From Caballeronia concitans (GTDB taxonomy: Bacteria > Pseudomonadota > Gammaproteobacteria > Burkholderiales > Burkholderiaceae): a stretch of 64,000 nt of DNA. Location of the stretch: positions 124,001 to 188,000 of the forward strand of contig NZ_FCNV02000008.1 of the NCBI RefSeq assembly GCF_001544615.1, read 5' to 3'. This document shows, one piece after another, positions 1-64,000 of the stretch; position 1 is the first letter of the stretch; every line of letters starts with the position of its first letter. The notes beneath the pieces were generated by a model. That model was not told the origin of the DNA and did no database searches. It saw only the letters and a list, made by a program, of their open reading frames with translations. The translations under genes and the position numbers were made by a program.

Positions 1-1
1 C

Positions 2-289
2 GGTTACGAACAGGCGCCGAGCACCGCGTCGCAGACGGCGTGGGCGCTGCTCGGGCTGATGGCGGCGGGTCTCGTCGAGCATCCGGCGGTCGCGCGGGGT
101 ATCGCGTATCTCGTGCGCACGCAGGTGAGCGACGGCCTGTGGGACGAAACGCGCTTCACCGCGACGGGCTTCCCGCGCGTCTTCTATCTGCGATACCACG
201 GCTATCGCAAATTTTTCCCGCTGTGGGCGCTCGCGCGCTATCGCAACCTGACGCGCGAAGGCGAAACGCGCGTGACGGTGGGCATGTGA
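2..289 (+). CDS. shc: Squalene-hopene cyclase, C-terminal fragment
   Basis: This is the 3' end of a gene that begins before the window; about 95 codons are present. The enzyme cyclises squalene to hopene/hopanol at the inner membrane, the first committed hopanoid step. The fragment carries the end-of-protein signature of squalene-hopene cyclases: a PSTASQTAWALLGLMAAG stretch near residue 6, then a repeat ending in a YHGYRKFFPLWALARY-type segment. The stop TGA overlaps the GTG start of the next gene, so the two are probably translationally coupled. The family call is firm; whether this is the only shc copy in the genome cannot be seen. Confidence 0.93.
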   Translation, partial: GYEQAPSTASQTAWALLGLMAAGLVEHPAVARGIAYLVRTQVSDGLWDETRFTATGFPRVFYLRYHGYRKFFPLWALARYRNLTREGETRVTVGM

Positions 290-1017
290 GCGGGCCGCGC
301 GCTCCGTTCGTCGCGCGGTCCCGTGCTTCGGGCGGCGTGCCGGTCGTCGCGGTGACGGGCATGGCGTTCGAGGCGAAGATCGTGCGCGGACGCGGCGTCG
401 AGGTCGTGTTCGCGGCGCGCGCGGACTGGCTGGAGCGCGCATTATCCGATGCGGTCGCGCGCGGCTGCTCGGGCATTATCAGCTTCGGGACGGCGGGCGG
501 GCTCGCGCCGGACCTTGAGCCGGGCGCGCTGATCGTCGCGCAAAGCGTGTGCGGACCGTTCGGCGCGCAGCCGACCGACGAAGCGTGGTCGGCGCGCATC
601 GTCGAAGCGTTCGCGGGCACGCCGCTCGCGCGCATCACGCGGCGCGGCACGATGGCGGGCGTCGGCGAGCCGGTCAAGAGCGAGGCGGAAAAGCGGTCGC
701 TGTATTCGTCGACGGGCGCGCTCGCGGTGGATATGGAATCGCACATCGCCGGGGCGATCGCGACGGCGCGCGGCTTGCCCTTCGCGGTGTGCCGCGCGGT
801 CGTCGATCCGGCGTGGCGCACCTTGCCGCCCGCCGCGACCGCCGGCTTGCGCGACGACGGAACAACCGCCATCGGCCCGATTCTGCGCGAACTCGCGCGC
901 CAGCCGTCGCAGCTGGGCGCGATGCTGAGACTCGCATCCGATGCGCGCGCGGCCCGCGCGACGCTCGTTCAGGCGCGTCATGCGCTCGAAAAGGCCGGGA
1001 CGCTGTCGTTCGCCTGA
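286..1017 (+). CDS. hpnG: Hopanoid-associated nucleoside phosphorylase HpnG
   Basis: HpnG removes adenine from adenosylhopane, the product of HpnH, to give ribosylhopane/phosphoribohopane on the way to bacteriohopanetetrol. The protein (about 243 aa) has a purine-nucleoside-phosphorylase-like fold, with a VVAVTGMAFEAKI start, a SFGTAGGL glycine-rich strand and a DMESH motif near the middle, typical of nucleosidases. I chose the GTG at 286 because its GTGA overlaps the shc stop. A GTG at 337, nearer the conserved core, is an alternative. HpnH, its expected upstream partner, lies about 11 kb downstream on the other strand. Confidence 0.88.
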   Translation: MSGPRAPFVARSRASGGVPVVAVTGMAFEAKIVRGRGVEVVFAARADWLERALSDAVARGCSGIISFGTAGGLAPDLEPGALIVAQSVCGPFGAQPTDEAWSARIVEAFAGTPLARITRRGTMAGVGEPVKSEAEKRSLYSSTGALAVDMESHIAGAIATARGLPFAVCRAVVDPAWRTLPPAATAGLRDDGTTAIGPILRELARQPSQLGAMLRLASDARAARATLVQARHALEKAGTLSFA

Positions 1018-1068
1018 ATGTGTCTTTTGTTCTTCATTGCCTTGAAGTCCCCTTGCTTTCTGCGGGTT

Positions 1069-1105
1069 AACCCTTAAATCAGTATAATTAGGGGAAAACC
1101 CTTAA
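1069..1105 (+). promoter_or_regulatory. Direct repeat AACCCTTAA flanking a TATAAT box
   Basis: Two exact copies of AACCCTTAA (1069-1077 and 1097-1105) are spaced 28 bp start to start. They bracket a perfect TATAAT at 1083-1088, upstream of the thioesterase gene whose ATG is at 1157. No good -35 is present at 17 bp. This fits a promoter core with an operator on each side, but the regulator is unknown. Confidence 0.45.
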
Positions 1106-1156
1106 GTCGGCGATACCATGTGCATGCGTCGCCGCAGGAACGCAAAGGAAGCGCAA

Positions 1157-1633
1157 ATGAATTTTCACACTCGCAAATGGGTCAAGCCGGAAGACCTGAA
1201 TCCGAACGGCACCTTGTTCGGCGGCAGCCTGCTGCGCTGGATCGACGAAGAAGCCGCTATTTACGCCATCTCGCAACTGGGAAACCAGCGCGTCGTGACG
1301 AAGTTCATGTCGGAGATCAACTTCGTCAGTTCGGCGCGTCAGGGCGACATCATCGAACTCGGCATCGCCGCGACGCATTTCGGGCGCACGTCGATCACGC
1401 TGCGCGCGGAAGTGCGCAACAAGATCACGCGTAAAAGCATTCTGACCGTCGAGAAGATGGTGTTCGTCAATCTGAACGAGCAGGGCGAACCCGCGCCGCA
1501 CGGCCGCACGCAGATTCGTTATGCCGATGAACTGTTCGAGGCGTATCGCCGCGACCAGCGCGTGGTGGAAGCGCCGGCTGCATCTAGCGATGACTTCAAT
1601 CGCGAAGAGGCCGCCGAAGAGGCGGCGCACTAA
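1157..1633 (+). CDS. Acyl-CoA thioesterase, hotdog fold (YciA/BFIT type)
   Basis: A 158-aa single-hotdog thioesterase that hydrolyses acyl-CoA to free fatty acid and CoA in the cytoplasm. The diagnostic segment is NPNGTLFGGSLLRWIDEEAA, with the catalytic Asp in the WIDE sequence, followed by the beta strand ending in SARQGDIIELG. An in-frame ATG 13 codons upstream exists, but the ATG at 1157 has an AAGGAA ribosome site and gives the normal family N-terminus. The tail after about residue 135 is Glu/Ala rich and probably disordered. It is monocistronic, with a tandem-repeat promoter region before it and a hairpin terminator after it. Its link to the flanking hopanoid genes is unknown. Confidence 0.88.
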   Translation: MNFHTRKWVKPEDLNPNGTLFGGSLLRWIDEEAAIYAISQLGNQRVVTKFMSEINFVSSARQGDIIELGIAATHFGRTSITLRAEVRNKITRKSILTVEKMVFVNLNEQGEPAPHGRTQIRYADELFEAYRRDQRVVEAPAASSDDFNREEAAEEAAH

Positions 1634-1641
1634 AAGCAAAA

Positions 1642-1670
1642 ACGGGCGCATCGGCGCCCGTTTCGTTTTC
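1642..1670. terminator. Bidirectional rho-independent terminator
   Basis: A perfect 8-bp stem ACGGGCGC/GCGCCCGT with an ATCG loop (1642-1661). T-rich tails are present on both strands (TTTCGTTTT to the right, TTTTTGCTTTT on the complement). It sits between the convergent thioesterase and mlaA genes and can serve both. Confidence 0.85.
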
Positions 1671-1686
1671 CGCGTTTCCCGCGTAT

Positions 1687-2691
1687 TTACTTGCTCTCTG
1701 CCGGATCTTCGTACTTCGGCAAGCCTTGGCCCTCGCTCGAACTCGACGACGGCGCGTTGCCGCTCTTCGGCGCGCTTTGCGTCGAGCTTTCTCCCGCGCC
1801 GGGCGCCGGCGACTTCGGCCCGATCCCGCCCGCGGGCGACGCCGCCGCGCCCGGATCCACGTAAGTCGGCAAGCCTTGCTCGCTGCTGCCGCCGCCTGTC
1901 GTGCCCGGCGCGGCCGGTGCGCTCGCGCCTTCCGGCGCGCTTGCGCCTTCGTCGCCGTAATCGGGCAGCGTCGCAGACGATCCGCCGCCCGTTAGCAAAT
2001 ACTCCCGGCGCTGCGTGTAGGCGTCGCGCACGAACGCGTATTTGTCGAGCGCGGCTTGCGAAAGCAGGTCGGTCGCGCCGAGCAGGTCGGCCCGCGCGCT
2101 CACGAAGTTCACGCCGTAGAGCGGCCAGCGGATTTCCGAATCGGCGTAGCTCACCGGGTTCACGCGCCAGTCGATAAGCCATGTCGTCGAATCGCGCACC
2201 GAACTCGGGCCGAGCAGCGGCAGCACGAGATACGGTCCGGACGGCATGCCGTAATGCCCGAGCGTGAGGCCGAAGTCCTGATGATGCTTCGGCAACCCCG
2301 CCGGCGATGCAATGTCGATCAGACCGCCGATGCCGAATACCGAGTTCATCGCGATACGCATCAAGTCCTGCGTCGCATCGGTGATCTTCAGTTGCAGCAG
2401 GTTATTGGCGAAGTTGCTGAAGTCGCCCAGATTCGAGAAGAAGTTGCTGACGGCCGTGCGGAACGGGCTCGGCGTCCAGTTGACGTAGAACTGCGCGACG
2501 GGCCGCGCGACGTAGGTGTCGAGTCCGTCGTTGAACTTGAAGATGGTGCGGTTCATCGGTTCGAGCGGATCGTGCGGATTGCGATCCGGCCCGGTTGCAC
2601 ATCCCGCCGTCAAAAGCGCGCCCGCGATGACGACGCCCGTCGCCAGTTTGCGAAGCCCCGCAGCGGCACGCGCCGCCGAAGCCATTCTCAT
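1687..2691 (-). CDS. mlaA: MlaA/VacJ-family outer-membrane lipoprotein
   Basis: MlaA homologues sit in the outer membrane and remove surface-exposed phospholipid for retrograde transport. The 334-aa protein has a lipoprotein signal with Cys31 in a LLTAGC lipobox. The MlaA core follows (about residues 40-230), including [16 protein letters not shown] and a [16 protein letters not shown] stretch. The last 90 residues are low-complexity Pro/Ser/Gly/Ala and look unstructured. Its ATG overlaps the hpnN stop by four bases, so the pair is co-translated. The pairing suggests export of hopanoids or other lipids to the outer membrane, with HpnN as the inner-membrane pump. Confidence 0.92.
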
Positions 2692-5348
2692 TCTTCAATT
2701 CCTCTTAGATTGTCATGACGCTGGCTCGCGCGCAGCTTCGCGCGATCGGCGGCGCGCACCTTGCGCGGCTTGCCCATCAACACCGGCTGAAACACCACCG
2801 CGCCGACCAGCGTGCAGAAGAGCGACAGCGCGAGCAGCCGTCCCATGCTGGATGTGCCGGGGTGATGCGAAAACCACAGACTGCCGAACGCGGTCGCAGT
2901 GGTGGCCGCGCTGAACATCACGGCGTGCGTGAGGCTGGATTGCAGGAGCCGCGTTTGTCCGGACCGCCACGCCATCACGAAGTAGATCTTGAACGCGACG
3001 CCGACGCCCAGCATGAGCGGCAACGCGATGATGTTCGCGAAGTTGAGCGGCATCCGGAACACGACGCACAGCTCCAGCGTCACGATGGCCGAAACGAGCA
3101 ACGGTACCAAAGTTCGCAGAACATCGCCGAAACGGCGGAGCGCGATCCACAGCAGCACCGTGATGGCGATCAGCGAGTACAGCGCGGCATGCTCGAACGC
3201 CTGGATGATGACCTCCGCCGAATGGCGCACCGAGATCGGCCCGCCGATCGCGTTCGGGGCGGCCTGCACGACGGCATCGGCGAAATGGGCGAGCAGCGTG
3301 TCGTCGTTCGGATCGACGCCCGGCGGCACTTTCGGCGACACGTTCACGAGCGCCTGGCCGTTCGCCGTGACCCACGTTTCGACCATCGATGGCGGCAGCG
3401 TCGCGCGCGTGATTTCGGTCGGCTGCAACAGCGCGCGAAGTTGCGCGAGCGCGAGGCGCAGCGGCTCGGCCATGGCGTGCTCGGCGCGATCGCGCGCGGC
3501 GGCATCGGCTTGGGCGAGCTTGGCGAGCGTCTGCGACAGATGCTTCGCCTCCGCCGCGCCCGCGCCGGGATGCTCGTCGGCGGCGAGCGCCAGCTGGTTC
3601 GACACGCGCTTCAGCGTCGCCACGCGCACCGCGTCCGTCACCGGCGACGCCACGGGCTGATTGAGCGCGGGCAGCAGTTGATCGGCGGCGGCCTTGATCA
3701 GCTCGAGCTTCTTCGGCTGATCGGCGGGAATCAGCGACGAAAGCGTCGTCGCGCGTTCCACTTCCGGCAGCTTGTCGAGCTTCGCCGCGATGCGATCCGC
3801 CTCCGCCAGCGACGGCGCGAGCACGGCGACATCGTTGACGGCGGCTTCGGGCGAATCCGCGAGCGAGATGAGCGTCGCCATCGACTCCGTGTGCGGATCC
3901 TTCAGATGCAGCGGATTGAAGTCGAAGCGCAGATACGTCAGGAGCGGCAGCGCGCCGATCACCACGACGAGCGTGCCGATCAGCACCGGCTTGCGATGCC
4001 GGTCGAGGAATTCATCGACGGGAGCGAGCATGGGAAAGCCCGGCGCCTTCGGTTCGCCCGGCGGCGCGAACACCTTGATGAGCGCGGGCAACAGCGTCAT
4101 GTTGGTCAGATACGCGACGAACATGCCGACGCCCGCGATCAACCCGAGTTCAGACACTCCGCGATACGCGGTCGGCAGGAATGAGAAGAAGCTCGCGGCG
4201 GTCGCGGCGGCGGCGAGCGTGAGCGGCACGGCGACATGCCGCGCCGTTTCCGCGAGCGAGACGTCGAGCCGCTTGTGCGTGTGCCGCTCCTCGCGATACT
4301 TCACGCCGAACTGAATGCCGAAGTCCACGCCCAGCCCGACGAACAGCACCATGAACGCGACCGAAATCATGTTGAGCGCGTGCACCATCATGAGGCCGAG
4401 CGCGGCGGTAATCGACAAGCCGACGAACAGCGTGATGAACACCGCGAGAATCATGCGCTTGGAGCGCAGCGCGACCCAAAGAATGACGAGCACGACGAGG
4501 AAGGTCAGCACGCCGTTGAGCACGGCGCCGTCCTGCACGGACGCGAATTCCTCGTCGGCGAGCGGCTGCGCGCCGGTCAGATGCAGCGTCGCGCCGTACT
4601 TCTTGTCGATGCCGATTCTCGCGGCCACCGCGCGGATTTCATCGGACGTGCCGGCGGCGGCTTTCAGCGCGTTGAAGTCGAGTTCGGGCAACACGGTGAC
4701 GAACGCGCGCCCCGGCCCGCTCTTCTTCGACGAATCCGCGACATCGCGCCACGAGAACGCGGCGGGTTCGTTCGCGAGCACGCGGTCGAGCACGGTCGCG
4801 CTGCGGCCGAGCAGATTCGCCATCTGGCCGAGATTGACCTGGCCGAGCATCAGCGGCACGTTGAGCGTCGTGTTCAGCGTCTGCGCGAGGCCGGTGAGCG
4901 TCGGGTCGTGCGCGAGCGTGTTGATGAGCGGCCGCGCCTGCACGAGCTGCTTCGTGACCTGATCGACCTTGTCGGCCGGCAGATAGAGCAAGCCGTTGTG
5001 TTCGAAGAACGCGCCGCCTTCCGGCTGCGATACCGACTTGAACCGCTGCGGCTCTTTCGCGAGCGCGGCGGCGAGTTCGCTCGCGGCGGCATCGGCGAAT
5101 TCGGGGGCGGGCGCTTCGACGACAATCAGCAGCGTGGCGCCCCGCTGCGGAAACGCGGCGTCGATGGCTTTGCTTCGCGCGGCCCATTCGGGCTCGGTCT
5201 CGATCAGCTGACTGACATCCGTGCTGATGCGGAAGTGGTGAACGACATAAATCGTGCTCAGAATGCCGAGCAGCAATGAAACGGCGATAATCCACGCCGG
5301 CCGGCGGATCGCAAGGGTGACGAAGCGGGTGATGTTGGACGTCAGCAT
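2688..5348 (-). CDS. hpnN: Hopanoid RND transporter HpnN
   Basis: An 886-aa RND/MMPL-superfamily exporter of the hopanoid biosynthesis-associated type, which moves hopanoids from the inner to the outer membrane. The start is the ATG at 5348, giving [17 protein letters not shown] and then the first membrane helix at about residues 17-37. Two repeated halves each have a large periplasmic loop and a membrane bundle. [10 protein letters not shown] lies in the first bundle and a matching [10 protein letters not shown] in the second. The reading frame stays open much further upstream, but that part overlaps hpnM on the other strand and has no transporter similarity. Expression is probably coupled to mlaA. 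Confidence 0.93.
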
Positions 5349-5585
5349 GAAGACGCTACCTGGGGTCCTGTTATTTTTTCGGGCGCCGCATGAAGCGGGC
5401 CGCGTGATGCGCTGCCGGGTTTCCGTCGCCGTTCCTGCTTCGGCGACCGAACCGCGAGTCCAACGACGACGGTTGATGCCGCGCAAGTATACCGGTCGGG
5501 GCGGTGGTGAACTGTCGGCCCGGCAGTCTGTCCATATACTGGCTCGACGGCCCGCGAATCCGCGCCACCGAACCGCAATCAGAGA

Positions 5586-6218
5586 ATGAGAATGGGTGCC
5601 ATGAAACGCTATCTGTCTGTCTGCTTCGCTTTCCTCGTCGCTGTCCTGTCGTTTTCGGATGCGGCGTTCGCACAATCCAATCCGGACGCCGTCGTCAAAA
5701 GCGCCGTCGAAGGCACCGTCAACGCGATGAAGGCCGACCCGCAAGCGCGCGGCGGCGACATGGCCAAAATCACGCAACTCGTCGAAACGCGCTTCCTGCC
5801 CGCCACGGACTTCCAGCGCACCACGCGCATCGCGCTGGGCAAGGCCTGGGGCAGCGCCACGCCCGAGCAGCAAAAACAGCTCTACGACCAGTTCCAGACG
5901 CTGCTCGTCCGGACCTACGCGGCGTCGCTTGCGCAACTGCGCGATCAGGACGTCAAGTTCCGCTTCGATGCACCCACCATCGACGCCAGCGCGAAAGACG
6001 CCGTCGTCGAATCGCACGTGATCTCGACGGGCGGCGACAACCCGGTGCGGTATCGCCTCGGCAAGACCGCGCAGGGCTGGAAAATCTACGACATCGACAT
6101 GATGGGCGCGTGGCTCATCCAGGTCTACCAGCAGCAGTTCGCCGGCCAGCTTCAAAAGGGCGGCGTGGACGGGCTCATCAAGTACCTGTCCGAACACAAC
6201 GCCCGTTCCGCCGGGTAA
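5586..6218 (+). CDS. hpnM: Hopanoid-associated MlaC-like periplasmic protein HpnM
   Basis: A 210-aa protein of the toluene-tolerance Ttg2D/MlaC family, which binds lipids in the periplasm. The signal peptide runs from the MKRYLSV segment to about AFAQ. The mature domain has the family's [15 protein letters not shown] helix and a [21 protein letters not shown] stretch. Three in-frame ATGs (5586, 5592, 5601) cluster at the start; 5601 gives the cleanest signal peptide, and none has a strong ribosome site. It is divergent from hpnN across 237 bp. With HpnN and MlaA it could form a lipid-trafficking set. Confidence 0.88.
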
Positions 6219-6222
6219 GGCA

Positions 6223-6861
6223 TCAGGTGCGCCGGTGCTCCACGGCGTACTTGATGAGTTCGGCCTGACCGTCGATCGACAGTTTGCGCTTCAGATTCAG
6301 CCGATGCGTCTCCACGGTACGCACCGATAACCCGTGCTGCTGCGCAATCTGCTTGCTCGACAAACCCTGCGCGAGCGCATCGAGCACGTCGCGCTCGCGG
6401 GGCGTCAGGCGTTCGATGGGCGTCTGCATGGCCTGTGCCTGGATCATGCGCGCGGCGAGTCCCGCGCTGAAGAAGGTCTTGCCCGCGAGCACGGCGTCGA
6501 TCGCCTGGATGATTTCGGCGGCGGGCGAATCCTTCAGCACGTAGCCGCTCGCGCCCGCCCGCACGGCCTGCGTCACGTACTCCACGTTGTCGTGCATCGA
6601 CAGCATCAGCACGCGGATCGCCGGAAAGCGCTCGTGAAAATGCGCCGCCAGCTCGATCCCGCTCATTCCCGCCATTCCCACATCCATCAGCACGAGATCG
6701 GGCCGGCTCTCTTCGTCGTCGGCGAGCGCGAGCGCTTCGGCGCCGTTGCCCGCTTCGCCGGTCACGCGCAGATGCGGCACGGCTTCGAGCCGCGCGCGCA
6801 GGCCGTCGCGCACGAGCGGGTGATCGTCGACGATAACGATGCGGGCCGGTTCAGAAGTCAT
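6223..6861 (-). CDS. NarL/LuxR-family response regulator
   Basis: A 212-aa two-domain regulator. The receiver domain (about 6-122) has Asp12/Asp13 in the acidic pocket, phospho-acceptor Asp60 in LVLMD and Lys110 in the VLKD motif. The LuxR-type helix-turn-helix (about 148-205) contains [22 protein letters not shown]. The start overlaps the end of the kinase gene by 11 bp, so the two form an operon. It probably acts on the divergent cstA gene, in whose intergenic region a triple TACGTAG repeat is seen. That target is inferred from position only. Confidence 0.92.
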
Positions 6862-8278
6862 CGGAAAATCCTTGCAGGTTCGGAGCCGCGAGCGGCATCG
6901 GAACGGTCGCGGCGATCACGGTACGGCCGAGTTGCGACTGGATGGCGAGCATGCCGCCGAGCGTGTCGAGCCGCTCACGCATGTTACGCAGGCCGAGGCC
7001 GCTTGCGGGGCCGTACAGCGCGGTCTGCGAGTCGAAGCCGCGGCCGTTGTCGCTGACGACGAGACTCACCGCGTGCGGCGCGACATCGAGCGCGACGGTC
7101 GCGCGGCTCGCGTGCGCGTGGCGCGCGATATTCGTCAGCGCTTCCTGCGCGATGCGAAACAGCACGATGTTCACCGGATCGGGGAGCGCCGGGCGCTGCG
7201 CGGGACTCACCTGGCCGTTCGCCGTCGATTCGAAGCGCACTTCGATGCCGTCCTGCCCGTCGAACTCGCGCGCGAGTTGCTCGAGCGCGGCGGCGAGACC
7301 GAGGTCGTCGAGCATCGCGGGGCGCAGCGCCTGGGAGATGCGCCGCACTTCGCGCAGGGTGCCCGACAGACGCCCGAGGCCCGTGGCGAGCGCGGCTTCG
7401 GCGGCGGGTTCGCGCGCCTGTCCGCGTTCGAAGCGCGCGAGCGCCGATTCGAGCAGCAGCTTGACGGAGACGAGCATCTGGCTGATGCCGTCGTGCAGTT
7501 CGCGCGACAGCCGCGCGCGCTCCTGCTCCTGCGATTCCACCACGCGCCGCGCGAGGCGCTTCAACTTCGCGTCCGCGCTGCGATGTTCGCTGATGTTCAG
7601 TACCGCGCCGCACAACGCAATCGCCGCGAGCGCCGCCAGCGCGATGCCGCCGATCCACATCACCGTCCGGTCGATGTTCGCGGCCGCCTGCGCATCGATG
7701 CGGCCGAGCGTCGCTTCGACATCCTCCAGATAGATGCCGGTGCCGATCATCCAGCCCCAGCGCGTGAGCGGCTCGACGTAGCCGAGCTTCGGCGCGAGCT
7801 GACCGGTCGATGGCCGCTGCCACATATAACGCACGTAGCCGCCGCCCTTCGACGCCTCGCGTATCAACTGCTGGATCGTGAGCGCGCCGGCGGGATCGCG
7901 CATGGTCCACAGGTCGCGGCCGACGAGATCCGGCTGCCGCGGATGCATCAGCGACGTGCCGTGCATCGTGTAGACGAAAAAGTAGCCGTCGGGGCCGAAG
8001 TCCAGCCGATGCAGCGCGTCGAGCGCGAGCTGGCGGCGCTCGTCGTCGGAGCGTGGGTCGTCGGCGGGGGCGTCGTAATACGGCGCGATAGCGCTTCGCG
8101 CTAGTTCGACGTAATGCCGCAACTCCACTTCCTTGCTCGACATGTACGCCGTCTGCAGCGTGGCGTGCTGCGCGTGCGCGAGCGTCGTCGCCTGATGGCG
8201 CACGCCATATTCGATGCCGCCGATCGCCACGGCAAACGGCACGATCGCGAGCAAAACAATCTTCGCTTTGAGGTTCAT
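6851..8278 (-). CDS. Cache-domain sensor histidine kinase
   Basis: A 475-aa membrane kinase with TM1 at about residues 5-25. A periplasmic single Cache domain (about 30-195) has the typical GPDGYFFVYTMHGTSLMHP and GWMIGTGIYLEDV segments. TM2 lies at about 205-227. A HisKA_3 dimerisation region has His262 in ELHDGISQ, and the HATPase domain carries SDNGRGFD and GLGLRNMRERL. The ATG at 8278 places the first helix correctly; the open frame further upstream is not used. Single-Cache kinases often sense small carboxylic acids. Lying beside cstA, it may sense pyruvate or a related metabolite. Confidence 0.92.
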   Translation of the reverse strand: MNLKAKIVLLAIVPFAVAIGGIEYGVRHQATTLAHAQHATLQTAYMSSKEVELRHYVELARSAIAPYYDAPADDPRSDDERRQLALDALHRLDFGPDGYFFVYTMHGTSLMHPRQPDLVGRDLWTMRDPAGALTIQQLIREASKGGGYVRYMWQRPSTGQLAPKLGYVEPLTRWGWMIGTGIYLEDVEATLGRIDAQAAANIDRTVMWIGGIALAALAAIALCGAVLNISEHRSADAKLKRLARRVVESQEQERARLSRELHDGISQMLVSVKLLLESALARFERGQAREPAAEAALATGLGRLSGTLREVRRISQALRPAMLDDLGLAAALEQLAREFDGQDGIEVRFESTANGQVSPAQRPALPDPVNIVLFRIAQEALTNIARHAHASRATVALDVAPHAVSLVVSDNGRGFDSQTALYGPASGLGLRNMRERLDTLGGMLAIQSQLGRTVIAATVPMPLAAPNLQGFSDDF

Positions 8279-8300
8279 GACACGGGTACGCTCGATGCTC

Positions 8301-8334
8301 CTACGTAGTTCCACGTAGCGCGGCTTACGTAGTT
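8301..8334. promoter_or_regulatory. Three TACGTAG-type repeats between kinase and cstA
   Basis: The intergenic region holds CTACGTAGTT (8301-8310), CCACGTAGCG (8311-8320) and TTACGTAGTT (8325-8334). Each has an ACGTAG core, with starts 10 and 14 bp apart, about one helical turn. They lie 23 bp before the kinase start and about 110 bp before cstA. This arrangement fits a multi-site operator, probably for the adjacent LuxR-type regulator. Confidence 0.5.
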
Positions 8335-8442
8335 GTCCGGTTGTAAGCGTCTGGACGAAGGCGAATACTACACGCCCGAAGCGCCCGACGGCTGACGCCG
8401 GGCGCGCGGACATCGAAGGGCAACTAAAAGACAGGAGACACC

Positions 8443-10524
8443 ATGAATCGGGCTTCCGGATTCCTGGTCTGGATCGCGCTCGCGCTCTTGGGCGCGTTCG
8501 CATTCGGCACCATCGCGCTCGCGCACGGCGAGCGAATCAGCGCACTGTGGATCGTCATCGCGGCGGTCTGCGTTTATCTCATCGCCTATCGCTTCTATTC
8601 GCGCTTCATCGCGGGAACCGTGCTGCAACTCGACGGCCTGCGCAAGACGCCTGCCGTTCGTCACAACGACGGCCTCGATTATGTGCCGACCAACAAGTAC
8701 GTGCTGTTCGGCCATCATTTCGCGGCGATCGCGGGCGCGGGTCCGCTCGTCGGCCCGGTGCTCGCGGCGCAGATGGGCTACACGCCCGGCATGCTGTGGA
8801 TTCTCGCGGGCGTGGTGTTCGCGGGCGCGGTGCAGGATTTCGTCGTCCTGTTCATCTCGACGCGCCGCGACGGCCGCTCGCTCGGCGATCTCATCAAGAT
8901 GGAACTGGGCAACGTGCCCGGCGTGATCGCGCTGTTCGGCGCGTTCCTCATCATGGTGATCATTCTCGCGGTGCTCGCGCTGATCGTCGTGAAGGCGCTC
9001 ACGGGCTCGCCGTGGGGCACGTTCACGGTCGCGGCGACCATTCCGATCGCAATCTTCATGGGCGTCTACACGCGCTACATTCGTCCGGGGCGCATCGGCG
9101 AAGTGTCGATCATCGGTTTCATCGGCCTGATGCTGGCGATCGTCTACGGCGGACATGTCGCCGAATCGCCGACGCTCGCGCCGTTCTTCACGTTCACCGG
9201 CGTGCAGCTCACGTGGATTCTGATCGGCTACGGCTTCGTGGCGTCGGTGCTGCCGGTGTGGCTGCTGCTCGCGCCGCGCGATTATCTTTCGACGTTCCTC
9301 AAGATCGGCACCATTCTCGGCCTCGCCATCGGCATTCTGATCGTCGCGCCTGAACTGAAGATGCCGGCGTTCACGAAGTTCGTCGACGGCAGCGGCCCCG
9401 TGTGGGCGGGCAACCTGTTCCCGTTCCTCTTCATCACGATCGCGTGCGGCGCGGTGTCGGGCTTCCACGCGCTGATCTCGTCGGGCACGACGCCCAAGAT
9501 GATCGACAACGAAGTGAACATGCGCCTGATCGGCTATGGCGCGATGCTGATGGAATCGTTCGTCGCGATCATGGCGCTCGTCGCCGCGTGCGTGATCGAA
9601 CCGGGCGTCTACTTCGCGATGAACAGCCCGGCCGCGCTGCTCGGCACGACGCCGGACGCGGTCGCGCAGACGGTCACGTCGTGGGGCTTCGCGCTCACGC
9701 CGGACATGCTGACGGCGACGGCGAAGGCGGTCGGCGAAACGACGATCGTCGCGCGGGCGGGCGGCGCGCCGACGCTGGCGGTCGGCATGGCGCAGATTCT
9801 TCATCAGGTGATCGGCGGCCCGGCGATGATGGCGTTCTGGTATCACTTCGCCATTCTCTTCGAGGCGCTCTTTATCCTGACCGCCGTGGATGCCGGCACG
9901 CGCGCCGGCCGCTTCATGCTGCAGGATCTGCTCGGCACCTTCCATCCGGCGCTGCGCCGCACGCAATCGCTGCCGGCGAACCTCGTCGCCACGGGTCTGT
10001 GCGTGGCCGCGTGGGGATACTTCCTGTATCAGGGCGTGGTCGATCCGTTCGGCGGCATCAACACGCTGTGGCCGCTCTTCGGCATCTCGAACCAGATGCT
10101 CGCGGGCATCGCGCTGATGCTCGGGACGGTCGTGCTGTTCAAGATGAAGCGCGAGCGTTTCGCGTGGGTGACGGTCTTGCCGACGGCGTGGCTGCTCATT
10201 TGCACGCTGACGGCCGGCTGGCAGAAAATTTTCGATGCGAACCCGAAGGTCAGCTTCCTCGCTCACGCCGCGAAGCTGCGCGAAGCCGCCGATGCGGGCA
10301 AGGTGATGGCGCCGGCGAAGTCGCTTGCGGAGATGCAGCGGATCATCGTGAACGATTACATCGATGCGGCGCTCGCGGGGCTGTTCATTCTCGTGGTGGC
10401 GAGCATCGCGGTGTACGGCGTGTTCGCGGTGCTGCGTGCGCGTCGCGAGGCGCGTCCGACGGTGCGCGAGACCCCCTTCGAGCCGATGCCGACGGCGGGC
10501 GCGGCCGTGCGCTCCGGCCATTGA
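8443..10524 (+). CDS. cstA: Carbon starvation/pyruvate transporter CstA
   Basis: A 693-aa polytopic inner-membrane protein of the CstA/BtsT family, which imports pyruvate (and, by older reports, peptides) with protons. The family hallmark [24 protein letters not shown] follows a [11 protein letters not shown] segment near residue 80. About 16-18 hydrophobic helices cover the rest. AGGAGACACC precedes the ATG at 8443. A small DUF466 gene follows after 25 bp, as is usual for this family. A divergent two-component system and operator-like repeats suggest inducible control. Confidence 0.94.
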
Positions 10525-10549
10525 TACGGGTATAGCGAAGGAGGCAGCG

Positions 10550-10744
10550 ATGTTCAGCGATCTTCGGCAAGCGGGCCGGTATCTCGGCCAGGCGATGCGC
10601 CTGATGGTCGGCATGCCCGACTACGACGCTTACGTCACGCACATGCAGAACACGCATCCCGACCAGCCGGTGATGACGTACGCGGAGTTTTTCCGCGAGC
10701 GTCAGGAAGCGCGGTACGGGTCGGGGGCGGGGAAGTGTTGTTGA
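10550..10744 (+). CDS. YbdD/YjiX-family small protein (DUF466)
   Basis: A 64-aa protein of the family encoded immediately after cstA or btsT in many proteobacteria and thought to assist or tune the transporter. Recognisable features are the [15 protein letters not shown] stretch, a [17 protein letters not shown] segment and a Gly-rich end finishing in CC. The start at 10550 has a strong AAGGAGG site; an in-frame extension into cstA has no support. A strong hairpin terminator follows. Confidence 0.9.
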
Positions 10745-10780
10745 GCCAGCTTGCTTTTGTGACTTAGTGAAGGAAGCGGA

Positions 10781-10811
10781 ACGCGACGGTGATGAGCCGT
10801 CGCGTTTTTTT
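10781..10811 (+). terminator. Rho-independent terminator after the cstA operon
   Basis: A nine-base stem ACGCGACGG/CCGTCGCGT with a 7-base loop, followed by seven T. It ends the cstA-DUF466 transcript. Confidence 0.9.
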
Positions 10812-10849
10812 ATTGGGCGTTCGCTTATGCCATTCGGATGAGGGTAAAA

Positions 10850-10870
10850 TGACTAGTCGACGGTGACTAG
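10850..10870 (+). promoter_or_regulatory. TGACTAG direct repeats before the toxin-antitoxin pair
   Basis: TGACTAG occurs at 10850-10856 and 10864-10870, 14 bp apart. The first lies inside an ACTAGT palindrome, and the second abuts the antitoxin ribosome site. The position is right for autoregulation by the antitoxin. Confidence 0.4.
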
Positions 10871-10880
10871 GAGTTTTATC

Positions 10881-11117
10881 ATGGCGGTCAAGCGAGTTTC
10901 GAAATCCGAGTTCAAGGCAAAGGCGCTTGAATATTTCCGGCTCGTGGAATCGACAGGAGAACATATGATCGTGACCGACCATGGGAAGCCGGTGCTTGAA
11001 GTTCGCCGGTATGACAATTCATCGCTCACGCCGCTTGAAGAGCTGCGCGGAAGCGTGCTGTTCTATGACGATCCGTTCGAACCGGTGGGACTGGAAGACT
11101 GGGAGGCGCTCAAATGA
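10881..11117 (+). CDS. Phd/YefM-family antitoxin
   Basis: A 78-aa antitoxin that should bind the promoter through its N-terminal domain and neutralise the toxin encoded next. It starts MAVKRVSKSEFKAKALEYFR, the usual N-terminal helix pattern, and has the family's IVTDHGKPVLEVRRY core strand near residue 32. An earlier GTG at 10863 is possible, but AGGAG before the ATG at 10881 favours that start. The stop overlaps the toxin ATG (ATGA). Confidence 0.87.
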   Translation: MAVKRVSKSEFKAKALEYFRLVESTGEHMIVTDHGKPVLEVRRYDNSSLTPLEELRGSVLFYDDPFEPVGLEDWEALK

Positions 11118-11509
11118 TCGTGTTGGATACGCACGCGCTGCTGTGGTGGGTGAGTGGGGGAGCGCTCAGCAAGCAGGCTCGTGCAGCGATCGAGAGCGAA
11201 TCGAGTGCAGGCGGCGAGATAGTCATCTCGACGATCACCGCATGGGAAATCGCTTTGTTGGTCAAGCGAGGCAAAGTCGGACTATCGATGGACACCGGCG
11301 ACTGGATGGATAAGGTCGCTCGAATCGAAGGAGTGCGGTTCATGCCGGTGGACCGAAGCATCGCGATAAAGTCGGTCGACCTACCGGGCGAGTTTCACAA
11401 CGATCCCGCCGACCGGCTAATCGTTGCGACGGCGCGCGCGCTGGCCGCGCCGCTGGTGACGAGAGACCGGAATATCCGCGCATACGAACACGTCAAGACG
11501 ATCTGGTAG
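11114..11509 (+). CDS. PIN-domain ribonuclease toxin (VapC family)
   Basis: A 131-aa PIN domain, which usually cuts tRNA or rRNA when freed from its antitoxin. The acidic site is intact: Asp5 in VLDTHALLWW, Glu45 in ITAWEIA, and Asp97/Asp100 in HNDPADRLIVATA. Translation is coupled to the antitoxin by a 4-bp overlap. The pair lies between two strong terminators, in a part of the hopanoid locus otherwise unrelated to it, so it is probably a separately acquired module. Confidence 0.9.
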   Translation: MIVLDTHALLWWVSGGALSKQARAAIESESSAGGEIVISTITAWEIALLVKRGKVGLSMDTGDWMDKVARIEGVRFMPVDRSIAIKSVDLPGEFHNDPADRLIVATARALAAPLVTRDRNIRAYEHVKTIW

Positions 11510-11516
11510 GCCAAGC

Positions 11517-11550
11517 AAAAAGGGCGGACGACCCTCAAGCCATCCGCCCT
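11517..11550 (-). terminator. Rho-independent terminator of the ispH-hpnH operon
   Basis: Stem AGGGCGGA/TCCGCCCT (11521-11528 with 11543-11550) with a 14-base loop. Read on the minus strand it is followed by TTTTT. It lies 28 bp past the hpnH stop and also faces the end of the toxin gene. Confidence 0.75.
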
Positions 11551-11577
11551 TCGTGCAACCTGCCGCTCAGGCAACGC

Positions 11578-12732
11578 TCAATGCGCTGCAGCCGCCGTCT
11601 TCGCGCCCTTGTTCTTCTGCGCGCGGCCGATCTCTTCCAGCTTGATCTCCACATGCTTCGAGAACACGTACTCGGCCGGGCGCTGCTTGTCGATCGGCAG
11701 TTCCTTCGCGTACGCGCCTTCGGTGCGCGGGCCGCGCAGCGAAACGCCCAGCGCCTTCAGCGGATGCGCCACCGTGTCCATCACGGCGGTCGCCTCGAAG
11801 CCGCTATGCACCATGCAGTCCGCGCACTTCTCGTAGTTGCCCGTGCCGTACTTGTCCCAGTCGGTCGTATCCATCAGTTCCTTGAAGGTCTTGGCATACC
11901 CTTCGCCGAGCAGATAGCACGGACGCTGCCAGCCGAACACCGTGCGCGCCGGATTGCCCCACGGCGTGCATTGATACGTCTGGTTGCCCGCGAGGAAGTC
12001 GAGGAACATCGCCGACTGGCTGAACGACCAGTTCTTGCCGTTGTTGCCGCGCTTGAAGATTTCGCGGAACAGCGTCTTCGTCTTGTCGCGATTCAGGAAG
12101 TGCTGCTGATCCGGCGCGCGCTCGTAAGCGTAACCCGGCGACACGGTGATGCCGTCCACGCCCATCGGCCCGAGCGTGTCGAAGAACTTCGCCACGCGTT
12201 CCGGGTTCGCGTCGTTGAACAGCGTGCAGTTGATGTTCACGCGGAAACCACGGCGCTTCGCCTCGCGGATCGCCTTCGTCGCCTTGTCGTACACGCCGTC
12301 CTGCGAAACGGAATGGTCGTGCATGTCCTTGTCGCCGTCGAGGTGAACGGACCAGACGAAGTACGGGCTCGGCTCGTAGTCGTCCATCTTCTTTTCCATC
12401 AGGAGCGCGTTCGTGCAGAGATACACGAACTTCTTGCGCTCGATGATGCCCTTCACGATCTGCGGCATCTCCTTGTGCAGCAACGGCTCGCCGCCCGCGA
12501 TGGACACGACCGGCGCGCCGCACTCGTCGACTGCGCCGAGGCATTCTTCGAGCGACAGGCGCTGGTTCAGAATGGGATCCGGATAGTCGATCTTGCCGCA
12601 GCCGTTACACGCGAGATTGCAGCGGAACAGCGGTTCAAGCATCAGCGCGAGCGGATAGCGCTTGTTGCGCGTCAGGTGCTGCTTGAAGATGTAGGCGCCT
12701 ACGCGGGCCTTCTGGAGCATCGGAATAGACAA
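11578..12732 (-). CDS. hpnH: Radical SAM adenosylhopene synthase HpnH
   Basis: HpnH attaches a 5'-deoxyadenosyl group to hopene, the first step in making C35 hopanoids. The 384-aa protein has the radical-SAM cluster motif with Cys38, Cys42 and Cys45 in FRCNLACNGCG, a SIAGGEPLLH strand, and C-terminal Cys residues in YEKCADCMVHSG. I use a TTG start at 12732: GGAGAGG lies just upstream, and it gives the family N-terminus beginning SIPMLQKARVGAY. The ATG at 12771 would add 13 residues and run into ispH. It follows ispH by 13 bp, so precursor supply and side-chain addition are co-expressed. Confidence 0.94.
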   Translation of the reverse strand: MSIPMLQKARVGAYIFKQHLTRNKRYPLALMLEPLFRCNLACNGCGKIDYPDPILNQRLSLEECLGAVDECGAPVVSIAGGEPLLHKEMPQIVKGIIERKKFVYLCTNALLMEKKMDDYEPSPYFVWSVHLDGDKDMHDHSVSQDGVYDKATKAIREAKRRGFRVNINCTLFNDANPERVAKFFDTLGPMGVDGITVSPGYAYERAPDQQHFLNRDKTKTLFREIFKRGNNGKNWSFSQSAMFLDFLAGNQTYQCTPWGNPARTVFGWQRPCYLLGEGYAKTFKELMDTTDWDKYGTGNYEKCADCMVHSGFEATAVMDTVAHPLKALGVSLRGPRTEGAYAKELPIDKQRPAEYVFSKHVEIKLEEIGRAQKNKGAKTAAAAH

Positions 12733-12745
12733 TTGTGTCCTCTCC

Positions 12746-13717
12746 TTATTCTTCGCGAATCGCCGTTGCATCTGCTGCCGACAACGCGGCGAGCGGCTGC
12801 AGGAGCTTCGCGGGGAGTTTGAATTCGACCTTTTCCTCGCGGCCGTTCATCGTCGTGACTTCGACGTGGCCAAAGGCGCGCAGGGCATCGATCACATGTT
12901 CGACCATTTCTTCGGGCGCCGAAGCGCCGGCCGTGATGCCGACCGTCTGCGCATGCGCAAACCATTCGGCCTTGATCTCGGAACCGTCCGCGACGAGATA
13001 GCTCGGCACGCCGCTTTCGGCGCCGATTTCCCGCAGGCGGTTGGAATTGGAACTATTGGTGGCGCCGACCACGAGCAGCACGTCCACCTCAGTGGACAGC
13101 TCGCGCACGGCGGCTTGGCGATTCTGCGTCGCGTAGCAGATGTCGCGCGTGTCGGGACCGACGATATCCGTGAAGCGGCGCTGCAAGGCGTCGATGATGC
13201 CGCGCGTGTCGTCCACGGAAAGCGTCGTCTGCGTGACGTAGGCGACGGGCGTATCGGCGGGAAGCGCCAGAGTCTGCACTTCGGCTTCGCTCTGCACGAG
13301 CACGACCTTGCCGGGAATCTGGCCGATCGTGCCTTCTACTTCCGGATGTCCCGCGTGGCCGATCAGAATCAGCGTGCGGCCCTGCGATACATACTGCCGG
13401 CCTTGCACATGCACCTTCGTGACGAGCGGGCAGGTGGCGTCGAGCACATCGAGGCCGCGCGCATCGGCATCGCGCTCGACGCTCTGCGCAACACCATGCG
13501 CGCTGAAAATGGCGACTGCGCCGTGCGGCACTTCATCGAGTTCCTCGACGAAACGCGCGCCTTTGCCCCGCAAGTTGTCCACGACGTGCCGGTTATGCAC
13601 GATCTCGTGGCGCACGTACACGGGTGCGCCGTGCCGTTCGAGCGCACGATCGACGATCTCGATCGCACGGACCACGCCCGCACAAAAACCGCGGGGTTGA
13701 GCAAGGATGATACGCAT
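12746..13717 (-). CDS. ispH: 4-hydroxy-3-methylbut-2-enyl diphosphate reductase IspH
   Basis: The last enzyme of the MEP pathway, reducing HMBPP to IPP and DMAPP with a [4Fe-4S] cluster. The 323-aa protein has the cluster ligands Cys12, Cys96 and Cys194 and the substrate histidines His41, His74 and His124, plus the NSSNS diphosphate-binding motif. Its operon with hpnH suggests a copy devoted to isoprenoid supply for hopanoids. Burkholderiaceae often carry a second, housekeeping ispH elsewhere, which cannot be checked here. Confidence 0.95.
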
Positions 13718-14133
13718 GTTCGAACGAACTCCGACTGGCGCGGGTTTCGGATAATCGGGCGGCTAACGCGCGCTTTCGCTGTTGGAACCGCGCACGCAAT
13801 TGGCATGCGACGGCTCCGGAAAGCAACCGGAAGAAGGTCCGGTAATTCTGTCTGCTCGCCGAAGTTGACCGTGTATTCTAACGCGTTCCCTTTTTTAGCG
13901 CTTGCCAGACGGCCTGTCTCGAACACGCCGCCGCGTATGCGTCGGATGCACGAAATACGGGCATCGACGGAAGTCTTTAAACTATCGGTCGCCCGGGATG
14001 CCGCGCAATGGCTCGCTGCGGCCCGCCGCCATCCCGAACGCACTTGCGCTGCGCTCCCGCTCGCGCATCCCCGGTTCCATGAGGCCGCGCTCACACGGAC
14101 GCGGCTTCGTTCATCGTCGTTTCCTGTCTATCC
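13718..14133. other. 416-bp divergent intergenic region, ispH/hpnB
   Basis: This gap must hold the promoters for ispH-hpnH (leftward) and hpnB (rightward). I see a T-rich patch at 13890-13897 and an isolated TTGACC at 13865, but no convincing pair of promoter boxes, hairpin or coding frame. Confidence 0.5.
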
Positions 14134-15336
14134 ATGCTACTGATCGCCTGGCTGTCTCTGCTCATCTGGATCGTGCTGCTCTTCGCGCGCGGCGGTTTCT
14201 GGCGCGCACAGCCCGCGCCCGCGCTGTCCGCCGCGACCGTCCATGCCGTCGGCAATGCCGAAATCGCGCGGCGCGGCGCGTGGCCCGCGCTCGTCGCGGT
14301 CGTGCCGGCGCGCAACGAGGCGGATGTCATCGGCCGCGCGGTCGGCTCGCTCTTGAAACAGGACTATGCGGGCGCGTTCCATGTGGTCGTCGTCGACGAT
14401 CACAGCACCGACGACACCGCCGCCGCCGCGCTCGCCGCCGCCCGCGATCTGGGACTGGAGGACCGCCTGACCGTGCTGACGGGCAAGCCGCTGCCGCCCG
14501 GATGGTCGGGCAAGGTGTGGGCGCAGTCGCAGGGCATCGAGGCGATCGACGAGCTCGGCTTGCCCGCCGAATTCCTGCTGCTCACCGACGCGGACATCTA
14601 CCATCCGGCCGATGCCGCGACGCAACTCGTCGCGCGCACGATTCTGGAAGATCGCGATCTCGTCTCGCTGATGGTGCGGCTGCGCAGCGATTCGCCTTGG
14701 GAAAAGGCGCTGATTCCCGCGTTCGTGTTTTTCTTCGCGAAGCTGTATCCGTTCGCGTGGGTCAACGACACCAAAAAGATGACGGCGGGCGCGGCGGGCG
14801 GCTGCATGCTCGTGCGGCGCGCGGCGCTGGTGGAGGCGGGCGGCATCGAGTCGATTCGCCGCGAATTGATCGACGATTGCAGTCTCGCGCTGCGCATCAA
14901 GCATCGCAAGGGTCGGGCGGATGCGCGCCCGATCCGTCTCGATCTCGCCGAAGGCAGCGAATCGCTGCGTCCTTATGACGACTGGCGCGAGATCTGGAAC
15001 ATGATCGCGCGCACGGCGTTCACGCAGCTGCGCTACTCGCCGCTGCTGCTGGCGGGCACGGTGCTGGGGATGGCGGTGATCTATCTCGTGCCGCCGGCGT
15101 TCTCGCTCGTGTGGGGCGCACGCGCGTGGCCCGCGTGCGCGGCGTGGGCGATGATGTGCGTCGCCTACGGACCGATGCTGCGTTATTACCGCCGCTCGCT
15201 GCTGTGGGCGCCGCTGTTGCCGCTCGTCGCGCTGTTCTATGTATCGGCGACGATCGGATCGGCGGTGCGTTACTGGAGCGGCAAGGGCGGGCAGTGGAAG
15301 GCGCGCGTGCAGGCGCCGACGCAGGAAAATTCTTGA
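14134..15336 (+). CDS. hpnB: Hopene-associated glycosyltransferase HpnB
   Basis: A 400-aa family-2 glycosyltransferase of the hopanoid-locus type. An N-terminal helix (1-18) is followed by a GT-A domain with VVPARNEADVIGRAV, a VVVDDHSTDD nucleotide-sugar motif near residue 87, and the metal-binding TDADIYHP (Asp152, Asp154). Two or three membrane helices lie at about 305-385. It is membrane-bound with a cytoplasmic catalytic domain. The sugar it transfers is not established from sequence. It stands alone between ispH (divergent) and a convergent hypothetical gene. Confidence 0.9.
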   Translation: MLLIAWLSLLIWIVLLFARGGFWRAQPAPALSAATVHAVGNAEIARRGAWPALVAVVPARNEADVIGRAVGSLLKQDYAGAFHVVVVDDHSTDDTAAAALAAARDLGLEDRLTVLTGKPLPPGWSGKVWAQSQGIEAIDELGLPAEFLLLTDADIYHPADAATQLVARTILEDRDLVSLMVRLRSDSPWEKALIPAFVFFFAKLYPFAWVNDTKKMTAGAAGGCMLVRRAALVEAGGIESIRRELIDDCSLALRIKHRKGRADARPIRLDLAEGSESLRPYDDWREIWNMIARTAFTQLRYSPLLLAGTVLGMAVIYLVPPAFSLVWGARAWPACAAWAMMCVAYGPMLRYYRRSLLWAPLLPLVALFYVSATIGSAVRYWSGKGGQWKARVQAPTQENS

Positions 15337-15351
15337 GGCGTGCCGGGCGCG

Positions 15352-15924
15352 TCAGCGCTTGGTCAGCATTGCGTATAGCTCGACGACCATATCCGGCGAG
15401 AACGTGAACGGCACCCAGCCGTGTCCGGTGTGCCGCATGATGAGCAGGCGGTCGCCGTTGGCGTGCTTCTGCACCGCCATGACCGGATTCTTCGTCGCCG
15501 CGAAGCGCCAGCCGGGCGCGACGCCCATCGGCTGCTCCGCCGACATCGACGCCCGCACATTCGACAACTCCTGAATCAACTCGGACACGCCTTCGGGACT
15601 CAGCAGCACCGACTTGCCCGCGATGCTCATCTCGATCGCATTGCGGTCGGGCCGCGAAACGGTGAGCGTGGGCGGGGCTTCGGGTTCGGCCCGAGCTTCG
15701 GGTTGCGCTTCGGCTTCCGCAGCCGGCTTCAGTTCTTTCGGCTCCGCCGGCACGCCGACCTGCTCGCCATCGGTCGCGCGATAAGGCAGCGGCGCGGGGG
15801 CGTCGTTAGGCGTCGATTCATCGGTTGATACGACAGCAGGCGAAACGGCAGCGGGACGGGCGGCGGACTGGAGGAGCGCATCGAGGCTCGACTCCAGCGC
15901 GCCGAGCTGGTCATGTAGGTTCAT
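15352..15924 (-). CDS. Conserved hypothetical protein
   Basis: A 190-aa protein I do not recognise. Residues 1-30 look helical (MNLHDQLGALESSLDALLQ). About 31-95 is a Pro/Ala/Glu-rich linker. The C-terminal 90 residues form a compact mixed alpha/beta region with IEMSIAGKSVLLSPEGVSEL and GDRLLIMRHTGHGWVPFTF. There is no signal peptide or membrane helix. The frame is open further upstream, but the ATG at 15924 starts the ordered part; no strong ribosome site supports either start. It is convergent with hpnB. Confidence 0.7.
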   Translation of the reverse strand: MNLHDQLGALESSLDALLQSAARPAAVSPAVVSTDESTPNDAPAPLPYRATDGEQVGVPAEPKELKPAAEAEAQPEARAEPEAPPTLTVSRPDRNAIEMSIAGKSVLLSPEGVSELIQELSNVRASMSAEQPMGVAPGWRFAATKNPVMAVQKHANGDRLLIMRHTGHGWVPFTFSPDMVVELYAMLTKR

Positions 15925-16148
15925 GCGAATGTGTATGTCTTGCGAGGCTGGCAGCGAGGCAACGATTTTAACCGCTCGTCTGCGGCTGAGCCGCCACACG
16001 TTGTAACCAAATGCTTGAGGAAGGCGGATAGGACGACGCGAGCGCGTCTTTCGAGAAGGAGGCGCGCCGCATCGTCCGAAAGAAAGCCGGACGACGCGGC
16101 GCGATACACGCGAGACCGGACGGCCCGCGCGCCTTGCAGCGTCAAGCG

Positions 16149-18395
16149 TTACTTCCCCTGCACTTGCGACAACACGGCGTTGAACGTCTTGCTCGGACGC
16201 ATCACCGCTTCGAGCTTCGCATCTTCCGGCTTGTAATAGCCGCCGATGTCCGCTTCGGCGCCCTGCACGACGGTCAGTTCCTCGACGATCTTCTGCTCGT
16301 TCTCAGCCAGGCTCTTCGCGAGCGGCGCGAAGAACGCGGCGATTTCGCGGTCTTCCGACTGACCCGCGAGTTCCTGCGCCCAGTACATCGCGAGATAGAA
16401 CTGGCTGCCGCGGTTATCGAGCTGACCGGCCTTCGGCGACGGGCCCTTGTTGTTGTCGAGCAGCTTGCCGGTGGCAGCGTCGAGCGCCTTCGCGACGAGC
16501 TTGGCCTTCGCGTTGTTGCTCTTGATGCCCAGCTCTTCCAGCGAAACGGCCAGCGCAAGGAACTCGCCCAGCGAGTCCCAGCGCAGGTGGTTTTCCTGCA
16601 CGAGCTGCTGCACGTGCTTCGGCGCCGAGCCGCCCGCGCCCGTTTCGTACAGGCCGCCGCCCGCCATCAGCGGAACGATGGACAGCATCTTCGCGCTCGT
16701 GCCGAGTTCCATGATCGGGAACAGGTCGGTCAGATAGTCGCGCAGGATGTTGCCGGTGACCGAGATCGTGTCCAGACCGCGAATGACGCGCTCGAGCGTG
16801 TAACGCATGGCGCGCACTTGCGACATGATCTGGATGTCGAGGCCTTCGGTGTCGTGATCCTTCAGGTACGTCTCGACCTTCTTGATGAGTTCGGCTTCGT
16901 GCGGACGATACGGGTCGAGCCAGAACACTGCCGGCGTGCCCGAGTTGCGCACGCGCGTGACGGCGAGCTTGACCCAGTCGCGAATGGGCGCGTCCTTCAC
17001 GAGGCACATGCGCCAGATGTCGCCTTGCTCGACTTCCTGCGTGAGCGCTTCGAGCACTTCGTTCGTGGCGTTATCGACGATACGCGCCGTGCCGTCTTCC
17101 GGAATCTCGAAAGTCTTGTCGTGCGAGCCGTATTCTTCGGCCTTCTGCGCCATCAGGCCGACGTTCGGGACCGTTCCCATCGTACGCGGATCGAAAGCGC
17201 CGTTGGTCTTGCAGAAGTTGATGATTTCCTGATAGATGCGCGCGAACGTGCTTTCCGGAATCAGGCACTTCGTGTCTTGCGGACGGCCGTCGGCGCCCCA
17301 CATCTTGCCGCCGGCGCGGATCATCGCGGGCATGGAGGCATCGACGATGACGTCGTTCGGTGCGTGCAGGTTCGAGATGCCCTTCGCGGAATCGACCATG
17401 GCGAGCGCCGGGCGATGTTCGTGGCAAGCGTGCATGTCGCGGATGACTTCATCGCGCTGGGAATCCGGCAGCGACTCGATCTTCGAGTACAGATCCACGA
17501 GGCCGTTGTTCACGTTCACGCCGAGTTCTTCGAAGAGCTTCGCGTGCTTGGCGAACGCGTCCTTGTAGAACACCTTCACGGCGTGACCGAACACGATCGG
17601 GTGCGAGACCTTCATCATGGTCGCCTTCACGTGCAGCGACAACATGACGCCGGTCTTGCGCGCGTCTTCCATCTGGTCTTCGTAGAACGCGACGAGCGCC
17701 TTCTTGCTCATGAACATGCTGTCGACGATCTCGCCGTCCTGCAGCTTGACTTTCGGCTTCAGCACGATGGTCTTGCCGCTCTTCGTCACGAGTTCCATGC
17801 GCACTTCGCGCGCGCCGTTGTTCGTGATGGACTTTTCGCCGTGATAGAAGTCGCCGTGCTTCATGTGCGCCACGTGCGTGCGCGAAGCCATGCTCCATTC
17901 GCCCATGCTGTGCGGATGCTTCTTCGCGTAGTTCTTGACGGCGAGCGGCGCGCGGCGGTCCGAGTTGCCTTCGCGCAGAACCGGGTTCACCGCGCTGCCG
18001 AGGCACTTCGAATAGCGTTGCGCGATGGCCTTTTCTTCGTCGTTCTTCGGCTCTTCGGGATAGTTGGGCACCTTGTAGCCCTTGCCCTGCAGTTCCTTGA
18101 TCGCGGCGACCAACTGCGGCACCGACGCGCTGATGTTCGGCAGCTTGATGATGTTGGTGTCGGGCAACTGCGTGAGGCGGCCGAGTTCGGCGAGGTTGTC
18201 GGGCACGCGCTGGTCTTCGGTCAGGAATTCGGGGAATTCGCCGAGGATGCGGCCTGCGAGCGAGATGTCGCTCGTTGCGACGTTGACGCCGGCGGGCGTG
18301 GTGAAGGTGCGGATGATCGGCAGAAAGGCGCTGGTTGCGAGCAGCGGAGCTTCGTCGGTCAGGGTGTAGATGATGGTGGGTTGCTGGTTACTCAT
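16149..18395 (-). CDS. icd: Monomeric NADP-dependent isocitrate dehydrogenase
   Basis: Converts isocitrate to 2-oxoglutarate with NADP in the TCA cycle. The 748-aa length and the sequence (SSNQQ-like start, [16 protein letters not shown], the substrate loop around [24 protein letters not shown], and [16 protein letters not shown]) are those of the monomeric class, unrelated in fold to the dimeric enzyme. The ATG at 18395 matches the family N-terminus ([17 protein letters not shown]); the open frame reaches 18458 without support. A complementary open frame covers most of the gene and is a GC-bias artefact. Confidence 0.96.
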
Positions 18396-18590
18396 CGCTA
18401 GTCTCGACATCCAGAAACGGGTTGGGAAGGAAGCCGCCGGTCGGCAGCACGCCGGCATCAGTCCGCTATTTTGCCTGATTTTGGAGGCAAGGCGTGCAAA
18501 AGAAGGGGCGCCGTCGGCCCTGAAACGACAGTTTTTCTTTGAATATCAGGCACTTAATATTTTTTAAGTCTTATACAAGAGTTGTGTTTT

Positions 18591-19601
18591 TTAAGCGCTC
18601 AAATAGCCGTTCGCGCGAAACCAGTCCAGCGCGTCCTTCAGACCTTGCGCGTACGGCCGCGCCCGATACCCCAGCTCCCGCTCCGCCTTCGCCGACGTGA
18701 AGTACATCTTGTTCTTCGACATGCGCAGGCCGTCCACGGTCACGAACGGCTCCTTGCCGCTGATTTTCGCGTACAGCTCCGCGCCGATCGCCAGCGGGTA
18801 AAGCGGCCCGCGCGGCAGTTTGACGGTGGGCGGCTTGCGGCCGACGAAGCCCGCGATGTCCGCGAGCATCTGCTGGAGCGGCAGATTTTCGCCGCCGAGG
18901 ATGTATCGCTCGCCGATGACGCCGCGCTCCAGCGCGAGGAAGTGGCCGTTCGCGACGTCGTCGACATGCACGAGGTTCAGGCCCGTATCCACGAACGCGG
19001 GTATCTTGCCCGTCGCCGCTTCCACGATGATGCGCCCGGTCGGTGTCGGGCGCACGTCGCGCGGGCCGATGGGCGTCGACGGATTGACGATCACCGCGGG
19101 CAGCCGATCGTTCGCGATCATGCGCTCGACCGCGCGCTCGGCCAGCACCTTGCTGCGCTTGTACGCGCCGATGGTGCTCGCCGCGTCCGAGGGCTTCGTC
19201 TCGTCGACGATCGCGCCCGAGCTCGTCACCTTCAGCGTCGCGACGCTGCTCGTGTACACGATGCGCTCGACGCCTTCCGCGAGCGCCGCGCGCATCGTCG
19301 CTTCGGTGCCCTGCAGGTTCGCGCGCTCGATCTCGCTGGGATCGGGCGCCCAGATGCGATAGTCGGCCGCGACGTGGAACAAATAGCGCACGCCCTTGAG
19401 CGCGGCGCGCATCGACACTTCGTCGCGCATGTCGCCGACCACGATCTCCGCATCGAGCGATTCGACGTTCTTGCGCGGACTCGTCGCGCGAACGAGCACG
19501 CGCACGTCGAAACCGCGTTCGATGGCAAGCCGCGCAACCGCGGACCCGACGAAACCCGAAGCGCCGGTGACGAGCACGCGGGAGCCGGAAAAATCAGTCA
19601 T
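18591..19601 (-). CDS. hpnA: Hopanoid-associated sugar epimerase HpnA
   Basis: A 336-aa extended SDR enzyme found in hopanoid loci and thought to shape the polar side chain. It has the NAD-binding GASGFVG (13-19), a VVGDMRDEVSMRAAL strand, the TSS and YKRSK catalytic motif (YxxxK), and a GDNLVHVDDVA-type substrate segment. GAGGTAACA precedes the ATG at 19601. It is upstream of icd on the same strand but separated by 195 AT-rich bases, so the two are probably independent. Confidence 0.92.
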   Translation of the reverse strand: MTDFSGSRVLVTGASGFVGSAVARLAIERGFDVRVLVRATSPRKNVESLDAEIVVGDMRDEVSMRAALKGVRYLFHVAADYRIWAPDPSEIERANLQGTEATMRAALAEGVERIVYTSSVATLKVTSSGAIVDETKPSDAASTIGAYKRSKVLAERAVERMIANDRLPAVIVNPSTPIGPRDVRPTPTGRIIVEAATGKIPAFVDTGLNLVHVDDVANGHFLALERGVIGERYILGGENLPLQQMLADIAGFVGRKPPTVKLPRGPLYPLAIGAELYAKISGKEPFVTVDGLRMSKNKMYFTSAKAERELGYRARPYAQGLKDALDWFRANGYLSA

Positions 19602-19751
19602 TGTTACCTCTTGGAAATGGCCTTGCTGCGGGCTTTCGGAACAAGTTCCGCGCGAAAACGGCCGCTTCGATTACCCGCCCGAGCCCATGTGACAAGGCGT
19701 TGCGGCTCGTGCTAAGGTCCGTGCCTGCTGCGGGGCGCGCGGCCCCGAAAA

Positions 19752-22700
19752 ATGAAACTACGGTCAACGATGCCTCAAGACAATCGCAACCACACTCTGT
19801 GGATCTACTTCGCTATCGCGCTTTCGCTTGCGGTCGTGTTCGCCATCGACCTGCTCACGCCGATGCGCGTCGCGATCTGGGTGTTCTACGTGCTGCCCGT
19901 CGTGCTCTGCATGTGGGCGGACAGGCCCGCGCTGCCGATGGTCACGGCGGGCGGCGCATCGGTGCTGATGATTCTCGGCTACGCGTTCGCCACCGGCGAC
20001 GCGGCCACCACGCACGACGTGCTCCAGGTCAATCGCGCGATGGGCATTTTCGTGCTGCTCGTGCTGTCCGTGGTGGCGCATCTATATATCAAATCGCGGC
20101 TTGCCGTACAACGCACCGGCTGGCTGCAGCAGGGCATCATGCAGATGAGCCTGCAATTGCGCGGCGAGCAGTCTCCGGCTTCGATCGGCGTGAGCATTCT
20201 GCGTTCGCTCATTCCGTATGTGAACGCGAAAGTCGGCGTAGTGTATTCGCTCAATGGCGATTCGCTCGAACGCGTCGCGGCCTGGGCGCTGCCCGACGAG
20301 AACGGCGCGCCGCGCCGGATCGCGCGTGGCGAAGGGCTCGTCGGCCAGGCGGTGGAAGACAAGCGCACGCTCAGCCTGTCCGATGCCTCCGCGCATTACC
20401 TGAAGGCCGGCTCGGCGCTCGGCGCGGCGGCGGCGACGCGCGTGGTGATCGCGCCGCTCTATGCGGACGGCGACGTGGCAGGCGCGCTCGAAATCGGTTT
20501 CGTCGGCAATGAAGGTCGTTTCGACGATGCCCGCGCGCTGCTCGAAATGGCATCCGAAGCGATGGGCATGGCCATGCGCTCGGCGCGTTATCGCACGCGG
20601 CTTGTCGAGTTGCTCGAAGAAACGCAGCGCCAGAGCGAAGAACTTCAAGTGCAGCAGGAAGAACTGCGCGTCTCCAACGAAGAACTGGAGGAACGCGGCC
20701 GCGCGCTGCAGGATTCACAGGCGCGTCTCGAACAGCAGCAGGCCGAGCTTGAACAGACGAACGTGCAGCTCGAAGAACATGCGCAGCATCTCGAACGCCA
20801 GAAGACTGAGCTTCTGCATGCGCAGCAGGAACTGACCGCGAACGCGCTCGAAATGGAGCGCGCGAGCCAGTACAAGTCGGAGTTCCTGGCGAACATGTCG
20901 CATGAGTTGCGCACGCCGCTCAACAGTTCGCTGATTCTCGCCAAGCTGCTGCAGGACAACCGGCAGGGCAACCTCACCGAAGAGCAGGTGCGCTATGCCG
21001 CGACGATCCATTCGTCGAACAGCGACCTCCTTTCGCTGATAAACGACATCCTCGATCTGTCGAAGGTCGAAGCGGGCCAGATGGACGTGCAGTTCGCGCC
21101 CGCCGCCGTCGAGTCGCTATTGCAGGCGCTGCGGCAATCGTTCGCGCCGGTCGCGGAGACGAAGGGGCTTTCGTTCATCACCGAAGTGGGCGACGACGTC
21201 CCGCAATACTTCGTCACCGACAGCCAGCGGCTCTTGCAAGTGCTGCGCAACCTGCTCGCCAACGCGTTCAAGTTCACCGAGCGCGGCAGCGTGACGGTGG
21301 CGGTGCAGCGCGCAAGCGACGATGCCGTGCGCTTCGAAGTGCGCGATACGGGCATCGGCATTCCGCGCGACAAGCAGGACCTGATCTTCCAGGCGTTCCA
21401 GCAAGCCGATGGCACGACGAGCCGCAAATACGGCGGCAGCGGCCTCGGGCTTTCGATCTCGCGCGAGTTCACGCGCTTGCTGGGCGGTTCGGTCGGCGTA
21501 TCGAGCGAAGTCGGCCGTGGGAGCGTGTTCTCGGTGACGCTGCCGCTCGCCGCGCGCGAAGGCACGGTGACCGCGAAGCTGGATACGATCGGCCACATGA
21601 GCGAGCCGGAGCCGGCTGCGGTCAAGCCGCCGCCTCCGCCCGCGCCCGCGACGGTGCACATGCAAAGCGTGCAGACGCAGCCCGAACCGCCCGCGCCGAA
21701 GCCCGAGGCACAAGGCATCGACGACGATCGCGCGAACCGGCAGCGGCCGGATCGCGTGATTCTCGTGATCGAGGACGATCGCCGTTTCGCGCACATCCTC
21801 TACGATCTCGCGCACGAGCTCGACTTCGACTGCGTGCATGCGGCGAGCGCGACGCAAGGCGTCGAACTGGCGCGCTCGATGCAGCCGAACGGCATTCTGC
21901 TCGACATCGGCTTGCCGGATCAGTCCGGGCTCACCGTGCTCGAATGGCTCAAGCACGATCCGCTCACGCGCCATATTCCGATTCACATCGTCTCCGCGAC
22001 CGATCACGCCGATGTCGCGCTGCATCTCGGCGCGATCGGCTACACGCTCAAGCCGAGCGCGCGCGATGAACTCGCGCAGGCCATCCGCAAGCTCGAAGCG
22101 CGTTCGTCGCAGGGCATGCGGCGCGTGCTCGTCGTCGAGGACGATCCCGCGTTGCGCCAGAGCATTCACGCGCTGCTCGCGAGCGAGACGGTGAACATCG
22201 TGGAAGCGGGGTCGATCGCGCAGGCGCTCGAACAATTGCGGCGCGCGAGCTTCGATTGCATCGTGATGGATCTCGCGCTGCCCGACGGCTCCGGCTATGA
22301 ATTGCTGGAGAAGGTATCGACGAGCGGCGAATTCGCGTCGCCGCCGGTGATCGTCTATACGGGGCGGCAGATTTCGCAGGAGGAAGAGCAGCGCCTGCGC
22401 CGTTACTCGAAATCCATCATCATCAAGGGAGCGAAGTCGCCGGAGCGCCTGCTCGACGAAGTGACGCTCTTCCTGCATAGCGTCGAGAGCGCGCTGCCGC
22501 CGGAACAGCAGCGCATGCTGCGCGCAGCGCGTCAGCGCGACGACGTGTTCGAAGGCCGCACCATCCTGCTCGCCGAAGACGACGTGCGCAACATTTTCGC
22601 GCTTTCGCGCGTGATCGAACCGCTCGGCGCGACGCTCGAAATTGCCCGCAACGGACGCGAGGCGCTGGAAGCGCTGGCGCGTCACGATTCGATCGATCTC

Positions 22701-22925
22701 GTGCTGATGGACGTGATGATGCCCGAGATGGACGGCCTCACCGCGATGACCGAAATCCGCAAGCGGCCCGAGCACGCGCGGCTGCCGATCATCGCGCTGA
22801 CCGCGAAGGCGATGCAGAGCGATCGCGAAAAATGTCTCGAGGCGGGTGCGGACGACTACATATCGAAGCCTATCGACGTGGATAAGCTCGTCTCTCTGTG
22901 CCGCGTGTGGTTGCGGCAGCGATGA
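19752..22925 (+). CDS. Hybrid histidine kinase with GAF and three receiver domains
   Basis: A 1057-aa signalling protein. Three or four N-terminal helices (about 17-115) resemble a membrane sensor. A GAF domain covers about 130-275 and a Glu/Gln-rich coiled coil about 283-370. HisKA has His384 in SHELRTPLN, and HATPase has RDTGIGIP and GGSGLGLSIS. A proline-rich linker at about 622-655 leads to three receivers with phospho-acceptors Asp718, Asp840 and Asp987. A second ATG six codons in is an equally possible start. The order membrane-GAF-kinase-triple receiver with CheR and CheB downstream is a known non-chemotaxis phosphorelay layout; its stimulus is unknown. Confidence 0.9.
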   Translation: MKLRSTMPQDNRNHTLWIYFAIALSLAVVFAIDLLTPMRVAIWVFYVLPVVLCMWADRPALPMVTAGGASVLMILGYAFATGDAATTHDVLQVNRAMGIFVLLVLSVVAHLYIKSRLAVQRTGWLQQGIMQMSLQLRGEQSPASIGVSILRSLIPYVNAKVGVVYSLNGDSLERVAAWALPDENGAPRRIARGEGLVGQAVEDKRTLSLSDASAHYLKAGSALGAAAATRVVIAPLYADGDVAGALEIGFVGNEGRFDDARALLEMASEAMGMAMRSARYRTRLVELLEETQRQSEELQVQQEELRVSNEELEERGRALQDSQARLEQQQAELEQTNVQLEEHAQHLERQKTELLHAQQELTANALEMERASQYKSEFLANMSHELRTPLNSSLILAKLLQDNRQGNLTEEQVRYAATIHSSNSDLLSLINDILDLSKVEAGQMDVQFAPAAVESLLQALRQSFAPVAETKGLSFITEVGDDVPQYFVTDSQRLLQVLRNLLANAFKFTERGSVTVAVQRASDDAVRFEVRDTGIGIPRDKQDLIFQAFQQADGTTSRKYGGSGLGLSISREFTRLLGGSVGVSSEVGRGSVFSVTLPLAAREGTVTAKLDTIGHMSEPEPAAVKPPPPPAPATVHMQSVQTQPEPPAPKPEAQGIDDDRANRQRPDRVILVIEDDRRFAHILYDLAHELDFDCVHAASATQGVELARSMQPNGILLDIGLPDQSGLTVLEWLKHDPLTRHIPIHIVSATDHADVALHLGAIGYTLKPSARDELAQAIRKLEARSSQGMRRVLVVEDDPALRQSIHALLASETVNIVEAGSIAQALEQLRRASFDCIVMDLALPDGSGYELLEKVSTSGEFASPPVIVYTGRQISQEEEQRLRRYSKSIIIKGAKSPERLLDEVTLFLHSVESALPPEQQRMLRAARQRDDVFEGRTILLAEDDVRNIFALSRVIEPLGATLEIARNGREALEALARHDSIDLVLMDVMMPEMDGLTAMTEIRKRPEHARLPIIALTAKAMQSDREKCLEAGADDYISKPIDVDKLVSLCRVWLRQR

Positions 22926-22941
22926 ACCGACAACGGACTCA

Positions 22942-23778
22942 ATGAACGACAGCAAGCACGATGAAGAAGCCACGTTCGACATCGAACTGAAGCTGATTCT
23001 GGAAGCCATTTACCTGAAGTATCAGCACGACTTCCGGCACTACTCGGTGAGTTCGCTGCGGCGCAGGCTCGCGCAGGCCGTGCACGATCTCGAGTGCGCG
23101 ACGCTTTCGCAATTGCAGGAGCGCATTCTTCGCGAACCGCCGCTGTTCGCGCGGCTCTTCCAGTACCTCACGGTGCAGGTCAGCGAGATGTTCCGCGATC
23201 CCTCGTATTTCCGCGCGATCCGCGAGCAGGTGGTGCCGATCCTGCAGACGTATCCGTCGATCAAGGTGTGGGTCGCGGGCTGCAGCAGCGGCGAGGAATT
23301 GTGGTCGCTCGCGGTGCTTTTCGCGGAAGAGAAGATCGCGGACCGCACCGTGTTCTATGCGACCGACATCAACGCCGAAGCGCTGCGTCAGGCCGAAAGC
23401 GGCATCTATCCGCTGGAACGCATGGCGGGCTTCAGCCAGAATTATCTGGCGGCCGGCGGCAAGCGCACGCTGTCCGATTACTATCACGCGGCCTACGGCG
23501 CGGCGAAGTTCTCGCAAACGCTCAAGTCGCGCGTGGTGTTCGCGGACCACAGCCTCGCCACCGACAGCGTGTTCCTCGAAGCGCATCTCGTGTCGTGCCG
23601 CAACGTGCTGATCTATTTCGACCGCGCATTGCAGGATCGCGCGCTGGGCCTTTTCAGCGATTCGCTCGTGCGGCGCGGCTTCCTCGGGCTCGGCAGCAAG
23701 GAGAGCCTGCGTTTTTCGAAGCATGCGGACTGCTTCGCGGACTTCAATCCGCGCGAGCGGCTTTACCAGAAGGTATAG
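22942..23778 (+). CDS. CheR-type protein-glutamate methyltransferase
   Basis: A 278-aa CheR family enzyme that would methylate glutamates using S-adenosylmethionine. The N-terminal helical domain (about 15-90) precedes the methyltransferase domain with the SAM motif VAGCSSGEELWSLA and the FYATDINAEAL strand. CRNVLIYFD marks the acceptor region. The ATG at 22942 lies 16 bp after the hybrid kinase gene; a longer in-frame start would overlap it. No chemoreceptor gene is nearby, so it probably modifies a component of this phosphorelay. Confidence 0.9.
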   Translation: MNDSKHDEEATFDIELKLILEAIYLKYQHDFRHYSVSSLRRRLAQAVHDLECATLSQLQERILREPPLFARLFQYLTVQVSEMFRDPSYFRAIREQVVPILQTYPSIKVWVAGCSSGEELWSLAVLFAEEKIADRTVFYATDINAEALRQAESGIYPLERMAGFSQNYLAAGGKRTLSDYYHAAYGAAKFSQTLKSRVVFADHSLATDSVFLEAHLVSCRNVLIYFDRALQDRALGLFSDSLVRRGFLGLGSKESLRFSKHADCFADFNPRERLYQKV

Positions 23779-23780
23779 CG

Positions 23781-24368
23781 ATGAGCACCATCGACGCCAT
23801 CGTGATCGGCGCATCGGCGGGCGGCGTCGAGGCGCTGAATCTCCTGCTGCCCGCGTTGCCGCGCGACTTCGCGCCGCCGGTGCTGATCGTCGTGCATGTA
23901 CGGCAGGGGCAGCCGAGCCTGTTGCCGGGTCTCTTCGCCGAGCGCTGCAGCATTCCGGTGCAGGAGCCGTTCGACAAGGACGTGATCGCGCCCGGCACCA
24001 TCTATTTCGCGCCGCCCGGCTATCACATGATGGTCGAGTCGGAAGACGGCGCGCCGCCCGCCATCGCGTTGTCGGTGGACCCGCCCGTGCGCTTCTCGCG
24101 TCCTTCGGTGGACGTGCTGTTCGAATCGGCGGCGCATGCGTATGGCGAGCGGCTGCTGGGCATCGTGCTCTCCGGCGCCAACGACGACGGCGCGCGCGGC
24201 GCGCGTGCCATTCGCGATGCGGGCGGCGCGTGCTGGGCGCAGGACCCGCAGACGGCATCGGCGCCATCGATGCCGCAGGCGGCCATCGCGCACGGCGCGG
24301 CAAGCGAGATCCTCACGCTGGACGACATGGCGATGCGACTCGCGACGCGCATACGCCGAACGCAATAA
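23781..24368 (+). CDS. CheB-type methylesterase without receiver domain
   Basis: A 195-aa stand-alone CheB catalytic domain that removes methyl groups added by CheR. The catalytic triad appears intact: Ser12 in GASAGG, His39 in VVHVRQG, and Asp136 in SGANDDGARG. Chemotaxis CheB proteins carry an N-terminal receiver; this one does not, so its activity must be controlled otherwise, perhaps through protein contact. It starts two bases after the cheR-like stop. Confidence 0.9.
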   Translation: MSTIDAIVIGASAGGVEALNLLLPALPRDFAPPVLIVVHVRQGQPSLLPGLFAERCSIPVQEPFDKDVIAPGTIYFAPPGYHMMVESEDGAPPAIALSVDPPVRFSRPSVDVLFESAAHAYGERLLGIVLSGANDDGARGARAIRDAGGACWAQDPQTASAPSMPQAAIAHGAASEILTLDDMAMRLATRIRRTQ

Positions 24369-24424
24369 CGGACGCGACGATGAATGCAATGAACGAAGGC
24401 ATGGCCCAAGCAAGGAGTCACCCG

Positions 24425-25564
24425 ATGACACAACCCATTCATGTGCTGATCGTCGACGACATCCGCAACAACATCACCGCGCTCGAAGCGTCGCTCGCGC
24501 GGCCGGATCTGTCGGTGCTCAAGGCCGAATCGGGGCCGGCCGCGCTCGAACTGCTGCTCAAGCATGAAGTCGCGCTCGCGATTCTCGATGTCAACATGCC
24601 GGGCATGGACGGCTTCGAGCTTGCCGAACTGATGCGCGGCAGCCCGCGCACCGCGCACGTGCCGATCATCTTTCTCACCGCGACGGCGCAGGACGTGAGC
24701 CGCACGTTTCGTGGTTACGAAGCGGGCGCGGTGGACTTTCTCTACAAGCCGTTCGATTCGCGCATCCTCAATTCGAAGGTGGATGTGTTCATCCAGATGG
24801 AGCGGCAAAAGCAGCAGCTCGCGACGCAACTCGCCACCGTGCAGCAACTGCTCGATGCGAACGAGATGCTGATGGCCGTGCTCGGTCACGATCTGCGCAC
24901 GCCGCTTTCGGCGGTGATCGCATCGGCGGAATATCTGGCGCGCTTCGTGAAGGACGAAAACGTTGCCAATATCGGCACGCGCATCAAGTCGAGCGGCATG
25001 CGCATGGTCCGCATGGTCGATCAGTTGCTCAATCTCGCGCGTCTGCGCGGCGGGCGCGTGACGTTGCAGCCGCGCGCCGTGGAACTCGCGACGCTCGCGA
25101 AGAATATCGTCGAGGAATACGAGGCGCGCGTCGGCAAGGGACGCATCTTCGTGCTGCGTCACGGCGATACGCTCTTGCAAGGCGACGGCGATCTGCTTTC
25201 GCAGGTGTTTTCGAATCTCATCGGCAATGCGCTGCAACACGGACTCGAAGGATCGGCCGTTCAGGTGCGGCTCGAAGGCGGCACGAACGATGTGAAAATC
25301 GTCGTGCAGAACGCGGGCGAAATCCCGGCCGAAATATTGCCGACGATATTCGCGCCGTATCGGTCGGGGCGGCGTCAGAATGAATCGAGTGGATTGGGAC
25401 TCGGGCTTTACATCACGCGTGAAATCACGGAGATGCATGGCGGCGAAGTGAAGGTGCGCTCGTCCGCGGAAGCGGGCACGGCGTTCGAAGTGACGCTGCC
25501 GCGCGTTGTGCGTCCGCATGCGGGCGATCGCGCGGATATCGCACAGCCGTTCAGGTTGAGCTGA
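24425..25564 (+). CDS. Receiver-histidine kinase fusion protein
   Basis: A 379-aa cytoplasmic protein. The N-terminal receiver (about 5-122) has phospho-acceptor Asp55 in ILDVNMPGMDG and Lys108 in YKPFD. A coiled coil (about 122-148) leads to HisKA with His155 in LGHDLRTPLS, and HATPase ends in SGLGLGLYITREI. The start at 24425 has AAGGAG eight bases upstream; a start at 24380 would add 15 residues. It closes the kinase-CheR-CheB set and can take phosphate from the triple-receiver kinase or pass a signal on. No DNA-binding output domain is encoded in the cluster. Confidence 0.9.
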   Translation: MTQPIHVLIVDDIRNNITALEASLARPDLSVLKAESGPAALELLLKHEVALAILDVNMPGMDGFELAELMRGSPRTAHVPIIFLTATAQDVSRTFRGYEAGAVDFLYKPFDSRILNSKVDVFIQMERQKQQLATQLATVQQLLDANEMLMAVLGHDLRTPLSAVIASAEYLARFVKDENVANIGTRIKSSGMRMVRMVDQLLNLARLRGGRVTLQPRAVELATLAKNIVEEYEARVGKGRIFVLRHGDTLLQGDGDLLSQVFSNLIGNALQHGLEGSAVQVRLEGGTNDVKIVVQNAGEIPAEILPTIFAPYRSGRRQNESSGLGLGLYITREITEMHGGEVKVRSSAEAGTAFEVTLPRVVRPHAGDRADIAQPFRLS

Positions 25565-25643
25565 TTCGCGCTGGTGCCAGGTCATACGCGCAATCGCAGG
25601 CGTGTCTACAATGCGGCCTGTGAACGACTTGGAGGAATGCACG

Positions 25644-25940
25644 ATGCCCGGCCCGGATCTTGATACGAGAATCGAAACTTATTACGTGCGTGTGAAAGGC
25701 GTGGTGCAGGGCGTCGGCTTTCGCCATCACACGGTGAGGCGCGCGCATGCGCTCGGCGTGCGCGGCTGGGTGGCGAATCTCGATGACGGCTCCGTCGAAG
25801 CCGTGATTCAGGGCGCGGCCAATCAGGTCGATCTGATGCTCGAATGGCTGCGGCGCGGACCGCCGCATGCGCGCGTCACCGAGTTCTTTAGCGAAGAGCG
25901 TTACGTCGAGAAGCGCTATGAACGCTTCGAACAGCATTGA
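25644..25940 (+). CDS. acyP: Acylphosphatase
   Basis: A 98-aa acylphosphatase hydrolysing carboxyl-phosphate bonds such as acetyl phosphate. The catalytic Arg27 lies in VQGVGFRHHT and Asn45 in GWVANLDDGSVE. The ATG at 25644 has GGAGG upstream. The stop is four bases from the stop of the convergent egtD gene. Confidence 0.92.
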   Translation: MPGPDLDTRIETYYVRVKGVVQGVGFRHHTVRRAHALGVRGWVANLDDGSVEAVIQGAANQVDLMLEWLRRGPPHARVTEFFSEERYVEKRYERFEQH

Positions 25941-25944
25941 CGCT

Positions 25945-26913
25945 TCAACGCGCGACCAGCAGGCTCTCCGCAAACTGCCACTCTTCATCGCGCCATTGAT
26001 GCGTGCATTCGAAGCCCGCGTCGACGGCAATGGGCGCGACTTCCTCGGCCACATACTTGTGGCTGCTTTCGGTCCAGATCGTTTCGCCTTGCCTGAAGTC
26101 CACGCGCAAGTCCGCGCCGCGCACGCGCACGGATAGCGCGCGTGTTGCACGCAAATGCATTTCGATGCTGCGTGCATCGGGATTGAACCGCGCGACGTGC
26201 TCGAAGGCATCGAGCGGAAAGTCCGCGCCCAATTCGCGATTGATACGCGCGAGCAGATTCAGATTGAAAGCCGCGGTCACGCCGATGGGATCGTCGTAAG
26301 CGGCGATCAACATGGGCAGGGGCTTGATGAGATCGGTGCCGAGCAGGAGCGCGTCGCCGGGTTCGAGCATGCCGCGAATCGAGCGCAGGAATTTCGTCGC
26401 GGCGAGACGCGCGAAATTGCCGATGGTGCTGCCGAGAAAGAGCACGAGCAAAGGCTCGCCTTTGTTGCGTTTCCCGCTCACTTCGGCGAGGCCCGCGAGG
26501 TAATCCCTTTCATAACCGACAATGGACACGCGTTCGATATCCCCGAGTTCGCGATGACACAACTGCAAGGCCGTGCGCGAGATTTCGATCGGGTAATACG
26601 CGGTCGGCTGCTTTTTGCAAAGCGCTTCAAGAATGCGGCGCGTCTTGCGTCCGCTGCCGCTTCCAAGCTCCGCGACTTTCACGTTGGCGGGCAGCGCATC
26701 GACGATATCGCCCGCATGCGCCTTGAGCACGCGTTCCTCGGCGCGCGTGACGCCGTATTCCGGCAACGCAGTGATGACTTCGAAGAGCGCGGAGCCGACT
26801 TCGTCGTACAGATACATCGACGGCAACTCTTTCTGCGGATGCCGCGAGAGACCGGCGTGAACGGCTTCTGCGAAGGCGCTTGAAAAACGGGGCGACAGGG
26901 CTGGCTGAGTCAT
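25945..26913 (-). CDS. egtD: L-histidine N-alpha-methyltransferase EgtD
   Basis: A 322-aa enzyme that trimethylates histidine to hercynine with S-adenosylmethionine, the first step of ergothioneine synthesis. The motifs are DEVGSALFEVITALPEYGVTR near residue 37, the SAM loop AELGSGSGRKT (81-91), and FLGSTIGNF in the middle. The C-terminal QGETIWTESSHKY matches the substrate-binding part. EgtB is commonly next to egtD, but neither neighbour here is EgtB, so the partner gene is elsewhere or absent. Confidence 0.9.
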   Translation of the reverse strand: MTQPALSPRFSSAFAEAVHAGLSRHPQKELPSMYLYDEVGSALFEVITALPEYGVTRAEERVLKAHAGDIVDALPANVKVAELGSGSGRKTRRILEALCKKQPTAYYPIEISRTALQLCHRELGDIERVSIVGYERDYLAGLAEVSGKRNKGEPLLVLFLGSTIGNFARLAATKFLRSIRGMLEPGDALLLGTDLIKPLPMLIAAYDDPIGVTAAFNLNLLARINRELGADFPLDAFEHVARFNPDARSIEMHLRATRALSVRVRGADLRVDFRQGETIWTESSHKYVAEEVAPIAVDAGFECTHQWRDEEWQFAESLLVAR

Positions 26914-27141
26914 GACGTCTCCATCGATGCGGCGTTTTCTTCGCGTGCCCGGATGACCACGCGCGTGGATGCTGCGGATGCAATGACGCTCGACTAAATG
27001 TCGACAATGCCGGTGATGCGTGTCTGGCGCTCAGACGTTCGAGGTGGTGAAGTAGCAAGAAGCGCGCTTGAGACAAGGCGCCGTTGACACTGCGTTTAGA
27101 ATGCCCGTCAACGCATAAACAGCGCTCAAGCGCGAATTTCG

Positions 27142-28122
27142 ATGAATCAGCATGGCCTGGGACGCGGCATTGCATTGTCAGTCGCCGCTTCCGCTCTCTT
27201 CGCGCTCATGTCCGGTTACACGAAGTGGCTCGCGCCGCTCGATGGCCTCGACATCTTTGCATGGCGCATCGTTTGGACATTGCCCGGCGCGTTGCTGCTC
27301 GTGGCCGTACGCAATCGATGGCCGCAATTATGCGCGCTCAGGGCGAAGCTCGCCAAAAACGTGCGCTTGCTTGCTGCGTTCGCCACCGCATCCGCGCTGC
27401 TCGGTGTGCAGTTGTGGATCTTTCTCTGGGCGCCGCTGCATGGCCGCGCCCTCGATGTGTCGCTCGGCTATTTTTTGTTGCCGCTCGTGATGGTGCTGCT
27501 CGGGCGCTTTTATTACGGCGAGCGGCTCGACGCACTGCAATGGGCGGGCGTTGCGGCGGCGGCTGTCGGCGTGGCGCACGAGTTCATCGTGACGAAGGCA
27601 TTTGCATGGCCGACGCTCGTCGTCATGCTCGGCTATCCGCCATACTTCATGCTGAGACGGCGGCTCAACGTGGACGCGCTCGTGTCGTTCGCCATCGAAA
27701 TCATGTTCATGGCGCCCGTCGCGTTGATCATGCTGATCGTGCGTCATTCGTTTGCGACGGTCGCGGGCGCGCCGCTATTGTCGATGGTGCTGCTGCCCGG
27801 CCTCGGCGCACTCAGCACGATTGCGCTTGCATCGTATCTTCGCGCGAGCCGTTATTTGCCGCTCGCGCTGTTCGGCATACTCGGCTATGTCGAGCCGGTT
27901 TTGCTGGTCGGCGTCGCGGTGATGCTGCTCGGCGAACCGTTCTCGGCAACTCACTTCGCCACGTATGGACCGATCTGGCTTGCGGTCGCGCTGACCGGCG
28001 TGCATAGCGTGCGGCTCGTCTTGCGCGAACGCGCGCGGGCGCGTAGCAGGTTACCGATGAGCGAATATCACGCGAGCGTGGAGCATGAGATCGGCGCGCA
28101 GGAGAAAGAACGCGTCGATTAA
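27142..28122 (+). CDS. EamA-family (RarD-like) membrane transporter
   Basis: A 326-aa drug/metabolite transporter with about ten helices in two EamA repeats. It begins GRGIALSVAASALFALMSGYTKWL and matches the RarD subgroup in FAWRIVWTLPGALLL and LGYFLLPLVMVLLGRFYYGE. The last 35 residues are hydrophilic. The substrate is unknown for this subgroup. It is single and flanked by non-coding DNA on both sides. Confidence 0.85.
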   Translation: MNQHGLGRGIALSVAASALFALMSGYTKWLAPLDGLDIFAWRIVWTLPGALLLVAVRNRWPQLCALRAKLAKNVRLLAAFATASALLGVQLWIFLWAPLHGRALDVSLGYFLLPLVMVLLGRFYYGERLDALQWAGVAAAAVGVAHEFIVTKAFAWPTLVVMLGYPPYFMLRRRLNVDALVSFAIEIMFMAPVALIMLIVRHSFATVAGAPLLSMVLLPGLGALSTIALASYLRASRYLPLALFGILGYVEPVLLVGVAVMLLGEPFSATHFATYGPIWLAVALTGVHSVRLVLRERARARSRLPMSEYHASVEHEIGAQEKERVD

Positions 28123-28129
28123 ACGGCCG

Positions 28130-28157
28130 CAAAAAAAAGCGAGCCCGAAGGCTCGCT
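28130..28157 (-). terminator. Rho-independent terminator for the Lys/Ala-rich protein gene
   Basis: Perfect 8-bp stem AGCGAGCC/GGCTCGCT around CGAA (28138-28157). On the minus strand it is followed by eight T, so it mainly ends the leftward gene at 28233-28706. On the plus strand it has only a weak T tail for the EamA gene. Confidence 0.85.
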
Positions 28158-28232
28158 TGAACGACAACGCACGGAACCGCGTTAATGATGGCGCGACGGC
28201 CCGCGTGCGCGATGCGAGGACGCGGGCTCCCC

Positions 28233-28706
28233 TTACTTCTTCGCCGCGTCTACCTTTGCATCGGCGGCCGCCTTGTTCGCGTCGCTTTGCGCCTCGACTT
28301 TTTCCTTGTCGGCCTTGGCTTGCGCCACGTTGGCATCCTTCGCTGCGTCCTGCTTCTTGCTGTCGGCCTTGGACTGTGCAGCGTGTTTCTTCTTGTTGGC
28401 TTTCGCCTGTGCCTTCGCGGCGTCACCGCGAGCGTCGGAGGCTTGCTCCGGCGTGGTCGCCCGCGCTACCTTCGCGGCTTCCTTGTTGGCGTCGGCTTGC
28501 GCCGATGCCTTGTCTTCATTTGCCGATGCCTGCGCCTTGGCGGCATCGTGCTGAGCTTCGGTCTTTTTCTTGTTCGCCGTGGCTTGCGCCTCGGCCTTTT
28601 CGTGATTGGCTTTGACTTGCGCCTTGTCCGCGTCCGTCGTGGCGGTTTGCGCGAAAACGGTGGTGACGAGCAGCGTGGATGCGAGAGCAGCGACGATTTT
28701 CTTCAT
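28233..28706 (-). CDS. Exported Ala/Lys/Gln-rich repeat protein
   Basis: A 157-aa protein with a clear signal peptide (MKKIVAALASTLLVTTVFAQ). The mature part consists almost entirely of Ala, Lys, Asp, Gln and Asn in short KAxAxADAxK-like units, predicted to be one long charged helix. It resembles histone-H1-like or LEA-like low-complexity proteins by composition only. AAGGAG lies upstream of the ATG at 28706, and a strong terminator follows. The function is unknown; a periplasmic stress or structural role would be a guess. Confidence 0.75.
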   Translation of the reverse strand: MKKIVAALASTLLVTTVFAQTATTDADKAQVKANHEKAEAQATANKKKTEAQHDAAKAQASANEDKASAQADANKEAAKVARATTPEQASDARGDAAKAQAKANKKKHAAQSKADSKKQDAAKDANVAQAKADKEKVEAQSDANKAAADAKVDAAKK

Positions 28707-29064
28707 GATTGTTCGACTCCTTTAAGACTGCATTTTTCAAAGACGCATGCCAATGTGGGGCATGTGCCGATGAAAACGCGGCGCCGCGCAAAGCCGTTGA
28801 CTGCTTTCTGGTGACAAACGGTAACCAGTCGCTAGCAATTGAAACTGCAGCTTTTAGTCTGCGCTTGAGGCCCCGTCAAGCATTCATGTGTTACCAGCGA
28901 GCGAATGTCTTGGCATCTGTAACGGCAGACGAAATGCTTTGGCATCCGAAGCGAGTCAATTTGTAATCGTTGAAATGCACCGTTACCAACTGCATCAGTT
29001 ATTTCTTTAGACCGTGCTTAAGATGCGATTCATAAACCCGGACAACGGGATAGGAGAGAAAGTC
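28707..29064. other. 358-bp AT-rich divergent intergenic region
   Basis: This lies between two divergent secreted-protein genes. It contains GGTAACC (28820), GTTACC (28890 and 28982) and TGTAAC (28918) words, and a near repeat of a TTGGCATC-centred segment (about 28909 and 28938). No coding frame of note. It probably holds promoters and a binding site for a shared regulator. Confidence 0.4.
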
Positions 29065-29391
29065 ATGAAGCGCACAGCACTTGTCTTGTTGATGATCGGT
29101 AGCCTTTCGGTGGCCGGTCAGGCGTCGGCGCACGGCCACGGGGGCGGACACGGCGGCGATGGCGGCGCAATCGTCGGCGCGCTGATAGGCGGCGCGGTGT
29201 TGGGCGCGCTGGTGAGTTCCGTCGCGAATGCGCAGCCGGTGTATGCACAGCCGGCTTATGCGCAGCCCGTGTACGCGCAACCGGCCTATGCGCAACCGGT
29301 GTACGCACAGCCGGCCCCGCCGGCAGGCTACTGCTACGACGGCTATCGACGCGCCTATGTGCCGTGCGCGCCCGCCGGTTACGGCTATTGA
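29065..29391 (+). CDS. Exported Gly/His-rich protein with PVYAQPAYAQ repeats
   Basis: A 108-aa protein with a signal peptide (MKRTALVLLMIGSLSVAGQASA), then a Gly/His patch (HGHGGGHGGDGG) that could bind metal. A hydrophobic glycine-zipper segment (AIVGALIGGAVLGALV) follows, then five 5-residue repeats rich in Tyr, Pro and Gln. The glycine zipper suggests membrane association. The start at 29065 has AGGAG upstream. The function is unknown; similar small proteins are common in Burkholderiaceae. Confidence 0.78.
   Translation: MKRTALVLLMIGSLSVAGQASAHGHGGGHGGDGGAIVGALIGGAVLGALVSSVANAQPVYAQPAYAQPVYAQPAYAQPVYAQPAPPAGYCYDGYRRAYVPCAPAGYGY
29233..29307 (+). repeat. Five tandem 15-bp repeats inside a coding region
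   Basis: Units of CAGCCGGTGTATGCA and close variants run in frame and encode alternating QPVYA and QPAYA. A partial sixth unit follows. The third positions have begun to diverge, so the expansion is not recent. Confidence 0.85.
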
Positions 29392-29495
29392 GTTAGACGA
29401 ACGTTGAACGACCGCGGCACGTTGCTTGCGCCAGAGAAAGCGGCTGCTGCGGCACTGGATCCGCGCAGCCGGCACGCTAACTTGGGAGACTTGCA

Positions 29496-29915
29496 ATGAA
29501 AGCGATCACGATGAAGCTGGTAGCTTCGGCTCTTGTTCTCGGCCTGTCGGGCGGTGTCTATGCTCAAGCCGGCGGCGGTGGTGGTGCGGGTGGCGGCGGC
29601 GGTGCGGGCGGTGGCGCAGGCGGCGGAGGTGCGGCAGGCGTCGGCGGCGGCATGGGCGCGGGCGGTAACGGTTCGGCGGGTGCGGGTTCGGGCGCGGCGG
29701 GCAAGGGCGGCGGCGTCGGCATGGGCGGCGCCGGCATGGGCGGCTCGACCGATGGCACGAGCGACACGGGCACCGGCGCAAAGAGCGGCATGGGCAACAA
29801 CGGCGTGAACAACGGCATGGGCCAGGGCACCATGCAACGAAGCGGCCCCGGCTCGACGGGCAGCGCAAGCCCGGGCGGGATGTCGAACGGCAGCGGCCAG
29901 CAGCAAGGCTACTAA
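29496..29915 (+). CDS. Exported glycine-rich protein
   Basis: A 139-aa protein with a signal peptide ending near VYAQ at residue 24. The remaining 115 residues are dominated by Gly, with Ala, Ser, Met and Asn (runs such as AGGGGGAGGGGGAGGG). GGGAGAC precedes the ATG. It is low in complexity and predicted unstructured, so homology calls are unreliable. It follows the PVYAQ-repeat gene on the same strand after about 100 bp and may be co-regulated with it. Confidence 0.75.
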   Translation: MKAITMKLVASALVLGLSGGVYAQAGGGGGAGGGGGAGGGAGGGGAAGVGGGMGAGGNGSAGAGSGAAGKGGGVGMGGAGMGGSTDGTSDTGTGAKSGMGNNGVNNGMGQGTMQRSGPGSTGSASPGGMSNGSGQQQGY

Positions 29916-30032
29916 TGCCGGTCAACTCACGTTGTCAGCGCGGTTGCGATCGCCGTGGGCCTCGAAGGCCATGCGGCATCCGCCACGCGGCGGCGCGTAT
30001 AAAGAAATAATCGAAGAGAGGAAGCGCCCGAC

Positions 30033-30581
30033 TTAATCGGCAGGCGTGGCCACTGGTTCAAACGTTTTCGCGCGCAAACTGACTTTTTGCGCGTAAGCAC
30101 TCGATCCGCCGTAATTCTTCAGCGCGGCATCGACATCGCCTTTAGCGGATTTCAGATAGCCATGAAGGATGGCCGAGCCGACTTCGATGTTGGCCTCGGG
30201 CTCCGTCAGATCGACGTCCCGCACGAGCGTCTTGTGCGCCGAAGGCACGACCTGCATGAGACCCGTTGCGTTATTCGCGCCCCTGGCCGTTTCCTTGAAA
30301 CGCGATTCGATGGAAATGATGGCGAGCAAAAGCGCCGGAGGCAGCGAGTATTTCGACGCCGACGACATTACCGCCGAAGCAATGGCCTGCGCCTTTTCGC
30401 GCGCCACGCCGAATCTTCGCGTGATGATTTCCGAGACCTTGTGACGCGCGTCGTCACCTTTCGATTCCTGCTGCACGGCTTCTTGCGTGATGGCGTCAGA
30501 GGCGGCCGGCGCGCTTTGCTGCGCGAGGGCGGCCTGCGTGCAACTCAGCAAGAGGGCGATGAGAAGGAATTTTCGGCGCAT
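30033..30581 (-). CDS. Lytic transglycosylase, SLT domain
   Basis: A 182-aa exported murein lytic transglycosylase that cleaves the MurNAc-GlcNAc bond. It has a signal peptide (MRRKFLLIALLLSCTQAALA), then the SLT domain with catalytic Glu92 in IISIESRFKETA, the ATGLMQV motif and a C-terminal ALKNYGGSSAYAQKV segment. An ATG ten codons upstream is possible, but the start at 30581 gives the proper signal peptide. Such small enzymes often serve secretion systems, but none is in the window. Confidence 0.88.
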   Translation of the reverse strand: MRRKFLLIALLLSCTQAALAQQSAPAASDAITQEAVQQESKGDDARHKVSEIITRRFGVAREKAQAIASAVMSSASKYSLPPALLLAIISIESRFKETARGANNATGLMQVVPSAHKTLVRDVDLTEPEANIEVGSAILHGYLKSAKGDVDAALKNYGGSSAYAQKVSLRAKTFEPVATPAD

Positions 30582-30751
30582 CGGACTCGTCACAGGAAAG
30601 CGGAGCCGCATTATAGCCCGATAAATTTTCCTTCCGGATCATGGACTTGTCCTAGATATGAAGAATTAATCGGGCAAGCGGAAGAAGTTACTTGCTTGGC
30701 CGTTCAACTTCAAGTCCGCTCTGCGCGCTTGGCCGACGAAGCGGAAATTCC

Positions 30752-32119
30752 TTACCCTGCATCGCGCGAAAGACGCGCGAACATCGGCAATGATGCGAGG
30801 ACCAGCAGCGCCGTCGCGATGAAACCGCACGCGAGCTGCCAGCGTTCCGCCTGCGTGTTGCCCGAGACGAGCATCGTCGCCTGGATCGTTCCGGCGGCGA
30901 CTGTCACGCCGAACGCTTTCATCAACTGCTGCGCCGTGCCCTGGAACGAGGTCGCTGCGGCGAGGCGCGCCTTGGGGACATCGGCGAAGGCGAGTGCGCC
31001 CATCGTCGCGAAACTGAGCGAGCGGCCCAGACCGCCGATGAGCAGCAACAGAAAGATGGCGCCTGCGGGCCACGCTTGCGACATCGTCGAGCAAACGGCC
31101 AGCACGGCCGCGAAGCACACGCTGCCCGCGCAGAGCACCGTGCGCACGGAGAATCGGCGCAATGCGAGCGCGGTCATCGGCCTCATGCAAAACGAGCCGA
31201 GCGCGCTGGCGAACGTGACGAGACCGCTGGCGGATGCGCTATAGCCGAAGCCCGTCTGCAGCGTGAGCGGCACGAGAAACGGCAGTGCGCCCGCGCCCGC
31301 GCGATAGAGACTGCCCGCGATGGTCGCGGCATGAAACGTCGGAATCGACAGCAATGAAAAGTCGATGGCGGGGTTCGGCGTGCGCCTGCAATGAAGCACC
31401 GTTGCTCTGAAAAGCAGCAAGCCGACCGCGACGCAAATCCACGCCACGCCAGTGGGCAACACATTGCGTCCCGCGCTTTCGATGCCGATCATGAAGAGAC
31501 TCAGCGATGCGCCCGACAGCAACATCCCGCGCAAATCCGGCGGCGTGCGGCTTTCGGGCGGCGATGGCGGCAAGAGCTTCCATGTGAGCCATAGCCCGAC
31601 GACGCCCACCGGCACATTGACCCAGAAGATGCTGCGCCATGAGAGCGTGTCGGTAAGAAAGCCGCCGAGCGGCGGGCCGAGCAACGGGCCGACGAGCGCG
31701 GGCATCGTGAGCCATGTCGTGGCTTGCAAAAGCTCTTCACGCTTGACGCCGCGAAAGAGAATGAGACGGCCGACGGGCACCATCATCGCGCCGCCCAAGC
31801 CTTGCGCGATGCGCGCGGCCAACAGTTGCGGCAGATTCATCGCTGCCGCGCACGCGACGGATGCAAGCGTGAATGTCGCGATGGCCCACATGAACACACG
31901 CCGCGCACCGAAGCGGTCGGCGACCCATCCGCTCGCGGGAATGAAGACCGTCAACGCGACGAGATACGCGGTGATCGCGCTGCTGAGATGAACGGCATCG
32001 ACGTGGAGATCGCGGGCCACGGCGGGAATCGCGGTCGCGACGATGGTCCCGTCCATGTTCTGCATGAAGAGCGCGCTTGCGACGACAGCGGCCGTGATGC
32101 GAAAGTTACCGCCCTTCAT
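30752..32119 (-). CDS. MFS multidrug-type transporter (DHA2/EmrB family)
   Basis: A 455-aa proton-driven exporter with 12-14 helices. The family signatures are MDGTIVATAIPAVARDL in helix 1 and FIPASGWVADRFGARRVF (motif A) after helix 2, then LLGPPLGGFLTDTLSWRSIFWVN (motif C region). The start at 32119 gives MKGGNFRITAAVV; an upstream in-frame ATG is less likely. No EmrA-type adaptor or TetR/MarR regulator is adjacent. The substrate is unknown. Confidence 0.88.
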   Translation of the reverse strand: MKGGNFRITAAVVASALFMQNMDGTIVATAIPAVARDLHVDAVHLSSAITAYLVALTVFIPASGWVADRFGARRVFMWAIATFTLASVACAAAMNLPQLLAARIAQGLGGAMMVPVGRLILFRGVKREELLQATTWLTMPALVGPLLGPPLGGFLTDTLSWRSIFWVNVPVGVVGLWLTWKLLPPSPPESRTPPDLRGMLLSGASLSLFMIGIESAGRNVLPTGVAWICVAVGLLLFRATVLHCRRTPNPAIDFSLLSIPTFHAATIAGSLYRAGAGALPFLVPLTLQTGFGYSASASGLVTFASALGSFCMRPMTALALRRFSVRTVLCAGSVCFAAVLAVCSTMSQAWPAGAIFLLLLIGGLGRSLSFATMGALAFADVPKARLAAATSFQGTAQQLMKAFGVTVAAGTIQATMLVSGNTQAERWQLACGFIATALLVLASLPMFARLSRDAG

Positions 32120-32267
32120 GACGCGTGGTTCGCATGTACGTTGCAGGACTGCGGCCAAACGGTTCTGTTTTGATTAGCGTGCATGCATGCGAGTCTACGC
32201 CATGCGTTGTATCAGCGTCCTCGCGTTATGCTAGGTGCAGTGAATATGACGCGCCGATGGCGCAGCA

Positions 32268-32597
32268 ATGACCGTCATGCCATTTGCCTTTCGTGGACGC
32301 CCGGAACTCGCAGGCCTCGACCGTCGTGCAAGAAGCGACGTGCGGCGGATTGCATGGCACTTTGCGCAGCGGCACTGGAGCCTCCATGCACCGGCGTTCG
32401 CGTGGCTCGTGTTCGTGCTGCTGCATACGCGCTATGGCGTCGTCGCTGAACGCAGTGAATATCTGTTCGTGACGGTGCTGTTCTTCATCGTCGCGGTCGC
32501 CGTCATTCGGCTGCACATTGCGCACTATTTGCGGCCCGCACGCGCAATTTACGATTTGCTCGGCGCCACGGCTACGCGCGTCATCGTTCGATGCTAG
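32268..32597 (+). CDS. Small membrane protein, unknown function
   Basis: A 109-aa protein not assigned to a family. Two probable helices (about 44-58 and 66-82) are separated by a short charged loop, with an Arg-rich N-terminus that should remain in the cytoplasm. There is no good ribosome site, but the hydrophobic pattern is not what a shadow frame would give, and no better frame covers the region. It is divergent from the MFS gene across 148 bp. Confidence 0.5.
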   Translation: MTVMPFAFRGRPELAGLDRRARSDVRRIAWHFAQRHWSLHAPAFAWLVFVLLHTRYGVVAERSEYLFVTVLFFIVAVAVIRLHIAHYLRPARAIYDLLGATATRVIVRC

Positions 32598-32669
32598 CTT
32601 CACGAAGGCCATGTTTTAGCGTGTTAGGATGCCAAGGCTTTTCCATTCAACGAACGCTAAAGAACGCTG

Positions 32670-33224
32670 ATGGCAACGCTATACGAAGCGCTGGGCGTGA
32701 ATGAACACGCCAACGAAGACGAGATCAAGCGGGCGTATCGCAAGGCTGCGATGCGCTGCCATCCTGACCGCAATGTCGGCAATGAAGACGCCGCGCGGGC
32801 GAAGTTCCAGGAAATAAAAGAGGCCTACGCCATTCTCTCGGACCCCGCGCAGCGCGAGGTGTACGACCGTATTTTTGCGGAGGAAATGGAGCGTCGCAAA
32901 GCGCAGTTGCGCGAGGAAGAAGCGGAACGTGAGGCGCTTTATGCAAGGCGCGTGTCGCTCGCCATGCGCTTTGCATCAGAAGGGCATAACCGCGATGTCG
33001 TGTTCGGCGTGCTGCTTGGCCACGAGTGCGATGAGCAGACCGCGCAGCATATTGCCGAAAGCGTCGTGGCGCTGCACGAGTCCCGCCAGGCGAAGAGCGA
33101 ACCCGAGCCCGAGCCGCAGTCCGAGGAAAGCGAAGAACCTTCGCCGGCTAAGGAATCCACCGCAAGCGCCGCGAATCCGTTTGGCGCAATATGGATGCAG
33201 TTCTTCAACAACATGCGTCTCTAG
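32670..33224 (+). CDS. J-domain (DnaJ-like) protein
   Basis: A 184-aa co-chaperone-like protein. The J domain (1-70) has the HPD motif at residues 31-33 and a [21 protein letters not shown] helix, so it should stimulate a DnaK ATPase. A charged helix follows (about 68-95), then a region unlike DnaJ with [18 protein letters not shown], and an acidic Pro/Glu/Ser-rich tail. It has no zinc-finger or C-terminal client domains, so it is a specialised J protein, not DnaJ itself. Confidence 0.88.
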
Positions 33225-33239
33225 TCTCTCACGGGCGCT

Positions 33240-33488
33240 TCACGCTGCAAGCCGTTCACTGCGCATGATTCTTTGCCTTGGTGCGGGGGGATAAACGCAC
33301 CACTGGCCGTCATCGTGACGGAAGAAGAACAGTGCTCTCGATGCCGCGCCCTGCACGGTCTCGACGCAGACATAGCGCGTGTGATCGGCGCGCGTGCGAC
33401 TGAAGTGCTTGACATGAACCGGCACGCTGGCCGGGGCGAGCCATTTCTCCACCTGGTAACGAAGGGATCGTTCGTTGACGCTTTTCAT
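33240..33488 (-). CDS. Small hypothetical protein
   Basis: An 82-aa protein, not recognised. It is rich in Arg, with VEKWLAPASVPVHVKHFSR in the first half and SRALFFFRHDDGQWCVYPP in the second, resembling a small beta-sheet domain. The ATG at 33488 has AGGAG upstream and is preferred over a longer frame. It is convergent with the J-domain gene. Confidence 0.65.
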   Translation of the reverse strand: MKSVNERSLRYQVEKWLAPASVPVHVKHFSRTRADHTRYVCVETVQGAASRALFFFRHDDGQWCVYPPAPRQRIMRSERLAA

Positions 33489-33811
33489 CTGTAGTCTCCT
33501 GCACGCGGCGTTCATGCTTGAATATCGGCCGGAAGCGTACGAGGCTTTAAGCCGCATGAATGACGCCTGCCGCAACGCACCACACTCGTGACAAAGCACT
33601 TTAACTCTACGCCGTGAATCCACCAGCCGTGTGCCATTTTGCGAAATAGCAACAACGCAAATGAAGGCTTACGCAGGCGGATATGTGCTTTTATCTTCGA
33701 CGCGCGTGATGTGCGGGTATGTACGCGAACGGTCATATGAATGCGCCGGTGAGTACGTTACCCGTCACCCGATATTTAGCGAAACCCATGCCTGGGCTTT
33801 GCGCTGAAGCG
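33489..33811. other. 323-bp gap without a convincing gene
   Basis: Low-GC DNA between a small hypothetical gene and the VOC gene. Short frames here are Arg/Ser/His rich without ribosome sites. No hairpin or promoter pair stands out. Confidence 0.4.
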
Positions 33812-34201
33812 TCAGAGCGGACGCGCGAAACTCAGTTCGTGGCCGTCCGGATCGGTGAGATGAAAATAGCGCTCGTTCCAGGGCGCATCGCGTGGCGCGA
33901 ATTGCGGCTCGATGCCGTTTGCCCTGGCCTTGCGATAGAACGCGTCCACGTCGGACACGTAGATGATGACGCGGCCCCACCATTGAATCGGGCCATGCGT
34001 CTCGCTGGTGATGTTTAGAAACGAAGTGCCGAGCGCGAACGAGGTGAATGCTTCGTTCGCGCCGCCATGAACGATGCGAAATCCCAGCGCCTCATAAAAG
34101 CGCACCGCGCGCGGCATGTCGTGCGTGGCGAGCGTGATGGCGCTCAGGCTTTCGACGCGCGCATCGTCGTGATCGGAAGGTGGCATGAGTGGCGATGTCA
34201 T
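33812..34201 (-). CDS. VOC/glyoxalase-superfamily protein
   Basis: A 129-aa single vicinal-oxygen-chelate domain. Typical marks are SAITLATHDMPRAVRFYEALGF at the start and the C-terminal YFHLTDPDGHELSFARP, in which the Glu is a usual metal ligand. Such proteins include lyases, dioxygenases and bleomycin-type resistance proteins, and the specificity cannot be told. The start overlaps the stop of the preceding hypothetical gene by four bases, so they form an operon. Confidence 0.82.
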   Translation of the reverse strand: MTSPLMPPSDHDDARVESLSAITLATHDMPRAVRFYEALGFRIVHGGANEAFTSFALGTSFLNITSETHGPIQWWGRVIIYVSDVDAFYRKARANGIEPQFAPRDAPWNERYFHLTDPDGHELSFARPL

Positions 34202-34521
34202 CCGGGATGATGATGTGAAACGATGGACAACACGGACAAGTCGGGATGCGTGCCGTCGATGATGCTCTTGCCGATATGCCGCGCGTCGTCCACTGCGTCT
34301 TGCGCGCTTTTGTATTCGTCGTCGCCGTCGGCATGAAAGTGCACGGCTTCAGCGGGCGAATCCGCATTCGCACCGTGACGGCATACATGGCCGACGAACA
34401 CATAGCGTTCGGCGGCGCGCGGCGGCGCATGTTCGGGCGTCGGCTTCAATTGCGGCAGCACGTGTATTTCGAAGCCTTCGTATTCGAAGACATGCCATTG
34501 TGATGCGGGTTCGCCGGACAT
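34198..34521 (-). CDS. Hypothetical protein, co-operonic with the VOC gene
   Basis: A 107-aa protein I do not recognise. It begins MSGEPASQWHVFEYEGFEIHV and contains RYVFVGHVCRHGAN and AVHFHADGDDEYKSAQDAVDDAR, with an unusual number of His residues and a HHHPG end that could bind metal. There is no signal peptide. GAGAGG precedes the ATG. The ATGA overlap with the VOC gene suggests the two act together. Confidence 0.7.
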   Translation of the reverse strand: MSGEPASQWHVFEYEGFEIHVLPQLKPTPEHAPPRAAERYVFVGHVCRHGANADSPAEAVHFHADGDDEYKSAQDAVDDARHIGKSIIDGTHPDLSVLSIVSHHHPG

Positions 34522-34656
34522 GATGGCCTCTCTTTCTCGCTTGGCTTGCCCTTCAACGTTACTCCTGTTCGCGTGGCGAATCCATTGGGAACCACGTGAG
34601 GCTTCGTTGCGCGATGGCGGCTCGCATGCAATGCACGCAAGCCGCCGGCGTCCGCA

Positions 34657-34863
34657 TCAAACGATATACGGCCCGCTGATGCGCCCTTCGAAGATCGCGA
34701 TGTTGATCTGCCAGTCATCGACTGTGCCGGGCGTGCGGCCATCGACCAGGGCAGGCACGGATCGTCCGCCGACGACGCGCTGCATCTGTTCGCGTGAGAG
34801 CGTGGATTCCTTGAGGGATGCTGTGTCCAGCGGCAAATCTGCAATAACGAGAGTGCGTTGCAT
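34657..34863 (-). CDS. Small double-glycine-motif peptide
   Basis: A 68-aa product with AGGAG nine bases before the ATG. Residues 15-32 read SLKESTLSREQMQRVVGG, which has the shape of a double-glycine leader: helical, acidic, LS near -10, hydrophobic positions at -4 and -7 relative to GG. Cleavage after Gly32/Gly33 would release about 36 residues, RSVPALVDGR... ending ISGPYIV, without Cys. An early DLP segment (residues 9-11) also recalls leader-type small proteins in Burkholderiaceae. No C39 peptidase-transporter or modifying enzyme is nearby, so an exported-peptide role is an inference. Confidence 0.65.
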   Translation of the reverse strand: MQRTLVIADLPLDTASLKESTLSREQMQRVVGGRSVPALVDGRTPGTVDDWQINIAIFEGRISGPYIV

Positions 34864-35076
34864 GATGGTTCTCCTGGCGGGTAGCTTGATGTGACTCGAG
34901 CATTCACTGATGCTCGAGCGAGTTTTTGCAAGCGCTATGCCAATTTGCGCTGAGCGGCTTCCGACAAGGCGCTCGATGAAACAGTCCGCGCTTGATCGAC
35001 GCGCCACGCGGCGGTATGTTGGAGCAGCGCGAACACATTGACTCCCTGGTGTTGGCGCATTCAACGAGACCGGAAC

Positions 35077-35610
35077 ATGACTTTCATCGTGCGCGCCGTG
35101 AGTTTCCTGATTGCCAGTGCCATGCTCTTTAGCGCCTGCGCCCATGCGCAGAGTCAGCAGCAATCCATTGCATTGCTCGATTGCACGCTGATCGACGACA
35201 ACGCCGCGTATAACGACGCCGACATCAATCGCATTCAAAGCACGCGCCTGCTCATGATCAGCAGCGCCTTGCGCGACGACCTGAACCAGCGCTCGCTGTT
35301 CCGTGTCGCGGATAACGCGCGCGCAAGCGATCTGATCGCGTCGCTGCAAAGCACCCAGGACATGAGCGCATGCAACGGATGCGAACTGCGTGTCGCGCGC
35401 GAGCTGGGCGTCACGCGTGTCGGCGTGTGCTGGGTGCAGAAGATCAGCAATCTGATACTCAACATGAATCTGCGCGTGGAAGATGCGACGAGCGGCGCGA
35501 CGCTCTTTCAGCGTTCAGTCGATATTCGCGGCAATACGGATCAGTCCTGGCGGCGCGGCGCGAAGGCGCTAGTGGATTTATTAGCAGCCGATGCGTCCGC
35601 CTTGCGCTGA
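35077..35610 (+). CDS. Exported protein resembling DUF3280 (PQQ-locus associated)
   Basis: A 177-aa protein with a signal peptide (MTFIVRAVSFLIASAMLFSACAHA). The mature domain contains IALLDCTLIDDNAAYN, a CNGCELRVARELGV pair of Cys and VCWVQKISNLILNMNLRVEDA. Its pattern resembles the DUF3280/DUF2380 proteins encoded near PQQ-dependent dehydrogenases, from memory of such loci, not from a search. It lies just before the YVTN beta-propeller gene on the same strand (162 bp). The start at 35077 is chosen because it opens the signal peptide. Confidence 0.7.
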   Translation: MTFIVRAVSFLIASAMLFSACAHAQSQQQSIALLDCTLIDDNAAYNDADINRIQSTRLLMISSALRDDLNQRSLFRVADNARASDLIASLQSTQDMSACNGCELRVARELGVTRVGVCWVQKISNLILNMNLRVEDATSGATLFQRSVDIRGNTDQSWRRGAKALVDLLAADASALR

Positions 35611-35772
35611 CCGACTGGCACTCGAAGCATGACTCGCAACGCAATTCGGGAATTTCTCCCGCCCGATGACGTTGCGCGCGCCACGTCTTCTGAGCTAAGT
35701 TATTTTTCGGGGCAGGCTTGCCGCAATCGCCCCGCTCCAAAACGAACAAAGAACGTTTAGCCGGAGACGACC

Positions 35773-36834
35773 ATGCAAGTCAGCTTCAAGACGGCGCGCT
35801 TGGCGTGCGCGTCGTTTCTCGCCCCATCCCTGTTCATTGCCGCGTTCAGCGCGCATGCCGCCGCTCAGACCGCCTATGTGACGAGCGAAACGGCCGGCGT
35901 CGGCGTGATCGATCTGGCGAATCTCTCGCTTGCGAGAACCATCGATCTCGGCAAGGACGGTCCGCGCGGCCTGAGCCTCAATAAAGACGGCACGCGGCTT
36001 TATGTGGCGAATAAATCGACGGGAGACTTGTCGGAGATCGATACGGCATCCGGCAAGATCGTGCAGCGCGTGAAGATCGGCAAGAATCCCGAATTCGTGC
36101 GTGTGGAAGGCGGCTATGCATATGTGACTTATGAGCCGGGCGAATCGGGCGGGCCGCCCAAGCCGGGCGAACCGGAGAAGGACGACGATGCCAACTCGCC
36201 GCCCGCGGAGATCGCCATCATCGATCTGAAGACGATGAAGGTCACGCATTCGGTCAAGAGCGGTCATGAAACGGAAGGCGTCGAGTTCTCGAAGGACGGC
36301 CAGCTGATGCTCGTGACGAACGAGGGCGACGACACGGTGTCCGTTTATCGTGCGGGCACCGGCAAGCCGGTACGCACCGTCAAGCTGCAACAAGGCGCGC
36401 GCCCACGCGGCATCAAGATGTCGCCCGATGGGAAGCAATACGTGGTGACGCTGGAGAATGCGAACAAGTTCATCGTGCTTGACGGGAAAGACCTGAAGGT
36501 CATCAAGACCGTCGATACGAAAATGGGCCCGTACGGCGTATCGTTCGATCCGGCGGGCAAGCGCCTGCTCGTGGCTGCATCGCGCGACAAGACGCTTCAG
36601 GTATTCGACGCCGGCACCTATGAGCACATCAGCGACGTACCCGTTGGCCAGCGCTGCTGGCATTTCAGCTTTACGCCCGATGGATCGAAACTGCTGCTCG
36701 CATGCGGCCGCTCGAATGCGGTGTATGTGCTCGATGCATCGAACTTCCAGACCATCAAGCAGATCGGCGATTTGCCGCTTGCATGGGGCATCGTGACTTA
36801 TCCGCCCGGCGCGGGATCGATAGCCGGGCGTTGA
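35773..36834 (+). CDS. YVTN beta-propeller protein, PQQ-dependent catabolism type
   Basis: A 353-aa periplasmic protein with a signal peptide to about residue 35 and a seven-bladed YVTN propeller. Repeats include AYVTSETAGVGVIDLANL, RLYVANKSTGDLSEIDTASG, QYVVTLENANKFIVLDGKDL and KLLLACGRSNAVYVLDAS. A Gly/Pro-rich insertion lies near residues 120-145. Proteins of this type accompany PQQ-dependent alcohol dehydrogenase genes, but their biochemical role is unsettled. With the adjoining DUF3280-like gene it extends the PQQ theme beyond the pqq genes themselves. Confidence 0.85.
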   Translation: MQVSFKTARLACASFLAPSLFIAAFSAHAAAQTAYVTSETAGVGVIDLANLSLARTIDLGKDGPRGLSLNKDGTRLYVANKSTGDLSEIDTASGKIVQRVKIGKNPEFVRVEGGYAYVTYEPGESGGPPKPGEPEKDDDANSPPAEIAIIDLKTMKVTHSVKSGHETEGVEFSKDGQLMLVTNEGDDTVSVYRAGTGKPVRTVKLQQGARPRGIKMSPDGKQYVVTLENANKFIVLDGKDLKVIKTVDTKMGPYGVSFDPAGKRLLVAASRDKTLQVFDAGTYEHISDVPVGQRCWHFSFTPDGSKLLLACGRSNAVYVLDASNFQTIKQIGDLPLAWGIVTYPPGAGSIAGR

Positions 36835-36946
36835 TCGCGCTTGCTGCACGGACGTTTCGTTTCGTGCCGCGCATCATTGCGCAATGCATCTCGCGCCTCG
36901 CCGTGGGCGGCTGCTAGTATCAGGTAGGCTCCCGGCGAGGACGATC

Positions 36947-37354
36947 ATGCTGACATTGGCCGAGGCGTTCGATGCACTCTGCGACAGTCCCGCGCGCAAG
37001 CGGGTTCTGATCGCTGCTCAAGGCGGTACGGGCAATTGCCGCTGGCTGCCCGCGTTCATTGGAAAAGACGGCGCGCTTCGCTATGAACGGCGCGAAGAAG
37101 ACATCGAACTGGACGACGATGCCACCGACGCCATTCGCCTTTTCGACGCCGGTTCGCTTTCTTCGTGTGCGCTCGTCGTGCATCTGGGCGCCCTTGGCGT
37201 CGGCGCGCTCGTGATGGGGCCGGAATCGCCTAGCGATGCCATGCGCATGCTCGAGCAACTGAAGGCGAATGCGCTTGGCCGCTTCGTCGAACATTACCTG
37301 GCCGAACTGCGTCAGCGGCGGCCCGCTCGCATTTATCCCTTCAAGCCGCGGTGA
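36947..37354 (+). CDS. Hypothetical protein
   Basis: A 135-aa cytoplasmic-looking protein, not recognised. It has MLTLAEAFDALCDSPARKR, AAQGGTGNCRWLPAFIGKDG, a basic-acidic middle and SSCALVVHLGALGVGALVMGPES. GAGG precedes the ATG at 36947. It is convergent with the TonB receptor gene, with eight bases between the stops. Its role is unknown. Confidence 0.65.
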   Translation: MLTLAEAFDALCDSPARKRVLIAAQGGTGNCRWLPAFIGKDGALRYERREEDIELDDDATDAIRLFDAGSLSSCALVVHLGALGVGALVMGPESPSDAMRMLEQLKANALGRFVEHYLAELRQRRPARIYPFKPR

Positions 37355-37362
37355 GATCAGCG

Positions 37363-39708
37363 CTAGTTCCACGCATAGCGCAAGCCAACCCATACGCCGC
37401 GCGGCGCACCAATGCCGAGAAACTGCTCGTTGACGGTGTCTGCGCCGTTGAACGTATGGTTCGGTCCGTTAAAGAAATTCTCTCCAAGAATGGCGACATT
37501 CGCATAGCGCTTGTTGAGCAGATTCTTGACCGTTGCATAGACCTGCAATTGCTTCGTGACGTTATAGGTCGTATCGAGATCGATCAGGAAATAACCGGCG
37601 ATGCTGCCATTGACGTCCTGGTTGTTCTCGTCGCCACGCGCGAAGATATTACTGCGGTAAATGAGATCGGTGCCGATGTTCCATCGCGAGATCGGGTTGT
37701 AATCCACGCGCATTTTCACTGTATTCGATGGAATGCCGGGAATGCGGTCGCCCGAATGCACGGTGATGTTGCCGTTATCGTCCGCGCTCGAATTGCTCGC
37801 GCTGCTTTCGGTCCATGTCGATCGATACGTCGCATTCACATAGCTATAGCTCGCGGCTACGCCGAGCGGTCCCCATTGCGTGCGCCCCGCAAGCTCGAAG
37901 CCCTGACGGCGCGTCTTGCCTACATTTTGGAAATAGCCGAGCGTGCTCGCCGCGCCCTGGCTGCTGACGAACTGGATGTCGTCCGAAAGCGTGGTGCTGT
38001 ACAGCGCGGCGCTCCATGTCGTCGCTTTGCCGATGTGTCCGCGCGCGCCTACTTCGAAGGTCCGCGAGATGACGGGCTTGAGTTCGGGATCGGCGATGAA
38101 GTCATTGGGCAGCGAGCAAGGCGCGTTCGGATCGGCGCATGCAAGTTCAATAGCTGTTGGCGAGCGCATGCCTTCGTTGTACGTGGCATAAGCGGTGAAC
38201 CACGGCGTCGGATTCCAGTTGAAACCTACTGCCGGATTGAAGCGCGAGAACGTGTGGCGTCCATCGAGCAAGGGTTGCGCGCCGCTTTCATCGCCGATAG
38301 TGGCTCTAGCCCAGTTATAGCGGCCCGCAAGCGTCATCGACCATTGCTCGGTGAATGACAGTGTGTTTTCGAAGTAAATGCCCCAGTTCTCATTGTGCGT
38401 CTTCGCGTCGGTCGTGAACACGAACGGACCAGTGCCGACGGTCGCGCGGCTATCCGTGAATTGCGCCGCCTGCGATGACTGCGTGAAATGCGAATTGGCG
38501 AAGTCGCCTGCCGCGCCGAGGACCAGTTGATTGTCCTTGCCGAAGAGCTTGTTGAGCAGCGTGAGTTGCAGGCTTGCGCCATAGCTGTCGGTGACGATCA
38601 CCGATTGATCGTTGGTGGCTTGAGTAAGATCGATATCGCCGTCGTCTTTGGTTTCGCCGTAGTTGTCGTTGACGTTGCTGCTCACGTTCTTGTTGCGATA
38701 GTGCCGGTAATAGAGGGTGCCGCTCAGTTCGACATTCGGCGAGAAATAGTGCTCGCCTGACAGCGTGATATAGCCGACCTGATTCTCATTGGTGTCGGGG
38801 AACGTGTACGCCTGCTTGTAGTTGTCGAGGAAAGAGCGCGGAATGGTCTGCGATCCGTTGAGCGTGTTGTCCGCGCCGCCCATCGAGAGGGAAATGGTGG
38901 TGTCGGCGTCGGTATAGCGGAGCTTGCCGAACGCCTGACGCAAACGGCTCGAATTTTGCGCGGCCCAGCCGTTGTCGTTGGTGACGTTCGCGGTGAAGTA
39001 ATAGTCGAGATTGCTGCCGATCACACCGCCTTGTTCGATCTGCGCCGACTTTCTGCCCCACGATCCGCCGCTTACATCGATATTGCCGCCGGGATTCGTG
39101 CGGCCGTTCTTCGTGGTGACCGCGACTGCACCGCCCAGCGTGTTCAGACCAAAGGTCGGATTGGAGCCGGGGATGATCTGCATGCTATTGATGGCGGCCT
39201 GCGGAATGAGGTCCCAGTTCACGACATCGCCGAACGGCTCGTTGATGCGCACGCCATCGAGAAAAACCGAAAGCCCTTGCGGCGTGCCGAGCAAGGGCGA
39301 CGCAGTGAAGCCGCGATAGTTGATGTCAGTTTGCGAAGGATTGCCTTGCGCGTCGTTGATATCCACGCTCACGACGTTCTTCTGCAGATAATCGGTAACG
39401 GTTGCGGAATGCTGCGCCTGGATTTCGTTGCCCTTGATGGTCTGCACGTTCGCAGGCACTTTCTCGAGCGGCGTGCCCACGCCGAGAAGCGGCGTCGTTC
39501 CCACGACGACAATGGTAGGCAGTTCGGTGTTCGGCGGCGCGCTCGCGGCGACAGGCGCAACGGCGGATGCAGGTGCATCGGGGGCGCTCGCCGTTTGCGC
39601 CCAGGCGCCGACAGTCATGCTTGCGAACGCGCCGCCGAACACGAGCCTGAGTCCCGCTCGGGGTTTGAACCGATGCGCGATCACGGACTTGCGCGGCATC
39701 CTCTTCAT
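37363..39708 (-). CDS. TonB-dependent outer-membrane receptor
   Basis: A 781-aa receptor that should import a scarce ligand with energy from TonB. It has a signal peptide to about AWAQ (residue 38), then the plug domain (about 65-195) with the TonB-box-like IVVVG start, VFLDGVRINEPFGD and NTLGGAVAVTTKNG. The 22-strand barrel ends in an aromatic-Asn motif (VGLRYAWN). No iron-siderophore genes are near. It lies beside PQQ, C1 and kinase genes, where methylotrophs can carry lanthanide-uptake receptors. CGGAGACGACA precedes the ATG, and tandem TTCTTTTAA words lie upstream. Confidence 0.88.
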   Translation of the reverse strand: MKRMPRKSVIAHRFKPRAGLRLVFGGAFASMTVGAWAQTASAPDAPASAVAPVAASAPPNTELPTIVVVGTTPLLGVGTPLEKVPANVQTIKGNEIQAQHSATVTDYLQKNVVSVDINDAQGNPSQTDINYRGFTASPLLGTPQGLSVFLDGVRINEPFGDVVNWDLIPQAAINSMQIIPGSNPTFGLNTLGGAVAVTTKNGRTNPGGNIDVSGGSWGRKSAQIEQGGVIGSNLDYYFTANVTNDNGWAAQNSSRLRQAFGKLRYTDADTTISLSMGGADNTLNGSQTIPRSFLDNYKQAYTFPDTNENQVGYITLSGEHYFSPNVELSGTLYYRHYRNKNVSSNVNDNYGETKDDGDIDLTQATNDQSVIVTDSYGASLQLTLLNKLFGKDNQLVLGAAGDFANSHFTQSSQAAQFTDSRATVGTGPFVFTTDAKTHNENWGIYFENTLSFTEQWSMTLAGRYNWARATIGDESGAQPLLDGRHTFSRFNPAVGFNWNPTPWFTAYATYNEGMRSPTAIELACADPNAPCSLPNDFIADPELKPVISRTFEVGARGHIGKATTWSAALYSTTLSDDIQFVSSQGAASTLGYFQNVGKTRRQGFELAGRTQWGPLGVAASYSYVNATYRSTWTESSASNSSADDNGNITVHSGDRIPGIPSNTVKMRVDYNPISRWNIGTDLIYRSNIFARGDENNQDVNGSIAGYFLIDLDTTYNVTKQLQVYATVKNLLNKRYANVAILGENFFNGPNHTFNGADTVNEQFLGIGAPRGVWVGLRYAWN

Positions 39709-39723
39709 TGTCGTCTCCGGTTA

Positions 39724-39743
39724 TTCTTTTAACCTTCTTTTAA
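39724..39743 (-). promoter_or_regulatory. Tandem TTCTTTTAA words upstream of the TonB receptor gene
   Basis: Two exact TTCTTTTAA copies (39724-39732 and 39735-39743) with 11-bp period, about one DNA turn, start 16 bp before the receptor ATG at 39708. This could be an operator, or an AT-rich upstream leader. Confidence 0.35.
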
Positions 39744-39872
39744 ACGATGAGTCTTTAATTGAAAGGGTCGCATAAGAATCCGCGCGCGCACCGGGAGCTT
39801 TTCCCGATCGCGCAGGGAAGCGTTCCCAAACGTGATTCGCATGCCCTACCGCGCGAGAATGTCGTGGATAGA

Positions 39873-40925
39873 ATGGATTCCGTGATGCGATCCGAATCCT
39901 TGCCCGCTCTCGCTGACGATCATTCCGCCCGCACGCCGCGCTCGACGGTGTCGCGTGATCTCGCCTGCGTGCTCGTCGTCACGCTCATCGCGGGCGCATG
40001 TTTCGCCATGTTCGATTTCAGTGAGTTGACTTATCACTGGACACGCAGCGCCGAGCGCTTTCAACTCGACGAGCTTCCGGCCACATTGGTCGTGCTTGCG
40101 CTCGGCTGCGCGTGGTTCGCATGGCGGCGCTATCAGGAAGCACAACGTGAAGTTCGCCGAAGCCGCGCGCTCGAGAAAGAAGCGGAACACCTGCTTGCTG
40201 AAAACCGGCGGTTGGCGAGTCAGGCAATCGGCGCGCAGGAAAGTGAGCGGCGTCATCTTGCGCGCGAACTGCACGATGAATTGGGCCAGTATCTCAACGC
40301 GATATCACTCGATGCCGGACGCATCCGCGATTTATCCATCGCGCGCGAGACGGAAATTCACCGGCTTTCTTTGGCGGTCATGCAAAGCGCGACGCATGTG
40401 TATCGCGAGATAGGCGGCATGATTCGCAAGCTACGACCCATTGGTCTCGATGAATTCGGCTTGCCCACTGCGCTGGAACATTGCATCGAAGGCTGGCGCG
40501 AGCGCTTGCCGCAAGCAGAATTCACGCTGGCGGTAGAAGGCGATTTCGATCATCTAAGCGATGCACTCAACATCGCGCTTTATCGGCTGGTGCAGGAAGG
40601 TTTGACGAACGTATCGAAGTTCGCGCGTCAATCGCGTGTCGAAATCTATCTGGTACGCACGCCGGAAAGCGAGCGCGGTCCGGGAGAGATCGTCGTCACG
40701 ATGGCCGACGATGGACCGGGCACGGACTTGTCGATACCGCGCAAGGGCCTGGGACTCGTCGGCATGCGCGAACGTGTCGAGGCGCTCGGCGGGGAATTCC
40801 ATATCGCAAGCAGCCCCGGCGAAGGCTTCCTCTTCTGCGCGCGCGTGCCCGCTCAAGCGGGGCTGCCGTGGCCTAGCGAGCCGAATGAAGGCGCGTCGGG
40901 TGCGCCCGTGAAATCCGCGAAATGA
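39873..40925 (+). CDS. NarX-like sensor histidine kinase
   Basis: A 350-aa kinase with two helices (about 30-46 and 70-86) around a short periplasmic loop of about 22 residues. A coiled coil precedes the HisKA_3 region with His134 in ARELHDELGQY. The HATPase domain has ADDGPGTDLS and GLGLVGMRERVEALGG. It has little sensory domain, so the signal is probably membrane-borne or delivered by a partner. Its 3' end overlaps the convergent LuxR regulator gene by 73 bp. That regulator is its probable partner. ATGs at 39873 and 39885 are both possible starts. Confidence 0.88.
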   Translation: MDSVMRSESLPALADDHSARTPRSTVSRDLACVLVVTLIAGACFAMFDFSELTYHWTRSAERFQLDELPATLVVLALGCAWFAWRRYQEAQREVRRSRALEKEAEHLLAENRRLASQAIGAQESERRHLARELHDELGQYLNAISLDAGRIRDLSIARETEIHRLSLAVMQSATHVYREIGGMIRKLRPIGLDEFGLPTALEHCIEGWRERLPQAEFTLAVEGDFDHLSDALNIALYRLVQEGLTNVSKFARQSRVEIYLVRTPESERGPGEIVVTMADDGPGTDLSIPRKGLGLVGMRERVEALGGEFHIASSPGEGFLFCARVPAQAGLPWPSEPNEGASGAPVKSAK

Positions 40926-41554
40926 AGCCCGAGTCGATTGGCAATCTGCGCAAGCTGCACGCCGTTATCCGCGCCGAATTTCTGACGTATCACCGATTGA
41001 TGATTGGCCACGGTCTTCTGACTCAGGCCCAACTTTTCCGCGATGCTCGGCAACGTGTAACCCTGCACGAGAAGACGCAGCACCTCGAACTCACGCGCGG
41101 ATAACTGCCGTCCGGGCGGTCCTTCCTGAATGGTCGCGCGCAACGCAAGCGCCTGCGAAATATCGGGGCTTAAATAGCAAATGCGACGCGCGACGGAACG
41201 CACCGCTTCGACGAGCACATCGGGTGCGCTTGCCTTGGTGACATAGCCGCGCGCGCCGGCATCGAGCGCACGGCGCACGAATATCGCTTCCTCGTGCACG
41301 CTGAAAATCAGCACGTGTGCATGAGGCTCGCGTGCCAGCATGCGCCGCATCGCTTCAATACCGCTTGCACCGGGCAGTGCAAGATCCATCACGACGACAT
41401 CCGGCTGCAATGCGCAAAACTTCTGGTAAGCCTGCGCCGCATCCGCCGCTTCGCCCGCGACGCTGACATCGGGACTCAATTCGAGCAGACGCTTGTAGCC
41501 TTCACGCACCACGGCGTGATCGTCCACCAGCAGCACCGAGATATCGGCGTTCAT
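40853..41554 (-). CDS. LuxR-family response regulator at the end of the pqq operon
   Basis: A 233-aa regulator. The receiver has acidic Asp11/Asp12 and phospho-acceptor Asp57 in VVVMDLALPG. The LuxR helix-turn-helix (about 150-205) contains LSAREFEVLRLLVQGYTLPSIAEKL and QKTVANHQSVIRQKFG. It starts two bases after pqqE and so should be co-transcribed with PQQ synthesis. Regulators of this type control PQQ-dependent ethanol and methanol oxidation in Pseudomonas and methylotrophs. The convergent kinase overlapping its 3' end is the likely partner. Confidence 0.88.
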   Translation of the reverse strand: MNADISVLLVDDHAVVREGYKRLLELSPDVSVAGEAADAAQAYQKFCALQPDVVVMDLALPGASGIEAMRRMLAREPHAHVLIFSVHEEAIFVRRALDAGARGYVTKASAPDVLVEAVRSVARRICYLSPDISQALALRATIQEGPPGRQLSAREFEVLRLLVQGYTLPSIAEKLGLSQKTVANHQSVIRQKFGADNGVQLAQIANRLGLHFADFTGAPDAPSFGSLGHGSPA

Positions 41555-41556
41555 GG

Positions 41557-42747
41557 CTATTCTTCTCCGACGTCGGGTCCATCCGTTCGATGCATGGAAG
41601 CGATGCGCCGCGAATTGGCATCGTTACGAAACACGATAGGCTGCTCCTGCGGCTCCTGTCTCATCGATGCTGCGCGCACCACTTCGATCACGCGTTCATG
41701 ATGCGCGGACTTGTCGCAAACGGGGTCGGCATTCGCGGGGTCTTGCGTGAGCAGATAAGCCTGGCAACGACAGCCGCCGAGGTCGATCGTCTTCTCGTCG
41801 CAACTGCGGCATGGCTCTTTCATCCAGCCAAAGCCGCGAAAGCGGTTGAACGCATCGCTTTCGTACCATATGTCCTTGAGCGATGTATCGGTGACATTGG
41901 GGAACGTGAGACCCGGAAGCGAGCGCGCGGTATGACACGGCAAGGCCGCACCATCGGGCGCAATGCCGAGAAACACCGAGCCCCATCCATTCATGCAGCG
42001 CTTGGGCCGGCGCTCGTAATAGTCAGGCACCACGAAGAAGATCTTGCACTTGTCGCCAATCTCTTTGCGATAGCTTTCCACCACCGCTTCCGCTTCCTGC
42101 AATTGTTCGGCGGTCGGCATGAGTTGCGCGCGGTTCGTATGCGCCCAGCCGTAGTACTGCGTGTTCGCCAGTTCGAGATACTCCGCGCCCATGTCGAGCG
42201 CCATGTCGATGATGCGTCCGATATGCGGCAGGTTATAGCGATGCAGCACGCAATTGAGCACCATCGGAAAGCCGTGCGACTTGATTAGATTCGCGACGCG
42301 CTTCTTGAGATCGAAAGTCTTCGTGCTCGATAAAAAATCGTTCAGCTCTTGAGTGGAATCCTGAAACGAGAGCTGAATGTGATCGAGGCCGGCGTCCTTG
42401 AGCGCGGTGATGCGCTTTTCAGTGAGTCCGATGCCCGACGTAATAAGGTTCGTATAAAAGCCCAGCTTGCGCGCTTCGCCGACGAGTGTTTCCAGATCAT
42501 CGCGCAACAGCGGCTCGCCGCCGGAAAAGCCGAGTTGCGCCGCGCCGAGCGCACGCGCCTGACGCAAGACATCGAGCCACTGCGCGGTGTCGAGTTCGCG
42601 CGAATGGTCCGTGTAATTCACCGGGTTGTAGCAGAAGACGCAATGCAACGGACAACGGTAAGTGAGTTCCGCGAGCAGCCACAAGGGCGGCGGAATGGCC
42701 ACGCCTTCATGTTCCGGCTTGGCGATGGGTTCGGACAGATCGGTCAT
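41557..42747 (-). CDS. pqqE: PqqA peptide cyclase PqqE (radical SAM)
   Basis: PqqE joins Glu and Tyr of the PqqA peptide by a carbon-carbon bond, the first step of PQQ synthesis. The 396-aa protein has the radical-SAM cysteines Cys32, Cys36 and Cys39 in TYRCPLHCVFCYNP, then GFSGGEPLLR, and a C-terminal SPASM region with CRSCDEKTIDLGGCRCQAY. It follows pqqD after 12 bp. PqqD delivers the peptide. The PqqA substrate is encoded near 55.7 kb, away from this operon. Confidence 0.96.
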   Translation of the reverse strand: MTDLSEPIAKPEHEGVAIPPPLWLLAELTYRCPLHCVFCYNPVNYTDHSRELDTAQWLDVLRQARALGAAQLGFSGGEPLLRDDLETLVGEARKLGFYTNLITSGIGLTEKRITALKDAGLDHIQLSFQDSTQELNDFLSSTKTFDLKKRVANLIKSHGFPMVLNCVLHRYNLPHIGRIIDMALDMGAEYLELANTQYYGWAHTNRAQLMPTAEQLQEAEAVVESYRKEIGDKCKIFFVVPDYYERRPKRCMNGWGSVFLGIAPDGAALPCHTARSLPGLTFPNVTDTSLKDIWYESDAFNRFRGFGWMKEPCRSCDEKTIDLGGCRCQAYLLTQDPANADPVCDKSAHHERVIEVVRAASMRQEPQEQPIVFRNDANSRRIASMHRTDGPDVGEE

Positions 42748-42759
42748 GCTTGCACCTCT

Positions 42760-43068
42760 TCACTCCAGCCAGCCACGCGCACGCGCACCGGCGATGAACG
42801 CGCGCACATCGTCGCCGATGCCTTTAGCGCTGAACGCCTGCTCCAGATCGGCGACGAGCGCGGGAATATCGCGCGTGCCGTCGCAACGAAGAAGAATTTG
42901 CGCGGCGCTTTGATTGAGCTTCACCATGCCTTCCGGATAGAGCAGCACATGCGCGTCCTGCGCCGGTTCCCATTGCAGACGAAAGAGGCGTTTGAGTTGC
43001 GGGCGCAATGTATCGTCCGGTGCTTCGACGGCTTCGTTTCTGCGCTCAGTCGGATTCGTATCGCTCAT
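42760..43068 (-). CDS. pqqD: PQQ synthesis peptide chaperone PqqD
   Basis: A 102-aa RiPP-recognition protein that binds PqqA and presents it to PqqE. The motif set is [34 protein letters not shown]-like, with a C-terminal winged-helix segment [18 protein letters not shown]. Its start overlaps the pqqC stop by four bases. Confidence 0.93.
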
Positions 43069-43823
43069 GCCGGGAATGCCTTTTCAATGGAATCGAGCAT
43101 GGTCCAAAGAATATCCAGCTTGAATTGCAGGATGTCGAGTGCGCGTTGCTGTTGCTCGCGCGTCTTGAAGTGCGCAAGCGTGACTTCTAGCCCATGTTCG
43201 ACATCGCGCTGCGCAAGCGAGACACGCGAGCGGAAATACGCAAGTCCTTCCGGTTCGATCCACGTGTAATGCTCGGGCCATGTCGCGAGCCGGTCCTTGT
43301 GGATTTGCGGCGCGAACATTTCCGTGAGCGACGAACATACTGACTCCTGCCACGGCGCGCGGCGCGCGAAATTCACGTACGCATCGACGGCGAAGCGCAC
43401 GCCCGGCGTCACGAGCTTGAGCAACCAGAGATCGTCGCGCGAGAGACCGACTGCATCGCCCAGACGCGCCCATGCTTCGATACCGCCCGGCTGATCGTCA
43501 TGGCCGTCGTGATCGAGAATGCGCAGCACCCAGCGGCGGCGCGTTTCGCGGTCAGGGCAATTCGACATCACCGCTGCGTCCTTGAGCGGGATGTTGATCT
43601 GATAGTAGAAGCGGTTCGCCACCCAGCCGCGAATCTGCTCGCGCGAGCATCCTCCGCTATTCATCTTCACGTTGAACGGATGATGAATGTGATACGCCGT
43701 GCCTTTCGCGCGCAGTTCTTCTTCGAACTGCTCGCGCGTCCACGCCGGGCCAGGCTCCTTCAATGCAGTGAAGTGCGGGCCGGTCGTGGGGTTCAGCATC
43801 GGCGAGAAAGCGTTGTCAGGCAT
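43065..43823 (-). CDS. pqqC: Pyrroloquinoline-quinone synthase PqqC
   Basis: Catalyses the last ring closure and oxidation to PQQ without a metal cofactor. The 252-aa protein has the PqqC hallmarks [32 protein letters not shown] and [17 protein letters not shown], with the active-site His residues kept. It sits between pqqB and pqqD in the operon. Confidence 0.96.
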
Positions 43824-43842
43824 TCGATGATTCTCCGCAATG

Positions 43843-44763
43843 TCATAGCTCGAAGGTCATGCCGTCGTGCGCGACTTCGATGCCATGCTCCGACAGCACG
43901 CGCCGTTCGGGACCGTCCTCGATCAGGATCGGATTCGTGTTGTTGATATGAATGAGCACCTTGCGCACGTCCGCGCGACCGATGGAATCGAGCACTTCGA
44001 TCATGCCGCCGGGGCCGCTTTGCGCGAGATGCCCCATGTCCCCGCCGGTCTTCTTCGTCAGGCCGAGGCGGATCATTTCGTCGTCGGTCCACACGGTGCC
44101 GTCGACGAGCAGGAGATCAGCGGTGCGCATTGCATCCAGCACATGCGGCTCCAGTGCGCCCAAACCCGGCGCATAGAACGCGCGCTTGCCCGAAGCGTTA
44201 TTCGTGAACATGAGGCCGATGTTGTCGCCCACTTCGGGGGCTTCGCGATGCGGCGAATAAGGCGGCGCCTTGCTCGAAAGCGGCAGCGCATCGATGCTCA
44301 CGCGCGGCAATTCGGGCACGCTAAGCGCGTTGCCATCCAGTGCGATGCGGCGATGCTCGACGCCGCAGTAATGCGAAAGAATCGAAGTGATCGGAAAGCC
44401 GGTCGACAGGTCTTGCCATACCGCATCGGTCGTATAGAGAGGCAAAGGCGCGCCGCGCTCGCGCAGCATCAAGAGACCGGTCACGTGATCGATCTGCGCA
44501 TCCATCGTGATGACAGCGGCGATGCCCGTATCGCGCACGCGGCGCGCGGGCTGCAATTCCGGATTCGCCGCGATCTGCGCGAGTATGTCCGGCGATGCGT
44601 TGACGAGCAGCCAGTCCTCGCCGTTGTCGCTGACCGCGATGGACGACTGCGTTCTCGCGCGTGCGGCGATGGTGCCGCGACGCACGCCCTCGCAATTGCG
44701 GCAGTTGCAGTTCCATTGCGGAAATCCGCCGCCTGCCGATGAACCCAGAACGCGAATTTTCAT
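43843..44763 (-). CDS. pqqB: PQQ biosynthesis protein PqqB
   Basis: A 306-aa metallo-beta-lactamase-fold hydroxylase acting on the cross-linked PqqA tyrosine. The start [21 protein letters not shown] is the family signature, followed by [17 protein letters not shown] and a C-terminal HINNTNPIL. It is normally preceded by pqqA, but only 22 bp separate it from the cytochrome b561 gene. pqqA is therefore not adjacent. Confidence 0.96.
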
Positions 44764-44785
44764 CGTCGGGTTCCATGTAGCGAAG

Positions 44786-45355
44786 TCATGGCCACATTCT
44801 CCTCAAGAGCCCGTCTTTGTCGATGAGCTGATGTTTCATTGCGCCAAGGAAGTGAAGAACGACGAGCGCGGCCATGATCCATGCAATGTAGCCGTGAATG
44901 CCGAAGAACAGCTCGCGCATTGCCTTGTCGTCCCAGCCCCATTGTGGCAGAAGCACGCCCCAGAAGCGCGTGCCGTACTTGTTGAACGACGAGCCGAGAT
45001 AACCGGTAAGCGGCATCGCCACCATGCCAACATATAAAAGACCCTGCGTGATGCTCGCGGCGGCGCGTTGCCACGCTCCCATCGGCGGCAGAGGCGGCCG
45101 GCCATAAGCCAGGCGTACCATGATGCGGATCAGCACCAGCAGGAAAACCGTAAGGCCAAGCGACTTATGGAAGTTGATGACCGTCGACTTGAACGGCAGC
45201 CCGCGCGGCAGGCCCACCATGTAGAAACCGATGCACAGCATCGCGATGATGGCGATTGCAATGACCCAGTGAAGCGCGATGAGGGGCGGCGCGAAAGAAT
45301 CGTTCGCCACGCGCGACTGCTCGCGCGTGGCGGGTGGAGTCCTCACAGCGGTCAT
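44786..45355 (-). CDS. Cytochrome b561-type membrane haem protein
   Basis: A 189-aa four-helix di-haem protein that passes electrons across or along the inner membrane. The haem His residues are in [34 protein letters not shown] and [10 protein letters not shown]. It lies between fhcC (64 bp upstream) and pqqB (22 bp downstream) on the same strand. The position suggests electron transfer linked to PQQ-dependent or C1 oxidation, though no partner is proven. Confidence 0.88.
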
Positions 45356-45419
45356 GCATGCCTCCCTCGTTCAAAGGGCATCTCGCGCGCCGAATACAGG
45401 GTCCATTGTTCTCGTCCGT

Positions 45420-46241
45420 TCATGAATTAGCGATCAGCAATTCCCCCCGTCCGTCCACGGCAAGATCGCCGGCAAAGCGCTTGGGCAGCGCGCGTTGTTC
45501 GAGCCTCGCAAACGGTTCGATCTCGTTAGCGAGCATGCGCGTGAGCAGCAGCCAGAAGACGTCGAAGCCGCGTCCGCCTTCAGTGAACGTGCTCGGGACA
45601 TTGGATGGCTTCGTCAATAGTACGACCGTGCCGCGCCGCATGCCATACGCAAGATGCGCGCCCGTCTCTCCCGCGATGCAGACCGTGCCCGCGACGATGC
45701 GCGATGCCGCGAAGTCCCCCGTATTTCCGCCGACGATTACGGTGCCGCGCCGCATGCGGTCGGCAAGGCGCGCGCCCACGTTGCCATGAACCGCAAGCAC
45801 GCCGCCCGTCATGCCTTCCATGTTGCCGGGCAGCGCGCCGGCCGCGAAATCGCCGACATTGCCCTGCACGTCGATGCGTCCGCCTTGCATTTCGCAAGCG
45901 GCAAAGCGGCCCGCGTTGCCTTGTATGCGCAACTCACCGCCTTTCATGCCGATGCCCGCGTAATCGCCCGCATTGCCATGCACGGTCAGCTTGCCTTCGC
46001 CTAGCGATGCGCCGATGCGGTCGAGCCACGCGACATCGCCTTCGATGTTCAGCGACGCGTCGGCGGCATCGGCGTGTGCAATATCAAAGAGATCGCCTAA
46101 AGCACATGTCTCGCCGTGGCCTTGCAAAGTGATTTCGGCCAATTCCTTCGAGGACATTTGCGCCAACGTATTGGGCAGTAAGTTCGACGCATCGACGCGA
46201 AAGCCCGGCGCATTTTTTACGCGCAACGTGATGGCGTTCAT
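45420..46241 (-). CDS. fhcC: Formyltransferase/hydrolase complex subunit C
   Basis: Subunit C of the Fhc complex, which turns formyl-H4MPT into formate via formylmethanofuran. The 273-aa protein is a right-handed beta-helix of Gly-Asn repeats (GNAGDYAGIGMKGGELRIQGNAGRFAA and following), homologous to FwdC/FmdC of methanogens and structural in role. It starts inside the fhcD stop (4-bp overlap). Confidence 0.94.
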   Translation of the reverse strand: MNAITLRVKNAPGFRVDASNLLPNTLAQMSSKELAEITLQGHGETCALGDLFDIAHADAADASLNIEGDVAWLDRIGASLGEGKLTVHGNAGDYAGIGMKGGELRIQGNAGRFAACEMQGGRIDVQGNVGDFAAGALPGNMEGMTGGVLAVHGNVGARLADRMRRGTVIVGGNTGDFAASRIVAGTVCIAGETGAHLAYGMRRGTVVLLTKPSNVPSTFTEGGRGFDVFWLLLTRMLANEIEPFARLEQRALPKRFAGDLAVDGRGELLIANS

Positions 46242-47188
46242 GCGCGACTCCCGCCAATGCCCGCCGACAACTCATGCAGCTTGAAGTGATAAGGCCCGAG
46301 CTTGCCGCCATAGTTTCCCGCCGATATGCGCAGCACGCCGCCCGCGCGCCCTATGGATGTCGCCGCGGCGATGCCCGCTGTCATTGCCGCGCCGACGTCG
46401 GCATCGGTGAGGCCGTCGATCACGATCTCGAGCACGCATGCAACCTCGGGTGTCAGCTCGCTCTTCTTCGATAAGCCGACGAGCGTGGGACAGAACGCGT
46501 CATTCGTGGATGCCGTCGCACCTTTGTACTTCGAGCCGATCTTCGATCCCGACCGGACCACGCCGCCCGGAAAGGGCGTGATGATATTGGGCAATGCATG
46601 CATCGCGGTCACTGCACTTTCGGCCGCGTGCAATGCGCTGTCGATATCGCGCGCAAGGAAGAGTAAGTTGCCGCCGCCGACTGCCTTGACCGTTGCAGTG
46701 AAATCTTCGCAAACGAACTCGCCGTCCATGACCGGCACGCGCCAGTAACGTGTCGAGCCGAGCACTTTCGATATCTGAAAGCCGTCGCCAAAGAAGCGCA
46801 GGCCCGCGCCGAGCGGTGCGTTGTCGGAAAGCGGCGCGCGGCTCGTTGAAGGATCGATGCCGCCATATACGGCCGTAGTCGGGCACGTGAGCACGCACTG
46901 ACCGACGCGTCGCGCGATTTGTTTAGCCAATTCTTTAGACGATACGGCGAATATCAACACCGATACGCCTGGACGTCCATCGGGCGTTTCATTACCGCTC
47001 AAATCGCGTTCGATGCCGGCTTCGCATCCGCAGTCGATGACGGACGTTGCAAAGCCTGTGAGTGAGTTCGCTGCATGGCGCGCCCATGTCGATGTATGCG
47101 CGGTGATGACGAGACGCGTCGCCTTCATCGGAAAGGCTTCGGCGAAGGTGTCATCGATTTGCGTGTCGTTGATGCGCATGGTGGTCAT
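46238..47188 (-). CDS. fhcD: Formylmethanofuran:H4MPT formyltransferase
   Basis: Transfers the formyl group between H4MPT and methanofuran in formaldehyde oxidation. The 316-aa Ftr protein has the DDTFAEAFPMKATRLVITA start, CPTTAVYGGID, and a C-terminal ISAGNYGGKLGPYHFKLHEL. I use the ATG at 47188, which overlaps the fhcA stop (ATGA). A nearby ATG at 47179 gives the shorter family N-terminus, and one at 47200 would be longer. Gene order B-A-D-C is compact, with 4-bp overlaps throughout. Confidence 0.95.
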   Translation of the reverse strand: MTTMRINDTQIDDTFAEAFPMKATRLVITAHTSTWARHAANSLTGFATSVIDCGCEAGIERDLSGNETPDGRPGVSVLIFAVSSKELAKQIARRVGQCVLTCPTTAVYGGIDPSTSRAPLSDNAPLGAGLRFFGDGFQISKVLGSTRYWRVPVMDGEFVCEDFTATVKAVGGGNLLFLARDIDSALHAAESAVTAMHALPNIITPFPGGVVRSGSKIGSKYKGATASTNDAFCPTLVGLSKKSELTPEVACVLEIVIDGLTDADVGAAMTAGIAAATSIGRAGGVLRISAGNYGGKLGPYHFKLHELSAGIGGSRA

Positions 47189-48876
47189 CGTCGTTCGCAT
47201 GGGACGCGCAAGAGCTTGCCGCCATTGTTGACCGAGTCCATTTCGTCGTCGCCGATAGCGATGTTTTCGAACCTCGATGCGAGATTCGCCTGCGCGTATT
47301 CGCGCACACGCGCTTCGATGGAGCGGTCGTAGTCGGGACGCACGTAATGGATGCCGCCCGTTGGCGTCTTGAGCAAGGTGCCGTCGCGTGCGATGAGTTC
47401 GCCGTCCTTGAACACGAACGCGGGCGACGTGAACATGCGCTCGCGATTCGCGTCTTCGCGATACACCGCGATATCCGCCGCCGCACCTGCGCCCAGATGG
47501 CCGCGATCCTTGAGACCCAAGAGACGCGCGGGACCCGCGCGCGTGATGATCGCGATCTCGTATAGCGAGAATTCACGCGTGATTTCGCTCAGCACGCTGG
47601 CGGCTTTGGCATCGGCATGTAGCTTGTCGAGTTGTTCGTCGCGGAACGGCTTGTCAGTAAGCAGGCGGATCAGATGCGGATAACTCGTGAAGGGCGCGCC
47701 GTTCGGATGATCGGTCGTCATCGAGACACGCCACAGATCGTCGACGAGCAGAAAGATTTCCAGCCCGATGATCCATTGCAGCGCATTGACGAAACTTTCT
47801 TCGCGATACCGAAACGGTACGACGCCGCAGCCGCCGTCGCATTCGATATCGCCGAGCACCCACTTACGCGGGTGGGCAAGCGGCGCATTGCGGAACTGCA
47901 TCATGGTGTCGCCGGATGCGGAGACGGTCTGGCCGAACATGATCTGCCCGACATCGATGGTCACGTTGGGCCGCGCATTGACCGCTTCGGCAATCGCGCG
48001 CGCGCCCGAAGAGAATTTGCGCGCGCCTTCGGTTCCATAGCTATGAAACTGAATATGCGTGAGATGGATGGGCAGGCCATCGGATGCGTCCATCGTCGCG
48101 ATGGTCGATTGCACATTGCCCGGCACGCCCAGATTGCTCGCATGCACATGCAACGGATGCGGCACCTGCAACTCACTCAGCGCACGCGTCAACGTTCTCA
48201 GTACATCGCGCGGCGTGATGCCGTAATGCACGTGTGCTTCATCGAGATCGAGTGAACGTTGATTGAACTTGAATGCGGATATACCGCCGGGATTCACCAC
48301 CTTGACGCCGAGCGCCTTGTTCGCATCGATGGTCCAGCCCACGTAATCGCGCATGTGCTCGAAGTCTTCGTGCGCGGCGAGCATTTGCAGAAAGAGTTCG
48401 TCGTTGCCCATCATCACGTAGGCGCCGTGATCGATGATCGGCGTATCGCCCATTTCCAGATGCGTGTGGCGCGCATTCGATGCGACCATTGCCGGCTCGA
48501 ATGCGGCCGTATAGCCCATTTCCGCGTAGCGATAGCCGGTAGCAAGCGTTCCGGGCGTGCATGTGCCGCATGAAGGCAGACGCATGTAGCGGCCTTCGTC
48601 GGGCTTGTCGGGTACGGCGCGCGCATCGTTGCGATGATCTTCCGGCAAGAGCAGGCGAGAGAGATTCGTCTTGCCGCCGCCGATATGCGAATGGAGGTCG
48701 ATTCCGCCCGCCATCACGATCATGCCGCTTGCGTCGAAATCGCGTTCGGGCGCGATGCTTTCGCCCTCAGCATCATCGACGATTCGGCCATCGCGAATAT
48801 AGAGATCGCGACGTTCGCCATCGATGCCATTGGCCGGATCATAAACAACGCCGCCTTTGATGCGCGAGAGCGTCAT
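47185..48876 (-). CDS. fhcA: Formylmethanofuran hydrolase subunit A
   Basis: The catalytic subunit of the Fhc complex, a zinc amidohydrolase-fold protein that releases formate from formylmethanofuran. The 563-aa protein has metal ligands His62 and His64 in IDLHSHIGGG and PLHVHASNLG, and a VSMTTDHPNGAPF segment for the active-site Asp. It is homologous to FmdA/FwdA but works in the oxidative direction in bacteria. The stop overlaps the fhcD start. Confidence 0.95.
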   Translation of the reverse strand: MTLSRIKGGVVYDPANGIDGERRDLYIRDGRIVDDAEGESIAPERDFDASGMIVMAGGIDLHSHIGGGKTNLSRLLLPEDHRNDARAVPDKPDEGRYMRLPSCGTCTPGTLATGYRYAEMGYTAAFEPAMVASNARHTHLEMGDTPIIDHGAYVMMGNDELFLQMLAAHEDFEHMRDYVGWTIDANKALGVKVVNPGGISAFKFNQRSLDLDEAHVHYGITPRDVLRTLTRALSELQVPHPLHVHASNLGVPGNVQSTIATMDASDGLPIHLTHIQFHSYGTEGARKFSSGARAIAEAVNARPNVTIDVGQIMFGQTVSASGDTMMQFRNAPLAHPRKWVLGDIECDGGCGVVPFRYREESFVNALQWIIGLEIFLLVDDLWRVSMTTDHPNGAPFTSYPHLIRLLTDKPFRDEQLDKLHADAKAASVLSEITREFSLYEIAIITRAGPARLLGLKDRGHLGAGAAADIAVYREDANRERMFTSPAFVFKDGELIARDGTLLKTPTGGIHYVRPDYDRSIEARVREYAQANLASRFENIAIGDDEMDSVNNGGKLLRVPCERR

Positions 48877-50144
48877 GACGATGACCTCGCGGCGCTGATC
48901 ATTTCGCCGACGACAGCGGCGACGCTCGGCAAGCCTGCATTGCGTGCGGGCACGATCGGCACGACCACCGATGCATCGACGCGAAAGAGATGTCCGCTGC
49001 TATCCATGCCAGGCGTCGCGACGGGTATGAATACGGTGGGTGCTTTGCGTTCAGCGAGCATCGTGGCGGGGTGGCCGAGGATGATGACGGGCACGTCGTC
49101 GTCGAGCGAAGAGGGCAGCGGTTGCGGCTCGAAACTCGATATCCACAGGAACGTATCGATCTCCTTGCGACGCAACATATCGTCGGTGCGATAACGATGC
49201 GGATCATGATCGAGCGGCAGACCGTACGCGATGCGCGTGCGCAGCGGAAAGCCCGAGAGCCACGTCACAGTCTGGTTGACCGTGAGCGCGCCGTCGTCGC
49301 CGGTGAGGGCGAGTGCGCCTGCTCGCACCGTACGGTTCATGGTCTTGACGATGCGATTGATTGCTTCGATAGCGAGCGCCGCGTGCGGAGTCGGCAATGC
49401 GGCGGGCTCGTAGATGAACGCGGTATAGCGTGCGGCGTGGATGCGCTTGATCAGCGCGTCGAGTGCATGCGCGGTGCGCGGGTCGGAGAGCGCGTCGGCG
49501 CTGCGGCCTTCGACGAGTGCGGACCAGAGTGCGAGTATGTCGAAGGTATCGGCGTCTTCGAGGATGACGTCGGCATCCGTGGCGGCTGCATGAGCGGCTT
49601 TGCATCCGACGAAGACGATATTCGCTTGACGTTCGGGTTCGAGCACGCGTTCATAGAAGCGCGGATACCGGCGTGATGGCTCGCATGCGATGACGACGAT
49701 GAGATCCGCGCGCGAGCGTATTTCGGAGAGCGTGGTGAAGAGCGCGCCGCGATCCTGGAGTGCGAGCGTGCTGGCGGCGAGTGAGTCGCCGTGCATGTGA
49801 TCGACGATGGCGCCGCTGTGTGCGGCGAGTTCATAGAGCGCGCGAGCGCCGGCTACGTCGGTGGCGAGTCCGCTGAAGAGCGGCCGACGTGCGTGCGACA
49901 GGATTTCCGCGACACGCGAGAGCGCCGACGCGAGATCGGTGTCGTGGGCGTCGATCTGGGGACGGCGGCTGCCGTCGTGCTCGCTGAATGTCGCAAGCGC
50001 TTGCGTCATGCGTGGACACGCGGTGTTTGACGCTTCTGCGCGCGCGTCGGCGGTGTCGGTCAACGTGATGTCTTCGCATAGCAGCGGGCAGAATGGACAG
50101 GTCCAGGTTTTTTTTGCTTGCGCGGGCGTTTGAGTGGGGGGCAT
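48873..50144 (-). CDS. fhcB: Formyltransferase/hydrolase complex subunit B
   Basis: A 423-aa homologue of the molybdopterin-binding FwdB/FmdB subunit. Bacterial members have lost redox function and serve as structural partner of FhcA. The N-terminal Cys16, Cys19 and Cys23 (TCPFCPLLCEDI) that bind a cluster in methanogens are present, while the later part is shortened. First gene of the operon; its promoter must lie in the 36 bp before the large inverted repeat or within it. Confidence 0.92.
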   Translation of the reverse strand: MPPTQTPAQAKKTWTCPFCPLLCEDITLTDTADARAEASNTACPRMTQALATFSEHDGSRRPQIDAHDTDLASALSRVAEILSHARRPLFSGLATDVAGARALYELAAHSGAIVDHMHGDSLAASTLALQDRGALFTTLSEIRSRADLIVVIACEPSRRYPRFYERVLEPERQANIVFVGCKAAHAAATDADVILEDADTFDILALWSALVEGRSADALSDPRTAHALDALIKRIHAARYTAFIYEPAALPTPHAALAIEAINRIVKTMNRTVRAGALALTGDDGALTVNQTVTWLSGFPLRTRIAYGLPLDHDPHRYRTDDMLRRKEIDTFLWISSFEPQPLPSSLDDDVPVIILGHPATMLAERKAPTVFIPVATPGMDSSGHLFRVDASVVVPIVPARNAGLPSVAAVVGEMISAARSSS

Positions 50145-50872
50145 GGTCGGCGAGGTTTAGCAACCTTTATGCCGATATTTTTCGCTGGCGCTCGCGTTTC
50201 GGGTTTGCTTCGTTTATTCGCGTCGGTCTATTAGGTCGCCCCTCCCCGGGGCGGGGGTCACTTTCTTTGCTGCTGCAAAGAAAGTAACCAAAGAAAGCAG
50301 CTTTTCTGGCCCAAAGCACTGACTGTGTGGTCACTCCGTAGAACGAGATTGGCACTCAGCTTGACACAGCCTTGAATCACCTTCCGCGCCCACTGAGCGC
50401 CACGTCCTCCGAGCCCCCTGGCTCGTTAACACCGAGCGTGCGCTGGCGCGTCGCGTAACGCATAGCGTAATTTTCGAGTCGAGCGAAGCGTCCCGCTGGT
50501 TTTGTCGAGCCGAGGGGCTCGGAGGACGTTAGTCGTCAGCGGGCGTGGAGGGTGATTCAAGGCTCTATCAAGCTGAGTGCCGATCTCGTTCTACCGAGTG
50601 CACCGTCAGTCTGAACCGCGGGAAGAGAAGCTGCTTTCTTTGGTTACTTTCTTTGCAGCAGCAAAGAAAGTGACCCCCGCCCCGGGGAGGGGCGCACTAA
50701 TAGACCGACGCGAAAAAACGAAGAAACCAGAAAACCCGAGCGCGAGCGAACTTTAGACCGACGCGAAAAGAACAAACCGACAACTGATTGAAACACACTG
50801 TCACGCCAAGGAAGCACCGCAACAAAAAAACGCGAGCCAGGCGAGCCAAAACCCGGTGGCATAAAAATTGAG
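50145..50872. other. 728-bp intergenic region carrying the large inverted repeat
   Basis: This lies between fhcB and the HisA-like gene, both leftward. Only the first 35 bp and the last 120 bp are outside the inverted repeat. Short frames inside the repeat are not genes. The last part (50750-50872) is AT-rich, with GCGAGCC direct repeats and an A-run at about 50824-50830, but no hairpin. Confidence 0.6.
50180..50749. repeat. Large inverted repeat, arms about 285 bp
   Basis: The two halves (about 50180-50464 and 50467-50749) are close reverse complements. The best-kept cores are CGCCCCTCCCCGGGGCGGGG and CTTTCTTTGCTGCTGCAAAG blocks, a CGAGCC/GGCTCG pair near the centre, and TTCGCGTCGGTCTA (50217-50230), whose complement is at 50701-50714 and again at 50754-50767. 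There is no transposase frame. It looks like a MITE-like or intergenic repeat family member; AAAGAAAGTAACC words of this kind recur in Burkholderiaceae. Copy number cannot be tested here. Confidence 0.8.
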
Positions 50873-51586
50873 TCACTCGAACACCGACCGCCCAAGCCGA
50901 AGCTCATGGATAGCAGAACCCACAAGCCACCCCCACGCGCCAGCGTGTCCAACCAGTGCAACATCGTCACCATGACGAACCCCGCCAGCGCCGATCAAAC
51001 AGCGCTCGCCCGCTGCTGCGCGCACAGAGCCAAAGGTATCCATATCAGGTCCATCGTGAGCGCCAACACGATCCAGCGTCATGACGATCACGCGCGCCGG
51101 CCACCAGGCGCTATCCCCGTGCGATGCGCCAAGCGCCCGCCCTCCACGATAATCCAGCGAAAGAATCGGCTCGTAACCGGCCGCGTCCGCCTCGGCGATA
51201 GCACGCGCATCAGTCAAAGTCTCCGTGCCGAACACAGGCACCAACGACGCAGCAGCGCCACCGCATCGCAAGGAAACACGCTCGAACAAGGCCCGCATCG
51301 ATGCAAAGTCACTAAAGCCCGCATCGAGCCAGATCGCAACGTCCTCGCCCAACGCAACGCACAGCGCAGCAAGCACATCGACATGTGCGCCGCGATCAAG
51401 AATCGCGCCGAGGTCTGCCACGTACAAGGTGCGCGCGCCCGTCGCGTGCAGCATCGCATGGGCGATATCGATCGGATCGCTCGTTGCGCACAACGAAGAC
51501 CGAATCGGCCGATAGCGCGAACGCTCGCCGCGCACCGCGTGCACCACGTGGCCGTCGAGCAGATCGAGAACAGGTATCACCTGCAT
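50873..51586 (-). CDS. HisA-like TIM-barrel protein of the C1 cofactor cluster
   Basis: A 237-aa barrel related to HisA (PVLDLLDG start with the Asp8 equivalent, SLDYRGGRALG and IGAGGVRHGDDV phosphate-binding loop). It is not housekeeping HisA: it lies with methanofuran-type genes and differs in substrate loops. Such HisA/HisF-related proteins occur in bacterial H4MPT clusters and probably act in cofactor synthesis, with the reaction unknown. Its ATG lies two bases from the ATG of the divergent ATP-grasp gene. Confidence 0.8.
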   Translation of the reverse strand: MQVIPVLDLLDGHVVHAVRGERSRYRPIRSSLCATSDPIDIAHAMLHATGARTLYVADLGAILDRGAHVDVLAALCVALGEDVAIWLDAGFSDFASMRALFERVSLRCGGAAASLVPVFGTETLTDARAIAEADAAGYEPILSLDYRGGRALGASHGDSAWWPARVIVMTLDRVGAHDGPDMDTFGSVRAAAGERCLIGAGGVRHGDDVALVGHAGAWGWLVGSAIHELRLGRSVFE

Positions 51587-51588
51587 GG

Positions 51589-52632
51589 ATGGCTTTTCCG
51601 TTGACCAAAATATTCGTATTCGAGTATCTCACCGGAGGCGGCATCGATCCGGACATCGCGAGCACAGCGAGCCTCGCGGACCTCAGCGCGCTCATCGTCG
51701 AAGGCCGCGTCATGCGCGATGCCATCGCAGCCGACTTGCGCGCGCTGCCCGGCATCGACGTGACCGTCGCGAGTTCACGCTTCGAGCAGATCGATGATCG
51801 CTATCCTCATCGACGCGCGCAAGCAGGGGAAGCCATCACGCATTTCGTATCGCGCGTCGCGCGCGAGCACGATTACGCACTCGTCGTCGCGCCCGAATGC
51901 GACGGCCTGCTGCTGCGCTTCCACGATGCCGTCGGCACTGCACGCTGGCTCGGTTGCGGCAAGGAAATCATCCGCATGACGTCGAGCAAGAGCGCGACGG
52001 CAGCGTGTCTCGAAGCGCATGGCATCGCCGCGACGCCCGCGCTCGAGCCGGAGCAGGCCGCATCGTCCAGGGCCATGCAATGGGTCGTCAAGCCCGACGA
52101 CGGCGCAGGCGGTCTCGACACTTATGTCTATGACGACCTCGACGCCGCGCTAATGGAATACGAAGCGCGCGCGGCAGCAGGGCGCAACCCCGTCTTGCAG
52201 GAATGGATCCACGGCGAGCCGTTAAGCCTCTCCATCATCTGCAACGATGAAGGCGCGCGGCTCGTTTCGATCAATCGTCAGTGCATCGGCATTTGCAACG
52301 ACGCGCAGTCGGATCGCCGCGAACGCATCGTTCAGTTCGATGGCGTCGAGGCCGATTACATCGATCGTGATAGCGCGCAAGGGCGCGTGCTCGAACGCCT
52401 CGCGCTGCGTGTCGCCGATGCGCTGCCCGGCTTGCGGGGCTTCACGGGCATCGACGTCGTGTGGAATGAAGAACGCGGACCCGTGGTCATCGAAGTCAAT
52501 CCGCGGCTGACCGTGGCTTACGCGGAAATCAGCAAGCGGCGCAATCTCGCGGCGCAACTGCTCGCGGCGCATCGTGTGTCAGGCTTCGAACACGATGACA
52601 CGCGCCTGCGGGAACACGGAGCCTCAACGTGA
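51589..52632 (+). CDS. ATP-grasp ligase of the methylofuran/C1 cluster (MfnD-like)
   Basis: A 347-aa ATP-grasp enzyme with the N-terminal IFVFEYLTGGGID found in this family, the ATP-binding WVVKPDDGAGGLDTYVY and the metal-binding VVIEVNPRLTVAYAEIS. Archaeal MfnD adds glutamate to tyramine for methanofuran, and this relative could add glutamate to a tyrosine-based precursor. The start ATG at 51589 is followed by the family start; a longer frame overlaps the divergent HisA-like gene. Its TGA overlaps the GTG of the next gene. Confidence 0.82.
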   Translation: MAFPLTKIFVFEYLTGGGIDPDIASTASLADLSALIVEGRVMRDAIAADLRALPGIDVTVASSRFEQIDDRYPHRRAQAGEAITHFVSRVAREHDYALVVAPECDGLLLRFHDAVGTARWLGCGKEIIRMTSSKSATAACLEAHGIAATPALEPEQAASSRAMQWVVKPDDGAGGLDTYVYDDLDAALMEYEARAAAGRNPVLQEWIHGEPLSLSIICNDEGARLVSINRQCIGICNDAQSDRRERIVQFDGVEADYIDRDSAQGRVLERLALRVADALPGLRGFTGIDVVWNEERGPVVIEVNPRLTVAYAEISKRRNLAAQLLAAHRVSGFEHDDTRLREHGAST

Positions 52633-53726
52633 CCGCGCGCGCCGGCGATGCGCCGGTGTTCGGCTGGGACGTGGGCGGCGCGCACGTCAAGGTGTCGATG
52701 GCGCGCATGGGCGCGCTCGTCGATGTCGCGCAATGGGCATGTCCGCTCTGGCAAGGCATCGCGCATCTCGAACGTGCGATCGAATGCGCGCTGGAACGCT
52801 GGCCCGATGCAACGCATGCATCCGCACGGCACGCGGTCACGATGACCGGCGAGATGGTCGATCTCTTCCCCGACCGCGCCGAAGGCGTGCGCGCGCTCAC
52901 ACGCACGCTCGCGCAACGGCTCGGTCCGCGCACCCTGTTCTATGGCGGCGAATCGAACTGGCTCGCGCGCTCCGCTTGCGCCGATGGCTGGCGCAAGGTC
53001 GCATCGGCAAACTGGCTTGCAACTGCGCAATGGGTCGCGACGCGCGTGCCCGACGCATTGCTCGTCGATATCGGCAGCACGACCACCGACATCATTCCGA
53101 TCATCGATGGCCGCATCGCCGCACGCGGCACGAACGATGCGCAACGTCTCGCCAGCGGCGAACTCGTGTATCAGGGCATCGTGCGAACCCCTTTGTGCGG
53201 CGTCGCACATCGCATTGCATTTCGCGGCGAAAGCACCGGCGTGATGAACGAATGGTTCGCCACGACAGCGGACGTCTATCGTCTGACAGGAGAGTTGCTC
53301 GAAGCGCACGATCAGCACGCGAGCGCCGACAACGGCCCGAAGACCGAGGCCGCGAGCCGCGCGCGCATTGCGCGAATGATCGGACGCGATGCAGGCGATG
53401 CCAGCGCCGACGAATGGCGACGCTTCGCGCTCGCGTGGCGGCACGAGCAATTGCGCACGCTCGAAGCGAGCCTTGCGCGCGTCAGTGCGCAACATGCTTC
53501 GTCGATGCGGGCGCCGATCATCGGTGCAGGTTGCGGACGCTTTCTTGCTGAAGCGCTCGCGCGGCAGGAGGCGCGCGGGTATATCGACTTCGCGCGGCTC
53601 GCGGGCGTGTCGAATGCTGATGACGAACGCGCGGAATGGGCTTCGACGTGCGCGCCGAGCGTGGCGGTTGCGTTGCTCGCATCGTCGCCTTTTGCAGTGA
53701 CGACAACGAATCTCGAACGAGGATGA
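52629..53726 (+). CDS. Hydantoinase/oxoprolinase-like protein (MfnF-like)
   Basis: A 365-aa protein of the ASKHA-like type known in bacteria as a probable H4MPT-linked C1 transfer pathway protein. VFGWDVGGAHVK and VDIGSTTTDIIPI are the nucleotide-binding phosphate loops. Its archaeal relative MfnF couples the furan and tyramine-glutamate parts of methanofuran. The GTG at 52629 overlaps the ATP-grasp stop (GTGA). The neighbours MfnD-, MfnE- and MfnB-like genes support the same pathway. Confidence 0.82.
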   Translation: MTARAGDAPVFGWDVGGAHVKVSMARMGALVDVAQWACPLWQGIAHLERAIECALERWPDATHASARHAVTMTGEMVDLFPDRAEGVRALTRTLAQRLGPRTLFYGGESNWLARSACADGWRKVASANWLATAQWVATRVPDALLVDIGSTTTDIIPIIDGRIAARGTNDAQRLASGELVYQGIVRTPLCGVAHRIAFRGESTGVMNEWFATTADVYRLTGELLEAHDQHASADNGPKTEAASRARIARMIGRDAGDASADEWRRFALAWRHEQLRTLEASLARVSAQHASSMRAPIIGAGCGRFLAEALARQEARGYIDFARLAGVSNADDERAEWASTCAPSVAVALLASSPFAVTTTNLERG

Positions 53727-53730
53727 CGCG

Positions 53731-54318
53731 ATGTGGGTGGTCAAGATCGGGGGAAGCCTGAGTCACGATCCGGCGCTGCGCGAATGGCTGATGCGGCTAT
53801 GGGAAGTGGGCGGCGGGCGCGTCGTGATCGTGCCGGGCGGCGGAGATTTCGCGGATGCGGTGCGCCAGTATCAGCGCGAATGGGGCTTCGACGATCTCGC
53901 GGCTCACAACATGTGCCTGCTCGCGATGGCGCAATACGCGATCCTCATGCAAGGCGTCGTGCCCGAGCTCGTGCTTGCATCGAATGAAGAACGCATACGC
54001 CGCGCATTACGCGACGGCCGCGTGGCCATATGGGTGCCGACGGACCTCATGCGCACGACGCCCGACTCGATGACCAACTGGGACACCACATCCGACAGCC
54101 TCGCCGCATGGCTTTCCACGACGCTCAACGCGGAACGTCTGATGATCGTGAAATCATGCGATGTCGAAGCGCACGCGCCGCTCGAAGCGCTCGCCGCGAA
54201 TGGCATCGTCGACCGGCGTTTTCCCGCTTACGTGCGCGACGCGAATTATCTCGTCGAAGTCTTCAGCAAAGGCGATGCATCGCGCATGAGAGAGAGGCTG
54301 CTCGCGTTTCAGGCCTGA
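53731..54318 (+). CDS. Amino-acid-kinase-fold protein (MfnE-like)
   Basis: A 195-aa member of the aspartate/glutamate/uridylate kinase fold. WVVKIGGSLS is the phosphate-binding start and VIVPGGGDFADAVR the substrate loop; SCDVEAHAPLE follows later. Archaeal MfnE phosphorylates the aminomethylfuran phosphate intermediate to a diphosphate. It is 4 bp after the MfnF-like gene. Its last 10 bases overlap the end of the convergent mfnB. Confidence 0.82.
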   Translation: MWVVKIGGSLSHDPALREWLMRLWEVGGGRVVIVPGGGDFADAVRQYQREWGFDDLAAHNMCLLAMAQYAILMQGVVPELVLASNEERIRRALRDGRVAIWVPTDLMRTTPDSMTNWDTTSDSLAAWLSTTLNAERLMIVKSCDVEAHAPLEALAANGIVDRRFPAYVRDANYLVEVFSKGDASRMRERLLAFQA

Positions 54319-55016
54319 GCGGCCATGCGTTCGCCATGCAACGCACGCGCCCACTGCTGCACGCGCTGCGGATCGAGACGGCCCGTGCGGCCTTCGCGTT
54401 CATCGCATAGCGCGCCTCTGAAGCCCGCGATATCCGGCGCAAGCGCGCGGATTCTATCCAGGTCCGACCAGCCGAGCGAACCGGCAAGCGCGGTCATCGT
54501 GCCGCGCGCGCGTGCCTGTGCCATGCATTCCGCCAACGTCGCGACATCGACGCAATCGAACAGCGTGCGGCCGTTCTTGCTCGCCGTATCGAACACGATG
54601 CCGACGAAGCCGAGTTGCGCAGCAAGCGTCGCGAGTTCGCGATCCACGCCTTCATCGGATAGCAGCACGGGCACGACCGACGCAGGCAAACCCGCGAGAT
54701 GACGCAAGCATTCGGCGGCGCGCGGTCCCGGCGCGACACCGACCTTCACGTAATCGACGCCCGCAGCCGCGACTTCCAGCACGCGATGCGTGATCTCGTC
54801 GAGCGCATCGTTCGGCAAGTCGCCGATGGTCGCGCTGATCGGCCTCACCGCATATTGCGCCCGCAACGCACGCACGATGCGCGCGATGTCGTCCATCGCG
54901 ACGCCGCCGAGCGCGCCTGCACGCGGCTCCTTCAAATCGATGAGTTCGGCTCCGGCTTGAGCGGCATCGAATGCTTCATCCGCTGAGCGAACGCTCGCGA
55001 GCAAGGCGGTCATCAT
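54309..55016 (-). CDS. mfnB: (5-formylfuran-3-yl)methyl phosphate synthase MfnB
   Basis: Makes the furan building block of methanofuran from two glyceraldehyde 3-phosphates. The 235-aa barrel has Lys29 in AELIDLKEPRAGALGG, Lys91 in DYVKVGVAPGP, and Lys147 in FDTASKNGRTLFD, matching the catalytic lysines of the archaeal enzyme. ATGs at 55016 and 55013 adjoin; GGAG stands just before. It follows the DUF447 gene by 19 bp on the same strand. Confidence 0.88.
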   Translation of the reverse strand: MMTALLASVRSADEAFDAAQAGAELIDLKEPRAGALGGVAMDDIARIVRALRAQYAVRPISATIGDLPNDALDEITHRVLEVAAAGVDYVKVGVAPGPRAAECLRHLAGLPASVVPVLLSDEGVDRELATLAAQLGFVGIVFDTASKNGRTLFDCVDVATLAECMAQARARGTMTALAGSLGWSDLDRIRALAPDIAGFRGALCDEREGRTGRLDPQRVQQWARALHGERMAAQA

Positions 55017-55035
55017 CCAACTCCATGAAATTGCG

Positions 55036-55602
55036 TCATTCACTCGGTTTTGCGCGATGTTGTTCGATGGCCTGCAAGAGCCAGTTCCATGCAGTGCGTT
55101 CCGCATCGCCCGCGGTTTTGTCGATGGCGATACGCAGATAGGCAATCTCGCTATCCACTTTTTCGGGCGGCAACATGAAGAGCCGGCTCACGAGAATCGC
55201 CCCTTCAACGACAGCCGCTTGCGCACGATTGAAGCCCGGAAAAGGCGCATGCGTTTCGCGATGCACGCATGCCATGCGCAATACGGGACGCGTTTCGTCG
55301 TCGCGCAGTTCGCTCAAGCGGAGTTCCGTATGCGCGAGCGTATCGGCAAGACGCACGCTCTGCACTTGCGTTGCGACGACCGTCGGCCAGTCGCGTTGAA
55401 TGCCCGTCACGCAGCCCGCAAACACGCGTACGTCCGTCGTCGTGTTGATGACGGCGCTTTGCGTCGCGACGATGTTGTCCAGCGTGACCGATGGACGGAA
55501 CGGCGCAAGAATCGCGAAGCCTTCTTCGAAACGCACGCCCATCGGCGCGATATGCGGCCGCCCATCGCGGTCCGCGGTCGTGACGATGGTCTCGTAGATC
55601 AT
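55036..55602 (-). CDS. DUF447-family protein of the C1 cofactor cluster
   Basis: A 188-aa protein with a flavin-reductase-like split barrel. Recognisable parts are MIYETIVTTADRDGRPHIAPMGVRF, FRPSVTLDNIVATQSAVINTT and an AQAAVVEGAILVSRL helix. DUF447 genes are found with archaeal-type C1 genes in methylotrophs and in methanogens; the reaction is not established. Start at 55602; the frame runs upstream across pqqA on a different phase, but that part is not coding in this frame. It is 58 bp downstream of pqqA. Confidence 0.82.
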   Translation of the reverse strand: MIYETIVTTADRDGRPHIAPMGVRFEEGFAILAPFRPSVTLDNIVATQSAVINTTTDVRVFAGCVTGIQRDWPTVVATQVQSVRLADTLAHTELRLSELRDDETRPVLRMACVHRETHAPFPGFNRAQAAVVEGAILVSRLFMLPPEKVDSEIAYLRIAIDKTAGDAERTAWNWLLQAIEQHRAKPSE

Positions 55603-55660
55603 GATCGAAATTGAAGCCGCACGAAGCGTCGAGGCGATGCCCCGTGCGGGCTGATCCGCT

Positions 55661-55735
55661 TTAACGCGTGGCGATATACATCGTGATTTCGAAGCCAAAG
55701 CGCATGTCGGTGAAGCTCGGTGTCGTCCATTGCAT
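55661..55735 (-). CDS. pqqA: PQQ precursor peptide PqqA
   Basis: A 24-codon gene encoding MQWTTPSFTDMRFGFEITMY and then IATR before TAA. Glu16 and Tyr20 are the E-x3-Y pair that PqqE joins to make PQQ, and the W-T-x-P start and R-x-G-F-E context match PqqA. AAGGAG precedes the ATG. PqqA genes normally sit directly before pqqB; here it is about 11 kb upstream and heads the DUF447-mfnB genes, on the same strand. No other pqqA was seen in the window. Translation and motif are certain; the role is inferred from family knowledge. Confidence 0.95.
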   Translation of the reverse strand: MQWTTPSFTDMRFGFEITMYIATR

Positions 55736-57555
<1,820 letters not shown>

Positions 57556-57580
57556 ACGAAGAACGCATGAGGGAACTGAA

Positions 57581-57997
57581 ATGCACATCACGCAAGGAAC
57601 ATTTTCTTTTCTGCCTGCATTGAGCGATGAAGAGATCGCCGCGCAGATCGACTATGCATTGAGTGAGGGCTGGTCATGCTCCGTCGAATACACGGACGAT
57701 CCGCATCCACGCAACACATACTGGGAAATGTGGGGCCTGCCGATGTTCGATCTGCACGATGCGGCCGCCGTCATGATGGAAGTGAACGAGTGCAGAAAGA
57801 CGTATCCGCAGCACTACATCAAGGTGAATGCGTTCGATTCGGTGCGCGGCTTCGAGACGATGCGGCTTTCGTTCATCGTGAACCGGCCTGCCGAAGAGAG
57901 AGGCTTTCGTCTCGAACGACAGGACAATCGCAGCCGCGTGCAACGCTATTCGTTCCGCACATACGCGACGGATCGTCCTGCGGGCGAGCGGTATTAG
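57581..57997 (+). CDS. cbbS: RuBisCO small subunit, red-type
   Basis: A 138-aa small subunit with the family start [34 protein letters not shown] and [10 protein letters not shown]. It carries the extended C-terminus of red-type small subunits. It starts 25 bp after cbbL. Confidence 0.96.
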
Positions 57998-58029
57998 CCA
58001 CGACGCCACGGACCATAAGGAGAACGCTC

Positions 58030-58947
58030 ATGCAAGCCGACGACACGATCGAAGAGGCGCCGCAAACGCACGCCGACTTGATGGCGCTTTATCGCGAGTC
58101 ACGCATCGGCGATGTGCTTGCCGAGCTGGATCGCGATCTCGTGGGCCTCGCGCCCGTGAAGACGCGCATCCGTGAAATCGCAGCGCACCTGCTCGTCGAG
58201 CGGGCGCGCGAAACGCTGGGTATCGCGAGCGGCGCGCCGACGCTGCACATGTGCTTCTCCGGCAATCCCGGCACGGGCAAGACGACCGTTGCAATGCGCA
58301 TGGCGCAAGTGCTGCATCGGCTGGGCTATATCCGGCGCAATCAGCTTGTTTCGGTGACGCGCGACGATCTCGTCGGTCAGTACATCGGCCATACCGCGCC
58401 GAAGACGCGCGAAGTGCTCAAGCGCGCGATGGGCGGCGTGCTGTTCATCGACGAAGCGTATTACCTGTATCGCCCGGAGAACGAGCGCGACTACGGGCAA
58501 GAGGCCATTGAAATCCTGCTGCAGACGATGGAGAACCAGCGCGACGATCTCGTCGTGATTCTGGCGGGTTACGAATCGCGCATGGAGACGTTCTTTCGCA
58601 GCAACCCCGGCTTTCGTTCGCGCATTGCGCATCACATCGTGTTTCCGGATTACGAGCCGCATGAGTTGCTCACCATAGCCGAACATATGCTGGCCGACAT
58701 GCATTACCGCTTCGACGACGATGCGCGTCGTGCCTTCGAAGCGTATCTTTCGCGGCGCATTCGTCTGCCGAACTTCGCCAATGCACGTTCGGTGCGCAAT
58801 GCGCTGGATCGCGCGCGGCTGCGTCAGGCGAACCGCCTGTTTGCCGCAGCGGAGCACGGAAGTGGCCCCGCCGACGCCGACGCGCTGATGCAACTCGATG
58901 CATGCGACATACGCGCGAGCCGCGTGTTCACCGAAACGCAATCCTGA
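58030..58947 (+). CDS. cbbX: RuBisCO activase CbbX
   Basis: A 305-aa AAA+ protein that pulls inhibitory sugar phosphates out of red-type RuBisCO by acting on the large-subunit C-terminus. Walker A is GNPGTGKTT (78-86), Walker [13 protein letters not shown] with Asp141 and Glu142. [15 protein letters not shown] in the C-terminal domain holds sensor Arg. Start at 58030, preceded by AAGGAGAACGC. Confidence 0.96.
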
Positions 58948-58959
58948 AAGGAGCGCGCC

Positions 58960-60054
58960 ATGCAGGACGGACGCACGACGTTGTCGAAGTTCCTGATCGA
59001 TACGCTCGATCGCAAGCCCGGTCCGCATGCGGCGAGCGGACTCTCTGCCTTGCTCGTGGATGTGGCTGCATCCATCAAGACGATCGCGGCTGCATTGACG
59101 CGCGGCGCATTGGGCGGTCAGCACGGCTCCGCGCAGAGCATCAACACGCATGGCGAAGAGCAGAAGAAGCTCGACCTCGTGACCAACGACATCTTTCTGC
59201 AGCACTGTGAATGGGACGGCTTGCTCGCGGGCATGGTGTCCGAGGAAATGGATGGTGTGTATGCGGTGCCCGAGCCGTATCCGCGGGGCGAATATCTGCT
59301 TGCGTTCGATCCGCTCGATGGCTCGTCGAACATCGACATCAACGGCGTAGTGGGTTCCATCTTTTCCGTGTTGCGAAGAAGCGCTTCGCAACATGACACG
59401 CCTATCGAAGCGGACTTTCTCAGGCCAGGAAGCGAACAGGTCGCGGCAGGTTATGCGATCTATGGGCCATCGACGATGCTCGTGATTTCCGTCGGCAACG
59501 GCACGCACGGCTTCACGCTCGAACGCGACGTCGGCAACTTCGTGCTCACGCATTCGGATATCCGCATACCGCAGGACTCCTGTGAGTTCGCGATCAACGT
59601 ATCGAACGAACGCTTCTGGGAACCGCCCGTGCGCCGCTATGTGAAGGAGTGCAAGGACGGACGAACGGGATGCCGCGCGCAGGACTTCAACATGCGCTGG
59701 ATTGCATCGATGGTGGCGGAGGTGCATCGCATTCTGATGCGCGGCGGTGTGTTCATGTATCCGCGCGACTTCAAGACGCCTGAGATGGAAGGGCGGCTGC
59801 GCCTGCTTTATGAAGCCAATCCAATGAGTTTCATCGTCGAGCAGGCAGGCGGACTTTCCATTACCGGACGCGAACGCATTCTCGATGTCACGCCGCAGAA
59901 ACTACATCAACGCGTGCCGGTGATTCTCGGCTCCGCTAACGAAGTGGCGCGCATTCAGCGTTATCACGGCGAATACGATCGCGGCGAGGACAAGCCTTTC
60001 ACGTCGCCGTTGTTCAACGAACGATCTTTGTTCCTGCCCGAGACGCCGGCGTGA
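58960..60054 (+). CDS. fbp: Fructose-1,6-bisphosphatase class I
   Basis: A 364-aa class-I FBPase for the regenerative phase of the Calvin cycle (cbbF type). The metal-binding DPLDGSSNIDING and a C-terminal GAGGLSITGRERILD-type stretch (EQAGGLSITG) are intact. The protein is 20-30 residues longer than the E. coli enzyme, as usual for cbbF. A housekeeping fbp may exist elsewhere. GAAAGGAGC precedes the ATG. Confidence 0.94.
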   Translation: MQDGRTTLSKFLIDTLDRKPGPHAASGLSALLVDVAASIKTIAAALTRGALGGQHGSAQSINTHGEEQKKLDLVTNDIFLQHCEWDGLLAGMVSEEMDGVYAVPEPYPRGEYLLAFDPLDGSSNIDINGVVGSIFSVLRRSASQHDTPIEADFLRPGSEQVAAGYAIYGPSTMLVISVGNGTHGFTLERDVGNFVLTHSDIRIPQDSCEFAINVSNERFWEPPVRRYVKECKDGRTGCRAQDFNMRWIASMVAEVHRILMRGGVFMYPRDFKTPEMEGRLRLLYEANPMSFIVEQAGGLSITGRERILDVTPQKLHQRVPVILGSANEVARIQRYHGEYDRGEDKPFTSPLFNERSLFLPETPA

Positions 60055-60098
60055 TGGTGTGATCGTGATCGCTCATAAAAGGCAAAGGGAGACAGCGC

Positions 60099-60971
60099 AT
60101 GTCAGTCAAGCATCCGATCATTGCGGTGACGGGCTCCAGCGGCGCGGGCACCACCACGGTCATGAAGAGCTTCACGCATATTTTCCGGCGCGAACGCATC
60201 AATGCCCAGATCGTTGAAGGCGATGCGTTTCATCGTTACGACCGTCTCGGCATGCGTGAAGCGATGAAGCAGAGCGAACGCGACGGCATTCAGCACTTCA
60301 GTCACTTCGGGCCGGAAGCGAATCTGCTCGAAGAACTCGAGCGCCTTTTCTGCATGTATGGCGAGAGCGGGCGGGGCCAGTATCGCCGGTATATTCACGA
60401 TGAAGCCGAAGCCGCGCATTTCAGTCAGGACGCGGGAACGTTCACGCCGTGGGAAGACATTGCATCCGATACGGACATGATGTTCTATGAGGGACTGCAT
60501 GGTGCGGCCGTCACGGACAAGGTCGATATCGCGCGCCATGCGGATCTACTCGTCGGCGTGGTGCCGATCATCAATCTCGAATGGATTCAGAAGCTGCATC
60601 GCGATCAAACGATGCGCGGTTATTCGCATGAGGCCGTGGTCGATACGATTCTGCGCCGCATGCCCGACTACGTGAATTACATTTGCCCGCAATTCTCGCG
60701 CACGCATGTGAATTTTCAGCGCGTGCCGACGGTGGATACATCGAACCCTTTCACCGCGCGCGAAATTCCGCAGCCGGATGAGAGTTTTGTCGTGATTCGA
60801 TTTGCGAAGCCCAAGGGAATCGACTTTCCTTATCTGCTCACGATGCTGCACGACTCGTTCATGTCGCGCCCGAACGTGATCGTCGTGCCGGGTGGAAAGA
60901 TGGGCCTCGCCATGCAGCTCATCTTCACGCCGATGATTCTTCAGTTGCGCGATCGCCGCACGCGCGCCTGA
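60099..60971 (+). CDS. prkB: Phosphoribulokinase
   Basis: Phosphorylates ribulose 5-phosphate to the RuBisCO substrate. The 290-aa octameric bacterial type has the P-loop [10 protein letters not shown] (11-20), [10 protein letters not shown] and a HNVRQ-type [28 protein letters not shown] segment. It lacks the light-regulated cysteines of the plant type. GGGAGACAGCGC precedes the ATG. Confidence 0.95.
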
Positions 60972-61003
60972 GCCGCGTTTCCCTTGCAAACATGGAGGCA
61001 TTC

Positions 61004-63046
61004 ATGAATGCCGTCGCCGAAGCCTTGCCCAAAACTTTTCGCTCTCCCGATACGCGTCAGATGGCGAACGCATTGCGCATGCTCGCCGTCGATGCGGTAC
61101 AGCAGGCGAACTCCGGTCATCCCGGCATGCCGATGGGCATGGCCGAGATCGCCGTCGCGTTGTGGAAGCGTCATTTGAAGCACAATCCGGCGGACCCGGA
61201 CTGGCCCGATCGCGATCGGTTCGTGCTCTCGAATGGTCATGGCTCGATGCTGCTGTATGCGCTGCTGCATCTCACCGGCTATGACTTGCCGATGGACGAA
61301 CTCAAGCGCTTCAGGCAGTGGGGAAGCAAGACGCCGGGGCATCCCGAAGTCGGTGTGACGCCGGGCGTCGAAACGACGACCGGGCCGCTCGGCCAAGGCT
61401 TCGCGAACGCGGTCGGCATGGCGCTCGCGGAGACGCTGCTCGCGCGCGAGTTCAATCGGCCGGGGCATGAGATCGTGGATCATCGAACGTATGTGTTCGT
61501 TGGCGATGGATGCCTGATGGAAGGCGTCTCGCACGAAGCGGCTTCGCTTGCAGGCACATTGCGCCTGAACAAGCTGACGGTGCTTTACGACGATAACGGC
61601 ATCTCCATCGACGGTCATGTACAAGGCTGGTTCAGCGACGACACGCCACAACGCTTTGCGGCATATGGCTGGCATGTGATTCCCGGCATTGACGGCCACG
61701 ATGTCGAAGCCGTGTCGCAAGCGATCGATGAAGCGCGATCATCGGATCGTCCGACGCTGATTTGCTGCAAGACGACGATAGGCCAAGGCGCGCCGTTGAT
61801 GGCCGGCACGCACGATGTTCATGGAGCGCCGCTCGGTGCAAACGAAGTTCAAGCCACACGTCTTGCGCTCGACTGGCCGCATGCGCCATTCGAGATTCCT
61901 TCATCCCTCTATGAACGATGGAACGCGCGCGAGCAAGGCGCGGCGGCGCAACAGGACTGGAAGCGTCGCATGGACGCGTATCGCCATGCATTTCCGGCGC
62001 AAGCCGCGGAATTCGAGCGTCGCATGCGGGGCGCGTTACCCCCCAATTGGCGCGATGCCGCGCATGCGCTCGTACGCGATGCCGATCATGCAAGGCAGAA
62101 CATCGCGACGCGCAAGGCGTCGCAGAACGCCATCGAAGGACTCGCGCGCGTGTTGCCCGAATTGCTCGGCGGGTCGGCGGACTTGACCGGATCGAATCTC
62201 ACGCGATGGAAAGACGCGACCGACGTGACTGCATCGTCCGAACGCGGCAACTATCTTCACTACGGCGTGCGTGAGTTCGGCATGAGCGCGATGATGAACG
62301 GCGTCGCATTGCATCGCGGCTATCTGCCGTTCGGCGGGACCTTCCTCACGTTCTCCGACTATTCGCGCAACGCGCTGCGCATGGCCGCGCTCATGAAGAC
62401 GCGCACGGTGTTCGTCTTCACGCACGATTCGATCGGTCTCGGCGAAGACGGCCCCACGCATCAGCCGATAGAACATGCCGCGAGTCTGCGCCTCATTCCA
62501 GGGCTCGACGTGTGGCGTCCATGCGATGCAGTAGAAACCGCGCAAGCGTGGGTCTGCGCGGTGGAGCATGACAGGCCGGCGTGTCTGCTGTTGTCGCGTC
62601 AGAACCTGCCCTTCGTGCCGCGCGATGAGGCGCAGATCGACGGCATCGAGCGCGGCGGCTATGTGCTCGCGGATTGGCCCGGCGCATGCGAGCGTGATGC
62701 GCGGCGCGTGGTGTTGATCGCGACGGGATCGGAAGTCGCGCTCGCGCTCACGGCCATCGAACCGCTGAAAAACGAGGGCATTCTTGCGCGCGTGGTGTCG
62801 ATGCCATCGACCACCGTGTTCGATCGTCAATGTCACGCGTGGCGCGAGCGCGTGCTGCCCGAGGGCGTGCCGCGCGTGGCGATCGAAGCGGGCGTCACGG
62901 CGTTCTGGCGGCAATACGTCGGATTGAAGGGCGGCGTGGTGGGCATCGACCGCTTCGGCGAATCGGCGCCCGCGAGCGAACTCTATGCGCATTTCGGCGT
63001 GACGGTTGCGGCCGTCATCGATGAAGCACGCCGCGTCGCGGCATGA
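61004..63046 (+). CDS. tkt: Transketolase
   Basis: A 680-aa thiamine-diphosphate enzyme that moves two-carbon units in the Calvin and pentose-phosphate cycles. The N-terminal [24 protein letters not shown], the GDG motif in [21 protein letters not shown] and a [17 protein letters not shown] pyrimidine-binding segment are clear. The ATG at 61004 has GGAGG upstream; the ATG at 60992 lies on that ribosome site and is less likely. Confidence 0.95.
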
Positions 63047-63067
63047 AAGAGAGAACGGAGAACGACG

Positions 63068-64000
63068 ATGGCATTCATCGCATTGAGGCAACTGCTGGAC
63101 CACGCAGCGGAACACAGCTACGGCGTGCCCGCGTTCAACGTCAACAACATGGAGCAGGTCCACGCGATCATGCAGGCCGCCGAGGTCACGAAAAGCCCGG
63201 TGATCTTGCAGGCGTCGGCGGGCGCGCGCAAGTATGCGGGCGAGGCGTATTTGCGGCATCTGGTGCTCGCGGCGGTCGAGGCGCATCCGGACATTCCCGT
63301 GGTGCTGCATCAGGATCACGGCGCGAGTCCCGCCGTGTGCCAGCAGGCCATTCGTTCGGGCTTCACGTCGGTGATGATGGACGGCTCGCTCTTGCCCGAT
63401 CAAAAGACGCCCGCCGATTACGACTACAACGTGGACGTGAGCCGCCGCGTGGTGGATGCGGCGCATTCGGTCGGCGTGTCGGTGGAAGGCGAGCTTGGAT
63501 GCCTGGGGTCGCTCGAGACGGGACGCGCCGGTGAGGAAGACGGTGTCGGCGCAGAGGGCGCGCTGGGTCACGATCGCCTGCTGACCGATCCCTATGAAGC
63601 GCGCGCTTTCGTCGATGCAACCGGCATCGATGCGCTGGCAATAGCGATCGGCACGTCGCATGGCGCGTACAAGTTCAGCCGCGAGCCGACGGGCGATATT
63701 CTCGCGATCGACCGCATCGCCGAGATCCATGCGCGCATACCGGATACGCATCTCGTGATGCACGGGTCGTCGTCGGTGCCGCAGGAATGGCTCGATGTGA
63801 TCCGCGAATACGGCGGCGAGATTCCATCGACGTTCGGCGTGCCGGTCGCGGAGATTCAGCGCGGCATTGCGAATGGCGTGCGCAAAGTGAATATCGACAC
63901 GGACATACGCCTTGCGATGACCGGTGCGATGCGGCGCGCGATGGCGTCGGCGAAATCGGAGTTCGATCCACGGCACGCGTTGAAGGCGGCGACAGCGGCG
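63068..64000 (+). CDS. fba: Class II fructose-bisphosphate aldolase (partial, cbbA type)
   Basis: The window ends inside this gene; 311 codons are present. It joins dihydroxyacetone phosphate and glyceraldehyde 3-phosphate or erythrose 4-phosphate. Zinc ligands appear in [38 protein letters not shown] and VMHGSSSVP, and [20 protein letters not shown] follows near the cut end. It is the last visible gene of the cbb operon, 21 bp after tkt. Confidence 0.95.

What the first reader, a model, noticed from the sequence alone, without database searches (positions are those of the whole stretch)
55661..55735. pqqA is split from pqqBCDE and heads a C1-cofactor transcript
The 24-codon pqqA (E16-x3-Y20 intact, good ribosome site) lies about 11 kb from pqqB, on the same strand, before a DUF447 gene and mfnB. 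pqqB follows cytochrome b561 with only 22 bp between, so no second pqqA fits there. It suggests that PQQ precursor dose is set by the same promoter as methylofuran synthesis, next to the cbb promoter, and not with the maturation enzymes. Such short genes are often missed by automatic annotation.
Basis: partly seen in the sequence, partly recalled or inferred. Interest (0 to 1): 0.75.

Follow-up and report, generated by a model that had tools for sequence, protein, structure and literature searches.

The report
Intact PQQ precursor gene, sigma-54 promoter
A tiny 24-codon gene for the precursor of the redox cofactor PQQ, called a degraded fragment in print, is intact and strongly conserved in this Caballeronia bacterium, and it sits behind its own predicted sigma-54 promoter about 11 kb from the genes that turn the precursor into the cofactor.

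Summary
In detail: window 55661-55735 (-) encodes a full-length PqqA, 10.9 kb from pqqB on the same strand. This Caballeronia genome has one pqqBCDE set and a second, orphan pqqA on another contig. pqqA directly before DUF447 is found in 45 of 49 pqqA-bearing Caballeronia genomes (58 searched), 38 of them with divergent cbbL, and in 17 of 19 DUF447-bearing genomes of other genera of the family. A 2022 paper on what I take to be this region (stinkbug symbiosis) calls its pqqA a degraded ~100-bp fragment. The sequences say otherwise: pN/pS 0.010, and all 48 genomes with pqqB over cutoff have a pqqA. New is the regulation. All 45 of these genes have a sigma-54 -24/-12 element (opposite strand 0/45). 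Of 24 gene families of the region, only fhcB, head of fhcBADC-cyb561-pqqBCDE, also has one (26/27 loci); xoxF has a weaker conserved one (29/30). In one relative the C1 and cbb genes are gone from this place while pqqA, its upstream region and pqqBCDE remain. No expression data were seen.

The parts
55661..55735 (-). pqqA, 24 codons, PQQ precursor peptide (class A copy)
   Evidence: class A in 45/58 Caballeronia genomes
55808..55823 (-). predicted sigma-54 -24/-12 element TGGCATAGCGCTTGCG (GG-N10-GC), 72 nt before the pqqA ATG
   Evidence: 45/45 class A copies, shuffles 17/1800, opposite strand 0/45
55851..55880 (-). conserved upstream block GGGACACTTTGCTGCGTTTTCGTCACAGTG, candidate site for an enhancer-binding protein
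   Evidence: CACTTTG within 400 nt in 43/45 class A, 0/35 class B, 2/28 class C, 1/5 class D; stricter form in 52/64 of 230-nt stretches
55603..55660 (-). pqqA-DUF447 gap with a conserved hairpin, no U-tract
55036..55602 (-). DUF447 family gene
   Evidence: PF04289 87.9 bits, PF20766 61 bits
54309..55016 (-). [quoted passage not shown]
   Evidence: PF04476 189.5 bits
50159..50174 (-). predicted sigma-54 element CGGCATAAAGGTTGCT before fhcB
   Evidence: 26/27 loci
48873..50144 (-). fhcB; start codon uncertain, the -12 box ends 14 nt before this ATG
   Evidence: TIGR03129 204 bits, below its cutoff 327.8
45420..48876 (-). fhcA, fhcD, fhcC (formylmethanofuran dehydrogenase/transferase subunits)
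44786..45355 (-). cytochrome b561
43843..44763 (-). pqqB
   Evidence: TIGR02108 406.5 bits, cutoff 245
43065..43823 (-). pqqC
   Evidence: TIGR02111 339.6 bits, cutoff 240
42760..43068 (-). pqqD
   Evidence: TIGR03859 108 bits, cutoff 46
41557..42747 (-). pqqE, radical SAM PqqA cross-linking enzyme; only pqqE over cutoff in the genome
40853..41554 (-). response regulator, next after pqqE (gap 2 bp)
56065..57555 (+). cbbL, divergent neighbour here (RuBisCO large subunit)

Best explanation
This is a functional, full-length pqqA that supplies the PqqA peptide to the single PqqBCDE maturation set of the cell. It is transcribed from its own sigma-54 promoter, activated by an enhancer-binding protein bound at the conserved upstream block. 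The best candidate activator is the GAF-AAA-Fis protein encoded in the same cluster at C22:191406-193433, about 3.4 kb beyond the window end. The same promoter class drives the fhcBADC-cyb561-pqqBCDE run and probably xoxF, so precursor, maturation enzymes, the PQQ-using methanol dehydrogenase and formaldehyde oxidation form one regulon although they lie on separate transcripts. A hairpin after pqqA probably keeps its short RNA more abundant than the downstream DUF447-mfnB part, giving excess precursor over enzymes. Shown: the intact gene, its conservation, the synteny, the -24/-12 element, the conserved block, co-occurrence of pqqA with pqqB and of class A with activator and xoxF. Inferred: promoter use, identity of the activator, that fhcB to pqqE is one transcript, the role of the hairpin, PQQ supply from this copy.
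For: Intact gene and family scores. 45 class A genes in Caballeronia: 33 distinct DNA sequences, variable sites by codon position 0/2/16 of 24 each, pN/pS 0.010; E and Y kept in 115 of 115 fetched copies. pqqA and pqqB (over cutoff) occur together in 48 genomes, pqqB alone in 0, pqqA alone in 1 (a shortened class B copy), neither in 9, of 58. Synteny cbbL<>pqqA>DUF447>mfnB in 20 of 20 Burkholderiaceae loci found through MfnB; the other 22 loci of that search (Alphaproteobacteria, Derxia) show no pqqA hit. Out of genus, 17 of 19 DUF447 loci. Sigma-54 element: 45/45 class A, GGCA-N6-TTGC invariant; shuffles 17/1800; opposite strand 0/45; 17 of 19 out-of-genus class A loci at 21 or more, all 19 at 20.3 or more (L086 and L200 appear to be the same contig). 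Of 24 gene families of the region (1 to 40 loci each), fhcB 26/27; the rest 0 except DUF447 1/40, which is pqqA's own site. xoxF: same element in 29 of 30 loci, score 20.5, below the 21 line. Activator orthologue in 43 of 58 genomes, all of them class A genomes; xoxF in all 45 class A genomes (with two internal stops in G005) plus a partial one in G044. Two rpoN genes in this genome. G033: C1 and cbb genes gone from this place with remnants left, pqqA, about 360 bp upstream and cyb561-pqqBCDE kept.
Against: No transcript or protein data were seen. The -24/-12 score uses weights that I set from a recalled consensus, and the line of 21 was drawn after seeing class A scores. In G005 and G018 class A pqqA is kept although the activator is not found, and G005 lacks the upstream block; G028, G031 and G033 have the element without this activator, though G028 has a relative of it next to pqqA. 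So either another activator serves or the promoter is dead there. The upstream block was not found before fhcB or xoxF in a common form. The fhcB element lies only 14 nt before the annotated ATG in this window. The second pqqA (class B, mostly without a sigma-54 element: 3/35 at 21 or more) could supply much of the peptide. Survival of a 75-bp gene in an eroding genome is weak evidence alone (my estimate from the break density), and breaks in draft genomes can be sequencing errors. Hairpin: 1 of 9 pairs with changes on both sides, and 4 of 44 gaps fold no better than shuffles. In M. extorquens AM1 pqqA was reported dispensable (Toyama and Lidstrom 1998, as cited); one paper notes that orphan copies were not examined there.
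Confidence: 0.66

Rival explanations
1. One reading: pqqA belongs functionally to the methylofuran transcript; precursor dose follows methylofuran synthesis and is uncoupled from the maturation enzymes.
For: pqqA, DUF447 and mfnB are same-strand neighbours in 20/20 named Burkholderiaceae loci with a 58-bp pqqA-DUF447 gap here; no terminator-like site found between.
Against: The run with pqqBCDE carries its own conserved sigma-54 element (26/27). Relatives that lost or broke mfnB/DUF447 keep pqqA with pqqBCDE.
Confidence: 0.17
2. Published reading: this pqqA is a degraded fragment and unnecessary; another copy, or none, makes the precursor.
For: Stated in PMC9088363, sections 7 and 13: a fragment of approximately 100 bp, degradation before bug association. 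A second pqqA exists here.
Against: The curated PqqA models are 21 and 19 positions long and are matched end to end, so a 75-bp gene is full length. pN/pS 0.010, 37 of 45 peptides identical. Six of the 49 pqqA-bearing genomes have only the class A copy.
Confidence: 0.03
3. The orphan class B copy makes most of the precursor under most conditions, and this copy adds peptide only in C1 growth.
For: Class B was found in 35 of 49 pqqA-bearing genomes, shortened in two of them (G018, G045), with 2 further matches not fetched; its peptide is as conserved (33 genes, pN/pS 0.007); only 3/35 have a sigma-54 score of 21 or more. Precedent in print: several pqqA copies that respond differently (reference title; passages).
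Against: Class A is the more widespread copy (45/49) and the only one in six genomes. Not exclusive of the main reading.
Confidence: 0.35

Closest known systems
Stinkbug 'symbiosis-associated region' of Burkholderiaceae (PMC7397029, passages; PMC9088363, abstract, passages and sections 7, 13, 24)
   Same: [quoted passage not shown] pqqB-E reported up-regulated in symbiosis. That it is the same region is my inference from gene content; their gene-order tables were not seen.
   Different: One paper counts four PQQ synthesis genes, the other calls pqqA a degraded fragment; here pqqA is intact and under strong constraint. In the parts read they describe no promoter and do not read the region as a C1 pathway.
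Multiple and orphan pqqA genes of methylotrophs (PMC4109929, PMC9851590, PMC11317620, PMC10848612; passages)
   Same: Several pqqA loci and mostly one maturation set; orphan copies respond to growth conditions; PqqA supply reported as rate-determining in Methylovorus (cited in PMC11317620).
   Different: Here most copies fall into classes with fixed neighbourhoods, and two of the three main classes carry a sigma-54 element; I saw no promoter analysis in those passages.
Sigma-54 and LuxR-type control of a quinoprotein alcohol dehydrogenase in Azospirillum brasilense (title in the reference list of PMC12826043; paper itself not held)
   Same: PQQ-linked alcohol oxidation under sigma-54.
   Different: There the target named in the title is the dehydrogenase; here the element lies before the precursor gene and before the run with pqqBCDE.
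Canonical pqqABCDE operon, e.g. Pseudomonas pqqFABCDE (PMC12997753, passages)
   Same: Same core genes and products.
   Different: Here pqqA is 10.9 kb away with C1 genes between; the regulator named there as likely is AgmR, with a co-transcribed operon.

Membership tests
PqqA precursor peptide | Match over the curated family cutoff | tested here: met
   TIGR02107 47.1 vs 20; PF08042 45.2 vs 21.1
PqqA precursor peptide | Glu and Tyr with three residues between, the residues that become PQQ | tested here: met
   E16 and Y20; 115/115 fetched genus copies
PqqA precursor peptide | A PqqB, C, D, E set in the genome | tested here: met
PqqA precursor peptide | Peptide made and converted to PQQ | not testable with these tools
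   needs expression and deletion
Canonical pqqABCDE operon | pqqA directly before pqqB | tested here: not met
   10.9 kb apart with C1 genes between; pqqB within 1.5 kb of pqqA in 5 of 115 classified genus copies (class D)
Sigma-54 promoter | GG-N10-GC -24/-12 element with TGGCAC/TTGC likeness (recalled consensus) | tested here: met
Sigma-54 promoter | Conserved upstream activator site | tested here: inconclusive
   block conserved in 43/45 class A but not shown before fhcB or xoxF
Sigma-54 promoter | Transcription lost without rpoN | not testable with these tools
   two rpoN genes present
Pseudogene fragment (published reading) | Truncation or relaxed constraint | tested here: not met
   full length; pN/pS 0.010

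The most novel reading that the evidence does not exclude
PqqA supply is a sigma-54-controlled step well beyond this genus: one shared maturation set is fed by several pqqA loci, each paired with its own PQQ enzyme and its own enhancer-binding protein (class A with xoxF, class C with a quinoprotein alcohol dehydrogenase), so the cell decides when to make PQQ by choosing which precursor gene to switch on. Among the best-scoring loci of a class-wide search, 14 of 29 pqqA loci carry the element (shuffles 9/1740, opposite strand 0/29).
Probability: 0.4. Interest if true: 0.75.

Novelty: new variant of a known kind. Interest (0 to 1): 0.6.

Why it matters
The PQQ genes of this region are singled out in print as a possible contribution of gut symbionts to stinkbug hosts, and pqqA was dismissed there as a degraded, unnecessary fragment. 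If pqqA is intact and needed, the region encodes the precursor as well as pqqBCDE, and a single-gene deletion that abolishes or limits PQQ becomes a direct test of that idea in a culturable symbiont. The sigma-54 element gives a testable answer to how PQQ synthesis, XoxF and formaldehyde oxidation are coordinated in these bacteria, and suggests that precursor genes are control points.

Tried and rejected
Rejected: a second pqqA beside pqqB in this genome (the whole-genome profile search gives two places, neither there). A common activator box before pqqA, fhcB and xoxF: the palindrome before fhcB in this window is not conserved across loci and looks to me like a genus repeat (judgement from recall), and the xoxF block differs. 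A sigma-54 site for class B: near-matches in several, but only 3/35 at 21 or more. Insertion of the C1 genes between an older pqqA and pqqB, suggested by G033: its spacer carries remnants of DUF447, mfnF and the fhcC-cyb561 spacer, so it is a deletion; other copies of those genes elsewhere in G033 were not searched, apart from DUF447 (a broken piece). An intrinsic terminator after pqqA: none found, but the scan found 2.5 on average in shuffles, so this is weak. My first shuffle control used a threshold of 14, which every shuffle passed and so said nothing; it was redone at 21 with dinucleotide shuffles (class A 17/1800, B 7/1400, C 16/1120, D 0/200). At 20.3 the region genes other than fhcB show at most 2 of 27. 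The strict pattern in the own genome found 9 sites against 5 in the backward control, weak on its own. Papers on the Tn-seq of C. insecticola and on an inferior symbiont: the terms searched for, PQQ among them, do not occur in the main text. pqqA under sigma-54 was not found in print in the searches made (listings; related listings 23, 24, 33, 34, 42, 74, 86); only CC-licensed PMC papers are held. Dropped rows: 2 of 117 genus pqqA matches were not fetched or classified (G048:C5, G049:C2); 2 of 115 stayed unclassified; class B pN/pS uses 33 of 35 and class C 27 of 28 copies (full-length matches only); of 46 genomes with xoxF 30 upstream regions were examined; class-wide, 29 loci of 46 pqqA-bearing genomes, the best-scoring ones given by the tool. 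Some named records are the same genomes as some G handles, so the 20 named loci and the 58-genome set overlap.

Full report
What is there. The window lies in a Caballeronia genome (genus inferred from the named loci that match it best; G000, 6.17 Mb, 47 contigs). At 55661-55735 on the minus strand is a 24-codon pqqA, well over both curated family cutoffs, with an AAGGAG site before it. On the same strand follow DUF447 and mfnB. Then come, on the plus strand, mfnD-like, mfnF-like and mfnE-like genes, and on the minus strand a HisA-like gene, fhcBADC, cytochrome b561, pqqBCDE and a response regulator. The divergent neighbour is cbbL. Beyond the window end lie Fae, Mch, methanopterin-cofactor genes, a sigma-54 activator and a methanol/ethanol-family PQQ dehydrogenase, here called xoxF by context; its clade was not tested.

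Copies. The genome has two pqqA matches and one pqqB and one pqqE over cutoff. In 58 genomes of the genus, 49 have pqqA, with 117 matches. I fetched and classified 115 by neighbourhood: class A (this place) 45, class B (beside a GGDEF/EAL-type gene or its neighbours, like the second copy here) 35, class C (within 3.2 kb of a quinoprotein alcohol dehydrogenase or a relative of the sigma-54 activator) 28, class D (pqqB within 1.5 kb) 5, unclassified 2. In class A, DUF447 is the next gene in 45 of 45. The upstream neighbour is divergent cbbL in 38, a DUF6513 homologue on the same strand in 6, and none of the queried genes in 1. Class A is the only class in six genomes. pqqA and pqqB over cutoff occur together in 48 genomes, pqqB alone in none. 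Outside the genus, all 19 family members with DUF447 among 299 genomes searched were fetched; 17 have cbbL, pqqA, DUF447 and mfnB in this order (in L198 with about 2.2 kb between cbbL and pqqA), 2 (L196, L206) have no pqqA in the stretch.

Not a fragment. Stillson et al. 2022 (PMC9088363; abstract, passages, sections 7, 13 and 24 read) describe what I take, from its gene content, to be this region in 53 of 229 Burkholderiaceae genomes as a symbiosis-associated region. [quoted passage not shown] Takeshita and Kikuchi 2020 (PMC7397029, passages) count four PQQ synthesis genes. The class A gene is full length for PqqA. Among 45 genes there are 33 different DNA sequences but variable sites fall 0/2/16 on codon positions 1/2/3, and pN/pS is 0.010. 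I conclude that the published reading of this gene is wrong; whether it is needed for symbiosis is untested.

Which genes does it go with? Natural losses help. In G033, a genome given as 100% complete, the C1 and cbb genes are gone from this place. The 744-bp spacer between pqqA and cytochrome b561 still aligns to the pqqA-DUF447 spacer and DUF447 start, to mfnF, and to the fhcC-cytochrome b561 spacer of relatives, and about 360 bp upstream of pqqA still aligns. So both ends of the PQQ set stayed while the middle went. G005 and G014 have broken fhcA, fhcC and mfnB (also DUF447 in G005; fhcD, the HisA-like gene and mfnF in G014) but intact pqqA and pqqBCDE. In G018 pqqA is intact and pqqB has one internal stop. 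G025 and G044, with broken pqqB, have no pqqA, and G045 keeps only a shortened class B copy. The 75-bp gene could survive by chance, so the intact pqqBCDE carries the weight here.

Promoter. Upstream of every class A pqqA is a GG-N10-GC element with invariant GGCA and TTGC (45/45). At a score of 21 of 23.5, dinucleotide shuffles reach it 17 times in 1800 and the opposite strand 0 times in 45. Out of genus, 17 of 19 class A loci reach 21 and all reach 20.3. As a control with real sequence, I scored the upstream regions of 24 gene families of the region in 1 to 40 loci each: fhcB has it in 26/27, DUF447 in 1/40 (pqqA's own site), the others in none. xoxF has the same conserved element in 29 of 30 loci at 20.5. 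Class C has it in 25/28, class D in 3/5, class B in 3/35. No sigma-70-like site was found in 54200-56200, where shuffles give 0.4. The genome has two rpoN genes. A GAF-AAA-Fis activator is encoded in the cluster; its orthologue is in 43 of 58 genomes, all with class A pqqA; the two class A genomes without it, G005 and G018, have eroded C1 genes. A further block, with core CACTTTG, is upstream in 43 of 45 class A copies, 0/35 class B, 2/28 class C and 1/5 class D. It is a candidate activator site, unproved.

Transcript shape. pqqA and DUF447 are 58 bp apart here. In 44 class A loci with a detectable DUF447 start the gap folds better than mononucleotide shuffles on average (mean z -2.0; 4 of 44 at about zero or above). 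In 25 aligned gaps a 9-pair stem is kept with little covariation. No terminator was found, so I read it as an RNA end-stabilising or partial-termination hairpin that would favour precursor over downstream genes. This is inference.

Known and new. Several pqqA copies with one maturation set are known in methylotrophs, and sigma-54 control of a quinoprotein alcohol dehydrogenase is known to me by title. New here, within the searches named: the intact state of this gene against a published statement, its genus- and family-wide place, and the sigma-54 element before pqqA and before the run with pqqBCDE. Among the best-scoring loci of a class-wide search (46 of 321 genomes with pqqA; 29 loci examined) such an element is at 14 of 29 (shuffles 9/1740, opposite strand 0/29), so the control may be much wider than this genus.

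Limits. There is no expression evidence. The score weights are recalled. The related genomes are not independent events. Results against the reading are listed with the best explanation.

Noticed in passing
window 34657-34863 (-), promoter 34927-34942 (-): A 68-aa ORF with a GG motif after its N-terminal part, like a peptide leader, sits behind a sigma-54 element almost identical to that of pqqA (TGGCATAGCGCTTGCA). Family searches gave only sub-cutoff hits, among them RiPP leader models (E 0.034 and 0.11).
   Followed up: partly
L126, L127, L129-L134, L138, L148 and similar class C loci: pqqA, with a second PqqD-like gene, lies between a relative of the sigma-54 activator and a quinoprotein alcohol dehydrogenase: precursor, chaperone, enzyme and activator as one small unit.
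   Followed up: partly
L135 (G004:C63): A second, divergent pqqBCDE set with a pqqA and a quinoprotein alcohol dehydrogenase next to it.
   Followed up: no
window 37363-39708 (-) and 35773-36834 (+): A TonB-dependent receptor with a sub-cutoff match to the PQQ importer PqqU (111.7 bits, cutoff 1200; its best match is a heme receptor model, also sub-cutoff) and a beta-propeller protein with a sub-cutoff match to a PQQ-associated type (151.3, cutoff 287.3) lie near the pqq genes.
   Followed up: no
L161, L163, L165, L015, L023, L212: In six class A genomes cbbL is not beside pqqA; a DUF6513 homologue stands there instead, so the cbb genes were lost, moved or never there.
   Followed up: partly
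L208 (G033:C4:514846-514992): A broken DUF447 piece on another contig of the genome that lost the C1 genes beside pqqA.
   Followed up: no
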